Part shown: piece by piece, positions 1-64,000 of the stretch
Position numbering within the stretch: the stretch's first letter is position 1
How the letters are laid out: every line of letters begins with the position of its first letter
Source: Nonomuraea polychroma
GTDB lineage: Bacteria > Actinomycetota > Actinomycetes > Streptosporangiales > Streptosporangiaceae
DNA length: 64,000 nt
Reading direction: 5' to 3'
Assembly (NCBI RefSeq): GCF_004011505.1
Contig: NZ_SAUN01000001.1
Span: 1,736,001-1,800,000, forward strand
Translations under genes and position numbers: made by a program
Notes under the pieces: model-generated
Database searches by the model: none
The model's input: only the letters and a program-made list of their open reading frames with translations
What the model was told of the DNA's origin: nothing

Positions 1-188
1 TGCACGGCGCCGGACTTGGGCTTGAGCATCCTCGCCAGGGCCCGCAGCAGAGTGGACTTGCCGCACGCGTTCGGGCCGATGATCACCGTGAAGGACGCGT
101 CGGGGATCGCCACGCTCAGGTCCGTTGCCACGACGCGCTGGTCGTAGGCGAGGGTCAGGCCGGTGCCGGACAGACGTGCATCGGGCAT
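1..188 (-). CDS. siderophore ABC transporter ATP-binding protein (partial, N-terminus only)
   Basis: The first 62 residues of an ABC ATPase run off the left edge of the window. They contain the Walker A motif GPNACGKST at about residues 40-48. The Q-loop, signature and Walker B motifs lie outside the window. Its ATG overlaps the stop codon of the permease at 188-1195 (ATGA), so it is the third gene of an iron-siderophore importer operon. By analogy with FepC/FhuC proteins it should energise uptake of a ferric siderophore at the inner face of the membrane. The family call rests on Walker A plus the FecCD permease context. Confidence 0.85.
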   Translation of the reverse strand, partial: MPDARLSGTGLTLAYDQRVVATDLSVAIPDASFTVIIGPNACGKSTLLRALARMLKPKSGAV

Positions 189-1195
189 CAGTGGCGGTCC
201 TTTCGCAGGAGCAGGGCGAGGTACGTGCCGCCGATGGCGGCGGTCAGCACGCCGACGGGCAGCTGGGTGGGGGCGAGCAGCCGCTGAGCCGCCAGGTCGG
301 CGCCGGTCAGCAGCACGGCGCCCATCAGTGCCGAGGCCCCCATCGTGACGCCGGGGGAGCGGGTGAGCCGCCGGGCCAGCTGGGGCGCGGCGAGCGCGAC
401 GAAGACGACGGGGCCGGCGGCGGCGGTGGCCACGCCGGACAGCAGCACACCGGCCGTGATGGCCACCGCGCGTACCGCCTCGACCCTGATGCCCACGGCC
501 TTGGCCGCGTCGTCACCCATCTCGATCATCCGCATGGGCCGCGCCAGATAGAGGCACACGGGCACCAGCAGGGCCACCGCCAGCGCGACCGGTTGCGCGT
601 GGTCCCACCCGCGCCCGCTCAGGCTGCCGGTGAGCCACGCGCCCGCGGTGGCCGCGTCGTTGATGTTCGCCCGGGTCAGCAGGTAGGAGTTGACCGCCAG
701 CAGCAGCGCGTTCGCGCCGATGCCGACCAGGACCAGCCGGTAGCCCTGCACGCCGCCGCGGAAGGCCAGCGCGTACACCAGCACGGCCGTGATGACGCAC
801 CCGGCCAGCGCGCCGCCGGCGATCGTCATGGCCGAGCCGCCGGCGACCACGGCGATGATGCCGCCGGTCGAGGCGCCGGCGGTGAAGCCGATGAAGTCGG
901 GGCTCCCCAAGGGGTTCCTGGTGAGGCTCTGGAAGATCGCGCCGCTCATCCCGAACGCCGCGCCGACCAGCAGCCCCGTCACCACGCGCGGCGCGCGGAG
1001 CTTGCTCACGATCAGCTCGGCGACCGGCGTGCTCTGGCCGAAGAGCGCGGTGATGATGTCGGGCACGGGCACGGTGAACTCGCCCGTCGAGATCGCCGCC
1101 ACGGCCACCACACAGGCGACCAGCAGGAGGGCGGCGGTGACGAGCAGGGCGCGGGGCGCCAGCCGTACGGAACAGGGGCCGACACGGACGTTCAC
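188..1195 (-). CDS. FecCD-family iron-siderophore ABC permease
   Basis: This 335-residue polytopic membrane protein has the FecCD/BtuC architecture, with about ten hydrophobic segments. It carries the conserved SLTRNPLGSPDFIG segment near residue 75 and a GDDAAKAVGI cytoplasmic coupling loop. It should form one half of the channel that moves a ferric siderophore across the cytoplasmic membrane. The GTG start at 1195 overlaps the stop of the upstream permease (GTGA), and the stop overlaps the ATPase start, so the three genes are translationally coupled. The cognate siderophore cannot be told from sequence. Confidence 0.9.
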   Translation of the reverse strand: MNVRVGPCSVRLAPRALLVTAALLLVACVVAVAAISTGEFTVPVPDIITALFGQSTPVAELIVSKLRAPRVVTGLLVGAAFGMSGAIFQSLTRNPLGSPDFIGFTAGASTGGIIAVVAGGSAMTIAGGALAGCVITAVLVYALAFRGGVQGYRLVLVGIGANALLLAVNSYLLTRANINDAATAGAWLTGSLSGRGWDHAQPVALAVALLVPVCLYLARPMRMIEMGDDAAKAVGIRVEAVRAVAITAGVLLSGVATAAAGPVVFVALAAPQLARRLTRSPGVTMGASALMGAVLLTGADLAAQRLLAPTQLPVGVLTAAIGGTYLALLLRKDRH

Positions 1196-2259
1196 AGCGC
1201 CGCCACCCGCTTCCGCCTGGCCAGCATGATGAAGATCGGCGCGCCGATCACCGCCCACACGATCCCCACCTGCACCTCTCCCGGCCGGGCGATGAGCCGG
1301 CCCACCACGTCCGCCCCCAGCAGCAGCACCGGCGCGGCCACCGCCGAGTACGGCAACACCCACCGCTGGTCGGGCCCCACCAGCGCGCGCACCGCGTGCG
1401 GCACGATCAGCCCCACGAACCACAGCGGCCCGGCCGCGGCGGTGGCCGCCCCGCAGAGCAACGTGACCGCCACCCCGGTGAGCACTCTGGTACGGCCCAC
1501 GGCCACGCCCAGCGCCTTGCCCGCGTCGTCGCCGAGCGCCAGCATGTTGAGCGGCCTGGCCAGCGACAGCCCCAGCACCAGCCCGGCCACCATGAACGGG
1601 GCCAGCCGCACCAGCGTGTCGGCCGTCTGCCCGGCCAGCGACCCGGTCAGCCAGAATCGCATCCGGTCGAAGGTCTGCGCGTCCATACGCAGGATGGCCG
1701 AGGCGATGGCCGTCGCCACCATGCCGAGCGCGACGCCCGCGAGCGTGAGGCGTACCGGGCTGGAGCCCGAGCGGCCCGCCGAGGCGAGCGAGTAGACCAT
1801 CACGGAGGCCAGCGCGGCCCCGCCGAACGCGAACCACACGTACACCGCGGGATCGGTGAGCCCGAACACCCCGAGCGCCAGCGTGACGCCCAGCGCGGCT
1901 CCCTCGTTGATGCCGAGCAGTCCAGGGTCGGCGAGCGGGTTGCGGGTCAGGCTCTGCATGAGCGCCCCGGCCAGGCCGAGCGTGGCGCCCACGCCGATGC
2001 CGAGCAGCGTGCGCGGCACGCGGAGCTCGCGGATGACCGTGTGGTCGTTGGAGCCGTCGGGTGCGAGAAAGGCGTCGATCACCGTGGAGAACGGTACGGA
2101 CCGCGCCCCCAGCGCCACGCTCGCCATCGCCATCAGGGCCAGCACCGCCAGCGCCACCATGAGTCCGGTGGCCAGCACCGCAGGGCGCGCCCACACCGGC
2201 CTCGTCGCGGACTCGGCGGGGTCGTCGGCCGCCTGGAGCGTGGTCACTGCCGGGCGCAC
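1192..2259 (-). CDS. FecCD-family iron-siderophore ABC permease
   Basis: This is the second FecCD permease, about 355 residues, with the family motif SLTRNPLADPGLLGI near residue 115 and the GDDAGKALGV coupling loop. It probably forms a heterodimer with the product of 188-1195. I chose the GTG at 2259 because a GA-rich ribosome-binding site (GAGAGGGGGG) lies just ahead of it; a TTG at 2283 would extend the protein by eight residues but would run into the iron-box region. It is the first gene of the leftward importer operon and is controlled from the iron boxes at 2286-2334. Confidence 0.9.
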   Translation of the reverse strand: MRPAVTTLQAADDPAESATRPVWARPAVLATGLMVALAVLALMAMASVALGARSVPFSTVIDAFLAPDGSNDHTVIRELRVPRTLLGIGVGATLGLAGALMQSLTRNPLADPGLLGINEGAALGVTLALGVFGLTDPAVYVWFAFGGAALASVMVYSLASAGRSGSSPVRLTLAGVALGMVATAIASAILRMDAQTFDRMRFWLTGSLAGQTADTLVRLAPFMVAGLVLGLSLARPLNMLALGDDAGKALGVAVGRTRVLTGVAVTLLCGAATAAAGPLWFVGLIVPHAVRALVGPDQRWVLPYSAVAAPVLLLGADVVGRLIARPGEVQVGIVWAVIGAPIFIMLARRKRVAAL

Positions 2260-2285
2260 CCGCCCCCCTCTCGTCGTGGTCAAAC

Positions 2286-2304
2286 TTAGGCAAGGCTAAT
2301 CTAA
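2286..2304. promoter_or_regulatory. iron box 1 (IdeR/DmdR1/DtxR-type operator)
   Basis: TTAGGCAAGGCTAATCTAA matches the DtxR/IdeR consensus TTAGGTTAGGCTAACCTAA at 16 of 19 positions. It lies in the short divergent intergenic region, so iron-loaded repressor here should shut off the importer. Confidence 0.85.
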
Positions 2305-2315
2305 TGGACTTGTAG

Positions 2316-2334
2316 CAAGGCAAGCCTAACCTTA
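2316..2334. promoter_or_regulatory. iron box 2 (weaker)
   Basis: A second half-conserved iron box whose right half, CCTAACCTTA, fits the consensus well while the left half is degenerate (13 of 19). It is 11 bp from box 1 and directly ahead of the binding-protein ribosome-binding site. Paired boxes of this kind suggest two repressor dimers covering both divergent promoters. Confidence 0.65.
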
Positions 2335-2344
2335 GGAGATGACC

Positions 2345-3358
2345 ATGTCGGGACCGGTACTGGCACGCAGGGGCTTCCTGTCGGCGACGGCGGGACTCGC
2401 GGCGGCCGTGACGCTGGCGGCGTGCGGTGACGACAGCGGCACGCAGGCGCAGCCCGCCACGGCCGGTTCCGCCGCCCCCACGGCCCAGGCCTGGTCGTTC
2501 ACCGACGACCGCGGCAAGAAGATCGAGCAGCCCAAGGTCCCCACCAAGATCGTGGCCCAGGTCGGCGCGGCCGCCGCCCTCTGGGACTTCGGCGTGCGCC
2601 CCATCGCGGTGTTCGGCCCCCACAAGCTCAAGGACGGCAGCAAGGACCCGCAGGTCGGCAACGTCGACATCACCAAGGTCCAGGGCCTCGGCAACGTGTG
2701 GGACGAGTTCAACGTCGAGCAGTACATCGCGCTCCAGCCCGACCTCCTGGTCAGCAGCATGTACATCAAGGGCACCCTCTGGTACGTGCCCGAGAAGTCC
2801 AAGGACACCATCGAGCAGATCGCCCCGACCGCGGGCATCATGCTCACCGGCAAGAGCGCCACCCAGGTGATCGCCAAGTACGAGGAACTGGCCAAGTCCC
2901 TCGGCGCCGACATGCAGGGCGTGCCGGAGGCCAAGGCCCGCATGGAGGCCGCCACCAAGGAACTCGCCCAGTTCAAGGACCTGAAGATCCTCATGGCGTC
3001 GGGCGGCGCGGACGCCTTCTGGATCGTCAACCCGCCCGAGTACCCGGACATCGTTCACCTCACCCAGGCCGGCTTGAACGTGGTCACCCCGTCCAAGGTG
3101 GACCAGGGTGGCTTCTTCCAGACGCTGAGCTGGGAGAACGCCGACGAGTACGAGGCCGACGTCATCCTCTACGACACCCGCACCCAGGCGCTCAAGCCCG
3201 AGGAGATGCTGAAGAAGCCCACCTTCGCCAAGCTTCCCGCCGTCAAGGCCGGCCAGCTCTACCCGTGGAACGCCGAGGCGCCCTACAGCTACCAGGGGTA
3301 CGCGGACTTCCTCGAGGCCCTCGTGGCGAACCTGAAGAAGGCTAAAAAGCTCCTCTGA
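2345..3358 (+). CDS. iron-siderophore ABC transporter substrate-binding lipoprotein
   Basis: This is a 337-residue class III periplasmic binding protein of the FepB/FhuD type. The N-terminus has a twin-arginine-like RRGFLS motif, a hydrophobic stretch, and a lipobox ending LAACG, so the mature protein should be a lipid-anchored Tat or Sec lipoprotein. The start is set by AGGAG at 2334-2338, which sits directly against the ATG at 2339 but at normal distance from the ATG at 2345. It delivers the ferric siderophore to the divergently encoded permeases and shares the iron boxes with them. Its last 17 bases overlap the convergent gene at 3342. Confidence 0.9.
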   Translation: MSGPVLARRGFLSATAGLAAAVTLAACGDDSGTQAQPATAGSAAPTAQAWSFTDDRGKKIEQPKVPTKIVAQVGAAAALWDFGVRPIAVFGPHKLKDGSKDPQVGNVDITKVQGLGNVWDEFNVEQYIALQPDLLVSSMYIKGTLWYVPEKSKDTIEQIAPTAGIMLTGKSATQVIAKYEELAKSLGADMQGVPEAKARMEAATKELAQFKDLKILMASGGADAFWIVNPPEYPDIVHLTQAGLNVVTPSKVDQGGFFQTLSWENADEYEADVILYDTRTQALKPEEMLKKPTFAKLPAVKAGQLYPWNAEAPYSYQGYADFLEALVANLKKAKKLL

Positions 3359-5780
3359 CCTCGACGATCTCGGCGAGGGGGAACTCGAGGTAGTCGCCTG
3401 CCTCCTCGCACCAGGCGTCGAGCGCGCCGCCCTTGAGCTCGCCGTGGCTGATCGTGGCGGTCAGCCCGTCGGTGAGCGTGATGCCGGCCCGCACACCTCG
3501 GTCCACCACGAAGCCCAGCAGCGACTGCTGCGCCGTCGGCAACCTGGTCGCCATCCTGCCGATGATCGCCCAGGTGCGGCCGCTCTTGTCGGCCTCCGCC
3601 CGGCTGGCGGCGATCAGCCGGCGGGCGTGCTCCTGCGGGTCGGGCGGCGGCTCGGCCAGCAGATGGGCCGGCGCCTCCAACGCGTCGAGGCCGTGGAGCT
3701 CCGGCAGCTCGGCCACCTGACCGCCGGGCAGCAGGATCAGCTTGCCGTTGTCGCGGTCTTCACGCTCGGCGAGCTCTGCGGCCCTGACCCGGTGGATGGT
3801 GATTTCGCCGGTGTCGGAGACGGGCACCGGCGAATAGCCGGCCTCGCGTAGCGCGGACAGCGTGCGCTCGGCCCCGGCCGCGCTCACCAGCACCGTGGGG
3901 GCGAGCAGGCGCAGGCCGAGCCGGCCCAGCCGCCGGTGCGCGGCGATCTCGGCGAGCAGTGACGGGTCGCCGGCCTGGATGACGCAGCCGACCGTGGTGA
4001 CCGTCACCTCGCCGTGCCGGCGCGCGGTGTCGCGGACGAGGTATTCGAGCGGCTGCGGGATGGCGCCGACCGCCGCCAGCTCGTCGAGCAACTCGTCGGG
4101 GTCGTAGCCGCGGTCGAGCGCCCGGCGCACGCTCTCGGCGGTGAAGCGCCACACCGAGGCGGCGCCCCGCGACTCCCGCTCGGCTACCCGGTCGAGCAGC
4201 GCCGCCAGCTCCGCCGACGGCGGGCCGGTCACCACCGCCGTCAGATCGGGGCCGAACAACGCGCTCCTGCGCACGCTCGCCAGCGCCCGCGTGGACACCT
4301 CGACGAGCACGGGATCGTGCTCGACCACGGGGACGACCTCGTCGTTCTCGTCCCCCGGCCGGGCGGTCAGGCCCGCCAGCGCCCGGCCGAGATCGGTCAA
4401 CGCGTCGTTGGCCACCAGGCCGAGCAGCCGGGCCTCGTCCAGCACCGGGGGCGCACAATCCAGCAGCAGCTGGTGGTCGATCAGCGGCGCGTGCCAGTGG
4501 ACGCTCGCGATGAGGCTGTCGCGGTCGGCGAACGCAGCTCCGGCGGGCAGGCAGGCCAGCACCGACAACACCGACCGGCGCACCCGGGCCACGGCGTCGC
4601 CCGCGGGTTCGTCGCCGAGGACGGTGCCGTACTTGCCGTCGATCTTGCGGAGCGACGAGCGCTCCATGCGCCACCACGCCGACAGCAGCACCCGCAGCCG
4701 GGCCGACCCCTCATCCAGCCGCCACCGGTCGAAGCGCTCCGTGGGCACCAGTCCGCCGGCCGCCTCGTCCCAGGCCAGCAGCCTGGCCACCGCGCAGATC
4801 TCCAGCAGCAGGCGGGTCTCGTCCTCGTCGCAGCCGGTCTCCTTGGCCACCCTGCGTACCTCGCGCACGCCCACGCCGCCGGTCTTCAGCAGCGGCAGGG
4901 GCGTCTTGGAGGTGTTGTCGAGCAGAGCCGCGCACCGCTCGACCACGTGCGGCGCGGCCAGCGTCATCAGATGGTCGACCTCTTCGGGATCGACCGGGAT
5001 CGTGGCCACCTCGGGCGCCGCGGGCAGGAAGGGCGGGTGGTAGCCGGGGCCGCGCAGGCAGATCGCCACCTCGCGGGGGATCTCCGCCATGTGCCAGCTG
5101 GGCCGGAAGAGCAGGCCGTGGTCGGCGCACCACTTCTCCGGCGTGCCGGGGGTGACGAACCTGCCGCCGTCCACGGGCAGCGCGGGGCCTTCCCCGGCGA
5201 ACCGGTCGAGCAACTCGGCGGTGCCGGCCGGGGCTCCACTGGTCAGGGCCTTGATCCGCGCGGCGTCGCCGAGCGTCTCGGCCACGCGGGCGATCGTGCG
5301 TCGTTTGTGGCCCTGAGCGGGCAGGCCGAGGTTGCGGGCGAGCGCGCGCAGCGCGTCGTTGCTGATCGTCCAGGAGTTGAGGTAGTGGTCGAGCGGCTCG
5401 CCGAGGCCGAGCGGCGCGGCCCACCAGCGTGCCACGCCCTCCGCCAGATGGATCACGCCGTCGTCACCCGGCCAGGCCAGCGCGTGGTCGTAGAGGTGTG
5501 CGAGCCAGCGGTTCACCTCATCGGCCGGCGCGTCGACGAAGGCCGCGAGCTGCTCGGCGGTGGGCGCGCGCAGGGCCAGCGCCGCCTCGGCCAGCTGCAG
5601 GCAGGGGAGCGGCAGCCGCTGCAGCGTCTCCATCACGGCGAAGCCGTTGCCGAGGCGCTGGGCGAGCGTGTCGAGCCGCCGCGGCCACGGCGCGGCGATG
5701 GCGTCCGGCCTGTTCGCCAGGATGCGGGCAAGCCTGTCTTCGTCTAGTGTTCGCAGCCAGCCGAGCAGGTGATCTTCCAT
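3342..5780 (-). CDS. helicase-associated (XPB/Ssl2-like) domain protein
   Basis: This large 812-residue protein begins MEDHLLGWLRTLDEDRLARIL and matches the actinobacterial family annotated as helicase C-terminal/XPB-Ssl2-like domain protein. In mycobacteria members of this family sit beside the XPB-type DNA repair helicase. I see no Walker A or DEAD/DEAH motif in it, so it is probably a partner or regulatory subunit rather than a helicase itself. No helicase gene follows in this window. It is alone, convergent with the siderophore-binding gene (17-bp overlap). The family assignment is fairly secure; the function is not known. Confidence 0.75.
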   Translation of the reverse strand: MEDHLLGWLRTLDEDRLARILANRPDAIAAPWPRRLDTLAQRLGNGFAVMETLQRLPLPCLQLAEAALALRAPTAEQLAAFVDAPADEVNRWLAHLYDHALAWPGDDGVIHLAEGVARWWAAPLGLGEPLDHYLNSWTISNDALRALARNLGLPAQGHKRRTIARVAETLGDAARIKALTSGAPAGTAELLDRFAGEGPALPVDGGRFVTPGTPEKWCADHGLLFRPSWHMAEIPREVAICLRGPGYHPPFLPAAPEVATIPVDPEEVDHLMTLAAPHVVERCAALLDNTSKTPLPLLKTGGVGVREVRRVAKETGCDEDETRLLLEICAVARLLAWDEAAGGLVPTERFDRWRLDEGSARLRVLLSAWWRMERSSLRKIDGKYGTVLGDEPAGDAVARVRRSVLSVLACLPAGAAFADRDSLIASVHWHAPLIDHQLLLDCAPPVLDEARLLGLVANDALTDLGRALAGLTARPGDENDEVVPVVEHDPVLVEVSTRALASVRRSALFGPDLTAVVTGPPSAELAALLDRVAERESRGAASVWRFTAESVRRALDRGYDPDELLDELAAVGAIPQPLEYLVRDTARRHGEVTVTTVGCVIQAGDPSLLAEIAAHRRLGRLGLRLLAPTVLVSAAGAERTLSALREAGYSPVPVSDTGEITIHRVRAAELAEREDRDNGKLILLPGGQVAELPELHGLDALEAPAHLLAEPPPDPQEHARRLIAASRAEADKSGRTWAIIGRMATRLPTAQQSLLGFVVDRGVRAGITLTDGLTATISHGELKGGALDAWCEEAGDYLEFPLAEIVEVRGAF

Positions 5781-5858
5781 CTGTCAGCACTCTCATGGGG
5801 TCGCGCGCGGGACTCACCGTGAGCCATGACCATCCACGGTAATGCAGATCACCCCCGG

Positions 5859-6365
5859 TCAGGAGAGGACTGCCCAGACGATCTTCCCGTGAGGCGCCAG
5901 CGCCGACCAACCCCAGCGGTGGCTGAGTGATTCGACGATGTGGAGTCCGAGGCCACCGGTGTCCAGGGGCCCAGGGTATCGCAGCACCGGCACCGAGGGG
6001 CCTGGATCGGTGAAGGCGCACGTCACCAGCGGTCCGTGACGGACGAGGGACATGTGGACGGGGCAGTCGCGGCGCGGCTCGGTCAGGCGCAGGCCGTGGC
6101 GCAGCGCGTTGGTCGCCAGCTCCGAGACCACCAGCTCCATGTTCTCGATCAGCTCGGCGAGCCCCCATCCCGTCAGGGCGCCGGTGGTGAAGCTGCGGGC
6201 GGAGTGGACCGAGGACGGGGTGGGCGGGAGCACGAACGTGGCGCTTGCGGACGTGCCGGGGACCAGCAGATCGCGTGCCGCCTCCGGCCACCAGCCGACC
6301 GGGGGCCACCAATCGAACGTAGTCCACTGGGCGGGCGGCGCCGTGGTGGATTGCACGGTGATCAT
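5859..6365 (-). CDS. anti-sigma-factor-like ATP-binding protein (HATPase, AbaA/RsbW-like)
   Basis: This 168-residue protein carries a GHKL ATPase fold. Its N-box is VVSELATNALRHG (about residues 77-89) and its G1/G2 region is DPGPSVPV followed by GGLGLHIVESLSHRWG. This is the stand-alone RsbW-like kinase type that actinomycetes place next to XRE/DUF5753 regulators. It is transcribed divergently from the XRE-DUF397 pair at 6543-7646 and completes the WhiJ-type trio. The tryptophan-rich N-terminus (about residues 12-26) is not part of the ATPase fold. The partner sigma or anti-anti-sigma factor is unknown. Confidence 0.85.
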   Translation of the reverse strand: MITVQSTTAPPAQWTTFDWWPPVGWWPEAARDLLVPGTSASATFVLPPTPSSVHSARSFTTGALTGWGLAELIENMELVVSELATNALRHGLRLTEPRRDCPVHMSLVRHGPLVTCAFTDPGPSVPVLRYPGPLDTGGLGLHIVESLSHRWGWSALAPHGKIVWAVLS

Positions 6366-6380
6366 TCTGCGGCAAACTCT

Positions 6381-6425
6381 CGTGCAGGTGCAAGAGCGAA
6401 TGCACGTGCAGACAAACCGTGCACG
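6381..6425. promoter_or_regulatory. cluster of TGCACG/CGTGCA palindromes in divergent promoter
   Basis: Between the divergent ATPase and XRE genes are CGTGCA at 6381, the perfect palindrome TGCACGTGCA at 6401-6410, and the perfect palindrome CGTGCACG at 6418-6425. The clustering in a 45-bp stretch suggests an operator, most simply for the XRE protein encoded next to it. This is inferred from symmetry and position only. Confidence 0.5.
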
Positions 6426-6542
6426 CGCTACGGTTGCCATCAAATGGTCAACATGGGGGAAAGGGGATCTTGTCCGCGGCCCATGATCTTTCGGCCGTGA
6501 AGTGACAGACTGTGTCGCAAGGAAACGACCAAGGAGCAGCAC

Positions 6543-7409
6543 GTGTCCATTGATCCGCCCGGCTCCGGCTCGACCGTTCGGCGCATCATGCTGGGGGCGA
6601 GCCTGCGGCGCCTGCGTGAAGCCAGCGGGCTCGACCGGGCACAGGCCGGATTCCACATCCGGGCGTCCGAGTCCAAGATCAGTCGTATGGAGCTCGGCCG
6701 CGTCGGATTCAAGACACGTGACGTGGAAGACCTGCTCACCCTGTACGGCGTCGTCGACGATGCCGAGCGCCGAGCCCTGCTGGAGATGGTTCGCGAGGCC
6801 AACACCCCCGGGTGGTGGCACAAGTACTCGGCCGAGCTGCCCTCGTGGTTCACCACTTACGTGGGCCTGGAGGAGGCCGCCAGCCTGATCCGCACTTATG
6901 AAGTGCAGTTCGTGCCAGGCCTGCTGCAGACGGCCGCCTATGCGAAATCGGTCTTCGAGCTTGGCAATCCCGATGCGGGTCCGGAGAGAATCGAACGCCG
7001 CGTGCACATGCGCATGCAGCGTCAGGAGCGCTTCACCCAGAAGGACGGACCCCGGTTGTGGGCCGTCATCGACGAGGCGGCGCTCATGCGGACCATCGGT
7101 GGGCGGGAGGTCATGCGCGAGCAGCTCCAGCATCTGCTGGAGGTCGCTGCCCTGCCCAACATCACCATCCAGGTGATGCCCTTCAGGTTCGGCAAGCACG
7201 CCGCTGAAGGGGGTGCGTTCAGCATCTTGCGGTTTCCCGAGTCCGACTTGTCGGACGTTGTCTACGTCGAACAGCTCTGGGGTGCCCTGTACCTGGACAA
7301 ACGTGAGGACGTCGATCCGTACCTCACGGCCATGGAGCAGCTGTGCGTGGAGAGCACCACGCCAGGGGGCACCGTCGAGCTCATCGGCGGTCTTCTCAGA
7401 AAGATTTAG
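6543..7409 (+). CDS. XRE-family regulator with DUF5753 domain (WhiJ-like)
   Basis: This 288-residue protein has an N-terminal helix-turn-helix (about residues 15-70) followed by a DUF5753 domain recognised by TPGWWHKYSAELPSWF and VQFVPGLLQTAAYAKSVF. WhiJ and its many Streptomyces paralogues have this architecture and are linked to developmental control. The GTG at 6543 is preceded by AAGGAG at the right distance. It is directly followed, with no gap, by the DUF397 gene and faces the RsbW-like ATPase. It probably represses its own divergent promoter until the DUF397 partner or a ligand relieves it. Confidence 0.92.
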   Translation: MSIDPPGSGSTVRRIMLGASLRRLREASGLDRAQAGFHIRASESKISRMELGRVGFKTRDVEDLLTLYGVVDDAERRALLEMVREANTPGWWHKYSAELPSWFTTYVGLEEAASLIRTYEVQFVPGLLQTAAYAKSVFELGNPDAGPERIERRVHMRMQRQERFTQKDGPRLWAVIDEAALMRTIGGREVMREQLQHLLEVAALPNITIQVMPFRFGKHAAEGGAFSILRFPESDLSDVVYVEQLWGALYLDKREDVDPYLTAMEQLCVESTTPGGTVELIGGLLRKI

Positions 7410-7646
7410 ATGAACCAGACCTACAACGGCATGCCGGCGACCGACCTGACGCAGGTCGCCTGGCGTAAGAGCCGCTACAGCAACTCGCAGGGCAACTGCG
7501 TGGAGCTCGCGGAGCTTCCCGACGGCGGGATCGCGGTCCGCAACTCCCGTTTCCCCGACGGCCCTGCCCTCATCTACACCCGTGACGAGATCCGGGCCCT
7601 GGTGCTGGGGGTGAAGGACGGAGAATTCGACGGCCTCCTCGTGTAA
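7410..7646 (+). CDS. DUF397 small protein
   Basis: This 78-residue protein has the DUF397 hallmarks: WRKSRYSNSQGNCVELAEL (residues 19-37), GGIAVRNSRFPDGPAL, and a C-terminal F-D-G-LL tail. DUF397 proteins are nearly always encoded beside an XRE/DUF5753 regulator and are proposed as its antagonist. The ATG follows the regulator's stop codon directly, so the two are co-translated. A terminator follows at 7658-7694. Confidence 0.92.
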   Translation: MNQTYNGMPATDLTQVAWRKSRYSNSQGNCVELAELPDGGIAVRNSRFPDGPALIYTRDEIRALVLGVKDGEFDGLLV

Positions 7647-7657
7647 CACCGTATTAA

Positions 7658-7694
7658 CCTCCGGCGCGCCTGCTTAACGGGGGTGCGCCGGAGG
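7658..7694 (+). terminator. intrinsic terminator of the XRE-DUF397 operon
   Basis: Two 13-nt arms (7658-7670 and 7682-7694) pair with a single mismatch around an 11-nt loop, starting 12 bp past the DUF397 stop. The GC-rich stem without a long U-tract is typical of actinomycete terminators. Confidence 0.75.
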
Positions 7695-7734
7695 CGTAAC
7701 CGCCCGGCCTCGTCCTGAGGACAGGATTCAGGTC

Positions 7735-7992
7735 ATGCTCGACCAGATGACCCTGTATCCGATCGCCGACGACGTGCTGTTCGCGCCGGGCGGCAAGGTC
7801 GTGATTCGCACTTATGGCGTGGCGCCGGCGACGACGGGCGCCTCCGTTTCCTACCGCACGTGGGTGACCGGCATCCGCGACCAGCCGCGCTACTGGCACT
7901 GGGGCCATTTCGAGGACGCCACCTCGGGGCACCGCAGGGTGCTGGAGTGGCTCACGGGCCGGGGGCCGCAGCCTTCCCAAGCGCCGGCGTGA
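7735..7992 (+). CDS. small hypothetical protein
   Basis: An 85-residue frame, MLDQMTLYPIADDVLFAPGG..., with actinomycete-like codon use. I do not recognise the family. It has no signal peptide or membrane segment and contains an aromatic-rich centre (YRTWVTGIRDQPRYWHWGHFE). The ribosome-binding site is weak. It lies between the WhiJ-type terminator and the NIPSNAP-like gene. It could be an unrecognised small cytoplasmic protein; confidence is moderate because no homology supports it. Confidence 0.5.
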   Translation: MLDQMTLYPIADDVLFAPGGKVVIRTYGVAPATTGASVSYRTWVTGIRDQPRYWHWGHFEDATSGHRRVLEWLTGRGPQPSQAPA

Positions 7993-8006
7993 TCGCTATC
8001 CTCTTG

Positions 8007-8022
8007 CCAAGCAACCGCTTGG
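8007..8022. promoter_or_regulatory. CAAGC-AACC-GCTTG inverted repeat, variant of a shared palindrome
   Basis: CCAAGCAACCGCTTGG carries 6-bp inverted arms. Bases 8012-8021 (CAACCGCTTG) match the exact palindrome CAAGCGCTTG found at 12487, 13544 and 26291 at 9 of 10 positions. It ends 13 bp before the NIPSNAP-like start codon. Confidence 0.55.
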
Positions 8023-8035
8023 TAGAGGAGGCCTG

Positions 8036-8794
8036 GTGCGGCGCGCGATCCACCTGCTCGAGGAGGTCGACTTCAGGCCGATGAACTCCAGGCGGCCACT
8101 GGAGTATCTGACCTGGCTGACCACGTACAAACGCGAAGACGAGACCCGCACCGCTCCCGAGCTCACCTCCGGCACCTCCATCAGGTCCCGCGAGATCGAC
8201 CTCGTCGGCGCCTTCTACGCCGTCGGCATCACCGGCCATCCGCAGTTCAAGGCCGTCACGCTCTGGGACTGCCACGGCGGCTGGGAGGGCGGCTGGCGGC
8301 AGATGATGGAGATCTACCAGGGGGTCGACGCCCGCCTGTTCCTGTCCGACATCGACGACCTGCGCTTCTCCGCATTCTCGCGGCCGCTCGGCGCCGTGGC
8401 CGGCTGCCCGCCGCTGGCCGAGGCCCCCGCCGCCGAGCTCTACCTCTTCGAAAGCGCCCGGGTACGCCCCGGGGCGGCGCTCGACTATCTCGCCGCCGTA
8501 CGCGCCGAGCGCGCCCCGCTGCTCGCCGAGCACGGCCACACCCTGGTCGGCCTGTACGAGGTGCTCTTCTGCGACACCGAGGCGGTCACCCTGTGGGCCG
8601 TCTCGCTCGACGACCACCTGGCTACCCAGCGCGCCCGCGACGCCGCACTCGGCCTCGACGACGAGGTCGCGCCCGATTCCCGGCTACTGGACTGGGGAAA
8701 ACGGGCTCGCGACTACCTTGACGGCCCGTGGCGTGAGACGCTTCTGGCACCGTTCCCCGGCTGTCGCCTGGCGCCAGGGGCCCTGCCGGGCTAG
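8036..8794 (+). CDS. NIPSNAP-like protein
   Basis: A 252-residue soluble protein. The second half (YLFESARVRPGAALDYLAAVRAERAPLLAEHG...LVGLYEV) resembles a NIPSNAP-type dimeric alpha/beta barrel, and the first half (VGAFYAVGITGHPQFKAVTLWDCHGGWEGGW) looks like a second, degenerate repeat. Such proteins occur in catabolic clusters, but no enzyme activity can be assigned. The GTG at 8036 is set by GAGGAGG at 8025-8031. A palindrome shared with other catabolic genes in this window lies directly upstream. Confidence 0.7.
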   Translation: MRRAIHLLEEVDFRPMNSRRPLEYLTWLTTYKREDETRTAPELTSGTSIRSREIDLVGAFYAVGITGHPQFKAVTLWDCHGGWEGGWRQMMEIYQGVDARLFLSDIDDLRFSAFSRPLGAVAGCPPLAEAPAAELYLFESARVRPGAALDYLAAVRAERAPLLAEHGHTLVGLYEVLFCDTEAVTLWAVSLDDHLATQRARDAALGLDDEVAPDSRLLDWGKRARDYLDGPWRETLLAPFPGCRLAPGALPG

Positions 8795-8814
8795 CGTCGG
8801 CTGCGGAGGTGGCC

Positions 8815-9696
8815 ATGGCGGACCCATACCTCTCCAACGGGCAGAGACCCGACGATCACGTCGCCGCCTGCCCGGACTGCAGCGCGGCTCTCGCGCTGCT
8901 CGACCATCCGGACCCGGCGCTCGCGCCGCCGCCCACGTTACGCGAGGCGGTGTTGTCCAAGGCGCGCCGCCGCCGCAGCCCCGCCCTGATCGGGGTGGCG
9001 ACCGTGGCGGTGCCGTACGCCGAGCAGGTGGCGCTCATGGACGACCTGCTGGGCGAGCTGCGCCTGGACCAGTGGGACGCCCCGGTCGCCAAGCACGGCA
9101 CGGTCAGGGGCATGGTCGAGCACCTGGCGGCCAACGACGCCACCGTCGCCCAGTTCATGGGCGTGCCCGCGGCTCAGGCGGCTCCCGTGCACCGGCACTG
9201 GCGTGAGCAGGCGGGCAACCTGCTCGAACGGGTCTCCTCCAGCAGCGAGGTGCTGCTCGGCGTCGAGGTGACGCTGGCGGGGACGCGGCCGGCCCGGGCG
9301 CCGCTGCGCCAGGCCATGATCCAGCGCACGTTCGAGACGTGGACCCACGCCGACGACATCAGGGCCGCCACCGACCGCTCCAGGTCCGCGCCCCGCGACG
9401 AGCACGTGCACATGATCGCCGAGTTCGGTCTGGCGATGCTGCCGCGCGCGCTGAAGGGGCCGCGCCGCGACGTCTCGGCGACCATCATGCTGACCGGGCC
9501 CGGCGGCGGCACCTGGACGATCCCGCTCTCACCCACCTCGGACCACGTCGCCGTGCTGATCTCGGCCGACGCGGTGGGCTTCTGCCGGCTGCTGGCCAAC
9601 CGATGGCCGCCGGACTTCTTCCCGTACGCCGCCGAGGGCGACCCCGTCCTCGCCCGTGACCTGATCCGTGCCGCCGCGACGTTGGGGTGCGACTGA
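8815..9696 (+). CDS. zinc-finger / maleylpyruvate isomerase (MDMPI) family protein, putative anti-sigma factor
   Basis: This 293-residue protein fuses two parts. The N-terminus (residues 1-55) has an HVAACPDC motif, the HxxxCxxC signature of zinc-binding anti-sigma factors. The rest has a DinB/MDMPI fold with ALMDDLLGELRLDQWDAP, HGTVRGMVEHLAAND and TWTHADDIR. MDMPI proteins are mycothiol-dependent in some cases, but the fusion and the downstream sigma fragment (overlapping stop and start) point to an anti-sigma or redox-sensing role. The ATG at 8815 was chosen because GGAGG ends five bases upstream. It has no membrane segment, so it should act in the cytoplasm. Confidence 0.8.
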   Translation: MADPYLSNGQRPDDHVAACPDCSAALALLDHPDPALAPPPTLREAVLSKARRRRSPALIGVATVAVPYAEQVALMDDLLGELRLDQWDAPVAKHGTVRGMVEHLAANDATVAQFMGVPAAQAAPVHRHWREQAGNLLERVSSSSEVLLGVEVTLAGTRPARAPLRQAMIQRTFETWTHADDIRAATDRSRSAPRDEHVHMIAEFGLAMLPRALKGPRRDVSATIMLTGPGGGTWTIPLSPTSDHVAVLISADAVGFCRLLANRWPPDFFPYAAEGDPVLARDLIRAAATLGCD

Positions 9697-9959
9697 TGAG
9701 CGACATGGACTTGTGTGCTCGCTTGACGGCGGGGGACCTGGACGCGCTGGCGGACGCCTACGACCAGCACGGGTCGCACGTGTATGGGATCGCCGCCACG
9801 ATCACCGGAAGCCAGGAGTACGCCGAGGAGATCACCCAGAGCGTCTTCGTCGCCCTGTGGGAGCAGCCCCTGTCGTACGACCCGAGCCTCGGCTCGTTGC
9901 GCGGCTGGCTGGTCAGCCGCGCGCTGCACGAGTCGGCGCTGCGCTCTAAAGTGAGTTGA
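9696..9959 (+). CDS. truncated ECF-type sigma factor (region 2 only)
   Basis: An 87-residue protein that matches sigma region 2: LDALADAYDQHGSHVYGIAATITGS, EYAEEITQSVFVALWEQP, then the region 2.4-like GSLRGWLVSRALHESALRSK. It stops there, with no region 4. The ATG shares one base with the stop of the MDMPI gene, so the two are coupled. Its end overlaps the convergent phosphatase gene by 14 bp. Either region 4 has been lost or this is a functional short form that binds core polymerase or the anti-sigma protein. The frame itself is clean. Confidence 0.75.
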   Translation: MSDMDLCARLTAGDLDALADAYDQHGSHVYGIAATITGSQEYAEEITQSVFVALWEQPLSYDPSLGSLRGWLVSRALHESALRSKVS

Positions 9960-10548
9960 CGGGCGCGTTCCAGGTCAGGAGCACGGGTTCGGCGTGCTCG
10001 AACCCGAGCCGCGAGTAGGTCCCGGTCTCCAGCTTCAACAACCTGCCCTCCGAGGCCTGCAGGCCCAGCCAGCGGGCGGCCAGCACGCGCAGGAAGTGCC
10101 CGTGCGCGACCAGCACCACCCGGCCCTCGGCCGCCCTGGCCCGCGTGATCACCCGGTCGGCGCGAGCGGCCACCTGGGCGGCGCTCTCGCCGGGGTGCTC
10201 GGCGTCGCCGGGGATCACGCCGTCACGCCACAGGTACCAGCCCGGCCGGGTCTCGCGGATCTTCGGCGTGGTGATGCCCTCGTAGCCGCCGTAGTCCCAC
10301 TCCCACAGATCCGCATCCACCTCGTAGTCCGTCAGCCCCGCCAGCTCCGCCGTGCGCCGGGCGCGCTGGGCGGGGGAGACCAGCACCAGGTCGAACGACC
10401 GCTCCTTGACCAGCGGCGCCAGCGCCCTGGCCTGATCCTCGCCGTGCTCCGTCAAAGGCAGGTCCGTACGTCCGGTGTGCTTGCCCGCCTTGCTCCATTC
10501 GGTCTCACCGTGCCGGAGCAGCAGCATCTCATCCATGGACTCCATCAT
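9946..10548 (-). CDS. histidine phosphatase family protein
   Basis: A 200-residue phosphoglycerate-mutase-like phosphatase. It has the catalytic RHGETEW near the N-terminus, SPAQRARRTAEL, and the second catalytic histidine in VVLVAHGHFLRVLAARWL. Such enzymes remove phosphate from small metabolites or proteins; the substrate is unknown. Two possible starts (10548 and 10536) differ by four residues. It is monocistronic and convergent with the sigma fragment. Confidence 0.9.
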   Translation of the reverse strand: MMESMDEMLLLRHGETEWSKAGKHTGRTDLPLTEHGEDQARALAPLVKERSFDLVLVSPAQRARRTAELAGLTDYEVDADLWEWDYGGYEGITTPKIRETRPGWYLWRDGVIPGDAEHPGESAAQVAARADRVITRARAAEGRVVLVAHGHFLRVLAARWLGLQASEGRLLKLETGTYSRLGFEHAEPVLLTWNAPVNSL

Positions 10549-10557
10549 CCGGCACGC

Positions 10558-10585
10558 TTGACCTCAACCAAGCTTGAGGTAGCAG
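10558..10585 (+). promoter_or_regulatory. SoxR/MerR-type promoter with 18-bp operator
   Basis: A -35-like TTGACC at 10558-10563 is followed by CCTCAACCAAGCTTGAGG at 10562-10579, which has the same perfect outer arms (CCTCAA/TTGAGG) as enterobacterial SoxR boxes. Placing the -10 after a 19-bp spacer, as MerR-family activators require, gives CAGGGT at 10583. No soxR gene lies in the window. Confidence 0.75.
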
Positions 10586-10595
10586 GGTTGGGGGC

Positions 10596-11564
10596 ATGGA
10601 AGCGATCAGACTGCACGCATACGGCCCTGCTGCGAACCTCCGCCTTGAGAGCGTGCCCGACCCGGTGGCCGGCGCCGGGGAGGTGCGCATCGCCGTGCAC
10701 GCGGCCGGCCTGCACTTCATCGAGACCCTCATGCGCCGGGGGCAGGCCGTCGGGCCGCACCCCGCGCCGGCGCTGCCCGCCATCCTCGGAGGGGAAGTGG
10801 CCGGCGTGGTGGAGTCCGTGGGCGAGGAAGTGCCCGCCGAGCTCGTGGGACGCCGCGTGGTGACATCCGACGTGACGTCAGGAGGGTACGCTTCGCTCGC
10901 CGTGGCGTCCGCCTCCTCGCTGGCCACGCTTCCCGGCCATGTGGACTACGGTCCGGCGGTGGCCATGAACACCACCGGAGCCACCACCTTCGGGCTGCTG
11001 GAGCTGGCGCCTCTGAGCGCATCTGACGTGGTGCTGGCCACGGCCGCGGCGGGCGGCATCGGGACGCTGCTCGTGCAGTACGCGCGCGGTGCCGGCGCCC
11101 GCGTGATCGGGGCGGCCGGCGGGCCGGCGAAGGTGCGGCGGGTCGAGGAGCTCGGGGCGGACCTGGCCGTGGACTATCGGCAGCCCGGCTGGGACAAGCT
11201 GGTACGCGAGGCGTTCGGCGAGGTCACCGTGGCCTTCGACGGGGTCGGCGGCGAGCTCGGGCAGGCGGTGTACGGGTTGCTCGGGCGGGGCGGGCGGCAC
11301 GTGGTGTTCGGTTCGGCGGCGGGGGAGTGGTTCTTCGCCGGGGAAGAGGACGCGGCGGCGCGGGGCGTGACCGTGTACGACGGGATCGCTCACCTGCTCG
11401 GCCGCGAGGGTGGCGTGGGCGATCTGCGCGCCCGGGCCCTGGACGCGGCGGCCGACGGGTCGCTCACGCCTGCCGTCCAGGCGTTCCCGCTGGCCGACGC
11501 CGCCGCGGCGCACGAGGCGCTGGAGAGCAGGAACACCATGGGCAAGGTCATCCTCGTCCCGTAG
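10596..11564 (+). CDS. NAD(P)H:quinone oxidoreductase / zinc-independent MDR dehydrogenase
   Basis: A 322-residue medium-chain reductase of the quinone reductase type. It has a GroES-like N-terminal half (residues 1-125) and a Rossmann NADPH fold with AAAGGIGTLLVQYARGAGARVIG near residues 150-170. The structural zinc cysteines of true alcohol dehydrogenases are absent. It should reduce quinones or other electrophiles. The SoxR-type box in its promoter predicts induction by redox-cycling compounds; a comparable oxidoreductase belongs to the SoxR regulon of Streptomyces coelicolor. The ATG has a GGGGG ribosome-binding site. Confidence 0.9.
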   Translation: MEAIRLHAYGPAANLRLESVPDPVAGAGEVRIAVHAAGLHFIETLMRRGQAVGPHPAPALPAILGGEVAGVVESVGEEVPAELVGRRVVTSDVTSGGYASLAVASASSLATLPGHVDYGPAVAMNTTGATTFGLLELAPLSASDVVLATAAAGGIGTLLVQYARGAGARVIGAAGGPAKVRRVEELGADLAVDYRQPGWDKLVREAFGEVTVAFDGVGGELGQAVYGLLGRGGRHVVFGSAAGEWFFAGEEDAAARGVTVYDGIAHLLGREGGVGDLRARALDAAADGSLTPAVQAFPLADAAAAHEALESRNTMGKVILVP

Positions 11565-12465
11565 CGAGCTCCTCGACGACGGGGGCGAAGGTGGCGAGGT
11601 CGCGCTCGTTGTGCATGACGAAGTACGAAATATCATGCTCATCCCGCCAATGGCGGAGCTTGTCGACTATGTCATTATGCGTACCGAGCAGCACCTGGGG
11701 CGTCTCGTCCAGCGACGAGCTGTCGGCCGCGCTCCACGTCTCCTCCGCCTTCCTCGCACCCACCTGGACCACGCTCGTGCCCAGTTCCAGGCGGGTGTAG
11801 CGGTCGCCGGCGGCCGCGCGGACGTGCTGCAGCTTGCCCAGGAACGCCTCAAGCCCGCCGTCCCGCGTGTCGGGCCCGCTGCCGTCCGGCCGCACCCGCA
11901 TCCCGATGTTGACGATGTCGGCCTGCTCGGCCGCCAGCCGTAGTACCCGGGGCCCGCCGCCGCCCAGCACCAGCGGCGGATGCGGCCGCTGTACGGGCTT
12001 GGGCCGCTGATCGAGCCCGTCGATCCGATAGTGGTCACCGCGGAAGTCGAACGTCCCGTCCCCCCAGAGCCCTTTGAGCACCGCGACCGCCTCCCGCAGC
12101 CGCTCCACCCGCACCCCGGGCGCGTCCAGCGCCATCCCGGCGCCCGCATAGTCCTGTGCCATCCACCCGGTCCCGATCCCGACTTCCAGCCGCCCACCGG
12201 ACAGGAGATCGAGCGTCGCCGCCTCCTTGGCCAGCACCGCCGGGTGCCTGAAGTCGTTGGCGAACACCAGTGCCCCCACCCGCAGCCGGTCGGTGGCGCA
12301 GGCGGCCGCGGTCAGCGCCGCGATGGGCGCGAACCGGGGCCCGACCAGGTGATCGGGCACCAACAGCACATCGAACCCGGCCCCTTCCAGCCGCCTGGCC
12401 TTTTCGGCCCACGCCTTCCCGGAGTCCGCCTCCCGCACCACGGCTCCGAACCTGAACGGCCGCAC
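11548..12465 (-). CDS. F420-dependent LLM-class oxidoreductase (TIGR03621-like)
   Basis: A 305-residue luciferase-like TIM-barrel enzyme beginning VRPFRFGAVVREADSGKAWAE. It carries the family segments GFDVLLVPDHL, LSGGRLEVGIGTGWM and PLVLGGGGPRVLRLAAEQAD. Members use reduced F420 (some FMN) to reduce or oxidise varied substrates. The GTG at 12465 is preceded by GAGGAGG at the correct spacing; an upstream TTG at 12489 falls inside the operator palindrome. The shared CAAGCGCTTG palindrome is 21 bp upstream, so it likely belongs to the same regulon as the 13577 operon. Its 3' end overlaps the convergent quinone reductase by 17 bp. Confidence 0.88.
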   Translation of the reverse strand: MRPFRFGAVVREADSGKAWAEKARRLEGAGFDVLLVPDHLVGPRFAPIAALTAAACATDRLRVGALVFANDFRHPAVLAKEAATLDLLSGGRLEVGIGTGWMAQDYAGAGMALDAPGVRVERLREAVAVLKGLWGDGTFDFRGDHYRIDGLDQRPKPVQRPHPPLVLGGGGPRVLRLAAEQADIVNIGMRVRPDGSGPDTRDGGLEAFLGKLQHVRAAAGDRYTRLELGTSVVQVGARKAEETWSAADSSSLDETPQVLLGTHNDIVDKLRHWRDEHDISYFVMHNERDLATFAPVVEELATGRG

Positions 12466-12486
12466 GTTTCCTCCTCTGTCGTCAAG

Positions 12487-12496
12487 CAAGCGCTTG
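12487..12496. promoter_or_regulatory. CAAGCGCTTG palindrome upstream of LLM oxidoreductase
   Basis: Perfect 10-bp palindrome, 21 bp ahead of the start at 12465. The surrounding AGCAAGCGCTTGG is identical to the reverse complement of the site at 13544. Confidence 0.65.
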
Positions 12497-12830
12497 GCAA
12501 AACCTTATGGGGAAAGCCTCGGCGCAGGGCAGGAGTTGATCGACTACATTGCGTCTCCGAATTGCCGGCAAGGGCACAAGGCCGGCGACGTCCAGTCCGA
12601 TGAGGACCTCCGTCGGTTCGTCTACGAGGTGCTCGAAAGGGACGGCGAGTGGCTTGAGCGGCTGGAGAGCCTGTGATCTGCATGGACGTGCGGGACATGC
12701 TCCGCGTGGCCGAGAAAATGCCGGGAGGCCCGCATGTCCACGACTACGGCGCGCTGGTGGCGGCATGGTCATCCGGGGCGAGGCCGGCCTGGCGTGCCTG
12801 GAGGACTGGCTGGCCGAGCAGGTGCGCTGA
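12494..12830 (+). pseudogene. remnants of one or two small genes
   Basis: The gap between the LLM and membrane-protein genes holds coding-like debris. One frame ends at 12676 and reads ...GQELIDYIASPNC...DEDLRRFVYEVLERDGEWLERLESL but has no convincing start codon. A second starts at ATG 12682 (MDVRDMLRVAEKMPGGPHVHDYGALVAA) and continues naturally only after a frameshift near 12768 into ...VIRGEAGLACLEDWLAEQVR, ending at 12830. I do not recognise the parent families. They look like small accessory genes, perhaps a toxin-antitoxin-like pair, in decay. Confidence 0.35.
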
Positions 12831-12834
12831 GCCG

Positions 12835-13479
12835 TCAAGGGCGCGGTAGGGCGAGGGCGATGCCGCCGGAGGCCGCGGCGAAGACGAGCCAGGCAGCGCC
12901 CGCCGCCAGGTTGCCCAGTTGGGCGATCCAGGCGATCGGGATGAGGAACGGCGCCACGATCATGGCGATGGCCGCCCACTTCGGCGCCGCGCTGCTCAGT
13001 GCCGCGATGCCGAGCAGGACGAAGCCGAGCAGGCTGACGAAGAACGTGAACCCGAGTAGCGAGGTCGGCAGCCCTTCGTTCAGCTCCGTGACCAGCCGGT
13101 TCGTGGTCGGCACGTCCAGTCCCGCCTTGGCGGCGGCGTAGATCACGTCGTCGGTGTTCGCGCCGACCGGCAGCGCAAGGATGAACGCGAGGATCATGCC
13201 CACCAGGCCGAGCACCGGCCGGCCCGACCTGGCCACCTTGCTCACCGCGAAGATCGCCGGGATGAACGTGGCGAAGCTCAGGACGCTGACCCAGCTCCAC
13301 AGGGGATAGCTGTCGAGGTTGGCGACGAAGCCCCGGATGTACGGCTCGCCCTCGGCCGTGGTGGCGAAGGGGGCGAACAGCAGCGAGAGGGCGAGCATGA
13401 GCAGTGCGACGACCGCACACGCGATCATGGCGTACCGCGTGAAACCGGCGGTCGCAGGGGGTGTCTCGACTGTGGTCAT
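12835..13479 (-). CDS. multi-pass membrane protein of unknown function
   Basis: A 214-residue integral membrane protein with about six hydrophobic segments (near residues 16-37, 58-78, 88-106, 138-160, 166-185 and 190-210). The loop with GANTDDVIYAAAKAGLDVPTTNRLVTELNEG is external or cytoplasmic. It resembles the DUF4386-like group of small actinomycete membrane proteins, but that is tentative. It is transcribed divergently from the dioxygenase operon. Its promoter region contains the TGAGTAG/CTACTCA inverted repeat. Confidence 0.75.
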   Translation of the reverse strand: MTTVETPPATAGFTRYAMIACAVVALLMLALSLLFAPFATTAEGEPYIRGFVANLDSYPLWSWVSVLSFATFIPAIFAVSKVARSGRPVLGLVGMILAFILALPVGANTDDVIYAAAKAGLDVPTTNRLVTELNEGLPTSLLGFTFFVSLLGFVLLGIAALSSAAPKWAAIAMIVAPFLIPIAWIAQLGNLAAGAAWLVFAAASGGIALALPRP

Positions 13480-13513
13480 GCCCTGAGCGTGGGGTGGGCG
13501 CGCGCCGGCCGCA

Positions 13514-13530
13514 TGAGTAGGGGCTACTCA
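13514..13530. promoter_or_regulatory. TGAGTAG-GGG-CTACTCA inverted repeat
   Basis: Perfect 7-bp arms with a 3-bp spacer in the divergent intergenic region, 35 bp upstream of the membrane-protein start at 13479. It is clearly a protein-binding type site and distinct from the CAAGCGCTTG palindrome 14 bp away. Confidence 0.55.
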
Positions 13531-13543
13531 AATCCTCTCTTAC

Positions 13544-13553
13544 CAAGCGCTTG
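13544..13553. promoter_or_regulatory. CAAGCGCTTG palindrome upstream of the dioxygenase operon
   Basis: Perfect 10-bp palindrome inside ACCAAGCGCTTGCT, 23 bp ahead of the start at 13577. The 14-mer fits AnCAAGnnCTTGnT, the motif reported for the mycobacterial TetR-family repressor KstR2. No such regulator is encoded in the window. Confidence 0.65.
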
Positions 13554-13576
13554 CTTTAGGTGCCAGACTGGGGGCC

Positions 13577-14344
13577 ATGGAGATCCCGGTGCGCCAGGCC
13601 ACCGACGACGAGGTGGCGTTCTTCCACGAGCACGGCTGGGTGCGGCTCGGCCGGCTCATCGACCCCTCCACCGCGGCCGAGCTGCGCGAGCGGGCGGCCG
13701 GTCACCTGAGCGCCCGCGCGAAGGGCAAGCAGACGCTGGTCGACCAGGCGTTCGGCCAGTCGAGGGACATCGCGGCGAGCGACGAGATGTTCGGCGCGCT
13801 GACCATGAGCCCCCAGATGGGCCGCAACGCCGTACGGCTGCTGCGCGGCGTGCGCGCGGTTCGCGTGCAGGTCACCAACCTCCTGGTCAAGGAGGCGGGC
13901 GAGCACGGCGCCACCGAGTTCCACCAGGACTTCCCCTGGATGCCGATGGACCGCTCGGCCATGCTGACCGTGTGGCTGGCGCTCGCGGACGTGCCCGCCG
14001 ACATGGGCTCGCTCAGGTTCTACGACGGCTCGCACCGCCACGGCCTGCTCGGGCGCAGCTTCACCCGGCCCGGGGACGACCAGCTCAGCCAGCACCCGTG
14101 GTTGAAGGAGCTGGAGCTGTCGCCGCCGCTCGACCTCAAGGCGGGGGACGCGACCGTGCACCACGCGCTGACCGTGCACGGCGCGCCCGCCAACCGCCAC
14201 GACAAGCCGCGGCTGTCGTTCACCGTCACTTACTTCGACGCCGACGCGCTCTACACCGGCCTGCCGTACCAGCAGACCGACGGGCTCGGGCTCCAGGTGA
14301 ACCGCCCGTTCGAGCACGAGAGGTTCCCGTGCCTGAGACCGTGA
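13577..14344 (+). CDS. phytanoyl-CoA dioxygenase (PhyH) family protein
   Basis: A 255-residue Fe(II)/2-oxoglutarate oxygenase. The metal-binding HQD is in EFHQDFPW near residues 116-118, and the distal histidine is probably in the HHALTVHGAPANRHDKPRLS segment, whose arginine should bind 2-oxoglutarate. PhyH enzymes hydroxylate aliphatic or terpenoid-like substrates. It is the first gene of a four-gene operon. Its last 16 bp overlap the next start, so it is translationally coupled to the hydrolase. The CAAGCGCTTG palindrome lies upstream. Confidence 0.88.
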   Translation: MEIPVRQATDDEVAFFHEHGWVRLGRLIDPSTAAELRERAAGHLSARAKGKQTLVDQAFGQSRDIAASDEMFGALTMSPQMGRNAVRLLRGVRAVRVQVTNLLVKEAGEHGATEFHQDFPWMPMDRSAMLTVWLALADVPADMGSLRFYDGSHRHGLLGRSFTRPGDDQLSQHPWLKELELSPPLDLKAGDATVHHALTVHGAPANRHDKPRLSFTVTYFDADALYTGLPYQQTDGLGLQVNRPFEHERFPCLRP

Positions 14345-15285
14345 GAGGCCCGGTCGCCGACCTGGGGGCGACGCTCATGCACGAGCACGTCTTCGGGCTG
14401 AGCCCGGAGATCCTGTGGAACTGGCCGGACATCCCGGAGGGATGGGACCTGGAGACGCGGGCCAGGGAAGCGGCGGACAAGCTGGAGGCGCTGAAGGCCG
14501 AGGGCATCGACACGATCGTGGACCTCACGGTGGTCGGGCTCGGCCGCCACATCCCGTCGGTGCAGCGTGTGGCCGAGCTGACCAGCGTGAACATCGTGGC
14601 CGCGACGGGGCTCTACACCTACGACACGCTGCCGCCGTATTTCGGCAACCGCGGTCCCGGGTCGTTGTTCGGCGGGCCGGACCGGCTGGCGGAGTTCTTC
14701 GTACGCGACATCGTCGAGGGCGTCGGGCGGACCGGCGTCAAGGCCGCCATGCTCAAGTGCGCCTCCGACCACCTAGGCATGACGAAGGGCTGCGAGCGGG
14801 TCTTCAGGGCGGTCGCGGAGGCGCAGCTGGAGACCGGCGTGCCGATCACCACGCATTCCCACAGCGCTTCCCGGGGCGGGCTCGAACAGCAGCGCCTGCT
14901 CGGCTCGCTCGGGGTCGACCTGGGCCGGGTGGTGATCGGGCACGCCGGGGACTCGACCGACGTGGCCTATCTCGAAGAGCTGGTGGCGAACGGCTCCTAT
15001 CTGGGCATGGACCGCTTCGGCATCGAGACGATCAGCTCGTTCGAGGACCGGGTGTCGGTGGTGGTGGCGATGTGCGAGCGCGGACACGCCGGAAAAATGG
15101 TCTTAGGTCATGACTCGTACTGCTTCAACGACCGGTTCGACGCCGACGTCGTACGGCGCCGCCACCCGAACTATCACCTTCTCCACATCTCCCGCGACGT
15201 AGTGCCCGAGCTCCGCAAGAGAGGCGTCACGGACGACCAGATCCACCAGATGCTCGTCTACAACCCGCGGAGGATCTTCGCATGA
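14329..15285 (+). CDS. phosphotriesterase (PTE)-family amidohydrolase / lactonase
   Basis: A 318-residue TIM-barrel metal hydrolase. It has MHEHVFG (HxH metal ligands, residues 15-21), VKAAMLKCASD (the lysine likely carbamylated), TTHSHSASRGG, IGHAGDSTD and GHDSYCFND (ligand aspartate). Natural members are mostly lactonases or esterases rather than phosphotriesterases. The GTG at 14329 follows GAGAGG inside the dioxygenase gene. Its stop overlaps the P450 start (ATGA). In this operon it could open a lactone or ester made by the upstream oxygenase; that is inference. Confidence 0.88.
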   Translation: MPETVRGPVADLGATLMHEHVFGLSPEILWNWPDIPEGWDLETRAREAADKLEALKAEGIDTIVDLTVVGLGRHIPSVQRVAELTSVNIVAATGLYTYDTLPPYFGNRGPGSLFGGPDRLAEFFVRDIVEGVGRTGVKAAMLKCASDHLGMTKGCERVFRAVAEAQLETGVPITTHSHSASRGGLEQQRLLGSLGVDLGRVVIGHAGDSTDVAYLEELVANGSYLGMDRFGIETISSFEDRVSVVVAMCERGHAGKMVLGHDSYCFNDRFDADVVRRRHPNYHLLHISRDVVPELRKRGVTDDQIHQMLVYNPRRIFA

Positions 15286-16484
15286 CCTACGACATCGAGG
15301 ACTTCGACGTCGGTGCGGACTGGCACGTCGCCGATCCGTACCCGTTCCTCGCCCGGCTCCGCGAGGAGTCGCCGGTGTTCTGGAGCGAGCACCTCCAGGC
15401 GTACGTCCTGACCCGCTACGCCGACGTGCGGGCGGCCTACGGCGATCCGCGGCGTTTCTCCTCCAAGGGCTCACTGACGATCTCCCGCAGCCTGACCACC
15501 GCGACGAGGGAGAAGCTGGGCGAGGACGACTCGTTCCTGTCCAGCTTCGTGGCGAACGTCGACCCGCCCGACCACACCAGGTTGCGCAGGTCGGTGTCCA
15601 GGGCGTTCACGCCGCGTGCCGTCGCCGCCATGGAGGAGACGTTCCGGACGCTCAACGAGGACCTCCTCGACCGGATCGTGCCGCAGGGCGGGGCCGACTT
15701 CGTCGCCGAGATCGGGCACGAGCCGTCGATCAAGCTGACCGCCCGCTTCATCGGGGTCCCCGAGTCCGACGAGGCGTTCGTGCAGGCGCACGTCAAGGAC
15801 TGGTTCCAGCTCTTCCTGTCGCCGCAGCCGCCGGAGCGCCAGCTGGAGCTCGCCGACAGCTTCCTGACCTATCTCGACTACGTGGACCGCCTGGTGGCGG
15901 CCCGGGCCAAGGATCCGCAGGACGACTTCACCTCGCTGATGACCTCGCTGATCGGGGACGAGCTGACCCACAGGGAGGTGGTCGAGCTGATCTCCACGAT
16001 TCTGCTCGGCGGCAACGACACCGTGCCGAACCAGCTCGGCAACACCGTCCTGCGCCTGCTCAGGGAGGACGCCTGGCCGGTGCCGCCGGAGCAGGTCGCG
16101 AACGCGGCGGAGGAGTGCATGCGCATCGACGGCGCCTCGCTCGGCTCCTTCCGCTACGCCGCGACCGACGTGTCCCTGCACGGCGTGACGATCCCGGCCG
16201 GCTCGCTCGTCCTGTTGTCCACCGACTCCGCCGCGCACGACGAGACCGTCTTCCCCGACCCCGAACGTTTCTGGATCGACCGCCCGAACGCCGCCGACCA
16301 CATGGTCTTCGGCTATGGGATCCACTTCTGCGTGGGCGCCGCGCTCGGCCGGCTCCAGTTACGCGCCGCGCTCGACGTGCTCGGACGCCGCCTCCCCAGC
16401 CTGCGGCTCGTTCCCGGCCGGCCGGTCGCCTTCAGGAAGTCGATCGTCGGCCGCGGCCTGACCTCGCTGCGGGTGGCGTGGTGA
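15282..16484 (+). CDS. cytochrome P450
   Basis: A 400-residue soluble bacterial P450. The heme motif FGYGIHFCVGAALG places the thiolate ligand at Cys350. The I-helix reads GGNDTVPNQL, with Asn in place of the usual acidic residue before the Thr-equivalent (AGxDT becomes GGNDT). The K-helix ExxR is EECMR. It oxidises a small hydrophobic molecule with electrons from a separate ferredoxin, which is not encoded here. ATGA and GTGA overlaps link it to both neighbours. Confidence 0.93.
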   Translation: MTYDIEDFDVGADWHVADPYPFLARLREESPVFWSEHLQAYVLTRYADVRAAYGDPRRFSSKGSLTISRSLTTATREKLGEDDSFLSSFVANVDPPDHTRLRRSVSRAFTPRAVAAMEETFRTLNEDLLDRIVPQGGADFVAEIGHEPSIKLTARFIGVPESDEAFVQAHVKDWFQLFLSPQPPERQLELADSFLTYLDYVDRLVAARAKDPQDDFTSLMTSLIGDELTHREVVELISTILLGGNDTVPNQLGNTVLRLLREDAWPVPPEQVANAAEECMRIDGASLGSFRYAATDVSLHGVTIPAGSLVLLSTDSAAHDETVFPDPERFWIDRPNAADHMVFGYGIHFCVGAALGRLQLRAALDVLGRRLPSLRLVPGRPVAFRKSIVGRGLTSLRVAW

Positions 16485-17284
16485 CCGGCCGCTTCTACGG
16501 TCGCGTCGCCCTGGTGACCGGGGCCGGATCCGGGATCGGCGCGGCGTGCGCGACCCGGCTGGCCGCCGAGGGCGCCTGTGTGGGCGTGCTCGACCTGCGC
16601 GCGGCCGGCGCCAAGGCCACGGCCGCCGCCATCCGCGCCCACGGCGGCACGGCCATGGCGCTGACCTGCGACGTGTCCGACGAGAAGCAGGTGGAGGAGG
16701 CGGTCGGCGCCATGGTGGCGTCGTTCGGCCGGGTGGACGTCCTGCACGCCAACGCCGCCGCGTTCGGCCCCGAGGTCTACGGCCGTGACCGCGAGATCGA
16801 CACGCTCGACGTGGGCGTCTGGGACCGCACCATGGAGGTCAACCTGCGCGGCGCCATGCTCATGGTCAAGCACGCGGTCCCCGTCATGCCCGACGGCGGC
16901 GCCATTGTGCTCATGTCGTCGGTGTCCGCCCTGGTCGGCGACACGGTGCACGCCGCGTACGGGGCCTCCAAGTCGGCTCTGATCGGCTTCACCCGCTACG
17001 TCGCCACCGCGTACGGCGCCCGCGGCATCCGCTGCAACGCCGTCGCCCCCGCCCTCGTGATGACGCCCGCCGCCCAGCGTGCCCTCACGCAGGAGCAGCT
17101 CGCCGACAAGGCCGCCGAACGCCTGCTCCCGTGGCCGTGCACGATGGACGACGTGGCGAGCCTGGTGACGTTCCTGGCCTCCGACGACAGTCGCTGCGTC
17201 ACCGGCCAGACCCTCGTCATCGACTCGGGCACCCTGGCCCACCGGCCCCAGCACGCCGTCCAGAGGTGGCGCGACCAGCAGTGA
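16481..17284 (+). CDS. SDR-family oxidoreductase
   Basis: A 267-residue classical short-chain dehydrogenase: TGAGSGIG cofactor loop (residues 14-21), CDVSD, HANAAA in place of NNAG, catalytic Ser in MSSVSA and YxxxK in YGASKSA. It should oxidise an alcohol, perhaps one made by the P450 or dioxygenase, to a ketone or aldehyde. The GTG at 16481 overlaps the P450 stop. It is the last gene of the 13577 operon. Confidence 0.92.
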   Translation: MTGRFYGRVALVTGAGSGIGAACATRLAAEGACVGVLDLRAAGAKATAAAIRAHGGTAMALTCDVSDEKQVEEAVGAMVASFGRVDVLHANAAAFGPEVYGRDREIDTLDVGVWDRTMEVNLRGAMLMVKHAVPVMPDGGAIVLMSSVSALVGDTVHAAYGASKSALIGFTRYVATAYGARGIRCNAVAPALVMTPAAQRALTQEQLADKAAERLLPWPCTMDDVASLVTFLASDDSRCVTGQTLVIDSGTLAHRPQHAVQRWRDQQ

Positions 17285-17309
17285 GGCCGGTGGGCGGGCC
17301 GGATCAGTG

Positions 17310-17325
17310 GAGCGGCCGGCCGCTC
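17310..17325 (+). terminator. GC-rich palindrome, probable terminator of the 13577 operon
   Basis: GAGCGGCCGGCCGCTC is a perfect 16-bp palindrome 25 bp past the SDR stop. It can fold into a 6-bp stem with a CCGG loop. There is no U-tract. Confidence 0.45.
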
Positions 17326-17394
17326 GGGGACCGGGGCACGTGCTCGGCCTGGGCGGAGACGGGCGGCTGCGTCGGGTACTCGGGGGAGGCCGAG

Positions 17395-17455
17395 CCGATC
17401 AGCGAAATAACCGGAACGCCGCCGATTTCCTCCTCAAGGAGGAGGCCTTGATCGG
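17395..17455 (+). promoter_or_regulatory. self-complementary leader ahead of the Gfo/Idh gene
   Basis: CCGATCA at 17395-17401 pairs with TGATCGG at 17449-17455. Inside is a second repeat with 7-bp arms around CA (TCCTCCT at 17428-17434, AGGAGGA at 17437-17443). It may be part of a terminator or a folded leader; no known riboswitch class is recognised. Confidence 0.35.
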
Positions 17456-17501
17456 GCCAAGTGCGGGATGTATGCCCAATAGGGTGACCTTGGGAGGTTT
17501 C

Positions 17502-18359
17502 ATGGAGCCGGTGGCGGTCGGGTTGATCGGGGCGGGGCCGTGGGCCCGGATGGCGCACGCGCCCATGCTGGCCAAGGGGCCGCACACGCGGCTGGCCGGC
17601 GTGTGGGCCCGGCGCCCCGAGGCGGCCGCGGAGCTCGGCGTGCCTGTGTTCGAGCGGATCGAGGAGCTGTTCGACGTCTGCGAGGCCGTGGCGTTCTGCG
17701 TGCCGCCCGCCGTGCAGGCCGAGCTCGGCGTCCGCGCCGCCCGCGCCGGCAAGGCGCTGCTGCTGGAGAAACCCCTGGCGGACTCCCTCGAGAGGGCGCA
17801 AAGGCTGGCCGGCGCCGTCGCGGAGGCGGGCGTGGCCTCCCAGATGGTCCTCACCCTGCGGTACGCCGTCCAGACCCGCACCTTCCTCGCCCGCTGCCGC
17901 GAGATCCAGCCGTTCGGCGGCCACGCCGCCAACATCTCCGGCGCCCTCCTCGGCGACCACCCCTTCGCCACGCCGTGGCGGCTGGAGAGCGGCGCGCTGC
18001 TCGACGTCGGCCCGCACGTGATCGACCTGCTGGACGCCGCGCTCGGCCCGGTGACCGGCGTGCGCGCGCACGGCCGCTCGCTCGGCTGGACCGGCCTGCT
18101 GCTCGAGCACGAGGGCGGCGCGGTCTCCGAGGCGTCGCTGTGCATGGCCGCCGTCGGCGACCTGCCGCCCGCCACGTTCGCCGTGTACGGCCGCACCGGC
18201 AACGCCGTCCTGCTGCCGTTCGACGACGACCCCATGGACATGATCGCCGAGGAGTTCGCCACGACCGTGCGGAACGGCGGCGGCCACCCCCTCGACGCCG
18301 CCCACGGGCTCAGGCTGCAGCGGATCATCGCCGAGGCGGAGACCCAACTCGCCCCTTGA
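17502..18359 (+). CDS. Gfo/Idh/MocA-family oxidoreductase
   Basis: A 285-residue NAD(P)-dependent dehydrogenase: Rossmann start VGLIGAGPWARMAHAPML, LLLEKPLADS (the EKP motif), and GALLDVGPHVIDLLDAALG (catalytic Asp/His). Substrates of the family are sugars, inositols and bile-type compounds; this one is undetermined. The ATG at 17502 is set by GGGAGG at 17492-17497; a longer in-frame extension upstream lacks coding character. It may share a physiological role with the preceding operon but has its own leader. Confidence 0.88.
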   Translation: MEPVAVGLIGAGPWARMAHAPMLAKGPHTRLAGVWARRPEAAAELGVPVFERIEELFDVCEAVAFCVPPAVQAELGVRAARAGKALLLEKPLADSLERAQRLAGAVAEAGVASQMVLTLRYAVQTRTFLARCREIQPFGGHAANISGALLGDHPFATPWRLESGALLDVGPHVIDLLDAALGPVTGVRAHGRSLGWTGLLLEHEGGAVSEASLCMAAVGDLPPATFAVYGRTGNAVLLPFDDDPMDMIAEEFATTVRNGGGHPLDAAHGLRLQRIIAEAETQLAP

Positions 18360-18379
18360 CGGTGGCGGGATTCAGGACA

Positions 18380-18500
18380 TTGATAGCGTTTGTCCGACGC
18401 GCAGTGCGCAGCGAAGTCCGGTGCGAGTCCGGCGCTGTCCCGCAACTGTCATAGCCAGGTCGCCTGCCTCTGCGCTGACGTCATCAACCCTCGTGGAAAA
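18380..18500 (+). ncRNA. cobalamin (AdoCbl) riboswitch
   Basis: The leader holds the conserved core AAGTCCGGTGCGAGTCCGG (18413-18431), then GCGCTGTCCCGCAACTGT, and the B12 box AGCCAGGTCGCCTGCC at 18453-18468. A downstream hairpin (ATCAACCCT ... AGGGTGAT, 18483-18508) could be part of the expression platform. It controls the btuFCD-cbiZ operon, so that corrinoid uptake falls when cobalamin is plentiful. The outer limits are approximate. Confidence 0.92.
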
Positions 18501-18557
18501 GGGTGATCCGTCGCTCATCGCGGGTCTCTCGGTTCCGACAGTGTGAAAGGACTTCTC

Positions 18558-19517
18558 GTGAGGCCCGTACGCACGGCCTTCGCGGGCGCGCTGCTGGGAA
18601 CGCTGGTGCTGGCCGGATGCGGTCAGTCCGGCACCACAGCCACCCCCACCTCGGCCCCCGCCACCACCTCCGCTCCCGCCTCCGCCTCCGCCTCCGCGGA
18701 CTTCCCCGTCACGATCGAGGCGGGCAACGGCAAGGTGACGCTCACCAAGAAGCCGGAGCGGATCGTCTCCCTCTCGGCCACCCACACCGAGACCCTGTTC
18801 GCCATCGGCGCGGGCCCGCAGGTCGTCGCGGTCGACAGCCAGTCGAACTACCCGGCCGAGGCCCCCAAGACCGACCTGTCCGGCTTCAAGCCGAACGTCG
18901 AGGCCATCGTGGCCCAGAAGCCCGACCTGGTCGTCGTCTCCGACGACCTCGACAAGGTCGTCGCCGAGCTCGGCAAGCTCAACGTGCCGGTCCTGCACCA
19001 GCCGGCCGCCACCAAGATCGACGAGGCGTACGAAGAGATCACCGAGCTCGGCGCGGCCACCGGCAACAAGGCCAAGGCCGAAGAGGTCGTCTCCGGCATG
19101 AAGACGGCCATGGACAAGCTGGCCGCCGAGGCGCCCAAGGACAAGAAGCTCAGCTACTACCACGAGCTCGACCAGACGCCGTACGCGGCGACCTCGCAGA
19201 CCTTCATCGGGCAGATCTACGCGATGTTCGGCCTCACCAACATCGCGGACAAGGCGCCCGACGCGGCCGGCGGGTATCCCAAGCTGTCGGCCGAGTTCGT
19301 GGCCCAGTCCGACCCCGACCTGATCTTCCTGGCCGACGTCAAGTGTTGCCGGCAGAGCAAGGAGACGCTGGCGAAGCGGCCGGGCTGGGCGAACCTGTCG
19401 GCCATCAAGAACGACCGGGTCATCCAGCTCGACGACGACATCGCCTCCCGGTGGGGGCCGCGCATCGTCCAGCTCGCCGAGACCATCGGCGCGGCCGTCA
19501 AGAACGGCGCGAGCTGA
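18558..19517 (+). CDS. btuF: cobalamin/corrinoid ABC transporter substrate-binding lipoprotein
   Basis: A 319-residue class III binding protein. The signal peptide ends in the lipobox VLAGCG (about residues 17-22) and is followed by a Ser/Thr/Ala/Pro linker and the BtuF-type segments RIVSLSATHTETLFAIGAG and KPDLVVVSDD. The GTG at 18558 lies six bases after AAAGGA; an earlier GTG at 18543 would precede that ribosome-binding site. It captures corrinoids outside the cell for the BtuCD channel. The cobalamin riboswitch upstream and cbiZ downstream identify the substrate class. Confidence 0.9.
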   Translation: MRPVRTAFAGALLGTLVLAGCGQSGTTATPTSAPATTSAPASASASADFPVTIEAGNGKVTLTKKPERIVSLSATHTETLFAIGAGPQVVAVDSQSNYPAEAPKTDLSGFKPNVEAIVAQKPDLVVVSDDLDKVVAELGKLNVPVLHQPAATKIDEAYEEITELGAATGNKAKAEEVVSGMKTAMDKLAAEAPKDKKLSYYHELDQTPYAATSQTFIGQIYAMFGLTNIADKAPDAAGGYPKLSAEFVAQSDPDLIFLADVKCCRQSKETLAKRPGWANLSAIKNDRVIQLDDDIASRWGPRIVQLAETIGAAVKNGAS

Positions 19518-19519
19518 GC

Positions 19520-20554
19520 ATGACCACGCAGGCCGGCCTGTCCAGGGCCAGACCCCTCTGGGTGGCGGGCGCCCTCGGCGTGCTGGCCGTGTCCATGGTC
19601 GCCGGGCTCCTCGACGGGGCCGCCGACATCTCGCCGTGGCAGGTGCTGCTCCAGGCGATGGACTGGTTGCCGCTCGTCCACGTCGACTCGGGGCTCGCGC
19701 CCGTCGAGCAGGGGCTGCTGTACGAGCTGCGGCTGCCCAGGGTGCTCGTCGCGGCCGTGGTCGGCGGGCTGCTGGCCATGGCCGGGGCCGCGTACCAGGG
19801 GGTGTTCCGCAATCCGCTCGCCGATCCGTACCTGCTGGGCGCCGCCGCCGGGGCAGGACTCGCCGCGACACTGGCCATCGTGGCGTTGCCGGCCGTGGCC
19901 GGGAGCATCCCGGTCGCGGCGTTCGCCGGGGCGGTGGGCGGCGTGTTCCTCGCCTATACGCTCGGCAACACGGCCGGACGCGCGGGCGGCACCGCCACGC
20001 TGGTGCTGGCCGGGGTGGCGGTCACGTCGTTCCTGACCGCGATCCAGACGTTCGTGCAGCAGTTCAAGGTCGAGGAGCTGCAGCGTATCTACTCGTGGAT
20101 CCTCGGGGACGTCGGCGGCGGGTGGGACCAGCTGTGGCTGGTGCTCCCGTACGCCGCCGTGTCCTCGGTGCTGCTCCTGCTGCACGGGCGCATGCTGGAC
20201 GTGCTCTCGGTGGGCGACGAGGAGGCCACGAGCCTGGGCCTGCGGGCCGGCAGGGTGCGCTTCACCGTGTTGCTGGCGGCGTCGCTGGCCACCGCGGCGG
20301 CTGTGGCCGTGAGCGGTTTGATCGGGTTCGTGGGCATCGTCGTGCCGCATGTGGTGCGGCGGCTCGCGGGCGGCTCGTACCGGATCGTGCTGCCGCTGTC
20401 GCTCATCGGCGGCGCGGCCTTCCTGGTGCTGGCCGACCTCGTCGCCCGCACCGTGCTCGCGCCCGCCGAGCTGCCGATCGGCGTGGTGACGATGTTCGTG
20501 GGAGCGCCGTTCTTCGTGACGGTCCTGCGCATGACCCGGCGGGCCGTCACATGA
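19520..20554 (+). CDS. btuC: cobalamin/corrinoid ABC permease
   Basis: A 344-residue FecCD/BtuC permease with about ten membrane helices, the motif YQGVFRNPLADPYLLGAAAGAG and the coupling loop VGDEEATSLGLRAG. It forms a homodimeric channel. It starts 2 bp after the btuF stop, and its own stop overlaps the btuD start. Confidence 0.92.
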   Translation: MTTQAGLSRARPLWVAGALGVLAVSMVAGLLDGAADISPWQVLLQAMDWLPLVHVDSGLAPVEQGLLYELRLPRVLVAAVVGGLLAMAGAAYQGVFRNPLADPYLLGAAAGAGLAATLAIVALPAVAGSIPVAAFAGAVGGVFLAYTLGNTAGRAGGTATLVLAGVAVTSFLTAIQTFVQQFKVEELQRIYSWILGDVGGGWDQLWLVLPYAAVSSVLLLLHGRMLDVLSVGDEEATSLGLRAGRVRFTVLLAASLATAAAVAVSGLIGFVGIVVPHVVRRLAGGSYRIVLPLSLIGGAAFLVLADLVARTVLAPAELPIGVVTMFVGAPFFVTVLRMTRRAVT

Positions 20555-21324
20555 TCGAGACGCGGGGCCTGTCCGTACGGCTCGGCGAGCGCGAGGTCGT
20601 CCGCGACGTCGATCTGCGGGTACGCAGGGGCGAATGGCTAGCGATCATCGGGCCCAACGGAGCCGGCAAGTCCACCCTGCTCAAGGCCGTCATGGGGCTG
20701 GTCGCGCACCGGGGCGACGTCACGTTGTCCGGGCGGCCGGGGGCGGGGCTGAAACCGCGGGAGCGCGCCCGGCTCCTGGCGTACGCGCCGCAGACGCCCG
20801 CCCTGCCGCCCGACATGACGGTCTTCGACTACGCGTTGCTGGGACGGACGCCGTACATCCCGTATTTGGGGCGCGAGAGCCGCCACGACCGGGAGGTCAC
20901 CGCGTCCGTGCTCGACCGGCTGGACCTGACCGCCCTCGCCACCCGCCACGTCGGCGAGTTGTCCGGCGGGGAGCGGCAGCGGGTGGTGCTGGCCAGGGCG
21001 CTCGCCCAGCAGGCGCCCGTGCTGCTGCTCGACGAGCCGACCACCGCGCTCGACCTCGGGCACCAGCAGCAGGTGCTGGAGCTGGTGGACCGGCTCAGGC
21101 GGGCCGACGGGCTCACCGTCGTCACCACCATGCACGACCTGACCGTCGCGGGCCTGTACGCCGACGCGCTGCTGCTGCTCGCCGATGGGCACGCGGCCGC
21201 CTCCGGCAAGCCCGACCAGGTGCTGACCGAGGAATTGGTGGGACGGCACTTCGACGCCCATGTCAAGATCGAGCCGGGGCCGGACGGGCGGCCTGTCGTG
21301 CACCTGGTCAGGGGAGGACCGTGA
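20551..21324 (+). CDS. btuD: cobalamin/corrinoid ABC transporter ATP-binding protein
   Basis: A 257-residue ABC ATPase with Walker A GPNGAGKST (residues 34-42), Q-loop YAPQTPAL, signature LSGGERQRV, Walker B VLLLDEPT and switch His in MHDLT. It drives BtuC. The ATG overlaps the permease stop (ATGA), and its stop overlaps cbiZ (GTGA). Confidence 0.93.
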   Translation: MIETRGLSVRLGEREVVRDVDLRVRRGEWLAIIGPNGAGKSTLLKAVMGLVAHRGDVTLSGRPGAGLKPRERARLLAYAPQTPALPPDMTVFDYALLGRTPYIPYLGRESRHDREVTASVLDRLDLTALATRHVGELSGGERQRVVLARALAQQAPVLLLDEPTTALDLGHQQQVLELVDRLRRADGLTVVTTMHDLTVAGLYADALLLLADGHAAASGKPDQVLTEELVGRHFDAHVKIEPGPDGRPVVHLVRGGP

Positions 21325-21959
21325 AGCTGACGTATCGGGTGGAGGAGGGTGCCCGGCTCGGTGCGCTGCTGTGGGAGTTCGGGCCCGGGTGGCGGATGAT
21401 CTCCTCGGCGCTGCTCGGCGGGGGGATCGGGGCGCGGGAATGGGTGCTGAACGCGCAGGTCGTGGCCGGGTATGCGCGGATGGACCCGGTCGATCATCTC
21501 CGCTCGTTAGGTCCTGGGGGAGAGGGCGTGGGCATGATGACCGCCGCGTCGGTGGACCGGTACGTGCGGGCCGCCGACGGCGGAGTGGAGGCCTTCGCGA
21601 CCGTGGGGCTCCGGGTGCCGACCTGGGCGGCGGCGCCGGAGGGGTTCGAGGATCCGGAGCTGGCGCCCATGCGGGTCGGGACCATCAACATCGTCACCGT
21701 GGTGCCTGTCGCCATGACCGATGCGGCGCTGGTCAACGCCGTGATGACGGTCACGGAGGCCAAGTCGCAGGCGTTGATCGAGGCGGGGTTCCCCTGCACG
21801 GGGACGGCGTCGGACGCCGTGTGCGTGGCCGTGCCCGCCGATGGGCCGGAGGAGTTGTTCGGGGGGCCGCGGTCGGAGTGGGGGGCTCGGGTGGCGCGGG
21901 CCGTTCACGCGGCTGTGCGGCGCGGCGCCGAAGCGTGGCGGCCTCGTGACTCAGGGTGA
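21321..21959 (+). CDS. cbiZ: adenosylcobinamide amidohydrolase
   Basis: A 212-residue CbiZ-family enzyme. Typical segments are WRMISSALLGGGIG, VLNAQV, GEGVGMMTAASVD and GTINIVTVVPVAMTDAALVNAVMTVTEAKSQAL. CbiZ removes the aminopropanol arm from adenosyl-(pseudo)cobinamide and pseudocobalamin to give adenosylcobyric acid, letting the cell remodel foreign corrinoids. Its GTGA overlap with btuD and the upstream riboswitch show a corrinoid salvage operon. Confidence 0.92.
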   Translation: MKLTYRVEEGARLGALLWEFGPGWRMISSALLGGGIGAREWVLNAQVVAGYARMDPVDHLRSLGPGGEGVGMMTAASVDRYVRAADGGVEAFATVGLRVPTWAAAPEGFEDPELAPMRVGTINIVTVVPVAMTDAALVNAVMTVTEAKSQALIEAGFPCTGTASDAVCVAVPADGPEELFGGPRSEWGARVARAVHAAVRRGAEAWRPRDSG

Positions 21960-22022
21960 AGGAATTCGGGTAAGTAGCATGTGGGCGAGGGCGAGACTCC
22001 CGATACTGAGTGGGTGACCGCA

Positions 22023-22607
22023 ATGGCAACGATCGAACCGACCCGGGGGCGCGTAGTCCTTCCAAGGACGCTCACTGTCGACGAGCTGCTGAGGTTTCCG
22101 GTCGACGGAAAGCATTATGAGCTCTTCAACGGGAGCCTAGTGGTGAGCCCTGCCCCTACCCCCCTACACCAGCGCATTATCTTCCGGCTGCAGCGCATTC
22201 TCGATGATGCGGCGCCGCCTGAGCTGGAGCCTCTGTCAACCGTCAACGTCCGCCCAAGCAACGAGGACTTCTACATCCCCGACCTTGTCGTGGTGCCCGT
22301 GGCGGTGGCTGACGCGGTAGGGCTCATGTTCGCGCCCAGCGATCTGCTACTAGCTGTGGAGGTGGTCAGCCCTACTAGTCAGTTGCTCGACAGAGCGACC
22401 AAACCGCTGGCATACGCAGCGGCGGGCATTCCCCTTTACTGGCGCGTCGATCCCGACGGGCCGACGCTCTACGTCTACGAACTCGATGGTGACTCCTACA
22501 AAGAGCCCATCACCCACAAGGCTGGGACCACGGTCACTCTGCCGTCGCCCTACGCTGTCAGTTTCGATCCCGCCGACTTGATCGGTCGACCAGTCTCCAA
22601 CCCGTAG
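22023..22607 (+). CDS. Uma2-family (DUF820) restriction-endonuclease-like protein
   Basis: About 194 residues with the Uma2 fold: LTVDELLRFPVDGKHYELFNGSLVVSPAP, then DFYIPDLVVV and LLAVEVVSPTS, which supply the D...ExV residues of a PD-(D/E)XK core, and KPLAYAAAGIPLYWRVD. Function is unknown; members are abundant in actinomycetes and cyanobacteria. The start is uncertain: ATG 22023, GTG 22014 and GTG 21981 are all in frame and none has a strong ribosome-binding site. It ends 58 bp inside the convergent hyuB gene. Confidence 0.85.
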   Translation: MATIEPTRGRVVLPRTLTVDELLRFPVDGKHYELFNGSLVVSPAPTPLHQRIIFRLQRILDDAAPPELEPLSTVNVRPSNEDFYIPDLVVVPVAVADAVGLMFAPSDLLLAVEVVSPTSQLLDRATKPLAYAAAGIPLYWRVDPDGPTLYVYELDGDSYKEPITHKAGTTVTLPSPYAVSFDPADLIGRPVSNP

Positions 22608-24250
22608 TCTTCGGCCGCTCCTCGAGGCGTGACGCGCCCAGCCTCGAGGTCGGCCAGGATTGCCGCGCGGTCCCGTTCGGCTGGAGGGCCGAGGCCAGCG
22701 CCGCCTGTCGTCTCCACGATGAACGCCTCGCCGGCCGCGAACCGGACATTGTTCACCTTCGATGCGAGCCGTTCCACCGTCCCGTCCAGGTGCCGCTTGT
22801 AGAAGCCGCCCAGCCGCCCCGGTAGCCCGCCGTCCCGGCCCGGGGGTGGGAGGCGGAGGCGGTCGCCGCGGGTCGTGACGTGGCAGTCGGCCAGGAAACG
22901 GTAGACGGTCCGCGAGCCCAGCCCGCCGCGATACCGCCCGGGACCGCCCGAATCCGGGATCGTCTCGATGGACTCGACGATCAGCGGGCATCGGCTCTCC
23001 ACCGGCTCCACCTGCGGCACCGAGTTGCGGCCGATGCCGAAGTGCACGCCCGTCGCGTCCGGCCCGTCCAGCCCCTGGCGGGCGCCGACGCCGCCGAAGT
23101 CGTAGGACAGATGGATCCAGTACGGCGCGCCGACCGCGGCGATCGAGAACGGCTGCAGGATCCCGCTGGGCGCGATCGCCCGTTCCGGCACCGCTTCGGA
23201 CAGCGCCTGGAAGACGGCCTCCATGGCGGCGTAGATGGGGACGTACCGGCCGCCGCACGGATACGGGGAGCGGGCGTTGAGCAGGGAGCCCTCCGGCAGG
23301 CGCACCTCGATGGCGCGCAGGCAGCCGTCGTTCATGGGGATCGCCGGGTCCAGGAAGCAGCGGATCGCGAAGACGGCCGCCGCCAGGGACTGCGAGGCGG
23401 AGGCGTTGATGGCGGCGGGGACCTGCGGGTCCGTGCCCGCGAAGTCCAGCACGGCCTGGGCGGCGTCGAGGGTGACGGCGACGCGGATGTGGTGCGATTT
23501 TTCGGGATTTATGCCGTCGTCATCGATCGGGTACGCCGCCTCGAACCGGCCCTCCGGCAGCTCGGCCAGGGAGGCGCGGGTCCTGGCCTCGGTGTAGTCC
23601 AGGTAGTCGCCGACCCCTGCCGCCAGCCCGTCCACCCCGTACTCGCCGATCAGCGCCTCCAGTCGGGCCGCGGCCACCGCCGTGCCGGCCACGAGGGCCC
23701 GTACGTCCCCCATGACCTTGTCCGGGGTGCGGCTGTTGGCCCGCAGGACGGCCTCGATGGCCGGGTCGATCCCGTCCGCGGTCGCCAGGCGTACCGGCGG
23801 GAGTTGCAGGCCCTCCAGGAAGACGTCCGTGGCCAGCGGGGCCATCCCGCCTGCCGACAGGCCGCCCAGGTCCGAGACGTGGATCATGGTGCCGGTGAAG
23901 TACGCGGGGCTGCCGTCGACGAAGACCGGGCGGTAGACGAGCAGGTCGTTGGTGTGGACGCCGCCCCGGTAGGCGTCGTTGAGCACGTACGCCTCGCCGG
24001 GGCGCATCGTGTCCAGCGGGATGTCCTTGATCAGCTCGGGGAGGGCCACCTTGAGCGCCATGCTGTTCATGAGCGTGGTGGCCATGGACTGGGCGATCAG
24101 GCGTCCCCGGGCGTCCAGGACGGCGGCGGAGGCGTCGGAGCCCTCGACGATGAAGGTCGAGTACGCCGAGCGCACCACCACGATGCTGGCCTCCTCCGCG
24201 GCCACCACCAGCGCGTTCCTGAGCACCTCGGCGGTCAGGGCGTCGGTCAT
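22550..24250 (-). CDS. hyuB: hydantoinase B / oxoprolinase family protein
   Basis: A 566-residue HyuB-type subunit: VVRSAYSTFIVEGSDASAAVLDARGRLIAQS, GEAYVLNDAYRGGVHTNDLLV and DSGGPGRYRGGLGS. HyuA/HyuB pairs hydrolyse cyclic amides such as N-methylhydantoin or 5-oxoproline in an ATP-dependent way; close relatives include acetone and acetophenone carboxylase subunits. The ATG overlaps the hyuA stop (ATGA). The C-terminus overlaps the Uma2 gene by 58 bp. The substrate cannot be told from sequence. Confidence 0.92.
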   Translation of the reverse strand: MTDALTAEVLRNALVVAAEEASIVVVRSAYSTFIVEGSDASAAVLDARGRLIAQSMATTLMNSMALKVALPELIKDIPLDTMRPGEAYVLNDAYRGGVHTNDLLVYRPVFVDGSPAYFTGTMIHVSDLGGLSAGGMAPLATDVFLEGLQLPPVRLATADGIDPAIEAVLRANSRTPDKVMGDVRALVAGTAVAAARLEALIGEYGVDGLAAGVGDYLDYTEARTRASLAELPEGRFEAAYPIDDDGINPEKSHHIRVAVTLDAAQAVLDFAGTDPQVPAAINASASQSLAAAVFAIRCFLDPAIPMNDGCLRAIEVRLPEGSLLNARSPYPCGGRYVPIYAAMEAVFQALSEAVPERAIAPSGILQPFSIAAVGAPYWIHLSYDFGGVGARQGLDGPDATGVHFGIGRNSVPQVEPVESRCPLIVESIETIPDSGGPGRYRGGLGSRTVYRFLADCHVTTRGDRLRLPPPGRDGGLPGRLGGFYKRHLDGTVERLASKVNNVRFAAGEAFIVETTGGAGLGPPAERDRAAILADLEAGRVTPRGAAEDYGLETGRPIKSAGSKLTA

Positions 24251-26268
24251 CTGCCGCTCCCGGGTGTCAGGTGCACGGCGCGGGACTCGGTGAGGGTCGC
24301 GATCCAGGCGGGCGGGACGACGATGGTGGACTCGGCGTCCTCGATGACGGCCGGGCCGGGGAGGACACCGCCCATGGTGTCCCTGGTGTGCACCGGGATC
24401 TCGACGTAGCCGCCCAGCTCGGGGAAGTACGCCTGCCGGGGGGCGGGGCGGTCCGCGCCGGACGGAAGGGACGCGTCGGCGGGGAGGTGCCGGTCGGTGG
24501 GCAGGGGGCGGTCGGCGGGGGTCGTCACGCGGACGCGGTAGCTGACCAGCTCGATCTCGCCCTGTTGGGTGATCCCGTATACCTGCCGATATCGCTCGAA
24601 GAAGCGGGATGCGAGCACCTCGGTCGAGGGCGACCACTCCACGGTCAGGTCGTGGGACTGGCCCTTGAAGCGGACGTCCACTGACCGCAGCACCGTAACC
24701 GCCGGATCCGCCGGAGGGACGCCCAGGTCGGCGGCGGCGTCCGCGGCCAGCTCGGTGAAGATCGGCTCCGGGTCGCCCGCGTCCAGCCGGGACAGCACCC
24801 GGTCGGTGGACAGATCCCCGGCCAGCAGGCCCGCCGCCGAGGCCACCCCGCAGTACGCGGGCACCACCACGGTGGAGATCCTGAACCGCTCCGCCACCCT
24901 GGCCGCGTGCATGGGCCCGGCGCCGCCGAAGGCCACCAGGGCGAAGCCGCGCGGATCGATCCCGCGCTGCACCGTCACCACGTGCACCGCCGACGCCATG
25001 GCGGCGCTCACGATCTCGTGCACGGCGTACGCGGCCCCCTCCCGTGACACCCCGAGCGGTCCTGCCAGCCGGTCGAGGGCCTTGTCCGCCAGCGACGGCG
25101 ACAACGGGATCGAGGCGGAGGAGAGGTAGCCGAGCACCAGGTTCGCGTCCGTGACCGTCGGCTCCGAGCCGCCCAGCCCGTAACACGCCGGGCCGGGGGA
25201 GGACCCGGCCGAGTGCGGGCCCACACGCAGGGCGCCTGCCGCGTCGAGCCAGGCGATGCTGCCGCCGCCCGCCCCGACCTCCGCCAGGTCGATGGCGGGG
25301 GTCTTGATCGGCACGCCGGTGCCCGCCCGCCGGCCGCCGAAGCTGCCCTTGCCGCCCACGTGGAACTCGTGGGTGATCTCCGGCCGGCCGCCGCGCACCA
25401 CGCAGGCCTTGGCGGTGGTGCCGCCCATGTCGAACGAGATCACGTCCGCGAACCCGGTCCCCGCCGCCGCCAGCACCCCCGCCGCCGGCCCGGACTCGAT
25501 CGTGGCCACCGCCCGCCTGGCGGCCAGTTCGGCGGAGATGACGCCGCCGCTCGACTCCATGACGTGGATGGGGGCGTGGATGCCGACGTCGGCCAGCCGA
25601 TCGCGGAGCCGCGACAGATAGGAGGCCATCAATGGACCGATATATGCGGACATGATGGTGGTGGTGGCGCGCTCGTATTCGCGGATCTCCGGCCACACCT
25701 CCGACGAGGTCACCACGGTGGGGACGGTCTCCCGGAGGATCGCCGCCACCTGCCGTTCGTGGCCGGGGTTGGCGTAGGCGTGCAGCAGGCACACGGCCGC
25801 CGACTCGATGCCGCGCCGGGCGATCTCCGCGGCCACGCGCCGTACGGAATCGGGGTCCAGTGGCGTCAGCACCTCGCCGCGCGCCGAGATCCGCTCCACG
25901 ACCTCGAAGCAGTCCGCCGCGGCGACCGGGGGAGGGGGCGGGGTGAAGCGCAGGTCGTACCGGTCCTCCTCGACCCGCGCGTAGCGGCCGAGCGGGACGG
26001 CCGCGCGGAAGCCCTGAGTCGTGACGTAGGCGACGCGCACGCCCTTGCGCTCGAGCACGGCGTTGGTGGCCAGCGTGGTCGCGTGCACCACCCGGGTGAC
26101 CTGGGCGGGATCGCGTTCGCCGAGCACACGCGTAACGCCGGAGACGATTCCCGCGATGGGGTCGTAGTGGGTACTCAAGCACTTGACCACGGAAACCGCG
26201 CCGGAGGTGCCGCGAAGGACCACATCGGTGAAGGTGCCGCCGACATCGACGCCGATCGCGTAGGCCAC
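24247..26268 (-). CDS. hyuA: hydantoinase A / oxoprolinase family protein
   Basis: A 673-residue ATP-binding subunit of the actin-like fold: IGVDVGGTFTDVVL (phosphate 1), SFDMGGTTAKACVV and FGGAGPMHAARVAERF. It activates the substrate by phosphorylation for the HyuB partner. The start is GTG at 26268 without a clear ribosome-binding site. The CAAGCGCTTG palindrome lies 22 bp upstream, which groups this operon with the LLM and dioxygenase genes. Confidence 0.92.
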   Translation of the reverse strand: MAYAIGVDVGGTFTDVVLRGTSGAVSVVKCLSTHYDPIAGIVSGVTRVLGERDPAQVTRVVHATTLATNAVLERKGVRVAYVTTQGFRAAVPLGRYARVEEDRYDLRFTPPPPPVAAADCFEVVERISARGEVLTPLDPDSVRRVAAEIARRGIESAAVCLLHAYANPGHERQVAAILRETVPTVVTSSEVWPEIREYERATTTIMSAYIGPLMASYLSRLRDRLADVGIHAPIHVMESSGGVISAELAARRAVATIESGPAAGVLAAAGTGFADVISFDMGGTTAKACVVRGGRPEITHEFHVGGKGSFGGRRAGTGVPIKTPAIDLAEVGAGGGSIAWLDAAGALRVGPHSAGSSPGPACYGLGGSEPTVTDANLVLGYLSSASIPLSPSLADKALDRLAGPLGVSREGAAYAVHEIVSAAMASAVHVVTVQRGIDPRGFALVAFGGAGPMHAARVAERFRISTVVVPAYCGVASAAGLLAGDLSTDRVLSRLDAGDPEPIFTELAADAAADLGVPPADPAVTVLRSVDVRFKGQSHDLTVEWSPSTEVLASRFFERYRQVYGITQQGEIELVSYRVRVTTPADRPLPTDRHLPADASLPSGADRPAPRQAYFPELGGYVEIPVHTRDTMGGVLPGPAVIEDAESTIVVPPAWIATLTESRAVHLTPGSGR

Positions 26269-26290
26269 TCGGGTACGTTACGCCCCCTAA

Positions 26291-26300
26291 CAAGCGCTTG
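26291..26300. promoter_or_regulatory. CAAGCGCTTG palindrome upstream of hyuAB
   Basis: Third exact copy of the 10-bp palindrome. Symmetry extends by one base on each side (ACAAGCGCTTGT). It lies 22 bp from the hyuA start and about 75 bp from the divergent gene at 26375. Confidence 0.65.
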
Positions 26301-26374
26301 TCTACGGAGTGGTCTATTGACTTACTACAGGTGATTGGGACCCTGGTTCTAATCCTGGTGTTGGGAGCGGAGAG

Positions 26375-27847
26375 ATGGCGCGCCTCACAGCTCTGGCCGG
26401 TGGCATCGCGGTGGCACTGGCGCTGACCGCGTTACCGGTGGCGGCGCACGAGCACCCGAGCGGCATCACGGACCTGGTGACCCCGGCCGTGGTCCGCGTG
26501 GAAGCCGTGTCCCACGTGGAGATCACCCTGCTCGACCACATCGGCGAGCTGAAACACGTGGAGCGGTCCTACGACATCCCGTTCGGGCAGGGCACGGGGA
26601 CCGTGGTCAACCCCGACGGGACTATCGTCGGGCTGCGGCGCTTCGCGGTGAACGACAACGACGTGGCCGTCTACGCGGCCAACAAGATCTTCGCCGAGCA
26701 CCACAAGGTGAAGATCCCCGCCGACTACGACAAGCACAAGCTCTCCGACGACCGGCTCAACCGCCATCTGCAGGCCTGCTACCCGCCCAAGAGCGACACC
26801 GCCACCTGCATCATCAAGGTCACCACCGAGATCACGGCCTTCCCCAACGTGTCGCCGGCCAGCACCGAAGGCTTCAAGGTCAAGTGCATCAAGGCAGGTC
26901 CCGACCCCGACAGCCCGGCCGTGCTGGTGCCCGTCACCCCGGTCGCCGGCGGCGTCGGCATGCCGACCGCGCCGCTCGCCGACAAGGTGCCCGAGCAGGA
27001 GGGCTCGCCGACCAGCATCGCGGGCTTCCTCGGCCGGCCGGGGCCGAACGTGCAGCACACCGTCGAGATCGCCCATCTGAGCAAGGGCGGCGGCCAGGGC
27101 GCGACCGGCAGGCCGTTCGCCGACCCGGAGAAGAAGGTGGACGAGCCGGTCAAGCTGGGCGGCCTGGCCGACAAGGGCCTCGTGGGCGCGCCGGTGATCG
27201 GCGACAAGGAGGGCCACGTCATCGGCCTGCTGGTCGGCGGCGGCAAGGAAGGCAAGATGATCGGGATCAGGGAGATCACCGGCATCCTGACCCAGGCCAA
27301 GGTGGTGCCGCGCCGGGGCGCCATCGACACGGCGTTCGAGGCGGCACTGACCCGCTATCACACCAACTACTACACCGAGGCAGCGCCGGGCTTCCAGCGC
27401 GTGCTCGAGCTCTACCCCGGCAACGTGGTCGCCGCGGGCCTGCTGAAGACCTCGCTGGCCAAGCGGGGCGGCCCCGAGGACCAGGGCACCAAGCGGGCGG
27501 CGGCCGAGCCGGCCGGGTCCATGCCGCTGTGGCCGTTCATCGTGGCGGCGGCGATACTTTTCCTGGCGGCCGGGGGCGGAGCGTATTTCTTGTGGCGCCG
27601 CCGCACTCCGGATGAATCGACAGGACCGCCACAGCAGCCGCTGGCGGCCGGTCCACCGCTCGACCTCGACGACGGCGCCAACCAGACCGTGGTCGTGCGG
27701 CGGTCGCAGTCGTTCCAAGCGGTCCCGCAGCAGCAGCAGGTGATGACCGCGCCCGATCCGGGAGTCAAATACTGCACGTCGTGCGGCATGAGGCTCGGAC
27801 CGGCGCATCGTTTCTGCGGCTACTGCGGTCACCCCATCGAGACGTGA
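26375..27847 (+). CDS. secreted/membrane-anchored trypsin-like-fold protein with C-terminal zinc ribbon
   Basis: A 490-residue protein. It has a signal peptide (MARLTALAGGIAVALALTALPVAA), an extracellular domain with a degenerate trypsin-like GTGTVVNPDG...G...LVGAPVIGDKEGHVIGLLVGG pattern lacking a clear catalytic triad, and a short TPR-like stretch. A single membrane helix follows near residues 385-407, then a cytoplasmic tail ending in a zinc ribbon (CTSCGMRLGPAHRFCGYCG). Its stop shares one base with the start of the Ser/Thr kinase, so the two probably form a sensing pair. Proteolytic activity is doubtful. Confidence 0.75.
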   Translation: MARLTALAGGIAVALALTALPVAAHEHPSGITDLVTPAVVRVEAVSHVEITLLDHIGELKHVERSYDIPFGQGTGTVVNPDGTIVGLRRFAVNDNDVAVYAANKIFAEHHKVKIPADYDKHKLSDDRLNRHLQACYPPKSDTATCIIKVTTEITAFPNVSPASTEGFKVKCIKAGPDPDSPAVLVPVTPVAGGVGMPTAPLADKVPEQEGSPTSIAGFLGRPGPNVQHTVEIAHLSKGGGQGATGRPFADPEKKVDEPVKLGGLADKGLVGAPVIGDKEGHVIGLLVGGGKEGKMIGIREITGILTQAKVVPRRGAIDTAFEAALTRYHTNYYTEAAPGFQRVLELYPGNVVAAGLLKTSLAKRGGPEDQGTKRAAAEPAGSMPLWPFIVAAAILFLAAGGGAYFLWRRRTPDESTGPPQQPLAAGPPLDLDDGANQTVVVRRSQSFQAVPQQQQVMTAPDPGVKYCTSCGMRLGPAHRFCGYCGHPIET

Positions 27848-29553
27848 TGCAATTGAACGAAAGATCGCTCATCGGCCAGGAGGTGGCCGGGTATTACATC
27901 GAGGACATCGTCGGCAAGGGCGGCATGGCCGTCGTCTACCTGGCGCTCGACCCCAGGCTGAGCCGCCGCGTGGCGCTGAAGATCCTCAACCCGGTGCTCA
28001 GCGTCGACGACCGGTTCAGGCAGCGGTTCATCCTGGAGTCCAGGACGGTCGCCAGCATCGAGCATCCCAACATCATCCCGATCTACGAGGCCAACGCCGA
28101 CGCCGACGGCGTGCTCTACATCGCCATGCGCTACGTCGACGGCCTCGACCTGCGCCGCCTCATCTACGACCGGGGGCCGCTGCCGATCGGGCCGGCCAAC
28201 CAGATCTTCGCCCAGGTGGCCGCCGCCCTCGACGCCGCCCACGCGCACGACCTCATCCACCGTGACGTGAAACCGGCCAACATCCTGCTGGCCGGCAACC
28301 ACGTCTACCTGACCGACTTCGGCATCACCAAGCATCGTTCGTCGATCTCCGGGCTGACCCAGACCGACCAGTTCATCGGCACGCCCCGGTACATGTCGCC
28401 CGAGCAGATTAACAAGGAGCACATCGACGGTCGCTGCGACCAGTACGCGCTGGCCTGCGTGGTCTACGAGTCGCTGTCGGCGCGGCTGCCGTTCCAGCGC
28501 GAGAACGACATCGCGCTGCTGTGGGCGCATCTGGCCGAGCAGCCCACACCGCTGTCGCAGCTCAGGCCGGACCTGCCGCCGGAGATCGACGCCGTGATGA
28601 TGCGCGCCCTGGCCAAGTCGCCCGAGCAGCGCTTCGTGACCTGCACCGAGTTCGTGTCGGCGCTGCGCGATGCGGTCGGCGGGCCCCGTCCCGACGCCGC
28701 CGGCTGGTCCCCGTCCGACGCCGGCGGGGCGCCCCTCGTCCCGCGTCCCGGCGGCAGCCCGCACTCGGGGCCGCACCCCGTGCCCGCCGCGGGTCCCGGC
28801 TCCGGGCCGCACTCCGTGCCGGACGGAAGCCCCGGGGCGCACGCCGCGCGCTCGGGACCGGCTCCGCTCGCGGCGCCGTTCGCGCAGCCCGCCACGGGCA
28901 GGGCGCCGTCGCCGCCCACGCACCCCTCGGGGCCCGGGGGGAAGAAGCGCCCGGGCCGCGTCCCGATCGTGGCCGCCACGCTGGTCGCCGCCGTCGCCGC
29001 ACTCGCGCTGGTCGCGTTCATCATCTTGAATCACCGCGGCGACACCTGGTCCCGCTACCAGACCAGCACCGCCGCACCGCTGACGTTCGAGTATCCAGGC
29101 GACTGGACGGTACGCACGCACCGCGACCTGTTCGCGGTGGCCTCGCCGCACGCCTCGGAGTTCGAGGCCCTGTTCGTGGCCGGCCCCGGTGCCGACTGGT
29201 CGAAGATCTCCCAGATCGTCACCGAGGACCCGGAGGCCGCCTCCGGCGTGTACGTCCAGACCTCCGACACCCTCGACCCCGGCGGCGACGCCGAGCAGAT
29301 GAAGGCCAAGATGGAGGTTCTGCTGCCGGGCGAGGTCGACGTCGGCAAGCCCGTGCCGGACCAGGCCGGCAACAGCCCCGCCACCCGCTTCGACGGCTCG
29401 CTGCGCGATCCCGCGTCCGGCACCAGGCTGGGCTTCGTGAGCTACGTGATCGACCGCCGGCCCAAGACCATGCTCGTGATGTACTTCTGCGCCAAGACCA
29501 CCTGTGACGACGCCACCCAGACCCGCATCCGGCAGAGCGTCCACGTCTCGTGA
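27847..29553 (+). CDS. PknB-type transmembrane serine/threonine protein kinase
   Basis: A 568-residue Hanks-type kinase. The kinase domain (about 17-275) has the G-loop GKGGMAVVY, catalytic Lys45, HRDVKPAN with Asp140, DFG at 157-159 and the activation loop up to GTPRYMSPEQ. A Pro/Gly/Ala-rich linker (about 285-370) leads to one membrane helix (about 372-394) and an extracellular domain of about 170 residues, without PASTA repeats. It likely phosphorylates cytoplasmic targets in response to an envelope signal, perhaps through the zinc-ribbon tail of its partner gene. Confidence 0.93.
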   Translation: MQLNERSLIGQEVAGYYIEDIVGKGGMAVVYLALDPRLSRRVALKILNPVLSVDDRFRQRFILESRTVASIEHPNIIPIYEANADADGVLYIAMRYVDGLDLRRLIYDRGPLPIGPANQIFAQVAAALDAAHAHDLIHRDVKPANILLAGNHVYLTDFGITKHRSSISGLTQTDQFIGTPRYMSPEQINKEHIDGRCDQYALACVVYESLSARLPFQRENDIALLWAHLAEQPTPLSQLRPDLPPEIDAVMMRALAKSPEQRFVTCTEFVSALRDAVGGPRPDAAGWSPSDAGGAPLVPRPGGSPHSGPHPVPAAGPGSGPHSVPDGSPGAHAARSGPAPLAAPFAQPATGRAPSPPTHPSGPGGKKRPGRVPIVAATLVAAVAALALVAFIILNHRGDTWSRYQTSTAAPLTFEYPGDWTVRTHRDLFAVASPHASEFEALFVAGPGADWSKISQIVTEDPEAASGVYVQTSDTLDPGGDAEQMKAKMEVLLPGEVDVGKPVPDQAGNSPATRFDGSLRDPASGTRLGFVSYVIDRRPKTMLVMYFCAKTTCDDATQTRIRQSVHVS

Positions 29554-29623
29554 CTTGTGACTCACTTGTGTACGGCTTGGCCTGGGTATTCAAGGCAGGC
29601 GCCGGGCGTCTACCCTCCGGCTT

Positions 29624-30280
29624 GTGGGCATTCGCATAGTCATCGCCGACGACCAGGCGATGGTCAGGGCCGGGTTGCGTATGGTCGTCGACAGCGACCC
29701 CGGCATGGAAGTCGTCGGTGAGGCCGCCGACGGGCGCGAGGCCGTCGCCGTGGCCCGGCGCACGCGCCCGGACATCGTCCTCATGGACATCTCGATGCCC
29801 AGACTCGACGGGTTGTCCGCGGCCAAGGAGCTCCTCGACACGCCGTCCCCGCCGAAGGTCATCACGTTGACCACGTTCGACACCGACGAGAACCTCTACG
29901 CCGCCTTACGCGCCGGCACCAGCGGCTTCCTGCTGAAGGTCTCGCCGCCGGAGCAGCTGCTCGAGGCGATCAGGGTGGTGCACGCCGGTGACGCGCTGCT
30001 CGACCCGGCCGTGACCAGCCGGGTGATCGCCACCTTCGCCGGCCGGGCCGATCCGACGCCCTCGCCCATGCTGGCCGAGCTGACCCCGCGCGAGCTGGAG
30101 GTGCTGCGGCTGCTCGCCCGCGGCCTGACCAATGCGGAGATCGCCGGGGAGCTGTACGTGGGGGAGGCGACGGTCAAGACGCATGTGGCGCGGGTGCTGA
30201 TGAAACTCTCCCTGCGGGACCGGGCCCAGGCGGTGGTGTTCGCGTACGAGACGGGTGTCGTCCGGCCGGGGGCCGCCTGA
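29624..30280 (+). CDS. NarL/LuxR-family response regulator (orphan)
   Basis: A 218-residue two-domain regulator. The receiver domain has the acidic pair DD at 10-11, phospho-acceptor Asp55 in DIVLMDISMP, and conserved Lys in FLLK. The C-terminal LuxR helix-turn-helix reads LTPRELEVLRLLARGLTNAEIAGELYVGEATVKTHVARVL. The GTG at 29624 fits the family start. No histidine kinase gene adjoins it, so its partner is elsewhere, or it is a target of the preceding Ser/Thr kinase (speculation). Confidence 0.92.
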   Translation: MGIRIVIADDQAMVRAGLRMVVDSDPGMEVVGEAADGREAVAVARRTRPDIVLMDISMPRLDGLSAAKELLDTPSPPKVITLTTFDTDENLYAALRAGTSGFLLKVSPPEQLLEAIRVVHAGDALLDPAVTSRVIATFAGRADPTPSPMLAELTPRELEVLRLLARGLTNAEIAGELYVGEATVKTHVARVLMKLSLRDRAQAVVFAYETGVVRPGAA

Positions 30281-30316
30281 GGTTTGACGAGGCACTGGGG
30301 GTCTATGTGTATATTT

Positions 30317-30342
30317 TCCTGCATAAGGCGGTAGATGCAGGA
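30317..30342 (+). promoter_or_regulatory. hairpin/inverted repeat overlapping the DUF6421 ribosome-binding site
   Basis: TCCTGCAT (30317-30324) and ATGCAGGA (30335-30342) are perfect 8-bp arms with a 10-nt loop in an unusually AT-rich leader. The right arm contains the GGAG of the ribosome-binding site for the ATG at 30351. In RNA it would mask the site; in DNA it could be a repressor operator. Confidence 0.55.
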
Positions 30343-30350
30343 GATATTTC

Positions 30351-32417
30351 ATGCAAGCGTTCCCCCGAGTCCTGTTCGACGAGGCCCACAGCGAGTCGTG
30401 GACCATCCGGCGCGAGGTGGCCGAGGCCATCAACCCCGCGCATCCCGATGACAACAGCTATGCCCGCGCGGCCGGGGTGCTGCGGCACCTGGGGCACACC
30501 GTGGTCGCTCACACGTCGGGCCCGCTCGACGCCGCGGCCCTCGCCGAGCAGGACGTTCTGGTGATCGCGCACCCGTCAGGAGAGCGGTGGGAACGCACCA
30601 CCGGACAGGGCAGCCCCGTCTTCTCCGCCGCCGAGCTGGACGCGATCGAGGCGTACGTGGCCGGCGGCGGCGGGCTGGTGGTGCTGGCCGAGGAGGAGCA
30701 GGACAAGTACGGCAACAACCTGCGTGAGCTGCTCGGGCGGTTCGGGACCGGGGTGGAGCACACGACGGTGCGCGACCCGAGGAACGCGCACCGGGACGTG
30801 GCCACCTGGGTGCTCGCCACCCGCGCCACCACGGACGGGCTGCTCGCCGGCGTCAAGACGGCCTGCTTCTACCGCACCGGCGTCCTGACCTCGCCCGCCG
30901 ACGCGACCGTGCTCTTCGAGACCTCCTCCACCGCCGATCCGGCGGGCGCGCCGCTGGCGGTCGCCGTGCGGCACGGCCGGGGCCGCGTGGTCGTGTTCGC
31001 CGACTCCGACCTGTTCGGCGACGACTCCATCGACGACCACGACCACCGCAGGCTCTGGGGGAACGTGATCACCTGGGCCGCCCGCGTCCCAGAGGGCGGC
31101 GGTGCCGCCGGCTCGCGCGAGGAGTCCAAGGGCGCCCTGTTCGCCCGGCTCAAGGCGGCCGTCGAGGAGCTCAGGCCGCTCCAGGTCAAGGACGGTTCGG
31201 TGCCGGAGGAGTCCAAGGACCGTGCCAAGGCGCTGGTGGGCGAGATCGCCGAGCACGTAGGCGAAATAGCGCCATTTTTCCCCCATGACGCGGCCTACCT
31301 CCAGGCCGTCCAGCACGACCTCGCGAAGTGGGCCGACCAGGGTCTCGGCGTGCCCGACTTCCTCGACTCGCTCGACCTCTTCCACCCCGACACCCAGCGC
31401 GTGGACGGCCTGGAGCACGTCGTGGTGTTCCCCATGTACACCCAGAACGGCAACCCCAACCGCAACCTGGAGGCCGTCTGGATCCGGACCATCTGGCCGG
31501 ACTGGCTGGCCAGGCTGGAGGCCACCGGCTACGACAACCCGATGTTCGTGCCGATCGCGTTCGAGGACTTCACCTCCGGCTATGAGACGCACTCCGCCGT
31601 GTTGTTCCCCGAGACGGTGGCCGTGCGCCAGGCGCCTGCCCGCTTCACCTGGGGCGGCATCTTCGCCGACCGCGAGGCCGCCAGGTTCAGGCGGGTCTCC
31701 ACGGCGGCGGCCGGCACGCTCAAGCTCGAGCTGCCGCCGGACGCCGCCAGGCTGCTGGCCTCACAGCAGCTCGCGCAGGACACGTTCGTGTTGTGGGACC
31801 TGATCCACGACCGCACGCACAGCCACGGGGACCTGCCGTTCGACCCGTTCATGATCAAGCAGCGGATGCCGTACTGGCTGTACTCGCTGGAGGAGCTGCG
31901 CTGCGACCTGACCGCGTTCGGCGAGGCGGTGGAGCTGGAGCGGCAGGGGGTGCCGCACGCCAGGTACGTCCAGCACGCGATCCTGTTCGACCGGCTGTTC
32001 CGGTTCCCGATCAGCGGGGACCGGGTGCGGAACTACGACGGGCTCGGCGGGCAGCTGCTCTTCGCCTACCTGCATCGCAACGACGTCGTGCGGTGGACCG
32101 ACAACCGGCTGTCGATCGACTGGGAGCGGGTCGCGGACGGGGTGGCCGACCTGCGGGGCGAGGTGGAGAAGCTCTACCGGGACAGCATCGACCGGTCCAA
32201 GCTGGCGCACTGGCTGGCGGCGTACGAGCTGGTGAGCTCTTATGTCGCGCCGCACCCGGGCTCGACCTGGGCGAAGGGGATCGGGGCGCTGCCCGAGGAG
32301 CAGAAGGCCAAGGTGGACGCGGTGCTGCCGGACGAGTTCCCGCTGAGCATGTTCTACGAGGCGCTCCGCCGTAAGCTGGGCGAAGTCGTCGAATCGACCA
32401 AGGGACTCCGAGCATGA
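30351..32417 (+). CDS. DUF6421 family protein
   Basis: A 688-residue protein in two parts. The N-terminus (about 1-235) looks like a glutamine-amidotransferase-like/DUF4350 fold (VLFDEAHSESWTI, LVIAHPSG, YVAGGGGLVVLAEEE, GRGRVVVFADSDLFGDDSI). The large C-terminal part (about 260-688) is the DUF6421 region, with FWTFVLWDLIHDRTHSHGDLPFDPFMIKQRMPYW-like segments near residue 485. Function is unknown. It is co-transcribed with an SDR and a threonine aldolase (ATGA overlap), an arrangement I recall from other actinomycetes, suggesting a joint amino-acid or aldehyde pathway. Confidence 0.8.
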   Translation: MQAFPRVLFDEAHSESWTIRREVAEAINPAHPDDNSYARAAGVLRHLGHTVVAHTSGPLDAAALAEQDVLVIAHPSGERWERTTGQGSPVFSAAELDAIEAYVAGGGGLVVLAEEEQDKYGNNLRELLGRFGTGVEHTTVRDPRNAHRDVATWVLATRATTDGLLAGVKTACFYRTGVLTSPADATVLFETSSTADPAGAPLAVAVRHGRGRVVVFADSDLFGDDSIDDHDHRRLWGNVITWAARVPEGGGAAGSREESKGALFARLKAAVEELRPLQVKDGSVPEESKDRAKALVGEIAEHVGEIAPFFPHDAAYLQAVQHDLAKWADQGLGVPDFLDSLDLFHPDTQRVDGLEHVVVFPMYTQNGNPNRNLEAVWIRTIWPDWLARLEATGYDNPMFVPIAFEDFTSGYETHSAVLFPETVAVRQAPARFTWGGIFADREAARFRRVSTAAAGTLKLELPPDAARLLASQQLAQDTFVLWDLIHDRTHSHGDLPFDPFMIKQRMPYWLYSLEELRCDLTAFGEAVELERQGVPHARYVQHAILFDRLFRFPISGDRVRNYDGLGGQLLFAYLHRNDVVRWTDNRLSIDWERVADGVADLRGEVEKLYRDSIDRSKLAHWLAAYELVSSYVAPHPGSTWAKGIGALPEEQKAKVDAVLPDEFPLSMFYEALRRKLGEVVESTKGLRA

Positions 32418-33043
32418 TCATTCTGGTTACCGGGGCTGGAGGGCCTACGGGTGAGGCTGTCTCCGGATATTTCCGGAAAAATGGTCACACCGTGATCGGT
32501 GTCGACAAGGGCGACGTCGACCTCCTCGACCGCGCGGCCGTACAGAGCCTGGCGGAGAGCATCGACCGCGAGTACGGCCGGGTGGACGGCGTGGTGCACC
32601 TGGTCGGCGGGTGGCGCGGGGCGAGCACGTTCGCCGAGACCAGCCTCGAGGACTGGGACGTCCTGCACGACCTGCTGATCCGTACCCTCCAGCACGTGTC
32701 GCTGGCCTTCGAGCCGCTGCTGCGCCGCAGCGACAACGGCCGGTTCGTGATCGTCTCCGCCAAGGCGGCCGAGCGGCCGTCCGCCGGTGGCGCCGTGTAC
32801 GCGGCGGCCAAGGCGGCGGCGGAGGCGTGGACGCTGTCGCTCGCCGACGCCCTGTCCGGCACGGACAGCGCGGCGGTGATCCTCGTCGTCAAGGCCCTGG
32901 TCAACGACGCCATGCGGGCCGCCAACCCGGACGGGCGCTTCCCCGGCTTCACCGACGTCAACGATCTCGCGGCGGCGATCGGCGGCCTGTACGACCGCCC
33001 GGCCGCCGAGATCAACGGCACTCGATTGGACCTCACTTCTTGA
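32414..33043 (+). CDS. SDR-family NAD(P)-dependent oxidoreductase
   Basis: A 209-residue short SDR: VTGAGGPTGEAVSGYF cofactor motif, HLVGGWRG (in place of NNAG), IVSAKAAERPSAGGAVYAAAKAAAE with the YxxxK pair. It overlaps DUF6421 upstream by 4 bp (ATGA) and the aldolase downstream by 4 bp (TTGA), so the three are coupled. The substrate is unknown; a hydroxy-amino-acid-derived carbonyl is possible given the aldolase. Confidence 0.88.
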   Translation: MIILVTGAGGPTGEAVSGYFRKNGHTVIGVDKGDVDLLDRAAVQSLAESIDREYGRVDGVVHLVGGWRGASTFAETSLEDWDVLHDLLIRTLQHVSLAFEPLLRRSDNGRFVIVSAKAAERPSAGGAVYAAAKAAAEAWTLSLADALSGTDSAAVILVVKALVNDAMRAANPDGRFPGFTDVNDLAAAIGGLYDRPAAEINGTRLDLTS

Positions 33044-34098
33044 TTCCCCGGCACGACCCCCAGCACAAGGCGTTCGCCAGCGACAACTACGCGGGCGTAC
33101 ACCCCGAGATCCTCCAGGCGATCGCGACCGCCAACGGCGGTCACCAGGTCTCCTACGGTGACGACGTGTACACCGAGGCCCTGCAGGACGTCTTCCGGCA
33201 GCACTTCGGCGAGCAGGCGCAGGCATGGCCGGTGTTCAACGGCACGGCCGCGAACGTGGTCTCCCTCCGCGCCATGACCGCGCACTGGGAGGCGGTCATC
33301 TGCGCCGAGACCGCCCACATCAACACCGACGAGGGCGGGGCGCCCGAGGTCGCCGGCGGCATCAAGCTCCTGACCGTCCCCACGCCCGACGGCAAGCTCA
33401 CGCCCGAGCTGATCGACCGGCAGGCGTGGGGCTTCGGCGACGTGCACCGGGCCCAGCCGCGGGTGGTGTCCATCTCGAACACCACCGAGCTGGGCACCCT
33501 CTACACGCCCGACGAGGTCGCCGCGATCTGCGCGCACGCCCACGAACTCGGGCTGCTGGTCCACCTCGACGGCTCCCGGCTGACGAACGCGGCGGCCGCG
33601 CTGGACGTGCCCATGCGGGCGCTCACCACGGACGCCGGTGTGGACGTGCTGTCCTTCGGCGGCACCAAGATCGGCCTGTTGTACGGCGAGGCCGTCGTCG
33701 TGCTCAACCCCTCGGCCGCCACCGGGGTGGACTACATCCGCAAGACGTTCATGCAGCTGTCGTCGAAGATGCGTTTCGTGTCGGCGCAGTTCGAGGCCCT
33801 GTTGTCGGGGGACCTGTGGTTGCGGAACGCGCGCCGGGCCAACGCCATGGGGCGGCGCCTGGCCGAGGCCGTGCGCGACATCCCCGGCGTCACGGTGCCC
33901 CGGCCGGTGGAGGCCAACGCCGTCTTCGCCGTCCTGCCCAGGGATGTGACGGAGCGGCTGCAGAAGCGGTTCCGGTTCTACACCTGGAACGAGGCGACGG
34001 GAGAGGTGCGGTGGATGTGCGCCTTCGACACGACGGAGGCCGACGTGGATGCCTTCGCCGCCGCCGTCGCCGAGGAAATGCGCACCGCCACCTCCTGA
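33040..34098 (+). CDS. ltaE: low-specificity L-threonine aldolase
   Basis: A 352-residue fold-type I PLP enzyme. Typical segments are FASDNYAGVHPEIL, GTAANVVSLRAM, HLDGSRLTNAA and the PLP-binding lysine in SFGGTKIGLLYGEAV. It cleaves L-threonine and related beta-hydroxy amino acids to glycine and an aldehyde. The TTG at 33040 overlaps the SDR stop and gives the expected N-terminus. It is the last gene of the DUF6421 operon. Confidence 0.9.
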   Translation: MIPRHDPQHKAFASDNYAGVHPEILQAIATANGGHQVSYGDDVYTEALQDVFRQHFGEQAQAWPVFNGTAANVVSLRAMTAHWEAVICAETAHINTDEGGAPEVAGGIKLLTVPTPDGKLTPELIDRQAWGFGDVHRAQPRVVSISNTTELGTLYTPDEVAAICAHAHELGLLVHLDGSRLTNAAAALDVPMRALTTDAGVDVLSFGGTKIGLLYGEAVVVLNPSAATGVDYIRKTFMQLSSKMRFVSAQFEALLSGDLWLRNARRANAMGRRLAEAVRDIPGVTVPRPVEANAVFAVLPRDVTERLQKRFRFYTWNEATGEVRWMCAFDTTEADVDAFAAAVAEEMRTATS

Positions 34099-34373
34099 CG
34101 CCCCGGGCCTTGGCGGCCAGACCTGCGCCACCCCACCGGCCTCCGCACCACCACCATCGGTCCCTTCTGCACCCCCACGGCCTGCTGCTCCATCCCGGCC
34201 GTCGCGGGGCGGGGCGTCAGGAGGCAGAGGCGGCGAAGAGGGTCCACGTCGGCCGACCGGCACCGGTGCGGCGAGACGGGATGAGGTGGGTGCGGTGCCG
34301 GCCGGGTGTCGTGCCGTGTGGTGAGCGGCCGGAGGCTGGGGCGCGGAGATGCAGGGGCGGAGGCCGGGACGCG

Positions 34374-35849
34374 TCAGGGCTTGCCGGCGTGGCGGGCGTT
34401 GGGGCGCAGGGCCAGGCGGGCGGCCTGCCAGCCACCCATCCCATGGGTCCCGGCCCCCGGCGGCGTCGAGGCCGAGCACAGGAACACGCCGGGAAGGGGC
34501 GTACGCCATGGGGCAGGCGACCACACAGGCCGGCGCAGGAACTGCGTCAGGCTCGCCAGCCCGCCCCCGATGTCGCCCCCCACCAGGTTCGGATTGCCCG
34601 CTTCCAGGTCCGCGGGCCCCATCGCGTGCCGGGCCAGCACGCGGTCACGGAACCCCGGGGCGTACCGCTCGATCTGCGTCTCGATGGCGTCCGTCATGTC
34701 CACCGCCGAGCCGTGGGGAACGTGGCAGTAAGCCCACAGAGTGTGCCCGCCCCGGGTCGGATCGGCCGCGTACGGCTGGACGAGGAGCACGTACGGCCGG
34801 GGCGAATGGCGCCCCGCCGCCATCTCCGCCTCGCTGAGCGCGATCTCCTCCAGCGTGCCGCCCAGGTGGACGGTGCCCGCGTCCGCCACCGCCGGATCCC
34901 GCCACGGCACGGGCCCGTCCAGCGCCCAGTCCAGCTTGAACACCCCGGGACCGTAGCGGAACCGTTCGAGCCGCCGGCGGTAGCCCGCGGGCAGGTCGGT
35001 CATGGCGATGAGCTGCCGGGGCGTCACGTCGAGCACCACGGTCGGCGCCGACAGCTCGGCCAGGCGGCGCACCCTGTGCCCCGCGACCGCCTCCCCGCCC
35101 AGCGACCTGAGCTCGGCCACGAGCGCGTCGGCCAGCACCTGGGATCCGCCCCGCACCAGCGGCCAGCCGACCAGGTGAGTCAAGGACGCCAGCAGCAAGC
35201 CGTAGCCGGCGGTGATGGGGGAGCGCAGGTCGAGCACGGAATGCGCGGCCATGCCCGCGATCACCGCCCGCCCCTCCACGGTGCTGAAGGCCCGCCGGGC
35301 GAACGTCGTGGCGGGCAGCGCACCCGCGAGCCCGAATCTGGCCGCCTGCGCGAACGCCCGCGGCGGCACGTGCCACGGCCCCAAGGGTTTGAGCAGCAGC
35401 TCCACCAGCGGGAATCCGGCTCGTGCCGTCGCGCCGACGGTGGCCAGCCACGCGCCCGCGTCCCGCCCGAGTGCCTCGGCGGTGCGGCGCGGGTCGCGGT
35501 GCACGAGCACCGCGGGACGGTCGTCCAGCGGATGGGCGGCGGGCACCGCGGGATGGGCGAACCGGACCCCGCTCAGGAACGCGCTGCCCCTGTGGGACTC
35601 GCCCTCTTCGGATGACTCGCCCCCCTTGAGACCGAGCTCCCGGAACGCAGGCGATGCCAGCGCCATCGCCATGATGGTCGCCCCGAGGTCGTGCACCCGG
35701 CCCGGCAGTGTCAGCTCGCCGGAGCGCAGCCCGCCGCCGAACCGCTCGGCCGCCTCCAGCAGCAGCACCTTGCGCCCGGCACGGGCCAGCGTGACCGCGG
35801 CGACCAACCCGTTGGGGCCGGAGCCGACGACCACCGCGTCAGCGTCCAT
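34374..35849 (-). CDS. FAD-dependent amine-oxidase/phytoene-desaturase-like oxidoreductase
   Basis: A 491-residue flavoprotein: dinucleotide-binding AVVVGSGPNGLVAAVTLARAGRKVLLLEAAERFGGGLRS at the N-terminus and the closing FAD motif FLCSASTPPGAGTHGMGGWQAARLAL. This is the PYROXD2/CrtI-like group. The substrate is unknown; no carotenoid genes are nearby. The ATG at 35849 is coupled to the DUF305 stop (TGATG); a GTG one codon upstream is an alternative. Confidence 0.88.
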   Translation of the reverse strand: MDADAVVVGSGPNGLVAAVTLARAGRKVLLLEAAERFGGGLRSGELTLPGRVHDLGATIMAMALASPAFRELGLKGGESSEEGESHRGSAFLSGVRFAHPAVPAAHPLDDRPAVLVHRDPRRTAEALGRDAGAWLATVGATARAGFPLVELLLKPLGPWHVPPRAFAQAARFGLAGALPATTFARRAFSTVEGRAVIAGMAAHSVLDLRSPITAGYGLLLASLTHLVGWPLVRGGSQVLADALVAELRSLGGEAVAGHRVRRLAELSAPTVVLDVTPRQLIAMTDLPAGYRRRLERFRYGPGVFKLDWALDGPVPWRDPAVADAGTVHLGGTLEEIALSEAEMAAGRHSPRPYVLLVQPYAADPTRGGHTLWAYCHVPHGSAVDMTDAIETQIERYAPGFRDRVLARHAMGPADLEAGNPNLVGGDIGGGLASLTQFLRRPVWSPAPWRTPLPGVFLCSASTPPGAGTHGMGGWQAARLALRPNARHAGKP

Positions 35850-36484
35850 CACTGGGGTGGCAGTATGGACGGATAAGGCTGGGCGCCGCGCTGGCGCAGC
35901 ATGTCGGTCATGAGCTTGATCTCGCTGCTCTGCCCCTGGACGATCTTCTGCGCCATGCTGACGACCTCAGGCCGGGTGGACAGCTTGAGCACGCCCTCGG
36001 CCATCTCCACGCCGCCCTCGTGGTGGCGGATCATCAGCTGCAGGAAGAGGATCTCGGCCTGCGTGCCCTGCGCCTCCTTGAGCTTGGCCAGCTCCGCCGG
36101 AGTCGCCATGCCGGGCATCGTGCCGGGCGCGGTCGTGGTGCCCCCGCCGTGCCCGTGGCCGCTCATCCAGGCCATCGGCCGCTGGTCGGTCGCCTGGTCC
36201 AGCCCCCACTGCTGCAGCCAGCCGATGAACATGCCACGCTGGTTGGCCTGGGTGTAGATGATGTCGTAGGCCAGATTCCTGACCTCCTTGGCGGGGCCCT
36301 TGTCCCTGATCGTGAACGCCATGTCCACGGCCTGCGCGTGGTGCGCGGCCATGTCGCGGGCGAACCCGGCCTCGGGCGAGGAGTCCCCGGGCGTGCCCGC
36401 TCGGCCGAACAACAAGAACGCGGCCGCGGCGAGCACGAGCACGCCGCAGACGATGAGGAGTGGATTCCTGACGGGCTTTTCCAT
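35849..36484 (-). CDS. DUF305 family protein
   Basis: A 211-residue protein with an N-terminal membrane anchor (residues 8-27) and two DUF305 repeats. The repeats carry the metal-ligand-like patterns FARDMAAHHAQAVDMA and LMIRHHEGGVEMAE, plus a His/Gly/Met-rich linker (MSGHGHGGGTTTAPGTMPGM). The fold is ferritin-like and exported; copper binding is suspected for the family but unproven. It sits back to back with a DUF3105 gene, a pairing common in actinomycetes. Confidence 0.9.
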   Translation of the reverse strand: MEKPVRNPLLIVCGVLVLAAAAFLLFGRAGTPGDSSPEAGFARDMAAHHAQAVDMAFTIRDKGPAKEVRNLAYDIIYTQANQRGMFIGWLQQWGLDQATDQRPMAWMSGHGHGGGTTTAPGTMPGMATPAELAKLKEAQGTQAEILFLQLMIRHHEGGVEMAEGVLKLSTRPEVVSMAQKIVQGQSSEIKLMTDMLRQRGAQPYPSILPPQ

Positions 36485-36604
36485 GGCTCGTCCAGCGTAC
36501 CCACCTGTTCGCGCGCCTGTGATCGCACGCTTACATCGCTCTTATTCTCCGCATACGGCCGGAGGGCATAAGGTGACCCCTGTTGGTACGCCGATGGAGG
36601 AACG

Positions 36605-37312
36605 ATGACGAAGGAGAAGGCGCAGGCGAGGCGCGAGCATCTGCAGCAGATGCGGGCCGAGCAGAAGCGCAAACAACGCCGCGCCGCGCTGCTCATGTGG
36701 GGAACGGGCGGGCTGATCATCGTGTTGCTCGTCGGCGTGGTCGGCTATTACCTGATCGATCAGGCTCAGAAGACGTCGCTGGACGCCGTGGCCAACTACA
36801 AGTACGAGGGCAGCCAGCACGTGGGGACCGTGGTCACCTACAAGGAGACCCCGCCGGTGGGCGGCCCGCACAACAACTACTGGCAGCAGTGCGCGATCTA
36901 CGACAAGCCGATCCACTCCGAGCACGCGGTGCACTCGCTGGAGCACGGCGCCGTCTGGATCACCTACCGGCCCGACCTGCCCAAGGCGCAGCTCGACAAG
37001 CTGAAGGAAGTGGCCTCGTCCACGGGCAACCAGGAATACATGCTGATGAGCCCGTTCCCCAACCTGCCCGCACCGATCGTCGTGTCGTCCTGGGGACACC
37101 AGCTCAAGCTCAACAGCCCGGACGACCCGAAGCTCGGGGCGTTCATCAAGCGCTACCAGAACGGCCCTGACACGCCGGAGCTGGGCGCCCCGTGCGGCGG
37201 CGCCGACGCCATCACGACGACGGCCGACCAGGCTCCGCTGCCGCCCGAGCCCACAGGTCAGCAGCAGCCGACGCAGACCGCCGCCCCGTCGCCCAGCCAG
37301 TCCCAGCAGTAG
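36605..37312 (+). CDS. DUF3105 family membrane-anchored protein
   Basis: A 235-residue protein: a charged cytoplasmic N-terminus (KEKAQARREHLQQMRAEQKRKQRR), one membrane helix (about 29-50), then an extracellular DUF3105 domain with GPHNNYWQQCAIYDKPIHSEHAVHSLEHGAVWITYRPD and a Pro/Gln/Ser tail. The conserved Cys/His residues suggest metal binding. GGAGGAACG precedes the ATG. It is divergent from the DUF305 gene. Confidence 0.9.
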   Translation: MTKEKAQARREHLQQMRAEQKRKQRRAALLMWGTGGLIIVLLVGVVGYYLIDQAQKTSLDAVANYKYEGSQHVGTVVTYKETPPVGGPHNNYWQQCAIYDKPIHSEHAVHSLEHGAVWITYRPDLPKAQLDKLKEVASSTGNQEYMLMSPFPNLPAPIVVSSWGHQLKLNSPDDPKLGAFIKRYQNGPDTPELGAPCGGADAITTTADQAPLPPEPTGQQQPTQTAAPSPSQSQQ

Positions 37313-37334
37313 CGGAGCGTGCGGTGCCGGGGCG

Positions 37335-38450
37335 TCAGCCCAGCACCGCCTCCGACGTCGTCCACTCCAGCCCGTGCGCTTCGGCCACGGGCTGGCTGGT
37401 CAGCTGGCCCTCGTGGGTGCTCAGGCCGAGCGCCAGCGCCGGGTCCTCGCGCATGGCCTGCCGCCAGCCCAGGTTGGCCATGGCCAGCGCGTACGGCAAC
37501 GTGACGTTCGTCAGCGCGAACGTCGACGTGTGCGGCACGGCCCCCGGCATGTTGGCCACGCAGTAGAAGATCGAGTCGTGCACCCGGTAGGTCGGCTCCT
37601 CATGCGTGGTGGGCCGCGAGTCCGCGAAGCAGCCGCCCTGGTCGATCGAGATGTCCACCAGCACTGAGCCCGGCTTCATCCGGCTGACCAGTTCGTTGCT
37701 CACCAGCTCGGGCGCCTTGGCGCCGGGCACCAGCACCGCGCCGATGACCAGGTCGGCCTCCAGCACCGCGCGCTCGATCTCCAGGATGTTCGAGGCGACC
37801 GTCTGGCAGTGCCCCTGGTAGATCATGTCGGCCTGGCGCAGCTTGTCGATGTTCTTGTCGAGCAGGAGCACCTCGGCCTGCATGCCGAGAGCGATGGCCG
37901 CGGCGTTCATGCCGGACACGCCGGCCCCGATGACCACGACCCGCGCCGCGTGCACGCCGGAGACGCCGCCCATCAGCACGCCTCTGCCGCCCGCCGACCG
38001 CATCAGGTGGTAGGCCCCCACCTGCGGCGCGAGCCGGCCCGCCACCTCGGACATGGGCGCGAGCAGCGGCAGCGCGCCGTTCGGCGTCTGCACGGTCTCG
38101 TACGCGACCGCGGTGCAGCCCGAGTCGAGCAGCGCCCGCGTACACGCCTTGGAAGCGGCCAGATGCAGGTAGGTGAACAACACCTGGCCCTTGCGCAGCC
38201 GGTGGTACTCCTCCGGCATCGGCTCCTTGACCTTCATGATCAGGTCGCTCGCGGTCCAGACCTCGTCGGCCGTGGGCACGATGACGGCGCCCGCCGCGGC
38301 GAAGTCGGCGTCGGGGATCGACGAGCCCTCGCCCGCCCCCCGCTCGACGTAGACCTGGTGGCCGTGACGCACGAACTCGTGAACCCCCGCTGGGGTCAGC
38401 GCCACGCGATATTCGCTGTTCTTGACTTCTAGAGGAACGCCGACGTTCAT
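37335..38450 (-). CDS. ald: alanine dehydrogenase
   Basis: A 371-residue enzyme, the usual length. Pyruvate/substrate residues lie in KNSEYRVALTPAGV and in KVKEPMPEEYHRL; the NAD-binding loop is VVVIGAGVSGMNAA; and SIDQGGCFADSRPTTH completes the active site. It interconverts L-alanine and pyruvate plus ammonia with NAD. The ATG at 38450 follows GGGAG at good distance; an upstream in-frame extension to 38486 has no family support. It is monocistronic. Confidence 0.95.
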   Translation of the reverse strand: MNVGVPLEVKNSEYRVALTPAGVHEFVRHGHQVYVERGAGEGSSIPDADFAAAGAVIVPTADEVWTASDLIMKVKEPMPEEYHRLRKGQVLFTYLHLAASKACTRALLDSGCTAVAYETVQTPNGALPLLAPMSEVAGRLAPQVGAYHLMRSAGGRGVLMGGVSGVHAARVVVIGAGVSGMNAAAIALGMQAEVLLLDKNIDKLRQADMIYQGHCQTVASNILEIERAVLEADLVIGAVLVPGAKAPELVSNELVSRMKPGSVLVDISIDQGGCFADSRPTTHEEPTYRVHDSIFYCVANMPGAVPHTSTFALTNVTLPYALAMANLGWRQAMREDPALALGLSTHEGQLTSQPVAEAHGLEWTTSEAVLG

Positions 38451-38597
38451 GGAACAACTCCCGTCCATTCGGGATCCTTCCTTCATTCTTCCTCCTCAGA
38501 GGCGGTTGAACGGTGATGCTCCGGCTGATTACCTCGGTTGGGCCGGTCCTCGATAGGCTCACCGGCAGCCCGAACATCAGGATGGGAAACGTCATCG

Positions 38598-39521
38598 ATG
38601 GACAAGCCGGAAGAGCCGCCACTCGCGGACCCGGGGGAGCCGCAGGCGAGCAGAGTCACCACCATCGTGTTGATCGTCTCGCTCGTGCTCGTCGTGCTCG
38701 TCGCAGGCGTGGCCGGCACGGTTGCCGTCCTGATGACGAAAAACCCCGACATGCCGCTGTTAGGCGGCACGGTGCCGCACCGTCTGCCCGTGCCCATCCA
38801 CTTCGCCCCGGTCCGGGAGACCAAGCCCGCGCCGTGCCCCGGCGACCCGGCCGTGCTGGATGAGGAGCAGAAGACCTGCTACCTGCTGGAGGACGGCGTC
38901 ACGGTCCACGCCGTCCAGCAGATCGAGCCGGTGCGCGAGAAGGACGGCCAATACTCCGTGCGCATCGCGATCGCGCCGGCGTTCAAGGAGAAGCTGGTCC
39001 AGCTCATCGACGAGATGGTGATCGAGCAGCGGCAGGTGGCGGTCGTGCTCGCGCCTGAGCAGCCCGACCAGCCCAAGATCGTGCTGGCCGCGCCCATCGT
39101 CACCCAGGCCATGGACGGCGACAGCATGAGCATCACCGGGTTCACCGAGGAGGAGGCCCGCGCGCTGACCGCCCGCCTGCTCGGCCCAGGGGCGAGCGGC
39201 ACCCCCGCGCCCACCGAACCCGCCGGCAGCAGCCCACCGGCCACGCCCCCCGGCACGACCGGCACCACAGGGACGCCCAGCACCACAGGGACCCCCGGCA
39301 CCACGGGAAGCACGGGCACCACGGGAACGAACCCGGCCAACCCCGGCGTGACCAATCCCGCGACCAACTCCGGCCGCACCCCCGACCGCCACTACGCCAC
39401 CTGCAAGGAGGCCGTGGCGGCCGGCTACGGGCCCTATCACAAGGGCACGCACGAGGAATACTCCTGGTACCCCGACGTCGACAACAACGGCACGGCCTGC
39501 AACTCCGCGGACATCCGCTAG
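38598..39521 (+). CDS. membrane-anchored protein with SecD-like domain and C-terminal excalibur domain
   Basis: A 307-residue protein: a short cytoplasmic tail, one membrane helix (about 19-45), and an extracellular domain that resembles the SecD first periplasmic region (VTVHAVQQIEPVREKDGQYSVRIAIAP...). A low-complexity Gly/Thr/Pro linker (about 210-262) leads to an excalibur calcium-binding domain (CKEAVAAGYGPYHKGTHEEY...DVDNNGTACNS). It is probably a cell-surface protein; the function is unknown. The Gly-Thr-Thr repeats are encoded by an ACC/GGC-rich tract. Confidence 0.75.
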   Translation: MDKPEEPPLADPGEPQASRVTTIVLIVSLVLVVLVAGVAGTVAVLMTKNPDMPLLGGTVPHRLPVPIHFAPVRETKPAPCPGDPAVLDEEQKTCYLLEDGVTVHAVQQIEPVREKDGQYSVRIAIAPAFKEKLVQLIDEMVIEQRQVAVVLAPEQPDQPKIVLAAPIVTQAMDGDSMSITGFTEEEARALTARLLGPGASGTPAPTEPAGSSPPATPPGTTGTTGTPSTTGTPGTTGSTGTTGTNPANPGVTNPATNSGRTPDRHYATCKEAVAAGYGPYHKGTHEEYSWYPDVDNNGTACNSADIR

Positions 39522-39524
39522 TCG

Positions 39525-40904
39525 CTAGTCGAACAGCCGCTCAAGCCACTCGATCCCGAAGTACGCCAGGAAGATCGCCGACACGATCCACAACAACCAC
39601 GGGATCTCGGCGAACTTCCCCTTGACGGCCTTGATGAGCGTGTAGACGATCACACCGGCGCCCACGCCGTTGGTGATCGAGTAGGTGAACGGCATCAGCG
39701 CGATGGTGAGGAACGCGGGCACGGCCAGCTCCAGGTCGTCCCACGGCACGTTCTTGCTCTGCATCATCATCAACGCCCCGACCAGCACCAGCGCGGGCGC
39801 CGCCGCGGCGGCCGGCACCACCGCGGCCAGCGGCGTGAACAGCAGCGTCAGCCCCAGCAGCGCCCCTGTGGCCACGCTGGCGAGGCCCGTCCGCGCCCCC
39901 TCGCCGACGCCGGCGGCCGACTCCACGAAGACGGTGTTGGCCGAAGAGCTCACCATGCCGCCCACGACGCCGCCCACACCGTCCACGGTCAGGACCCGGC
40001 CCAGCCGCGGGACGCGCCCCTGCTGGTCCACGAGCCCGGCCTCGTCGCTGACGCCGATGATCGTGCCCATCGCGTCGAAGAACCCGGACAACACCAGCGT
40101 GAACAGCACCACCGTCGCCGTCAGCGCACCCGCCCTGGCGAACCCGCCGAACAGATCGAACTGGCCGACCAGCCCGAATTGCGGCGCCGCCACCAGCGAC
40201 TCGGGCACCCGCGGCGTGACCACGCCCCACGACCGGGGATCGATCGTGGCCACGGCGTTCACCAGGATGGACAGGGCCGCGGTCACGACGATGCTGATGA
40301 GGATGGCGCCAGGGACGCGGCGCGCGAACAGCGCGATCATCAGCAGCAGGCCGAAGCAGAACATCGTGACCGGCCAGCCTGTCAGGTGCCCGGTGGCGCC
40401 GAGCTGGACGGGCGTGCCCGCGCCCGCCGCCACGAAACCGGCGTCGACCAGCCCGATCAGCGCGATGAACAGGCCGATGCCCACGCTGATGGCATGCTTG
40501 AGCGCCAGCGGGATCGCGTTCATGATCAGCGTGCGCAGGCCGGTCACGGCCAGCACGATGATCGCGACGCCTTCGAGCACCACCAGGCCCATGGCCTCGG
40601 CCCACGTCATGTGCGGCGCGGCCTGGTAGGCGACCACCGCGTTCAGCCCCAGCCCGGCGGCCAGGCCGAAGGGGGCGTTGCCGATGAAGGCCATGAGCAA
40701 CGTGCACACGGCCGCGGCCAGCGCCGTGGAGGTGGTCAGCTCGCCGATCGAGAGCCGGGCGCCCGTGACGTCCTTGGCGCCGGCCAGGATGATCGGGTTG
40801 AGCAGGATGATGTACGCCATGGCCACGAACGTGGTGATCCCGCCACGCACCTCGCGGCCGACAGTGGTCCCCCGCCCGGTCAGCTCGAAGAATCGGTCAA
40901 GCAC
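39525..40904 (-). CDS. NCS2/AzgA-type purine permease
   Basis: A 459-residue membrane transporter of the AzgA group, with about 13 helices. Diagnostic segments are GGITTFVAMAYIILLNP, FGLAAGLGLNAVVAY and SGFFDAMGTIIGVSDEAG. Members import adenine, guanine or hypoxanthine with protons. The GTG at 40904 has a GGGGG ribosome-binding site. The leader upstream (40905-41028) is strongly structured, and a hairpin covers that ribosome-binding site. Neighbouring xanthine dehydrogenase and PucR genes support a purine role. Confidence 0.92.
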   Translation of the reverse strand: MLDRFFELTGRGTTVGREVRGGITTFVAMAYIILLNPIILAGAKDVTGARLSIGELTTSTALAAAVCTLLMAFIGNAPFGLAAGLGLNAVVAYQAAPHMTWAEAMGLVVLEGVAIIVLAVTGLRTLIMNAIPLALKHAISVGIGLFIALIGLVDAGFVAAGAGTPVQLGATGHLTGWPVTMFCFGLLLMIALFARRVPGAILISIVVTAALSILVNAVATIDPRSWGVVTPRVPESLVAAPQFGLVGQFDLFGGFARAGALTATVVLFTLVLSGFFDAMGTIIGVSDEAGLVDQQGRVPRLGRVLTVDGVGGVVGGMVSSSANTVFVESAAGVGEGARTGLASVATGALLGLTLLFTPLAAVVPAAAAAPALVLVGALMMMQSKNVPWDDLELAVPAFLTIALMPFTYSITNGVGAGVIVYTLIKAVKGKFAEIPWLLWIVSAIFLAYFGIEWLERLFD

Positions 40905-40907
40905 ACC

Positions 40908-40930
40908 ATCCCCCAGACGATCAGGGGGAT
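40908..40930 (-). promoter_or_regulatory. hairpin sequestering the permease ribosome-binding site
   Basis: On the minus strand ATCCCCC (40930-40924) pairs perfectly with GGGGGAT (40914-40908) across a 9-nt loop. The right arm is the ribosome-binding site of the GTG at 40904. It is a natural translational off-switch. Confidence 0.65.
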
Positions 40931-40946
40931 CGATTGGACCAGCCTA

Positions 40947-41028
40947 ATAGAAAACCTGCTCATCAAGAGGCCGCCCCACCAGCGTGTCCGGTTAGGACCG
41001 TAGCGGCCGATCGATGCAGATTTTCTAT
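40947..41028 (-). ncRNA. candidate structured cis-regulatory leader RNA of the purine permease
   Basis: Read as minus-strand RNA, AUAGAAAAUCUGC (41028-41016) pairs over its full 13 nt with GCAGGUUUUCUAU (40959-40947), with one G-U pair. Inside it GGCCGC (41008-41003) pairs with GCGGCC (40974-40969), and GUCC (40998-40995) can pair with GGAC (40989-40986). The AT-rich closing stem stands out in this GC-rich sequence. A ribosome-binding-site hairpin follows. It matches no riboswitch class I recognise; a terminator of the upstream EF-hand gene is the main alternative. Confidence 0.5.
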
Positions 41029-41050
41029 GAGGACCCGGCGGGGGACAAGA

Positions 41051-41284
41051 TCACGCCTTCTCGTGCCGCCCGTGGCCGACGAGGCCGACGAACTCCTCGA
41101 GCCCGATCGTGCCGTCGCCGTCGCGGTCGGCGGACTTGATGAACGCCTCGATCTCGCTCTCGGACGCGCCCTGCCCGCCCAGCGCCTCGTTGGCCTTGCG
41201 GATCTCGGCCGCGGTCAGCAGGCCGTCGCCGTCGGTGTCGAAGCGCCGGAATTCCGCCTCGGCCGCCTCACGTGCGCTTGCCAT
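41051..41284 (-). CDS. small EF-hand calcium-binding protein
   Basis: A 77-residue protein with two canonical EF-hand loops: DTDGDGLLTAAE (about 16-27) and DRDGDGTIGLEE (about 53-64). Both keep the D-x-D-x-D-G pattern and the final Glu. It is a calcium sensor or buffer of the calmodulin-like calerythrin/CabD kind. GGGGAGG six bases ahead sets the ATG at 41284. It overlaps the end of the xanthine dehydrogenase gene by 17 bp and is likely co-transcribed with it. Confidence 0.93.
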   Translation of the reverse strand: MASAREAAEAEFRRFDTDGDGLLTAAEIRKANEALGGQGASESEIEAFIKSADRDGDGTIGLEEFVGLVGHGRHEKA

Positions 41285-43475
41285 CGGATACCTCCCCGTT
41301 GTTGGACAAGGCGATATCTTCCGGCCTGATCGGAACACGCGTCAACCGGAGCCCGGTCGCCGCGCGCACCGCCGCGGCGATGGCGGGGGTGGAGGAGAGC
41401 GTCGGGGGCTCGCCCGCGCCGCGCAGCCCGTACGGAGCCGCCGGGTCGGGGTTTTCCAGGATCTTCAGCTGCATGGGCGGCATGTCGAGGATGGTGGGGA
41501 TGAGGTAGTCGGTGAACGAAGGGTTCAGCACCTGGCCGTTCCGTATCTGGATCTCCTCCATCAGCGCCAGCCCGAGCCCCTGCGCGGTGCCGCCGTGGAT
41601 CTGCCCCTCCAGCGCCAGCGGGTTCATGATCCGCCCCACGTCCTGCACCGCCGCCAGCTCCACCACCTTGACCAGCCCCAGCTCGACGTCCACGTCCACG
41701 ACGGCCCGGTGCACGCACAACGCCAGCTGCGTGTGCGAGTCACCCTGCCCCGTCCGCGGATCCATCGGGTACGTGGGCCGGTGCCGATACTCGCGCGTCT
41801 CCTCGATCGGTCCGAACCTCTCCAGGGCCTCCCGCGCCGGCAGCCCCTTGAACCGCTCCCGCACGGCCTGGCAGGCGGCTCGCACCGCGCCGCCGGTCAC
41901 GTACGACTGCCGGGAGGCCGACGACGAGCCCGCCGAGCCGACCTGGGTGTCGGCGGTGGCCACCGTGACGTTGGCGATGCCGAGCTCGGTGCGGGCGATC
42001 TGGGCCTGGATCGTCACCAGGCCCTGGCCCACCTCGGCGGCGGCCGTGTGTACGGTGACGTGCGGCTCCCCGCCCACCAGCTCGGCGCGCACGCGGGACG
42101 TGGAGTAGTCGTCGAAGCCCTCGGAGAAGCAGATGTTCTTGATGCCGACGCCGTACCCGACGCCGCGCCGCACCGACTCGCCATGCGTCGTCTGGGAGAC
42201 GCCGCCGGGCAACCCCCGCAGGTCGCGATCCTCGGCGTCGGCGGGCAACGGCATGGCGTCCAGGTCGCGCAACATCTCGGCCAGCGGCGCCGGCGAATCG
42301 ATCAGCTGGCCGGTGATGAGCCGCGAGCCCTGCGAGACGGCGTTGCGCACCCGGATCTCCACCGGCGACAACCCGCACGCCTCGGCCAGCCGGTCCATCT
42401 GCGACTCGTAGGCGTAGCAGGCCTGCACCGCGCCGAAGCCGCGCATCGCGCCGCACGGCGGGTTGTTGGTGTAGACGCCGGTGGCGTCCACATGCACGTT
42501 CGGCACCTCGTACGGTCCCACGCCGAGCGAAGCAGCATTGCCGACCACGGCAGGGGAGGAGGAGCAGTAGGCGCCGCCGTCCAGCAGGATGTCGGCCTTG
42601 ACGTAGACGAGCTTGCCGTCGCGGGTTGCGCCGTGCTCGTAGCGCATCCGCGCCGGGTGGCGGTGCACGTGGCCGAAGAACGACTCCTCACGGCCGTAGA
42701 CGATCTTGACCGGCCGGTTCAGGCGCAACGCCAGCATGCAGGCGTGCACCTGCATGGACAGGTCCTCGCGGGCGCCGAACGCGCCGCCCACACCGGACAA
42801 CGTCAGGCGCACCTTCTCCGGCGGCAGGCCCAGGCAGGGGGCGAGCTGGTCGCGGTCCACGTGCAGCCACTGCGTGGCGATGAACAGGTCCACACCGCCG
42901 TCCTCGGCGGGCACCGCCAGGCCCGCCTCGGGGCCGAGGAAGGCCTGGTCCTGCATGCCGACCTCGTACTCGCCGCTGACCACGACCTCGGCCTCGAACG
43001 TGTGGCCCACGCGCACCGGCTGGTACCGCACGATCTCCCGGGACTCGCGAGGGTCGGTGACGGCCTCGCGGACCTCGTACTCGACCACGATCGCCGCGGC
43101 CGCCCTGCGGGCCGTCTCCGGATGGTCGGCCGCCACCAGCGCCACCGGCTCGCCCTGGTAGCGGACCTGGTCGATGGCCAGCACCGGCTGGTCCTTGTGC
43201 TCCAGCCCGTAGAACTTCGCGCCCGGCACGTCCTCGTGCGTCAGCACCGTCAACACGCCCGGGATCTTCAGCGCGGGACCCACGTCGATCGAGCGGATCC
43301 ACGCCGACGGATGCGGGCTGCGCAGCGTCGCCCCCCACACCATGCCGTCGATCCACAGGTCGGAGGCGAAGGCGAACTCGCCGCTCACCTTCAGCGCCGC
43401 GTCAGGACGCCGCGCGCTCTCGCCGACGCCGTGCCCGATCGTCTGGGGCGGGGTCGTGTACGCCGTCTCCGTCAT
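41268..43475 (-). CDS. xanthine dehydrogenase-family molybdopterin-binding large subunit
   Basis: A 735-residue member of the XDH/aldehyde oxidase family. It has the N-terminal a/b hammerhead domain (ALKVSGEFAFASDLWIDGMVWGA) and Moco-contacting motifs GGAFGARED, GAMRGFGAVQ and GSAGSSSASRQ. The catalytic-glutamate motif is RGAGEPPT near residue 697. It should hydroxylate hypoxanthine/xanthine or a similar heterocycle. The FAD and 2Fe-2S subunits needed for activity are not in the window. The permease and PucR neighbours favour purine catabolism. Confidence 0.92.
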   Translation of the reverse strand: MTETAYTTPPQTIGHGVGESARRPDAALKVSGEFAFASDLWIDGMVWGATLRSPHPSAWIRSIDVGPALKIPGVLTVLTHEDVPGAKFYGLEHKDQPVLAIDQVRYQGEPVALVAADHPETARRAAAAIVVEYEVREAVTDPRESREIVRYQPVRVGHTFEAEVVVSGEYEVGMQDQAFLGPEAGLAVPAEDGGVDLFIATQWLHVDRDQLAPCLGLPPEKVRLTLSGVGGAFGAREDLSMQVHACMLALRLNRPVKIVYGREESFFGHVHRHPARMRYEHGATRDGKLVYVKADILLDGGAYCSSSPAVVGNAASLGVGPYEVPNVHVDATGVYTNNPPCGAMRGFGAVQACYAYESQMDRLAEACGLSPVEIRVRNAVSQGSRLITGQLIDSPAPLAEMLRDLDAMPLPADAEDRDLRGLPGGVSQTTHGESVRRGVGYGVGIKNICFSEGFDDYSTSRVRAELVGGEPHVTVHTAAAEVGQGLVTIQAQIARTELGIANVTVATADTQVGSAGSSSASRQSYVTGGAVRAACQAVRERFKGLPAREALERFGPIEETREYRHRPTYPMDPRTGQGDSHTQLALCVHRAVVDVDVELGLVKVVELAAVQDVGRIMNPLALEGQIHGGTAQGLGLALMEEIQIRNGQVLNPSFTDYLIPTILDMPPMQLKILENPDPAAPYGLRGAGEPPTLSSTPAIAAAVRAATGLRLTRVPIRPEDIALSNNGEVSDGKRT

Positions 43476-43570
43476 GCTCCGAGTAGAGCACCGCCGCCGG
43501 TCCCGGTCCTATGCGCGCGACGTGAAATCCATGTCAAAGCACGTAACATGCGGCTTGTATATTCCTCCAA

Positions 43571-45064
43571 GTGCGCATCAGTGACCTGCTGGCCATCGAC
43601 GATCTGCGGTTGACGCTGCTCACCGGCGACCCGGATCGCGAGTTCAGCACGGTCCACATCACCGACCTGCCCGAGCCGGGGCGCTACCTGTCGGGCGGCG
43701 AGCTGGTGCTGACCGGGCTCATGTGGCGGCACACGCCGGAGGACTCCCGCCAGTTCGTGGCCGCGCTGGCCGAGGCCGGCGTCGCCGCCCTGGGCGCGGG
43801 AGCGGCCTGGCTGGGCCACGTGCCGGACGACCTGCTGGCCGCCTGCCAGGCCGCCGGCCTGCCGCTGATCGAGGTGCCGACCGAGGTCTCCTTCCGCACG
43901 CTGACCGAGCTGGTCGTGCCCCGGCTGTCCGGCGACGTACGCGACGCGCTGGGACGCCACCGCAGGCTGGTCGCGGCCATCGCCGAGGGCGCCGACCTGC
44001 GCGAGCTGTTCGAGCTGACGGCCGCCGAGCTGGGCGTCACCGGCGCCGTCCTGTCCGCCTCTGGCGGGATGATCGTCGGCGCCGTGCGCGACCCTGTAGG
44101 GCTGGCCAAGGCCTACCTGACGGCGCCGCGGCTGCCCGCGATGGTCGGCGGCAGCACGATCTTCGCGGTCGGACGCGGGCACCGGGCCGCGGGCTGGATC
44201 CTCGCCTGCGACGGCGACCTGATCGGCCGCGCCGACCTGGGCTACGAACTGGCCGCCTGCGTCGGGCTCGAACGCAGCCGTATGGAGGAGGGCCGCCGGG
44301 TGGAGCGGCGCCTGGCCGAGCAGCTCATCGTGGGCGCGCTGGGCGACGCCGACGTGGCCGAGCTCAACGCCAGGCTGCGCACGTGCGGGCTCGACGCGGC
44401 GGAGCCGTACGCGATCGTGAACGCCACCGCGCCCCGCCCCGGCGCCACCCGCGGACCCGACCCCGCCACGCTGGGCGGCCAGATCGTCGAGGAGTTGCTC
44501 GGCCGCGAGGTCGTGGCGGCGGCCGGCGCCGACGGCGCGGTCGCCGTGGTGCCGCTACGCGGGCGCACCACCGCCGAGCTGGCGGACCGGCTACGTACGG
44601 GGGTGGAGGTGCTGGCCGCACTGCCGGACAGCCGCGTCTGCGCCGGGCTGAGCGGCGCGCTCACCGGGGCCACCGCGATCAAGGGCGGCGTGGAGGAGGC
44701 GGGGCATGCCAGGCGGCTGGCCGAGGCCCGCGGTGGCGGGGTGGTGACCAGCGACGAGATCTACACGCACGCGCTGCTGCTGGCCACGGTGCCGGGCGAC
44801 GTGCGCCGCTCGTTCGCGGCCCGGCTGTTGTCGCCGCTGCTCGACTACGACCGCCGGCACCAGTCGGAGCTGGTGCGCACGCTCGGCATCTTCCTCGACT
44901 GCGCCGGCTCGTGGAACGCCTGCGCCGAGCGGCTCCACGTGCACGTCAACACCGTCCGCTACCGCATCCGCAGGATCGAGGAGCTGACCGGCAGAAACCT
45001 GGCCACGATGGCCGACCGGGTCGACTTCTTCCTGGCCCTCAGAGACACGGGCCTGCCGCGGTAA
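43571..45064 (+). CDS. PucR-family transcriptional regulator
   Basis: A 497-residue regulator: N-terminal PucR purine-catabolism domain (SGGELVLTGLMW...EAGVAALGAG), a middle GGDEF-like CdaR region, and a C-terminal HTH_30 (LRIFLDC-type: GSWNACAERLHVHVNTVRYRIRRIEELTG). It faces the xanthine dehydrogenase gene and most likely controls it and purine uptake. The GTG at 43571 has no obvious ribosome-binding site. The segment 44690-44907 recurs as a truncated copy at 46015-46232. Confidence 0.9.
   Translation: MRISDLLAIDDLRLTLLTGDPDREFSTVHITDLPEPGRYLSGGELVLTGLMWRHTPEDSRQFVAALAEAGVAALGAGAAWLGHVPDDLLAACQAAGLPLIEVPTEVSFRTLTELVVPRLSGDVRDALGRHRRLVAAIAEGADLRELFELTAAELGVTGAVLSASGGMIVGAVRDPVGLAKAYLTAPRLPAMVGGSTIFAVGRGHRAAGWILACDGDLIGRADLGYELAACVGLERSRMEEGRRVERRLAEQLIVGALGDADVAELNARLRTCGLDAAEPYAIVNATAPRPGATRGPDPATLGGQIVEELLGREVVAAAGADGAVAVVPLRGRTTAELADRLRTGVEVLAALPDSRVCAGLSGALTGATAIKGGVEEAGHARRLAEARGGGVVTSDEIYTHALLLATVPGDVRRSFAARLLSPLLDYDRRHQSELVRTLGIFLDCAGSWNACAERLHVHVNTVRYRIRRIEELTGRNLATMADRVDFFLALRDTGLPR
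44690..44907 (+). repeat. copy A of a 218-bp pucR segment repeated downstream
   Basis: Lies inside the intact pucR gene. Long stretches (for example 44751-44852) are identical to copy B at 46015-46232, while the first 60 bp differ mostly at synonymous positions. Confidence 0.8.
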
Positions 45065-45103
45065 GGACATACGAATTCGTGACCGGATGATAACGTTGCG
45101 TGC

Positions 45104-46015
45104 ATGCCCTCCCCCCGGCACGACGCCCTCAACCGGCTCATCCGCGACCATCTCGACCTGCCGATACGCCTGCTGCGCGAGGTCGGCGGGATCCAATTGC
45201 CGAGCGACGCCCCGTTGTGGGTGGGGCCGGGAGACCTGCGGGACCGCATCTCCAGGGAGATGCATGCCGACACCGTCGTGTTCGGCGGCCCGCCCCAGGA
45301 CCGATGGTTTTCCGCCATCGTCGAGGTCGAGACGGAAATGTCCGAGCAGAAGTTGCGGCAGACCGTCGAGGCAGCCGAAATGCTGCGGCTGGAGACTCGC
45401 AAACCGGTCTACGTCATGTTCATCACGCCCGATCCCTGCGCGGAGCGCTTCACCAGGAAGGTGGAGATCCGCAGCGGCTGCCTGACCATCATCATGCAGC
45501 CAGTGATCGTCGGGCCCGACCGCATCCCCGTCCTGACCGACTCGCAGCAGATGGCCGCGGACCTGCTGACAACGGCGCTGTCGGTGATGGCGCACGGTCA
45601 CCTGCCGGAGGTCGCCCAGGCATTCATCAAGCTGCTCACCGACTTGCCAGACGACGACGCGGCGTCGCTGTTTGGTTACACTATCGACATGGCTGCGCCG
45701 CAGGCCCGCCGGCTTCTGGAGGAAACCGTGACGACCTACATCCCCGAGCACAGCTCCTGGGCCCAGAGCCTGTACCGCAAAGGCCAGGCCGCAGGCCGGG
45801 AAGAAGGTCGGGAAGAAGGTCGCGCCGAGGGAGAGGCGGCCTCCGTGCTCGCCGTTCTCCGCTTCCGAGGCATCGACATTCCCCCCGCCCGGCATATGCA
45901 GATCACCACCTGCACCGACCTTGCCCTCCTGGAGATCTGGCTGCGGCGCGCTCTGGAAGCCACGCACATCGACGAGCTTTTTGACGACGCTTCCGGGTCG
46001 GAACCCCGGTCCTAG
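45104..46015 (+). CDS. Rpn-like (predicted PD-(D/E)XK nuclease) family protein
   Basis: A 303-residue member of a very common actinomycete family. An N-terminal nuclease-like part (residues 1-120) contains VEVETEMSEQKLRQTVEAA and PVYVMFITPD; a helical middle follows, then a GREEGREEGRAEGE charged linker and the typical tail VLRFRGIDIPPARHMQITTCTDLALLEIWLRRALEATHIDELF. Relatives are called RpnC/YhgA-like, recombination-promoting nucleases. It is wedged between intact pucR and a truncated pucR copy, and its stop touches the start of that copy. The nuclease residues are inferred. Confidence 0.7.
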   Translation: MPSPRHDALNRLIRDHLDLPIRLLREVGGIQLPSDAPLWVGPGDLRDRISREMHADTVVFGGPPQDRWFSAIVEVETEMSEQKLRQTVEAAEMLRLETRKPVYVMFITPDPCAERFTRKVEIRSGCLTIIMQPVIVGPDRIPVLTDSQQMAADLLTTALSVMAHGHLPEVAQAFIKLLTDLPDDDAASLFGYTIDMAAPQARRLLEETVTTYIPEHSSWAQSLYRKGQAAGREEGREEGRAEGEAASVLAVLRFRGIDIPPARHMQITTCTDLALLEIWLRRALEATHIDELFDDASGSEPRS

Positions 46016-46232
46016 TCGAGGAGGCCGGCCACGCCCGCCGCCTGGCCGAGGCCCGCACCTGCGGCGTGGTTACCAGCGACGAGATCTACACGCACGCGCT
46101 GCTGCTGGCCACGGTGCCGGGCGACGTGCGCCGCTCGTTCGCGGCCCGGCTGTTGTCGCCGCTGCTCGACTACGACCACCGGCACCAGCCGGAGCTGGTG
46201 CGCACGCTCGGGTTCTTCCTGGATTGCGCGGG
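46015..46232 (+). pseudogene. relic of a second PucR-family gene
   Basis: In frame it reads VEEAGHARRLAEARTCGVVTSDEIYTHALLLA... down to LGFFLDCAG, matching PucR residues of the intact gene closely. It lacks the N-terminal domains and is cut just before the HTH. Several differences from copy A are synonymous (GHARR uses different codons), so it is a diverged paralogue rather than a fresh duplication, although the middle 100 bp are near identical. Confidence 0.8.
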
Positions 46233-46239
46233 GCCCTGT

Positions 46240-46415
46240 CACCCCAGATCCCGGCGACCACCTGGTTCATCGGGACGGGACGGGCGGCGGCGGAGGAGAG
46301 AATGGCGAGCGCAGCCCGCTGCCTGGCCGGACCGAGGTCGATGGGCTGGGAGGCGCTGGTGGCGCGCTCACCGCTCCCAGCAGGCGAATGAAGATCCCCT
46401 CGCCCACGCCGGCCT
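46240..46415 (-). pseudogene. frameshifted fragment of an AfsR/SARP-type regulator
   Basis: The minus strand encodes FIRLLGAVSA in one frame and, after a shift near 46365, ATSASQPIDLGPARQRAALAILSSAAARPVPMNQVVAGIWGD. Together these are the start of the SARP/BTAD DNA-binding domain. The rest of the gene is missing, replaced by the pucR relic. Confidence 0.65.
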
Positions 46416-46553
46416 CCGTCGTAGCCCCCCATCCTGTGTCAGGAAGGCAGGGTGTCTCTCTCGACGTTCCATGCGGCCGGGGGCGAGACGATGTAGATCG
46501 AATATAGGAGCCGGTCGCTAAGCTGTGCTCAGCGCCGGGCGAGGGGGACCCGG

Positions 46554-46631
46554 AAGAGAGGGCACATGACATTACCTTGCCCGAGGCGCGGTGCGGTGTC
46601 GAGCCAGAGGCAGGCGGATGTGCCCTCTCTT
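46554..46631. repeat. 14-bp perfect inverted repeat, 50 bp apart
   Basis: AAGAGAGGGCACAT (46554-46567) and ATGTGCCCTCTCTT (46618-46631) are exact reverse complements. The unit ends 12 bp beyond the stop of the minus-strand peptide gene. It could be a large terminator hairpin for that gene, or the ends of a small non-autonomous element. Confidence 0.7.
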
Positions 46632-46643
46632 GACGGACCTACC

Positions 46644-46778
46644 TCAACAGCAGTAGAGGTCGAACGACGATGCGATGGGGGCAGACGTTTCGGCGCTTGC
46701 GGCCGTAACATTACCTCCAATGGTTGCCGCACATGTGATCGCGGTAACCAGGGCGGACAGGGCAATGCGCATACGCAT
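46644..46778 (-). CDS. short secreted peptide (candidate signalling peptide)
   Basis: A 44-residue precursor: a basic start (MRMR), a hydrophobic core (IALSALVTAITCAATIGG) and an ASA signal-peptidase site near residues 27-29. Cleavage there leaves the 15-residue peptide ETSAPIASSFDLYCC. The ATG has a good ribosome-binding site (GGGAGAA, six bases ahead). It is divergent from an XRE-TPR regulator 59 bp away, the arrangement of RRNPP receptor/peptide pairs. The C-terminal tandem cysteines after an aromatic residue are unusual. Function is inferred. Confidence 0.7.
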   Translation of the reverse strand: MRMRIALSALVTAITCAATIGGNVTAASAETSAPIASSFDLYCC

Positions 46779-46837
46779 GGGGGTTCTCCCTCGCCTATGT
46801 AGTTGCTCGGACTTCATCTTCTCAGGGAGCGACGGCT

Positions 46838-48121
46838 GTGACCACATCTGACCTGGTCGGACTCCGCATTAAGACGGTTCGGCGACAACGTGGCCTGTCA
46901 CAGGCCCAGCTGGCGCATCCCGAGTTGTCGGACAGTTACGTCTCGTTGATCGAGAGTGGCAAGCGTACCCCGACCCCGGCCGTCTTGGAGCTATTGGCCC
47001 AGAAACTGGACTGCTCACTCTCCTATCTGATCAACGGCGTGACCGCCGAGCAGATGGAGGACATCGAGCTCGCCCTCGGTTACGCGCGGCTGGCGCTCGA
47101 GAACGGAGAGGTCACCGAGGCCCGCAACCGCTTCGCCGAGCTCCTGGCCAACGCCAACCTCACGGGGCTCACCGCGCTGCGCCAGGAGACCCAGTTCGGC
47201 CTGGCCCTCGCCACCGAGGCCGCGGGCGATCTCGCGGAGGCGACCGCCATCCTGCTGAAGCTCCGGGAGGAGGAGCTGCCCCTCGAACGCAGGATCGAGC
47301 TCGCCATGGTGCTCTGCCGGGTCTACCGGGAGAGCCAGCGGCTGTCCGAGGCCGTCGAGGTCGGTGAGCGGATGCTCACCAGCAACGCCCGCCTGTCCTG
47401 GTCGGACTCGCTCGTCGAGCTGGCCGCCACCCTGCTGGCCGCCTACGTGGAGCGCGGCGACCTGCTGCGCGCCCGCCAGTTCGCGGCCGAGCTGCTCAAC
47501 GCCGCCGACGCGCTCGGCACGCCCCGCTCGATCGTGGCCGCCAACTGGAACGCCTCCGCCGTCGCCTACGCCACCGGCCACATCGAGGAGTCGCTGTCGT
47601 TCGCCGAGCGTGCCCTGGCCGTGCAGCTGGAGAACGGTCATCCGCGCAACGTCGCCAGGATGCGCGTGGCGTACCTGCGCAAGCGGCTCAAGGCCCGGCC
47701 TGCGGAGGCCGAGTCCGTCCGCGACGCGCTGCGTGCGGCGGTCACCGAGTTCGAGCAGACCTCGACGAGCACGATCGACCGCGGTTACGTCCACGTGGAT
47801 CTGGCCCTCGCCGAATACCTGACCGGCGACTACGACCTGGCCGTCAAGCACGCCACGCTCGGCAGAGACCTGGTTCCCAAGTTCGGGCACGCGGTCGGTG
47901 CCGAGGCCAACCTGCTGCTCGGCAAGGTCTACAACGCCGTCGGCCGCTCGGAGGAGGCAGCCGGCCACGTGGCGTCCGTACGCCAGTGGCTGACGCCGCT
48001 GCCCGACATCCGGCGCTCGGCCGCCACCTGGTACGCCGCCGCCGAGAGCATGGAGGAGCTGGGCGACTCCGACGGTGCGGTGGAGTCGTACCAGAGGGCT
48101 CTGGCCTGCGTAGGGCTGTAG
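46838..48121 (+). CDS. XRE-family regulator with TPR domain (RRNPP-like)
   Basis: A 427-residue protein: N-terminal helix-turn-helix (about 8-65: LRIKTVRRQRGLSQAQLAHPELSDSYVSLIESGKRTPTPAVLELLAQKL), then a long all-helical TPR array to the C-terminus (repeats such as EAVEVGERML, LLRARQFAAELLNAADALG, EESLSFAERALAV, EEAAGHVASV, GAVESYQRALA). Firmicute receptors Rgg, PlcR, NprR and PrgX have this build and bind re-imported peptides. GGGAG precedes the GTG at 46838. It faces the secreted 44-residue peptide gene and probably controls the shared promoter region. Confidence 0.88.
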   Translation: MTTSDLVGLRIKTVRRQRGLSQAQLAHPELSDSYVSLIESGKRTPTPAVLELLAQKLDCSLSYLINGVTAEQMEDIELALGYARLALENGEVTEARNRFAELLANANLTGLTALRQETQFGLALATEAAGDLAEATAILLKLREEELPLERRIELAMVLCRVYRESQRLSEAVEVGERMLTSNARLSWSDSLVELAATLLAAYVERGDLLRARQFAAELLNAADALGTPRSIVAANWNASAVAYATGHIEESLSFAERALAVQLENGHPRNVARMRVAYLRKRLKARPAEAESVRDALRAAVTEFEQTSTSTIDRGYVHVDLALAEYLTGDYDLAVKHATLGRDLVPKFGHAVGAEANLLLGKVYNAVGRSEEAAGHVASVRQWLTPLPDIRRSAATWYAAAESMEELGDSDGAVESYQRALACVGL

Positions 48122-48165
48122 CACGGTCCGGACCGGGCAGTGGCGTCGGTAGCCTTGGGGATGCC

Positions 48166-48759
48166 ATGAAGACATCCCCGCTCGCGGCACTCACCGCGAT
48201 ACTCGCCGCCCTGCTCGTTCTCGGCACCGCGGGCCCGGCGCTGGCGCACGACGCGCTCAAGAGCAGCACCCCGGCCAAGGACGCCGTGGTCGAGGCCTTG
48301 GACGAGGTCGAGCTCGAGTTCACCGCCACGGTCCGCATGCCGTTCGTCATCGTGCGCGGGCCCGGCGACACCGCGCGGCAGGCCGGCGAGCCACAGGTGG
48401 ACGGCAAGGTCGTGAGGCAGGCGGTGAAGGGCCCGCTGCCCGACGGGAAATACACGATCGCCTACCGGGTCGTGTCGTCCGACGGGCACCCGATCGAGGG
48501 GGAGATCCCGTTCACGGTCAAGGGGGCGAAGACGCCGTCCCCGAGCCCCGAGCCGTCCGGTGACGGGTCTCCCAGTGCGGCGCCGTCCGCGACCGCCGGC
48601 GCGTCCGCTCCTGCCGCGGAGCCGTCGTCACCCGTGGCCGACCAGGCGTCGGCCACCCAGGACGACGCCACCTTCCCCGTATGGCTGATCATCGTGGTCG
48701 GCGGGCTCGTCGGCATCGGCATCGGCTTCCTCCTCAGCGCACGGAGAAACAAGCCATGA
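48166..48759 (+). CDS. copC: CopC-family copper-resistance protein
   Basis: A 197-residue exported protein. A signal peptide ends ...GTAGPALA, and the mature N-terminus HDALKSSTPAKDAVVEALDEVELEF supplies the copper-binding first His. The second His is in SSDGHPIEGEIPF. A Ser/Pro/Ala linker leads to a C-terminal membrane helix (about 168-190). It binds Cu(II) outside the membrane and passes it to the CopD-like partner, whose ATG overlaps its stop (ATGA). Confidence 0.93.
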   Translation: MKTSPLAALTAILAALLVLGTAGPALAHDALKSSTPAKDAVVEALDEVELEFTATVRMPFVIVRGPGDTARQAGEPQVDGKVVRQAVKGPLPDGKYTIAYRVVSSDGHPIEGEIPFTVKGAKTPSPSPEPSGDGSPSAAPSATAGASAPAAEPSSPVADQASATQDDATFPVWLIIVVGGLVGIGIGFLLSARRNKP

Positions 48760-50732
48760 GCAGGGCGGCGCGTCTCGCGCTCGCGGGAGCGGCGGCCGCG
48801 GTCGTCGCGCTGGTGATCGGCATGATCGCCGGAGGCAGGGCGTTCCCCAGGATCATCCCGGGGCTGCCCGACGCCGGCGCGGTCGTCCGGTGGGGGCTGC
48901 CACTGTCCAAGCTGCTCATGGACCTGACCGGCCTGCTCACCGTCGGGCTCCTGCTGACGGCCGCCACGCTGCTGCCTAACGACAAGGGCATGCTCGGCAA
49001 GCCCGCGCTCCACTACGTCAAGGGCGCCTCTTGGGCGGCGTTGGCCTGGGCCGGGGCGGCGTTCCTCGGCATCGTGTTCGGCGTGGCCGATTCGCTGGGC
49101 CGGACGGTGCCCCAGATCCTTGACGGCGCCTACCTCAGCAGCTACGCCACCCAGACCACGCAGGGCGTGGCGCTGACGCTCGTCGTGCTGTTCGGCGTGG
49201 CGATAGCGCTGTTCTCCCGGGGGGCGATCACCGCGGGCACCGCGGCCGGGCTGCTGGTGTTCGCCCTGGTCACGTTGCTGCCGGTGCCGCTCACCGGGCA
49301 CTCCTCCTCCTCGCCCAACCACGACCTGGCCACCTCCGCGGTGGCGCTGCACCTGCTGGCGATCGCGCTCTGGGTGGGCGGCCTGGCCGTGCTGGCCGCC
49401 CATGCGCTGCGTGGGCAACCGCAGCTGGAGGTGGCCACCGCCCGGTTCTCCAGGATGGCCCTGTGGTGCTATGTCGGCGTGGGGTTGTCGGGAGTGTTCA
49501 GCCTGGTCGCGCGACTGGGCGCGGTGTCGGACTTGTGGACCTCCGAGTACGGCGTGCTGGCCGTGGCCAAGATCGTCGCGTTCGTGCTGCTCGGCTACGT
49601 CGGCTACTGGCACAGGCGGCGCACGCTGGCCCAGCTCGAGTCCGGCAAGCCCCGGGCGTTCGTCCGGCTCGCCAGCGGCGAGGCGCTCCTCATGCTTGCG
49701 ACCGTCGGACTGGCCGTCGCGCTGTCGCGCACGCCGCCGCCGGAGTACGTCGTCCCCGCTGACCGGGCCTTCGACCTGCTCGGCTTTCCCCTTCCGCCGG
49801 AGATCACGGTCGCGAACGTGTTCGCCCTGTGGTGGTTGGACCTGTTCTTCGCCGTGGTCGCCGCCGTGCTGGCCGGGCTCTACGGGCTCGGCGTCCGCAG
49901 GCTCGCCAGGCGCGGCGACCGCTGGCCGCCGGGGCGCACGGTCTCCTGGTTCGCCGGCGTGGCGCTGCTGGTGTTCGCCACGCAGAGCGGGCTCGCCAGG
50001 TACGCCCAGGTCATGTTCGACATGCACATGATCGAGCACATGACCCTCTCCATGATCGTGCCGATCTTCCTCGTCCTCGGCGCGCCCGTCACGCTGGCCC
50101 TGCGCGCGCTCAAACCAGCGGCGCGGAAGGGCGACCGGGGGCCGCGAGAGTGGATCACGACGATCCTGCACAGCCGGTTCACGAAGGTCATCACGCATCC
50201 CGTCGTCGCCACGGCCATCTTCATCGGCTCCACGTACGCGCTCTACTTCACGCCGCTGTTCGAGTCCGCCATGACCGAACACCTGGGGCACATCTGGATG
50301 ACCCTGCATTTCCTGATCAGTGGCTGCCTGTTCTTCTGGGTGATCATCGGAGTGGATCCCGGACCCAACCGGCTCCCGTACGTGGGGCGGCTGCTCATGC
50401 TCTTCGTCACCATGCCGTTCCACGCGTTCTTCGGCATCGCGCTGATGATGACGGGCTCGGTGATCGCCTCCGGCTGGTACGAGCAACTCGGCCGCACCTG
50501 GGGCGACACCCTGCTGCAGACCCAGCAGGACGGCGGGGCCATCGCCTGGGGGTTCGGCGAGATCCCGACGCTGATCGTGCTGCTGGCCATCGCCGTGCAG
50601 TGGTACAAGGACGACTCCCGGCAGGCGCGGCGCGCCGACCGCAGGGCCGACCGGACAGGCGCCGGAGATCCCGAACTCGACTCCTACAACGCCTACCTCG
50701 CCCGTCTCAACCGTGCTGACAAGGCCGAGTAG
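48756..50732 (+). CDS. CopD-CtaG fusion membrane protein
   Basis: A 658-residue protein with about 15 membrane helices. The first half (about 1-320) matches CopD/YcnJ copper import domains (GLLTVGLLLTAATLL, LATSAVALHLLAIALWVGGLAVLA). The second half (about 345-640) matches the caa3_CtaG cytochrome c oxidase assembly domain (MFDMHMIEHMTLSMIVPIFLVLGAPVTLALR, TEHLGHIWMTLHFLISGCLFFW, MPFHAFFGIALM). It likely takes copper from CopC and hands it to cytochrome oxidase assembly. It ends in a charged cytoplasmic tail. Confidence 0.92.
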   Translation: MSRAARLALAGAAAAVVALVIGMIAGGRAFPRIIPGLPDAGAVVRWGLPLSKLLMDLTGLLTVGLLLTAATLLPNDKGMLGKPALHYVKGASWAALAWAGAAFLGIVFGVADSLGRTVPQILDGAYLSSYATQTTQGVALTLVVLFGVAIALFSRGAITAGTAAGLLVFALVTLLPVPLTGHSSSSPNHDLATSAVALHLLAIALWVGGLAVLAAHALRGQPQLEVATARFSRMALWCYVGVGLSGVFSLVARLGAVSDLWTSEYGVLAVAKIVAFVLLGYVGYWHRRRTLAQLESGKPRAFVRLASGEALLMLATVGLAVALSRTPPPEYVVPADRAFDLLGFPLPPEITVANVFALWWLDLFFAVVAAVLAGLYGLGVRRLARRGDRWPPGRTVSWFAGVALLVFATQSGLARYAQVMFDMHMIEHMTLSMIVPIFLVLGAPVTLALRALKPAARKGDRGPREWITTILHSRFTKVITHPVVATAIFIGSTYALYFTPLFESAMTEHLGHIWMTLHFLISGCLFFWVIIGVDPGPNRLPYVGRLLMLFVTMPFHAFFGIALMMTGSVIASGWYEQLGRTWGDTLLQTQQDGGAIAWGFGEIPTLIVLLAIAVQWYKDDSRQARRADRRADRTGAGDPELDSYNAYLARLNRADKAE

Positions 50733-50942
50733 CCGTTCGGCCATGCCCTTCTATCCTCCAACTACAAGTCTCAGAACGGCCAGGTAGCCTTTCTTCCAGG
50801 GCAGACGGGCATAACCTCGTCAGCTAGCGAGCGCAGGCCTTGAGGGGGGAGTGCGCACCGCCAGTAACAGCACGCCGGAGTGGGGACCGGCGTCGGCCCG
50901 GGGTGCCGAGGAAGGCGAGATCCATTGTCGGAAGAGACACGC

Positions 50943-51335
50943 ATGCGCGGGGGGCAAAGCCTGGCCGAGGCGCTTGAGAGCTACCTCGCCGAATGGTCTG
51001 AGCGTACGGGGATCGCCGTGGAGACCTGGGCACTGCCGGCCACCGACGTTCCGTCCCGCGTTTTCAGCAGCGTCATGGCCACCATGCGCGAGGCCCTGGA
51101 CAACGTGGAGCAGCACAGCAGGGCCAGGACCGTGTCCATCGCCGTGACGGTCGGCAAGAGCGGACTGCGGATGACCGTCAGCGACAACGGCCAAGGCTTC
51201 CCCGCGACGGAGGCGGGGCGGGGGATCGCGCGGATGCGCGCGGCGTTCGCCGAGGTCGGAGGGACCTTGTCGGTCAACAGCGTGCTCGGCGAGGGCACCA
51301 CGATCACCGGGGTGGTGCCCACACAACGTCACTGA
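50943..51335 (+). CDS. stand-alone GHKL ATPase (NarX/LiaS-type histidine-kinase C-terminus)
   Basis: A 130-residue ATP-binding domain: N-box MREALDNVEQHSRARTVSI, G1 DNGQGF, G2 GRGIARMRAAFAEVGGTLSVNS and GEGTTITGVVP. No phospho-accepting histidine or sensor domain is present. It may act with another kinase or be a degraded kinase. GGAAGAG sets the ATG at 50943; an alternative TTG at 50925 adds six residues. No response regulator adjoins it. Confidence 0.75.
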   Translation: MRGGQSLAEALESYLAEWSERTGIAVETWALPATDVPSRVFSSVMATMREALDNVEQHSRARTVSIAVTVGKSGLRMTVSDNGQGFPATEAGRGIARMRAAFAEVGGTLSVNSVLGEGTTITGVVPTQRH

Positions 51336-51352
51336 GAGTGCCTGGCTACCGG

Positions 51353-52201
51353 CTAGGGGAGCGTGAGGATTTCGCTGCCCGTGTCCGTGACGACGATCGT
51401 GTGCTCGAACTGGGCCGTGCGCTTGCGGTCCTTCGTCACCGCGGTCCACTTGTCCGGCCAGATCTCGTAGTCGATCGTGCCGAGCGTGAGCATCGGCTCG
51501 ATCGTGAACGTCATGCCCGGCACCAGCTCGACCCGTAGCGTCGGGTCGTCGTAGTGAGGGACCATCAGGCCGGAGTGGAAACTCGTGCCGATGCCGTGGC
51601 CGGTGAAGTCGCGGACGACGCCGTAGCCGAAGCGCTTGGCGTACGCCTCGATGACCCGGCCCACCACGTTGAGCTGCCGGCCGGGGGCGACCGCCTTGAT
51701 GGCGCGCATCGTCGCCTCGCGGGTGCGCTCCACCAGCAGCCGGGACTCCTCGGCCACCTCGCCCACCAGGAACGTCGCGTCCGTGTCGCCGTGCACGCCG
51801 CCGATGTAGGCGGTGATGTCGACGTTGACGATGTCGCCGTCACGCAGCACGGTGTCGTCGGGGATGCCGTGGCAGATCACCTCGTTGATCGAGGTGCACA
51901 GGGACTTGGGGTAGCCCTTGTAGCCCAGCGTGCTGGGGTAGGCGCCGTGGTCGATGAGGAACTCGTGGCCGATCCTGTCGAGCTCGTCGGTGGTGACGCC
52001 CGGCTGGACGTGCTTGCCCACCTCCTCGAGCGCCTGGGCGGCGATCTTGCCGGCCACCCGCATGCGTTCGATGATCTCGGGGGTTTTCACGTCGGACTCG
52101 CCGATCTTGGGGCGCTTCTTGCCGACGTACTCCGGCCGCTCGATGTGGGCGGGGACCTTCCTCATGGGCGAGATTCGCCCTGGCTGGAGCAATGTCGTCA
52201 T
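51353..52201 (-). CDS. map: type I methionine aminopeptidase
   Basis: A 282-residue enzyme. Metal ligands lie in [19 protein letters not shown] (two Asp), GHGIGTSFH (His), and the C-terminal FTIEPML and AQFEHTIVV (two Glu). It removes the initiator methionine from nascent proteins. The N-terminal extension [27 protein letters not shown] is usual for the actinobacterial MapA form, which carries an N-terminal linker. It is divergent from a small conserved gene. Confidence 0.95.
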
Positions 52202-52233
52202 GAACCATGAGTGTACGGGGCAGAATTGACCAC

Positions 52234-52410
52234 GTGAGCGAAGGCCAGTGGTGGTTCTGTCTCAAGCACATGCGGGTCGAGCCCGACCAGGGTTGCCCCA
52301 ACAAGGACCGGATGGGTCCCTACTCCTCCGAGCAGGAGGCGGCCGGAGCGCTGCAACGCGCCGCCGAACGCAACAAGGCATGGGACGAGGCCGACCAGGA
52401 CGACGATTAG
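52234..52410 (+). CDS. small conserved actinobacterial protein
   Basis: About 58 residues, [47 protein letters not shown]... The core with Cys-x2-His, a second Cys and the pattern NKDRMGPY is widely conserved in actinomycetes beside map, to my recollection. It may bind metal through Cys/His, but the function is unknown. I prefer GTG 52234 as the start; an ATG at 52207 is in frame. Its last bases overlap the convergent cyclase gene. Confidence 0.75.
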
Positions 52411-53051
52411 GGCACGATGGCGTAGGCCCGGACGGGGAAGGTCCCCATGCCGGCGATCAGCGGTGGCGCGGCGTGGAAGCGGAAACCCTCGCCGGGCAGC
52501 TCCGCCAGGCCCGTCAGGTGCTCCACCAGCGGGATCCCCGCCCCGAGCAAGATCGTGTGGGCGGGGCGCTCGCCGCGCGGCGGGGTGTCGTCGATGTTGA
52601 GCGAGTCGATCCCGACCAGTGCCGCACCCTGATCGGCCAGCCACTTCGCCGACTCCGGCGCCAGGTAGGGGTGGCCGTGGAAGTAGGCATCCGTGCCGAA
52701 GTGGCGGTCCCAGCCCGTGTGGATCAGCACGGCCTTCCCGCGGACGTCCAGGCTCTGGTCCAGCACGACCTCCCGCGGTCCTTGCGCGCGTACCACCAGC
52801 CCCGGGAGGTCGGCGAGCTTGGTCAGCGGCACCTGGGACAGGTCGGGGCCGTCGGCGTAGCGGTGGTGGGGAGTGTCCAGGTAGGTGCCGGTGTTGGCGG
52901 CCAGGGTGATCGTGCCGATGTGGAACTCCGTGCCCGGCGCGTACACGTCGCGGGAATCCTCCCTGCTGAGATGCACGCCGAGCTTGGGGCCGGGGACGCC
53001 GGGATAGGTCACCATGCCGTCGACGATGCGATGGCTGAGCTCGACGATCAT
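52407..53051 (-). CDS. cyclase / kynurenine formamidase-like hydrolase
   Basis: A 214-residue cyclase-family enzyme: ELSHRIVDGMVTYPG at the start and the metal-site region TNxGTYLDTPHHRYADG, a variant of HxGTHxDxPxH in which the usual histidine before the Asp is Tyr. GIDSLNIDDTP and FRFHAAPPLIAGMGTFPVRAYAI complete the fold. It may hydrolyse an N-formyl or cyclic amide compound. The ATG overlaps the upstream small membrane gene (ATGA). Confidence 0.88.
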   Translation of the reverse strand: MIVELSHRIVDGMVTYPGVPGPKLGVHLSREDSRDVYAPGTEFHIGTITLAANTGTYLDTPHHRYADGPDLSQVPLTKLADLPGLVVRAQGPREVVLDQSLDVRGKAVLIHTGWDRHFGTDAYFHGHPYLAPESAKWLADQGAALVGIDSLNIDDTPPRGERPAHTILLGAGIPLVEHLTGLAELPGEGFRFHAAPPLIAGMGTFPVRAYAIVP

Positions 53052-53299
53052 TTGGCCACTCCTACACGCGCGAGTTTGATCAGGGCCACCACGCCGATCG
53101 CGGCCCACACCAGGTTGAGTCCGGCCGAGGGCCACGCGGCGCTGTAGGCGCTGTTGACCATGAGACCGACCGAGCCGAACAGGTTGAGCAGCTGGTACGC
53201 CACCCCGTCTCCTGAGAGGCGGGACGACGATACCCGCGCGTAGCCGAGCAGGAGCGCGGCGGCGCCCGCCCAGCCGACGGCGGCGAGGAGCAGATCCAT
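53048..53299 (-). CDS. small membrane protein (CBU_0592-like)
   Basis: An 83-residue protein with three hydrophobic helices (about 2-20, 33-52 and 58-77), including YQLLNLFGSVGLMVNSAY, typical of the CBU_0592 family. It is the first gene of the pair with the cyclase and divergent from the LysR gene. Function unknown. Confidence 0.8.
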   Translation of the reverse strand: MDLLLAAVGWAGAAALLLGYARVSSSRLSGDGVAYQLLNLFGSVGLMVNSAYSAAWPSAGLNLVWAAIGVVALIKLARVGVAK

Positions 53300-53318
53300 G
53301 GGCGCTATTGTCCGGATT

Positions 53319-53330
53319 TTCAGTGCTGAA
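53319..53330. promoter_or_regulatory. candidate LysR box in divergent promoter
   Basis: TTCAG-TG-CTGAA has perfect 5-bp arms and fits the dyad symmetry of LysR-type sites. It lies between the LysR gene and the membrane protein/cyclase pair. Confidence 0.4.
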
Positions 53331-53372
53331 GCACAAATAAAGAAACCTAAAGGTGGTCGTAAGCTGACCTGC

Positions 53373-54329
53373 ATGGACATTGATCCTCGGCGGCTGCGCG
53401 TCCTGCACGAGGTCGCCCGCCGCGGCGGCGTGATGCGGGCCGCCGAGGCCCTCCACCTGACGCCCTCCGCCGTGTCGCAGCAGCTCGCCCAGCTCGAGCG
53501 CGAGGTCGGGCTGGCGCTCATCGACCGCTCCCAGCGCAGCGTGTCGCTCACCCCTGCCGGTCGGGTGCTGGCCGGGTACGCGGAACGGGTGGAGGAAGAG
53601 CTGCTGGAGGCCCGGCGGGAGCTCACCCGGTTCACCGAACGGCTGGCCGGGCCCGTGCGCATCGCCGCGTTCCCCACGGTGATCAAGCACGTGCTGGTGC
53701 CGGCCATGCGGGAGCTCGCCGTACGGCATCCCAAGATCGCGCCGATCATCCACGAGATCTACGGCCAGCCCGCGCTGCAGGAGCTGCGGATGGGCGCGGT
53801 GGACGTGCTCATCACCGAGCAGGACATGGGACTGCCCGCGCTGTCGCAGCCGTCGCTGAGCACGCGCCTGCTCTACGTGGACGAGTACCGCATCGTGCTG
53901 CCTCCCGACTGGCCGGACCCGCCGCGTACCTTCGCCGACCTGACGGAGGTGCCGTGGGTGGCCGGGGAGCCGAGCCAGGCGACCGGGCAGGCGCTGGAGC
54001 GGCTGGCGGGGCTGCACGGGTTCGAGCCGCGCAGGGTGCACGTCATCACGGAGTTCGGGCCGACGCTGGCGCTGGTGGCGGCGGGGCACGGGGTGGCGAT
54101 CGTGCCGGCCCTGGCCCTCCTGGACGTGCCCGAAGGCGAGGTACGGGTGAGCGAGCTGCGGGACGTGGGCGCGCGCCGGCTGGACGCCGTGACCCGGGTC
54201 AGCCGTACGAGGTCGGGGGAGCCTGACCCGGTGCAGGCCGTGGTGATCGGCGCCATCGAGGAGGCCACGGCGGCGCTGGAGACGCCCCTCAGCGGCCGCC
54301 TGCGCACCCCCGAGCCGCTCGACTCCTAG
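53373..54329 (+). CDS. LysR-family transcriptional regulator
   Basis: A 318-residue LTTR. The HTH is at residues 1-60 (RRLRVLHEVARRGGVMRAAEALHLTPSAVSQQLAQLEREVG), and an effector-binding domain covers about 90-300 (GPVRIAAFPTVIKHVLVPAM...). The ATG at 53373 gives the family-typical MDIDPRRL start. By position it probably controls the divergent membrane protein/cyclase operon in response to the cyclase substrate. Confidence 0.92.
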   Translation: MDIDPRRLRVLHEVARRGGVMRAAEALHLTPSAVSQQLAQLEREVGLALIDRSQRSVSLTPAGRVLAGYAERVEEELLEARRELTRFTERLAGPVRIAAFPTVIKHVLVPAMRELAVRHPKIAPIIHEIYGQPALQELRMGAVDVLITEQDMGLPALSQPSLSTRLLYVDEYRIVLPPDWPDPPRTFADLTEVPWVAGEPSQATGQALERLAGLHGFEPRRVHVITEFGPTLALVAAGHGVAIVPALALLDVPEGEVRVSELRDVGARRLDAVTRVSRTRSGEPDPVQAVVIGAIEEATAALETPLSGRLRTPEPLDS

Positions 54330-54342
54330 CCCGGGCCCTGGC

Positions 54343-54930
54343 TCAGTCGGCCAGTTGCGGGCCGCTGACCTTCTCCAGGAGGCGGGCCAGGCGGGCGCGC
54401 AGGCCGAGCCGCTGCTCCACCTCCCCGGCCGCCGCGCTCACCAGGTGCTGCGCGCCGTCGAACGTCACCAGCCCGTCCCGCGGCACCGCGATCGCGTCGT
54501 GCGCCAGGCCGGTCAGCTCCGTGTCGCCACCCTCGATCGCCAGGATGGTCGCGCCCGTGCGGCGGGCGTCGTCGACCCGCTCCAGCAGCGGCACCGGCGC
54601 CTGCTGCTCCGACAGCACGAACAACGTCTCGCCCCGCGCCGCCCGTTCCAGCCGGTCGAGACCGACGCGCAGGTGGGCGGGCGCGTCCGGGGGCGGTGAC
54701 CAGCGCACCAGGGTGGGCGTCAGCTGCGGCAGGCCGGAGAAGCGCGCCTCGTCGCTGAGATGCGCGGTCAAGTGCCACGGCTCGTCGTCAGGGGTGCCCA
54801 CCAGCAGCAGGCCGCCGGGGGAGCGGGTGGCGCGCAGGGCGTGGCCGAGCTCGCGGGCGCGCTCGAGCCAGCCGGTCTGGGCCAGGAGTTCGCGCAGAAG
54901 GGCTACCGATCCTGAGTCCATGGCTTCCAT
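54343..54930 (-). CDS. hypothetical protein
   Basis: A 195-residue soluble protein, MEAMDSGSVALLRELLAQTGWLERARELG... I do not recognise a catalytic motif. Segments such as ETLFVLSEQQAPVPLLERVDDARRTGATILAIEGGD alternate strand and helix like a SIS or Rossmann-type fold. It ends 13 bp from the convergent LysR gene. The start could be either of two ATGs three codons apart. Confidence 0.7.
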   Translation of the reverse strand: MEAMDSGSVALLRELLAQTGWLERARELGHALRATRSPGGLLLVGTPDDEPWHLTAHLSDEARFSGLPQLTPTLVRWSPPPDAPAHLRVGLDRLERAARGETLFVLSEQQAPVPLLERVDDARRTGATILAIEGGDTELTGLAHDAIAVPRDGLVTFDGAQHLVSAAAGEVEQRLGLRARLARLLEKVSGPQLAD

Positions 54931-55021
54931 GGTGCCTGACGGGCCCGCGCGGGGGAGGTGTTTCGCAAGTGGTGTATTGACACAAGCTGTGTTTTCTCGT
55001 CATTTCGGGCCTTGACATGGA

Positions 55022-55037
55022 GTTACCCTCGGGTAAC
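55022..55037. promoter_or_regulatory. GTTACCC-TC-GGGTAAC operator in the lipase promoter
   Basis: Perfect 7-bp inverted arms lie just behind a TTGACA (-35-like, 55013-55018), so the repeat fills the spacer to a possible -10 near 55035-55040 (AACGAT). A bound repressor would block the polymerase. Confidence 0.6.
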
Positions 55038-55093
55038 GATCGGCTCGCGGCGCCGCCGTCCCAAGTCGGTGATCCTCAGGAGAGGGGCGGCAC

Positions 55094-56236
55094 ATGACCT
55101 TACGTGTCCGCGTCAGCGTGTCCATGATCCTGTTATTGATCATGTCCCTCACCACGACCCCCGCGCGCGCCGCGACGGCGGGAGACGTGGTCTCCGCACA
55201 GCCCACCACCGTCTACCTCCTGCCGGGCAAACTGCTCGAAGTGCCGGTCAACGCCTGGCACATCCTCTACAACTCCACCTCCGCCATCGGCGCGCTCAAC
55301 GCGGTGTCCGGCACACTGCTCGTGCCCAAGAGCGGCTACCCCCTCGGCGCACGCCCGATCATCGGGTACGCCACCGGCACCCACGGCCTCGGCGACCAGT
55401 GCGCCCCGTCCGTCAGCATGAGGGAGGGCAGGGAGGCCGAGCTCGCGCTGGTCAGCCTGTTCCTGCTCAAAGGGTTCGCGGTGGTCGTGACCGACTACGA
55501 AGGCCTCGGGACGCCGGGGCAGCACACGTACATGGCCGGGATCTCGCAGGGCCACGCCGTGCTCGACGCGGTCAGGGCGGCCACGCGGGTGCCCGGTGCC
55601 GGGTTGTCGACCCGGGCGCCCGTCGCCGTCATGGGCTACTCCCAGGGCGGCGCGTCGGCCGGATGGGCCGCCCAGCTGCAGCCGACGTACGCGCCCGAGC
55701 TCAGGCTCAGAGGCGTGGCCGCGGGCGGCGTGCCGGCCGACCTGCACGCCGTCGCGAACCACCTGGACGGCGGTGAGAACTTCGGGCTGGCCGCGGCGGC
55801 CGGGGTCGGGCTCGACGCCGCCTACCCGGAGCTCGACCTCGAGGCCGATCTCAACGACCGGGGCCGGGCGCTGCTCGCCGACGCCGCCGACGACTGCGTG
55901 GGTGATCTCGACCGGCTCGCCGGACTCCGCTTCTCCGACCTGAGCCCGATCGACCTGCTCAACCAGCCCAAGTGGCTGGCGCGGCTGGCCGAGAACCGGC
56001 TCGGGGCCGTGGCGCCGCGGGTGCCGATGTTCCTGTACCACGCCAGAGGTGACGAGATCATCCCGCTTGCGGTGGGGTCCACGTTGCGGTCGGAGTACTG
56101 CCGGGCCGGGGCGAACGTGCGGTGGACCGCGCTGCCCGCGCCCGATCATGTCACGGGGGCCGTCGAGGGTGGGCCGCTCGCCATCGAGTGGCTGACCCTG
56201 CGGATCCTCGGGCTGCCGGCGTTCGGCAACTGCTAG
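55094..56236 (+). CDS. secreted lipase (LIP family, alpha/beta hydrolase)
   Basis: A 380-residue secreted lipase. The signal peptide is MTLRVRVSVSMILLLIMSLTTTPARA, and the nucleophile elbow is GYSQG with Ser183. Asp is probably in HARGDEIIPL and His in PAPDHVTGAVEG. WHILYNSTSAIGALNAVSGTLLVP is typical of fungal/actinobacterial secretory lipases (PF03583 type). It should hydrolyse lipids or esters outside the cell. A strong GAGAGG site precedes the ATG. A GNRA-loop terminator follows. Confidence 0.9.
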   Translation: MTLRVRVSVSMILLLIMSLTTTPARAATAGDVVSAQPTTVYLLPGKLLEVPVNAWHILYNSTSAIGALNAVSGTLLVPKSGYPLGARPIIGYATGTHGLGDQCAPSVSMREGREAELALVSLFLLKGFAVVVTDYEGLGTPGQHTYMAGISQGHAVLDAVRAATRVPGAGLSTRAPVAVMGYSQGGASAGWAAQLQPTYAPELRLRGVAAGGVPADLHAVANHLDGGENFGLAAAAGVGLDAAYPELDLEADLNDRGRALLADAADDCVGDLDRLAGLRFSDLSPIDLLNQPKWLARLAENRLGAVAPRVPMFLYHARGDEIIPLAVGSTLRSEYCRAGANVRWTALPAPDHVTGAVEGGPLAIEWLTLRILGLPAFGNC

Positions 56237-56248
56237 CGGCCTGCGATC

Positions 56249-56286
56249 CGACAGCCGGGCCCGGGGCAACCCGGGTCCGGCCGTCG
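56249..56286 (+). terminator. intrinsic terminator of the lipase gene
   Basis: 17-nt arms (56249-56265 and 56270-56286) pair with two mismatches around a GCAA tetraloop, 13 bp past the lipase stop. Confidence 0.75.
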
Positions 56287-56362
56287 GCGCGAGGGGCCGC
56301 TCCTCCACTGCCCCGGCCGGCACCTCACGGCCCAGGCCGTACAGGCCCGGCCATCCCACGCT

Positions 56363-56485
56363 GTGCCGTGCCGTGCCGTGTCGCACCGTGTCGTGCAGGG
56401 CCGGGCGCTTGTGCCGTGCCGTGCCGTGTCGCACCGTGTCGTGCAGGGTCGGGCGCTTGTGCCGTGCCGTGCCGTACCGCGACGT
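56363..56485. repeat. 48-bp tandem repeat, two full copies and a partial third
   Basis: Unit 1 (56363-56410) and unit 2 (56411-56458) differ at one base. A third unit begins at 56459 and fades after about 17 bases. Each unit starts with three GTGCC-type pentamers and contains CACCGTGTCGTGCAGGG. The stretch is intergenic; together with the lipase terminator it fills the 318-bp gap 56237-56554, where no gene is seen. Confidence 0.85.
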
Positions 56486-56554
56486 GGGGGCGAGCCGCGG
56501 GCGGAGGGTGTGGGCGGCGATGGGATGGTGGCGGGGTGCTGGCATGATGCGCAT

Positions 56555-57208
56555 ATGACTGACGTGAACGGGCTTTCCATCGGCATCCTCGGCGGCACCG
56601 GCGACCAGGGGAAGGGGCTGGCGCGGCGGTTCGCGCTGGCGGGCCATCAGGTGCTGATCGGGTCGCGCAGCGCGCAGCGTGCCCAGGACGCGGCCGACTC
56701 CATCGGCGCGGGCGCCACCGGCGGCGAGAACGCCGCCGTTGCCGCCCAGGCCGACATCGTGATCGTGGCGGTGCCGTACGAGGGCCACAAGGCGTTGCTG
56801 GAGTCCCTGCGCGCCGAGCTGGCCGGGAAGATCGTGGTGGACTGCGTGAACCCGCTCGGGTTCGACAAGCAGGGCGCGTACGCGCTGCCGGTCGAGGAGG
56901 GCAGCGCCGCCCAGCAGGCCGCGGCCGTGCTGCCGGACAGCCGGGTGGTGGCGGCCTTCCACCACGTGTCGGCCGTCGTGCTGATGGATCCGGCGGTGGA
57001 CAAGGTGGACCTGGACGTCCTGGTGCTGGGCGACGACCGCGAGGCGACCGACACGGTGCAGGCGCTGGCGGACCTCATTCCGGGCGTTCGCGGCGTATAC
57101 GGCGGCCGGCTGCGCAACGCCCACCAGGTCGAGGCGCTCACCGCCAACATCATCTCCGTCAACCGCCGCTACAAGGCGCACGCGGGGCTGCGCATCACCG
57201 ACATCTAG
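56555..57208 (+). CDS. npdG: F420-dependent NADP+ oxidoreductase (NADPH-dependent F420 reductase)
   Basis: A 217-residue protein with the Fno/NpdG start: IGILGGTGDQGKGLARRFALAGHQVLIGSRSAQRAQ (NADP and F420 binding). VIVAVPYEGHKALLESL, VVDCVNPLGFDKQGAYALP and FHHVSAVVL also fit. It passes hydride between F420 and NADP, supplying reduced F420 to enzymes such as the LLM oxidoreductase at 11548. The start is ATG 56555. It is convergent with the response regulator, with a 9-bp gap. Confidence 0.92.
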   Translation: MTDVNGLSIGILGGTGDQGKGLARRFALAGHQVLIGSRSAQRAQDAADSIGAGATGGENAAVAAQADIVIVAVPYEGHKALLESLRAELAGKIVVDCVNPLGFDKQGAYALPVEEGSAAQQAAAVLPDSRVVAAFHHVSAVVLMDPAVDKVDLDVLVLGDDREATDTVQALADLIPGVRGVYGGRLRNAHQVEALTANIISVNRRYKAHAGLRITDI

Positions 57209-57217
57209 CGGAGGAGG

Positions 57218-57823
57218 TCACAGCCAGCCGGCGTCCTCGGCGATCCGGATGGCGTCGATCTTGTTGCGGGCGCCAGTCTTGGTGATCGCCCCGGTCAGGT
57301 AGTTGCGTACCGTGCCGGGGGACAGGTGGAGGCGGGCGGCGATATCCTCGGCGGACGCGCCCCTGGCGGCCTCCCTCAACACGGTGGACTCGCGGGGTGT
57401 GAGCGGGCTCTCGCCGTACTCCATCGCCGCCGACACCAGCTCGGCGTCCAGCACCCGCAACCCCGCGGCGGTACGCCGGACCGCGTCCGCCAGCCGGTCG
57501 CCCGGGGCGTCCTTGACCAGGAACGCCTCGATGCCGGCGGCCAGCGCCCTGCGTACGTGGCCGGGCTGGCCGAGCGCTGTGAGCACCAGGATGCGGCAGG
57601 CGGGGAGCCGCTCGCGGAGCGTGGCGGCGGCGGTGATGCCGTCCAGGACCGGTAGGTCGATGTCCAGGATCGCCACGTCGGGCCGGGTCTCCAGGGCGGT
57701 GGGCACGATCTCGTCGCCGCGGGTGACCTCCGCCACGACCTCGATGTCGGGCTCGAGGCGGAGGAGGGCGGTGAGCGCGGCCCGGATCATGTGCATGTCC
57801 TCGGCCAGCAGCACCCGGATCAT
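57218..57823 (-). CDS. NarL/DesR-type response regulator
   Basis: A 201-residue regulator: acidic pocket ED at 8-9, phospho-acceptor Asp54 in VAILDIDLP, Lys in FLVKDAP, and a LuxR-type HTH (LTPRESTVLREAARGASAEDIAARLHLSPGTVRNYL). It is the last gene of an operon with a histidine kinase and an ABC exporter, a DesKR-like layout, and probably controls that exporter. Confidence 0.93.
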   Translation of the reverse strand: MIRVLLAEDMHMIRAALTALLRLEPDIEVVAEVTRGDEIVPTALETRPDVAILDIDLPVLDGITAAATLRERLPACRILVLTALGQPGHVRRALAAGIEAFLVKDAPGDRLADAVRRTAAGLRVLDAELVSAAMEYGESPLTPRESTVLREAARGASAEDIAARLHLSPGTVRNYLTGAITKTGARNKIDAIRIAEDAGWL

Positions 57824-57854
57824 GCCGCGATCTCCGCAGCGTTCCGCACGCTGA

Positions 57855-58940
57855 TCACGCCGGAACCTCCATCGCCAGCAGGAAGCCGCCCGCGCCGGTC
57901 GGGGCGGCGGCGCAGGCGCCGCCTGCCTGGACGGCGCGTTCCGTCAGGCCAGTGAGGCCGCCGCCGGGCGGGCCGGTCTTCGGCGGGGAGCCGTCGTTGG
58001 CCACCTCCAGCCGCACCGTCCCGCCGCTCACCGCGGTGGTGATCGTGCAGGTGGTGGCCCTGCTGTGGCGCAGGACGTTGGTGACCGCCTCCCGCACGGC
58101 CCACGCCAGCGCCTCCTCCGAACGTCGCGGCAGCGTGAGGTCGGCCAGGTGCGCCTGGCAGCCGACCCCTGACGACTCCAGCAGCGCGATCGCCCGGTCC
58201 ACCTCGCCGCCCAGCGACATCGCCCGATACCCCCTGGCGACCCTGCGTACGTCCTGGGCCGCCTCCCTGGCCACCCGCACCACCTCGACCACTTCGGCTC
58301 GTGCCGACGGCGGGTCGCGGTCCATGAGCCGGGAGGCCAGGTCGCCCTTGAGCGCGATCGCGGTGAGGCTGTGGCCGAGCCCGTCGTGCAGGTCGCGGGA
58401 GATGCGCTGGCGTTCCTTGAGCACGGCGGCGTCGGCCAGCTCGGCCCTGGCCTGCTCCAGCTCGGTGGTGACGCGGACGAAGCGGACCAGCGCGTACGTC
58501 ATGGCGCCCGTCGTGGGCACGGTGACCACGTAGAAGGCGACGACCACGGGCACCGGGACGATCATCGACAGCCCGACGCCCTCGTACACCATCATCAGCA
58601 CGACCAGCGCCGCGCCCCAGCGCAGCGGCAGGAACACCAGCAGGGTCCCGGCCAGCAGCGGCGCGGCCACCGCGGACCAGCCGCCCGGCAGCAGGAAGTC
58701 GGGCACGTAGGTGACGACCGCCTGCAGCACGAGCGTGAGCGGGAAGCGCCGCGGGCGCTCGCCCCGCAGCCCCGCCCGCATGTTGACCTGGTGCGTGGCG
58801 ACGACGGCGGCGATGAGCAGGCCCGCCGCCGCGCCGTAGACGGGGCTGTACAGGAAGTACAGCAGCGCGATCACGGTGTAGGCGACGGAGACGGCCGCGA
58901 TGAGGCCGCCGGCGAGCCGCATGGCGGAGGTCGAGAGCAC
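57855..58940 (-). CDS. DesK/NarX-type sensor histidine kinase
   Basis: A 361-residue kinase with four to five N-terminal membrane helices (residues 10-150). It has a HisKA_3 phosphoacceptor motif RISRDLHDGLGHSLTAIALKGDLA and a GHKL ATPase with AVREAVTNVLRHSRAT and GGGLTGLTERAVQAGG. The start is uncertain (GTG 58940 or ATG 58922); neither has a clear ribosome-binding site. The stimulus is unknown, likely a membrane state as for DesK. Its neighbours are the ABC permease (7 bp upstream) and the response regulator. Confidence 0.9.
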   Translation of the reverse strand: MLSTSAMRLAGGLIAAVSVAYTVIALLYFLYSPVYGAAAGLLIAAVVATHQVNMRAGLRGERPRRFPLTLVLQAVVTYVPDFLLPGGWSAVAAPLLAGTLLVFLPLRWGAALVVLMMVYEGVGLSMIVPVPVVVAFYVVTVPTTGAMTYALVRFVRVTTELEQARAELADAAVLKERQRISRDLHDGLGHSLTAIALKGDLASRLMDRDPPSARAEVVEVVRVAREAAQDVRRVARGYRAMSLGGEVDRAIALLESSGVGCQAHLADLTLPRRSEEALAWAVREAVTNVLRHSRATTCTITTAVSGGTVRLEVANDGSPPKTGPPGGGLTGLTERAVQAGGACAAAPTGAGGFLLAMEVPA

Positions 58941-58947
58941 AGGCGAA

Positions 58948-59667
58948 TTATGACCTGCGGGGTTCCCAGCGGAACCACAGCCTGATCGCGACCAGCCCGG
59001 CGACCGTCCACCCCGCGAGGATGAGGACGGAACCGGCAAGGTCTCCCGTCTTGACCGCGTTCACGACGGCCGTGGTCGGCAGCAGGTCCAGCACCGGTTC
59101 CAGCCAGGACGGCAGGGGGATGGGGCCCATCGCGCCCGCCGCCACCCCGCACACCAGGAAGACCGGCATCGTGTACACGGCCGCCAGCTCCGCCCGCGGG
59201 ATCGCGGCCGTGTAGGCGGCGCCGAGCAGCGACGACACGATCGCGCCCGCGGCCGTGACGGCGGCGTACGCCAGGGGGTCGGCGGGCAGCGGGACGTCGG
59301 CGACCAGGCGCACGGCCACCGTGCACACCACGATCATGGCGAAGGTCTGCGTGGCCGTGGAGGCGATCTGCCCGGTCAGGATCTGCCGGTCGGTCAGCTC
59401 GCTCGCCCGCAGCCGCTTGAGCACGAGCTGGTCGCGGCGGTTGACCAGCGCCACCGCGATGTTCATGAACGCGGTGATCGACAGCAGGACGGCGAGCGCG
59501 CCCTGGAAGATCGGGGTGGCGGCGGCCGCGCCGGTGGTCGTCACGTGCCGCATGAGCAGCGGCATCCCGACGGCGAGCCCCACGGGGGTGACCACCGAGG
59601 CGAACAGCATGGCCTTGTCGCGCCAGAACAGGCGGGTGCCGAGACGGTAGGTGGCGGCCAGGCTCAT
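58948..59667 (-). CDS. ABC-2 type transporter permease
   Basis: A 239-residue ABC-2 permease with six membrane helices, the VNRRDQLVLKRLRASELTDRQILTGQI coupling region and LLPTTAVVNAVKTGD. Together with the ATPase it exports a drug, lipid or peptide. Its ATG overlaps the stop of the ATPase gene (ATGA). Confidence 0.9.
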   Translation of the reverse strand: MSLAATYRLGTRLFWRDKAMLFASVVTPVGLAVGMPLLMRHVTTTGAAAATPIFQGALAVLLSITAFMNIAVALVNRRDQLVLKRLRASELTDRQILTGQIASTATQTFAMIVVCTVAVRLVADVPLPADPLAYAAVTAAGAIVSSLLGAAYTAAIPRAELAAVYTMPVFLVCGVAAGAMGPIPLPSWLEPVLDLLPTTAVVNAVKTGDLAGSVLILAGWTVAGLVAIRLWFRWEPRRS

Positions 59668-60551
59668 CGGACCCTCCCCGGCAGGTCGAGGAACAGGTCT
59701 TCGAGGGTCGCGGCGCGGACCTCGAGGCCGGCCAGCCGCAGGCCGCGCTCGGCCGCCCAGGTCAGCAACGTCTGCGCGGCCAGGTCGGGGTCCTCGGCGT
59801 GGCAGACGGCGTGGCCGCCTTCCACGGTGGCCGGCATCGGCAGGTCGCCGGGGTCGACGCCCGCGGGCAGCACGAACGCGACCCGCCCGCCGCGCGTCGC
59901 GAGCGTCTCGGCCATCCCGCCCGAGGCCACGATCACGCCCTCATCCATGATCGCCATGGCCGAGGCGAGGCGCTGGGCCTCCTCCAGGTAGTGCGTGGTG
60001 AGCAGGATCGTGGTGCCCTGCCCGGCCAGGTCGCGGACGACGTCCCAGGTGGCTCTGCGGGCCTCCGGGTCCATGCCGGCGGTCGGCTCGTCGAGGAACA
60101 ACACCTCGGGCCGGCCGAGCAGCGCGAGTGCCAGGTCGAGCCGGCGTTTCTCGCCGCCGGACAGCTGCCGCACCTGGGTGCCCGCCCGGCCGGTCAGCCC
60201 GGCCAGGTCGAGCGCCTCGTCGCGGGGGCGGGGCGCGGCGGTGAAATCGCGCCAGGTGTCGACGGTCTGCGCGACCGTCAGGTCGGGGAAGAACCCGGCC
60301 TCCTGCAGCATGATGCCGGTGCGCCGCCTGAGCGCCGCACGGTCGGCGTACGGGTCGAGGCCGAGCACCCGGACGGTGCCGCCGCCGGCCCGCTGGAAGC
60401 CGGCCAGCACTTCGACCGTCGTGGTCTTGCCCGCGCCGTTCCTGCCGAGCAGCGCGAAGATCTCCCCTTCGGCCACCTCGAACGAGATGCCCTTCACCGC
60501 CTCGAAGGCCTGGTGGCTCTTGCTGAGCCCGGTCACCTGGATCGCTGTCAT
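59664..60551 (-). CDS. ABC transporter ATP-binding protein
   Basis: A 295-residue DrrA/CcmA-like ATPase: Walker A GRNGAGKTT, Q-loop MLQEAGFFPDLTV, signature LSGGEKRRLDLALAL, Walker B VLFLDEPTAGMDPEARR and switch His TTHYLEEAQRL. The C-terminal extension (about 220-295) is usual for daunorubicin-type exporters. It is the first gene of the exporter/two-component operon. Confidence 0.92.
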   Translation of the reverse strand: MTAIQVTGLSKSHQAFEAVKGISFEVAEGEIFALLGRNGAGKTTTVEVLAGFQRAGGGTVRVLGLDPYADRAALRRRTGIMLQEAGFFPDLTVAQTVDTWRDFTAAPRPRDEALDLAGLTGRAGTQVRQLSGGEKRRLDLALALLGRPEVLFLDEPTAGMDPEARRATWDVVRDLAGQGTTILLTTHYLEEAQRLASAMAIMDEGVIVASGGMAETLATRGGRVAFVLPAGVDPGDLPMPATVEGGHAVCHAEDPDLAAQTLLTWAAERGLRLAGLEVRAATLEDLFLDLPGRVR

Positions 60552-60597
60552 GCCTCCGACTATTTCGGGACACGACCTGTGGGCGGCAGTGAAGAAT

Positions 60598-61293
60598 TCA
60601 CGACTTCCGCGACAGCTTCAGCAGCGCCTCCGTGACGCCCTCGGGATCGACGATCTGGTGGAGGTGCATGCCGGCGACGCGGGTCACGGGCCAGCCCCGC
60701 CGGTGGGCCTCGTCGGCGACCTTGTCGTAGGGGGGCCCGAACCACAGGCACGAGCACCGCACCTCGTCCCACCCGGCGGGCACCGGGATGGACTGCGTGT
60801 AGTAGTCGAGCGGCAGCCGCGGCTGCTCCGCCGCCACCCGCACGCGTACGGCGGGATCGGGCAGCATGGCCACGACGTCCTCCTCGTCCCACCAGTCGGT
60901 CCAGCGCGGCAGCACCCCGTCGGGACCGGCCAGGTCGTGCAGGAACGGCAGGAACGAGTCCTCCGCGACCTTGATCAACCCGTCGCGGGGCGGGATGTGC
61001 GCGTCGGCGAACACGCACGCCACCACGCGCTCGCCCAGCCCTTCCTTGATCAGCGGCAGGAAGAATCCCGCATTGCTGTGCGCCACCAGCACCACGGGCG
61101 TGTCAGGCGTGGCGTCCCTGACGGCGGCAACCACCCTCGGCCAATAAGGCGGCCCGCCGGTGGAAATGCCGGTCACTTCCGGCACCACGGCGGCGTGCCC
61201 GCGGCGCTGCAGCGACTCCGCCACGGGGATCCAGGTCGACGGGCCGACGGAGGGGCTGTGCACGAGTACGAAGGTCGTCTCCACGCCTCCCAC
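60598..61293 (-). CDS. alpha/beta hydrolase
   Basis: A 231-residue hydrolase: FVLVHSPSVGPSTWIPVAESLQRRGH at the oxyanion region and VVLVAHSNAGFFLPL with nucleophile Ser (SxxAG-type elbow HSNAG). The catalytic His is probably in GMHLHQIVDPEGV. The substrate is unknown. It lies 4 bp after the MocR gene stop and may be co-transcribed with it. Confidence 0.85.
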   Translation of the reverse strand: MGGVETTFVLVHSPSVGPSTWIPVAESLQRRGHAAVVPEVTGISTGGPPYWPRVVAAVRDATPDTPVVLVAHSNAGFFLPLIKEGLGERVVACVFADAHIPPRDGLIKVAEDSFLPFLHDLAGPDGVLPRWTDWWDEEDVVAMLPDPAVRVRVAAEQPRLPLDYYTQSIPVPAGWDEVRCSCLWFGPPYDKVADEAHRRGWPVTRVAGMHLHQIVDPEGVTEALLKLSRKS

Positions 61294-61297
61294 ACTT

Positions 61298-62728
61298 TCA
61301 GACGATGAGGGTGTGCCGGGACGCCGTTCGCCCGGCTCCGTCGAAGGAAGCCCAGGCCGCGGCCAGGTTGTTCACCGCTCGCGAAAGCTCCTCCGCCGGG
61401 AACAGGAAGTGCAGCCGCATGTGGTCGGCGTGCCCGCCCAGCGGGTCGAACGACCTGCCCGGCGGCACGGCGACCCCGTGCCGCAGCGCCACCTGGGAGA
61501 AGGCGTCGACGTCGCCGCGCGGGATCCGTACCCAGATCGTCTGGCCGCCCTTGGCCCGCTCGAACGACCACGACGGCAGGTGCCTGCCCAACTCGGCGCA
61601 CAGATGGTCGTGGCGCTCGCGCAGCGCGCGCACGCGTGCCGCGCGTACCTCGTCCAGACGGCGCAGCAGCGCCGTGGCGGCGAGCTGGCTGAACACCTCG
61701 CCCCCGAGGTCGTGCACGGCCCGCAGCCGGGCCAGCCGGGAGATCAGCGGCGCCGCCGCGCGGATCCAGCCCACCCGCAGCCCGCCCCAGACGAGCTTGC
61801 TCAGCGACCCGATCGTGATGACATTTTCACCCCGGCTGAACGAGGCCAGCGGCGGCGGCGTCTCGCCGGAGAAGCACAACTCGGCGCAGACCTCGTCGTC
61901 GATCAGCGGCACGTCGTGCTCGGCGGCGAGCGCGGCCAGCCGCCTGCGGTCGTGGTTCGCCATGACGGCGCCGTCCGGGTTGCGCGCGGTGGGGACGAAG
62001 TAGGCAAAGGCGGGGCGTTCGCGCAGGGCGTCGCGCAGCTGCTCCGGCGTCACGGGCTTGACCACCGCGGCGGCGTGCCTGAACACCTCCAGCGATCCCG
62101 GGTACGTCGGCGACTCGGCCAGCACGGTGTCACCCGGCGCCGCCAGCAGCGCGGTGAGCAGCGTGAGCGCCTGCTGAGCGCCCGTCGTCACGATGATCTC
62201 GTCCGGCGTCGTCGGCACGCCGCGGGCCCGGTAGTAGCCTGCCAGGGTGGCCCGCAACTCCGCGTTGCCCGCCGGCTGGTAGCCCAGGTCGCGCACGCCG
62301 GACAGCCGCGCCCCCGCCTCGGCGTACGCCTCGAACATCGCCGGCGGCGGATCGTGCGGAGCGGCGCACGTCAGCAGGATCACCCCGTCCGGGGGATGCA
62401 GGATGTGCTGCAGCAGCGGGTTGGCGACCACGCCGTCGGCCGACCTGGTCGCGGGCAGGTCGAGCGGGGCCACGCGGGTGCCGCTGCCCTGGCGGCGCAC
62501 CACGCGGCCCTCCTGCTGCAGCAGGTCGTACGCCGCCACCACGGTGCCCCGGCCCACCGCGAGCCGCCTGGCCAGCACCCGGTCGGGCGGCAGCGGGTCG
62601 TCCGGCGGAAGCACGCCGTCGTCGATCAGCGCCCGCAGCCGGACCGCCAGCAGCAGGTAAAGAGGCCCGCGCCCCGACGCCCAGCGCCCCAGCAGATCGA
62701 CGAGGTCATCCAGATTGGCCCCATTCAT
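61298..62728 (-). CDS. MocR/PdxR-type GntR regulator with aminotransferase domain
   Basis: A 476-residue fusion. The GntR winged helix (about 20-85: LYLLLAVRLRALIDDGVLPPDDPLPPDRVLARRLAVGRGTVVAAYDLLQQEGRVVRRQGSGTRV) is joined to a fold-type I aminotransferase-like domain (about 110-460) with TGAQQALTLLTALL and the PLP lysine in IGSLSKLVWGGLRVG. It should sense PLP or an amino acid. It is divergent from the PLP enzyme at 62788, its likely target. Confidence 0.92.
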   Translation of the reverse strand: MNGANLDDLVDLLGRWASGRGPLYLLLAVRLRALIDDGVLPPDDPLPPDRVLARRLAVGRGTVVAAYDLLQQEGRVVRRQGSGTRVAPLDLPATRSADGVVANPLLQHILHPPDGVILLTCAAPHDPPPAMFEAYAEAGARLSGVRDLGYQPAGNAELRATLAGYYRARGVPTTPDEIIVTTGAQQALTLLTALLAAPGDTVLAESPTYPGSLEVFRHAAAVVKPVTPEQLRDALRERPAFAYFVPTARNPDGAVMANHDRRRLAALAAEHDVPLIDDEVCAELCFSGETPPPLASFSRGENVITIGSLSKLVWGGLRVGWIRAAAPLISRLARLRAVHDLGGEVFSQLAATALLRRLDEVRAARVRALRERHDHLCAELGRHLPSWSFERAKGGQTIWVRIPRGDVDAFSQVALRHGVAVPPGRSFDPLGGHADHMRLHFLFPAEELSRAVNNLAAAWASFDGAGRTASRHTLIV

Positions 62729-62749
62729 GGACCAATTCTGCCCGATTGG
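62714..62749. promoter_or_regulatory. ATTGG/CCAAT repeats, candidate MocR operator
   Basis: ATTGG at 62714-62718, CCAAT at 62732-62736 and ATTGG at 62745-62749 form mixed direct and inverted repeats around the MocR start codon. MocR-type proteins often use such sites. Confidence 0.45.
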
Positions 62750-62787
62750 CTCTCACGCCGGACCCCCGCACGGGAAATCATGGCCAC

Positions 62788-63960
62788 ATGACCGAATTCC
62801 GTCCCGAGACCAGGGCCGTCCACGTCCCTCAGCCGCCTGTCGAGGGCAGCCGCCCGATCACCATGCCGCTCTACCAGACCTCCGGGTTCACCTTCGACGA
62901 CCCCGCCGTGATGGCCGACGCGATGGGGCGGCCCGACGGGGCGTTCGTGTACGGGCGCTACACCAACCCCACCGTCCGCTCGCTGGAGCTGGCCGTCGCC
63001 GGGCTCGAGGGCGGCGCGGCCGCCATCGCCGCGGGCTCCGGCATGGGCGCGATCAACACCGTCCTGCTCGGCCTGCTCCAGCCCGGCGACCACCTGATCG
63101 CCCAGCGCTCGCTGTACGGGGGCACGGCCGCGATGCTCAACGAGCTGGTGAGCAGGTTCGGGATCGCGGTGACGTACGTGCCGGAGAACGACCCCGACGC
63201 GCTGCGCGCCGCCGTGCGGCCCGAGACCAGGCTCGTCTATCTGGAGACCATCAGCAACCCGATGACGCTGGTGGCCGACCTGCCCGGGATGTGCGGGGCG
63301 GCGCGTGAGCTCGGGATCCCGTCCGTGGTCGACAACACCTTCGCCACGGCCATGTTGTGCCGCCCCTTCGAGCACGGGGCGGACATCGTCATTCACTCCA
63401 CCACCAAATACCTGGCCGGGCACACCGACGTGGTCGGCGGGCTCGCCGTCTTCGCCGACACCGCGCTCTACGAGCGGATCTGGCACTTCGCGATCGAGCT
63501 GGGCGCCTCGGCCGACCCGTTCGCGGCCTGGCTGACGCTGCGCGGCCTGCAGACGCTCGCGCTGCGCATGGAACGCCACTGCTCCAACGCGGAGTTCCTG
63601 GCCACCCGGCTGGCCGAGCACCCCGCCGTCGAGGCCGTGCACTGGCCGGGGCTGGCCTCGCATCCGTCGTACGAGCTGGCCGGCAAGCTGCTGCCCGGCT
63701 TCGGCGGGGTGTTCTCGTTCGACCTGGCCGGCGGGCGGGCGGCGGGGGAGCGGTTCATGAGCTCCGTACGTCTCGCGCTGCTCGCCCCCTCGCTCGGCGG
63801 GGTCGAGACGCTCATCCTGCACCCGGCCACCACCTCGCACCGCGCGCTGAGCGCGGACGAGCTGGCCAGGAGCGGGATCGGCGAGGGCACGGTGCGGATC
63901 GCCGTGGGCATCGAACATCCCGAGGACCTCTGGGCCGACGTCTCCCAGGCGCTGTCGTAG
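62788..63960 (+). CDS. trans-sulfuration enzyme (cystathionine gamma-synthase / O-acetylhomoserine sulfhydrylase / methionine gamma-lyase family)
   Basis: A 390-residue Cys/Met-metabolism PLP enzyme: YGRYTNPTVRSLELAVAGLEGG, ETISNPMTLVADLPG, VVDNTFATAMLCRP and the PLP-lysine motif HSTTKYLAGH with Lys207. Members make or break C-S bonds of homocysteine, cystathionine or methionine, and the exact reaction cannot be read from sequence. The ATG at 62788 gives the family start. It is divergent from the MocR regulator. Confidence 0.92.
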   Translation: MTEFRPETRAVHVPQPPVEGSRPITMPLYQTSGFTFDDPAVMADAMGRPDGAFVYGRYTNPTVRSLELAVAGLEGGAAAIAAGSGMGAINTVLLGLLQPGDHLIAQRSLYGGTAAMLNELVSRFGIAVTYVPENDPDALRAAVRPETRLVYLETISNPMTLVADLPGMCGAARELGIPSVVDNTFATAMLCRPFEHGADIVIHSTTKYLAGHTDVVGGLAVFADTALYERIWHFAIELGASADPFAAWLTLRGLQTLALRMERHCSNAEFLATRLAEHPAVEAVHWPGLASHPSYELAGKLLPGFGGVFSFDLAGGRAAGERFMSSVRLALLAPSLGGVETLILHPATTSHRALSADELARSGIGEGTVRIAVGIEHPEDLWADVSQALS

Positions 63961-63988
63961 CTTTCCGCTCTCCTTAGGGTGTGATTCC

Positions 63989-64000
63989 ATGACTGACGTC
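63989..64000 (+). CDS. possible start of the next gene (4 codons)
   Basis: ATGACTGACGTC begins 28 bp past the preceding stop and runs off the window. Only position and codon look support it. Confidence 0.25.

Follow-up and report, generated by a model that had tools for sequence, protein, structure and literature searches.

A divergent XRE-TPR regulator and secreted-type di-cysteine peptide gene as a candidate RRNPP-like pair in Actinomycetota

The locus and its neighbours

The window, a 64,000-nucleotide stretch from the genome of Nonomuraea polychroma (11.5 Mb, one contig), contains a small propeptide gene and an XRE-TPR regulator gene in divergent orientation. The features are as follows, with peptide positions counted back from the C-terminus, so that Cys-Cys occupies −2 and −1.

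46554..46631, minus strand: hairpin, beginning 12 nt past the propeptide stop
46644..46778, minus strand: propeptide gene, 44 codons plus stop, ATG start
46647-46652, minus strand: Cys-Cys codons of the propeptide
46647-46691, minus strand: predicted mature peptide, ETSAPIASSFDLYCC
46692-46778, minus strand: predicted signal peptide
46779..46837: divergent intergenic region of 59 bp, separating the propeptide and regulator starts
46786..46791, minus strand: Shine-Dalgarno-like sequence AGGGAG, 7 nt 5' of the ATG
46838..48121, plus strand: XRE-TPR regulator, 427 aa, GTG start at 46838
46868..47029, plus strand: HTH domain (Pfam HTH_3), residues 11-64
47045..48118, plus strand: predicted TPR superhelix of nine helix pairs, residues 70-427
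47429..47452, plus strand: codons of residues 198-205, including T198 and residues 201, 204 and 205, which covary with peptide −3
47549..47551, plus strand: codon of Asn238; six relatives carry Glu instead, always together with His at peptide −3
47645..47668, plus strand: codons of residues 270-277, including R270, conserved in CC-bearing regulators, and residue 277, compared with peptide −5

The initial annotation had described a 44-residue signal-type ORF with an ASA site and a 15-residue DLYCC tail, divergent at 59 bp from a 427-residue HTH plus TPR gene. Both halves of this description were upheld, the former by re-reading of the sequence and the latter by the ORF listing and Pfam (HTH_3, 7e-11; TPR_12, 5.8e-10), which recognized generic HTH and TPR domains only. 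The ORF at 46644-46778 (minus strand) translates into 44 aa, MRMRIALSALVTAITCAATIGGNVTAASA followed by ETSAPIASSFDLYCC, with a basic N-terminal start, a hydrophobic stretch, an AxA-type site and a 15-residue tail; the predicted cut after ASA would leave 15 residues with the DLYCC end.

ORFs were scored as secreted-type CC ORFs when they had 20-110 aa, a basic start, a hydrophobic stretch and a CC end. On both strands of the window outside 46000-48500, no ORF passed this test, whereas one passed beside the regulator in 78 of 80 relative loci, indicating that the pairing of ORF and regulator is beyond chance. As a control, three ORFs passed in the distal 352 kb of the 80 relative loci. With a slightly different filter, four CC-ending ORFs were found in the distal stretches, namely those of L059 and L064, which are cognate peptides of loci that begin near the regulator, that of L093, a peptide belonging to a tandem second regulator, and that of L038, which failed the hydrophobicity test.

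The divergent gap, measured to the start of the regulator match, was 50-67 bp in 81 loci. The 59-bp region contains a CTCCCT...AGGGAG inverted repeat, and we rejected this repeat as a conserved intergenic operator because it consists of two facing Shine-Dalgarno (ribosome-binding) sites and is therefore no evidence for one. Consensus scans at the locus found neither a sigma-70-like promoter nor a T-tailed terminator. The hairpin past the propeptide stop has perfect arms of 14 bp (46618-46631 / 46554-46567), and a 111-nt stretch of this region folds with −54.4 kcal/mol (z −5.4); it is likely the transcript end of the propeptide gene. In the relatives, the 120 nt past the peptide stop had a run of at least 10 pairs in 52 of 81 loci, but only 33 of the 81 had a z below −2.

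Tandem Cys codons directly before a stop would also suit a cysteine-responsive leader, in which ribosome stalling at the two codons controls a downstream gene, and the polycysteine leaders of mycobacteria are a precedent for such attenuation. However, no co-directional gene lies closely downstream of the short ORF in the window, where the hairpin is followed by opposite-strand genes; ORFs of other families are divergent, convergent or co-directional to the regulator; the signal sequence is under constraint at the amino-acid level; and Streptosporangium lacks Cys codons at this place. We thus regard an attenuator as extremely improbable.

Among the loci of the best 80 of 122 relatives, copC and copD were present in 79 each, downstream of the pair, and 44 loci carried a PucR-type gene in the upstream 3 kb. 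We regard copC-copD as neighbours of the regulator, not as established targets. The window also contains a 242-nt direct repeat (44690-44931 and 46015-46256, 87% identical), in which 46015-46256 repeats a portion of the PucR-type gene (43571-45064). The ORF at 45104-46015 (303 aa), which carries the charged repeat GREEGREEGRAEGE and had no Pfam match at 1e-3, is flanked by the PucR gene on one side and by the duplicated fragment on the other; because the fragment follows the ORF, this arrangement suggests that the ORF may have been inserted together with the local duplication.

Distribution of the pair

Relatives were collected by a scan of genome contigs and the best 80 of 122 were retained, the closest named ones being Nonomuraea. 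The initial annotation had expected homologues to possess an adjacent divergent secreted-peptide gene whose C-terminus is conserved beyond the signal sequence, and both expectations were borne out. A divergent secreted-type ORF lay beside the regulator in 80 of these 80 loci, and the peptide ended with Cys-Cys in 78, the two exceptions, both Streptosporangium, ending GWNHPD. Among the 81 peptides including that of the window (79 CC and two PD ends), an SD-like motif preceded 78 starts, the start codons were ATG in 62, GTG in 17 and TTG in 2, and an AxA-like site was found where expected in 70. CC peptides were found in Nonomuraea, Sinosporangium, Thermoactinospora, Acrocarpospora, Planotetraspora, Sphaerisporangium, Microtetraspora, Microbispora, Sphaerimonospora, Herbidospora, Spongiactinospora and Thermocatellispora. 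At E ≤ 1e-30, the regulator occurred in 167 of 250 genomes and in 38 of 68 genera of the GTDB family.

For the wider survey, a CC-ending secreted-type ORF was sought at most 500 bp from the regulator. Forty further same-family stretches gave 21 with a CC ORF, two with CCYE-ending ORFs, seven with Trp/Pro-rich ends (GWGWPG, WEWPG, WNGPW, WQWPI, GWSYPD, LGWGFPD and GWNHPD, the last a repeat of one of the best-80 loci) and ten with no such peptide ORF for the scored regulator; at one of these ten, L115, the other regulator is accompanied by a CC peptide. The sets overlap in that L112, L113, L118, L119, L121 and L124 lie on contigs of best-80 loci. L003-L031 (all CC), L152-L173 and L223-L229 stand outside the counts because most of their genomes are already represented there; the uncounted peptides of L227 and L228 end QLGPLNNAE and GPWGYPI, respectively, and L189 and L190 are C-terminal fragments and were left unscored. 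Tandem regulators with their own different CC peptides were observed at L116 (GKDIACC, VGEPLCC) and L093 (KDIFCC, DAPRCC). At L125 and L136, a CCYE-ending peptide is encoded between adjacent regulators, in which T198, N238 and R270 are all changed.

In other families of the class, where 44 of 45 places outside the family were taken in (G823 was left out), a CC-ending secreted-type ORF flanked 37 of 44 regulators, divergent in 30, convergent downstream in 6 and co-directional in 1. These include ..DWPGMCC and ..PGEFCC ends in Jiangellaceae (family f93, named from L243 and L249, whose sequences are the same as those of named Jiangella proteins) and a ..GGIWCC end in a 2.2-Mb genome. A 1.8-Mb genome with ..QWCCDAIPA was counted as a miss, and two other misses (L230 and L253) lie near contig ends. 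At Jiangellaceae loci L249, L250 and L252, a single regulator has two CC ORFs, of which one is divergent and the other lies downstream in convergent orientation (..GSDYCC, ..GSDFCC and ..GSLYCC).

The 61 genomes of Streptomyces (genus g72, named from L198, which shares 99% identity with a protein of Streptomyces pharetrae) had nine better-scoring loci in seven genomes, with four CC-ending ORFs and one with CC close to the end; the 19 weak Streptomyces loci had no CC-ending ORF. In other classes of the phylum, where the regulators are about 30% identical, divergent ORFs of 25-33 aa with a basic start and a hydrophobic stretch, called from the ORF pattern alone, were found at 10 of 12 loci and end FPWPK, YPWPK, FPWGGT, FPGP, NWPHVP, NWPKH, NWPHH, GWPKH or FPGCCG. 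Many of the same genomes also carry a paralogous XRE-TPR regulator (own copy L002, G000:C1:9357911-9359206), and none of its 15 loci had a CC secreted-type ORF nearby. Separately, at five Streptomyces loci (L205, L206, L212, L218 and L219), a weakly related XRE-TPR gene lies 107-162 bp from a divergent secreted-type ORF of a different sort (RYxRGLxAAVVAVAxLxLAANxGPAxA..-like), perhaps a second peptide-receptor family.

The copC/copD search covered all 287 loci, and at the 65 loci drawn from other families, from Streptomyces and from other classes neither gene was found in the stretch examined, indicating that the pair is not tied to copC/copD. This result bears on the possibility that a secreted cysteine peptide works outside the cell, in a metal (copper), redox or antimicrobial role, and is co-controlled with the regulator without being its ligand. 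The downstream copC and copD genes of the family would fit such a role, as CC could bind metal; however, CC peptides occur at loci without copC/copD, and Streptosporangium loci with copD carry peptides without CC. Nor would covariation with TPR residues 201, 205 and 238, described below, be expected of a peptide that acts only outside the cell, and we consider this role unlikely.

Rates of change and regulator-peptide covariation

Among the 79 CC peptides, the signal part was conserved, the core from −3 to −10 was very variable, and −2 and −1 were invariant. In three distance bins with overlapping pairs, pN/pS was 0.018, 0.013 and 0.04 for the HTH (residues 1-69), 0.18, 0.32 and 0.46 for the TPR, 0.51, 0.61 and 0.57 for the signal part, and 0.67, 0.92 and 1.03 for the peptide core without CC. 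The DNA-binding end was almost frozen, and the TPR and peptide core changed fast, with no proof of positive selection. The near-frozen HTH suggests that a single operator may be conserved. High diversity of the core between species is expected of private signals, and a signal sequence with an AxA-like site is present in 70 of 81 peptides; both argue against a ligand that acts inside its producer without leaving, as an internal feedback switch rather than as communication. We judge such a switch quite unlikely.

Comparison of 46 CC-bearing regulators with the paralogues singled out T198, N238 and R270, located in helices A of TPR 4, 5 and 6, as well as A86 and G207, as positions conserved in the former and for the most part lost in the latter. 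Nine loci with Trp-type peptides (one a duplicate) had G or A at 238 and mostly Q at 198, and nine same-family loci without a peptide had Glu238 in six and R270 in seven; this residue-238 comparison counts L115 as CC (1 of 100), though its sampled second regulator is peptide-less, and the covariation analyses leave L115 out. Glu238 occurred in six of 141 CC loci, each with His at peptide −3, and the 11 loci with His at −3 had six Glu, four Met and one Asn at 238. Three of the six Glu238 regulators are close relatives, and L092, L151 and L258 stand apart; L092, of Acrocarpospora phusangensis, combines E238 with ..AFHCC, whereas in the other members of its genus N238 is paired with Y, F or M at −3.

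Covariation was scored by average-product-corrected mutual information across 10,991 pairs in 135 unique sequences, with 21 signal positions as controls. The 141-locus set, which contains six near-duplicate regulators, gave the same top pair. This was residue 205 with peptide −3 (z 6.4), followed by residue 201 with −3 (z 4.5) and then by the best signal control (4.4). Of 57 sister pairs without overlap, 29 had changed at −3, and a change at residue 205 accompanied this in 22 of them, as opposed to 2 of the 28 unchanged at −3 (Fisher 8e-8). For −3, the maximum over columns was reached in 0 of 2000 distance-matched permutations; for −5 (residue 277) it was reached in 11 of 2000, and peptide −4, −6, −7 and −8 gave no covariation signal in the sister-pair permutations. 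Among the 21 signal-peptide control positions, counts of 0, 4 and 9 in 500 permutations were each obtained at one position. Because these controls also reach low counts, we claim only the −3/205 pair, which is backed by both measures and by neighbouring residues 201 and 204. The −5/277 pair was rejected as no better than the best signal-peptide controls, and a partial Mantel test was rejected as support because core and signal correlated equally with the TPR when CopD distance was controlled. Residues 201, 204 and 205 would correspond to helix A positions 9, 12 and 13 of the TPR consensus, which we take to be the usual ligand-facing ones. The covariation gives indirect support to recognition of the peptide by the TPR domain. 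At the level of sequence, the comparison establishes a stable gene pairing, coding constraint on the peptide, and covariation between −3 and the TPR.

Proposed mechanism and comparison with known systems

Two traits of RRNPP(A) systems are present, namely a C-terminal TPR domain with an N-terminal HTH (Pfam and predicted fold) and an adjacent small propeptide gene, in 80 of 80 loci, whose export is predicted. The predicted superhelix matches Rap, NprR and PlcR chains well, but eukaryotic TPR proteins score higher; no AimR or Rgg chain was among the 50 fold matches listed, which is evidence neither way. Profile matches were weak (PlcR HTH, 1e-6; NprR TPR, 1.4e-6), and the PDB sequence match to PlcR covered the HTH only (E 0.0015). 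No curated NCBIfam model scored the regulator above its cut-off, and no family-model or specific sequence match to the known RRNPP subfamilies (Rgg, PlcR, NprR, PrgX, Rap, AimR) was found; we do not assign the regulator to any of these. We consider the product of 46838..48121 likely to be a peptide receptor. The source genome encodes 26 SBP_bac_5 proteins, so that re-import through an Opp-type permease is possible.

Our preferred reading, to which we assign a probability of roughly three in four, is that the two genes encode an RRNPP-like peptide signal and its intracellular receptor, the peptide being exported, re-imported and bound in the TPR groove to switch the regulator. The propeptide would leave via Sec with cleavage at ASA, be trimmed further to a C-terminal 5-8-mer, enter through an oligopeptide permease and bind the groove. 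Cys-Cys would serve as a constant anchor gripped by T198, N238 and R270, and the residues preceding it as a private code. The near-frozen HTH would bind a single conserved operator, probably located between the two genes, which would result in autoregulation. With less assurance, we lean towards the broader proposal that Actinomycetota own a gene-encoded peptide language, in which XRE-TPR receptors read private codes next to a constant C-terminal di-cysteine anchor and keep a frozen DNA-binding end. In some lineages, the anchor would have been swapped for Trp-Pro-type ends (GWNHPD and GWGWPG in Streptosporangium; FPWPK and NWPKH in the 25-33-aa mini-propeptides of other classes). Residues 201, 205 and 238 of TPR4-5 would decode −3, and further repeats would read the preceding residues.

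If so, the pair would offer a ready species-specific switch in the main antibiotic producers, composed of a synthetic 5-15-mer, the receptor gene and the 59-bp promoter region, and the covarying residues would make specificity accessible to point mutants. The constant di-cysteine end also raises a question of chemistry, as it may be reduced, a vicinal disulfide or metal-bound. We did not adopt lipidation or prenylation of the cysteines, the former a suggestion of the initial annotation.

Cell-to-cell signalling by intracellular peptide receptors is best known from Bacillus and relatives. PlcR-PapR and NprR-NprX of the Bacillus cereus group, both RRNPP systems, have an XRE-type HTH plus TPR receptor beside a small secreted propeptide gene, and the actinomycete pair shares this architecture and the adjacent propeptide gene; its regulator also has fold matches to both receptors, which score below those to eukaryotic TPR proteins. 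It differs from them in its phylum, in its mostly divergent gene order and in its peptide ends, which are Cys-Cys or Trp-Pro-type variants, and the sequence relationship is limited to generic HTH and TPR. Rap-Phr and AimR-AimP likewise combine a TPR superhelix with small peptides, and Rap chains rank near the top of the bacterial fold matches of the actinomycete regulator; however, Rap lacks a DNA-binding HTH and its targets are proteins, whereas the actinomycete regulator has an HTH. In streptococci, the Rgg-SHP and ComR-ComS systems pair a short ORF with an adjacent gene for a receptor of HTH plus TPR-like type, and SHPs are similar in size to the 25-33-aa mini-propeptides of the distant relatives; the PDB sequence match of the actinomycete regulator to ComR is confined to the HTH (E 0.0047).

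Gamma-butyrolactones, as in Streptomyces, are established cell-cell signals of actinomycetes (consulted parts of PMC4748050 and PMC13220807) and are small molecules, in contrast to the gene-encoded peptides of the pair. As far as the consulted portion of PMC10075063 goes, Actinomycetota signals are typically small molecules, and RRNPP_detector was applied to Firmicutes and viruses. RRNPPA receptors are treated as a Bacillota family in the consulted part of PMC12700828, where no actinobacterial term was found, and none of the queried actinobacterial terms was found in that of PMC9765709. The pair is not described in the consulted parts of these five sources or of PMC8068269, and a search of open-access full-text literature, preprints excluded, listed no paper on it among the matches. 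In a phylum for which the literature cited holds no such report, the pair thus likely joins an RRNPP-like design, as in PlcR-PapR and NprR-NprX, to a new, constant di-cysteine end.
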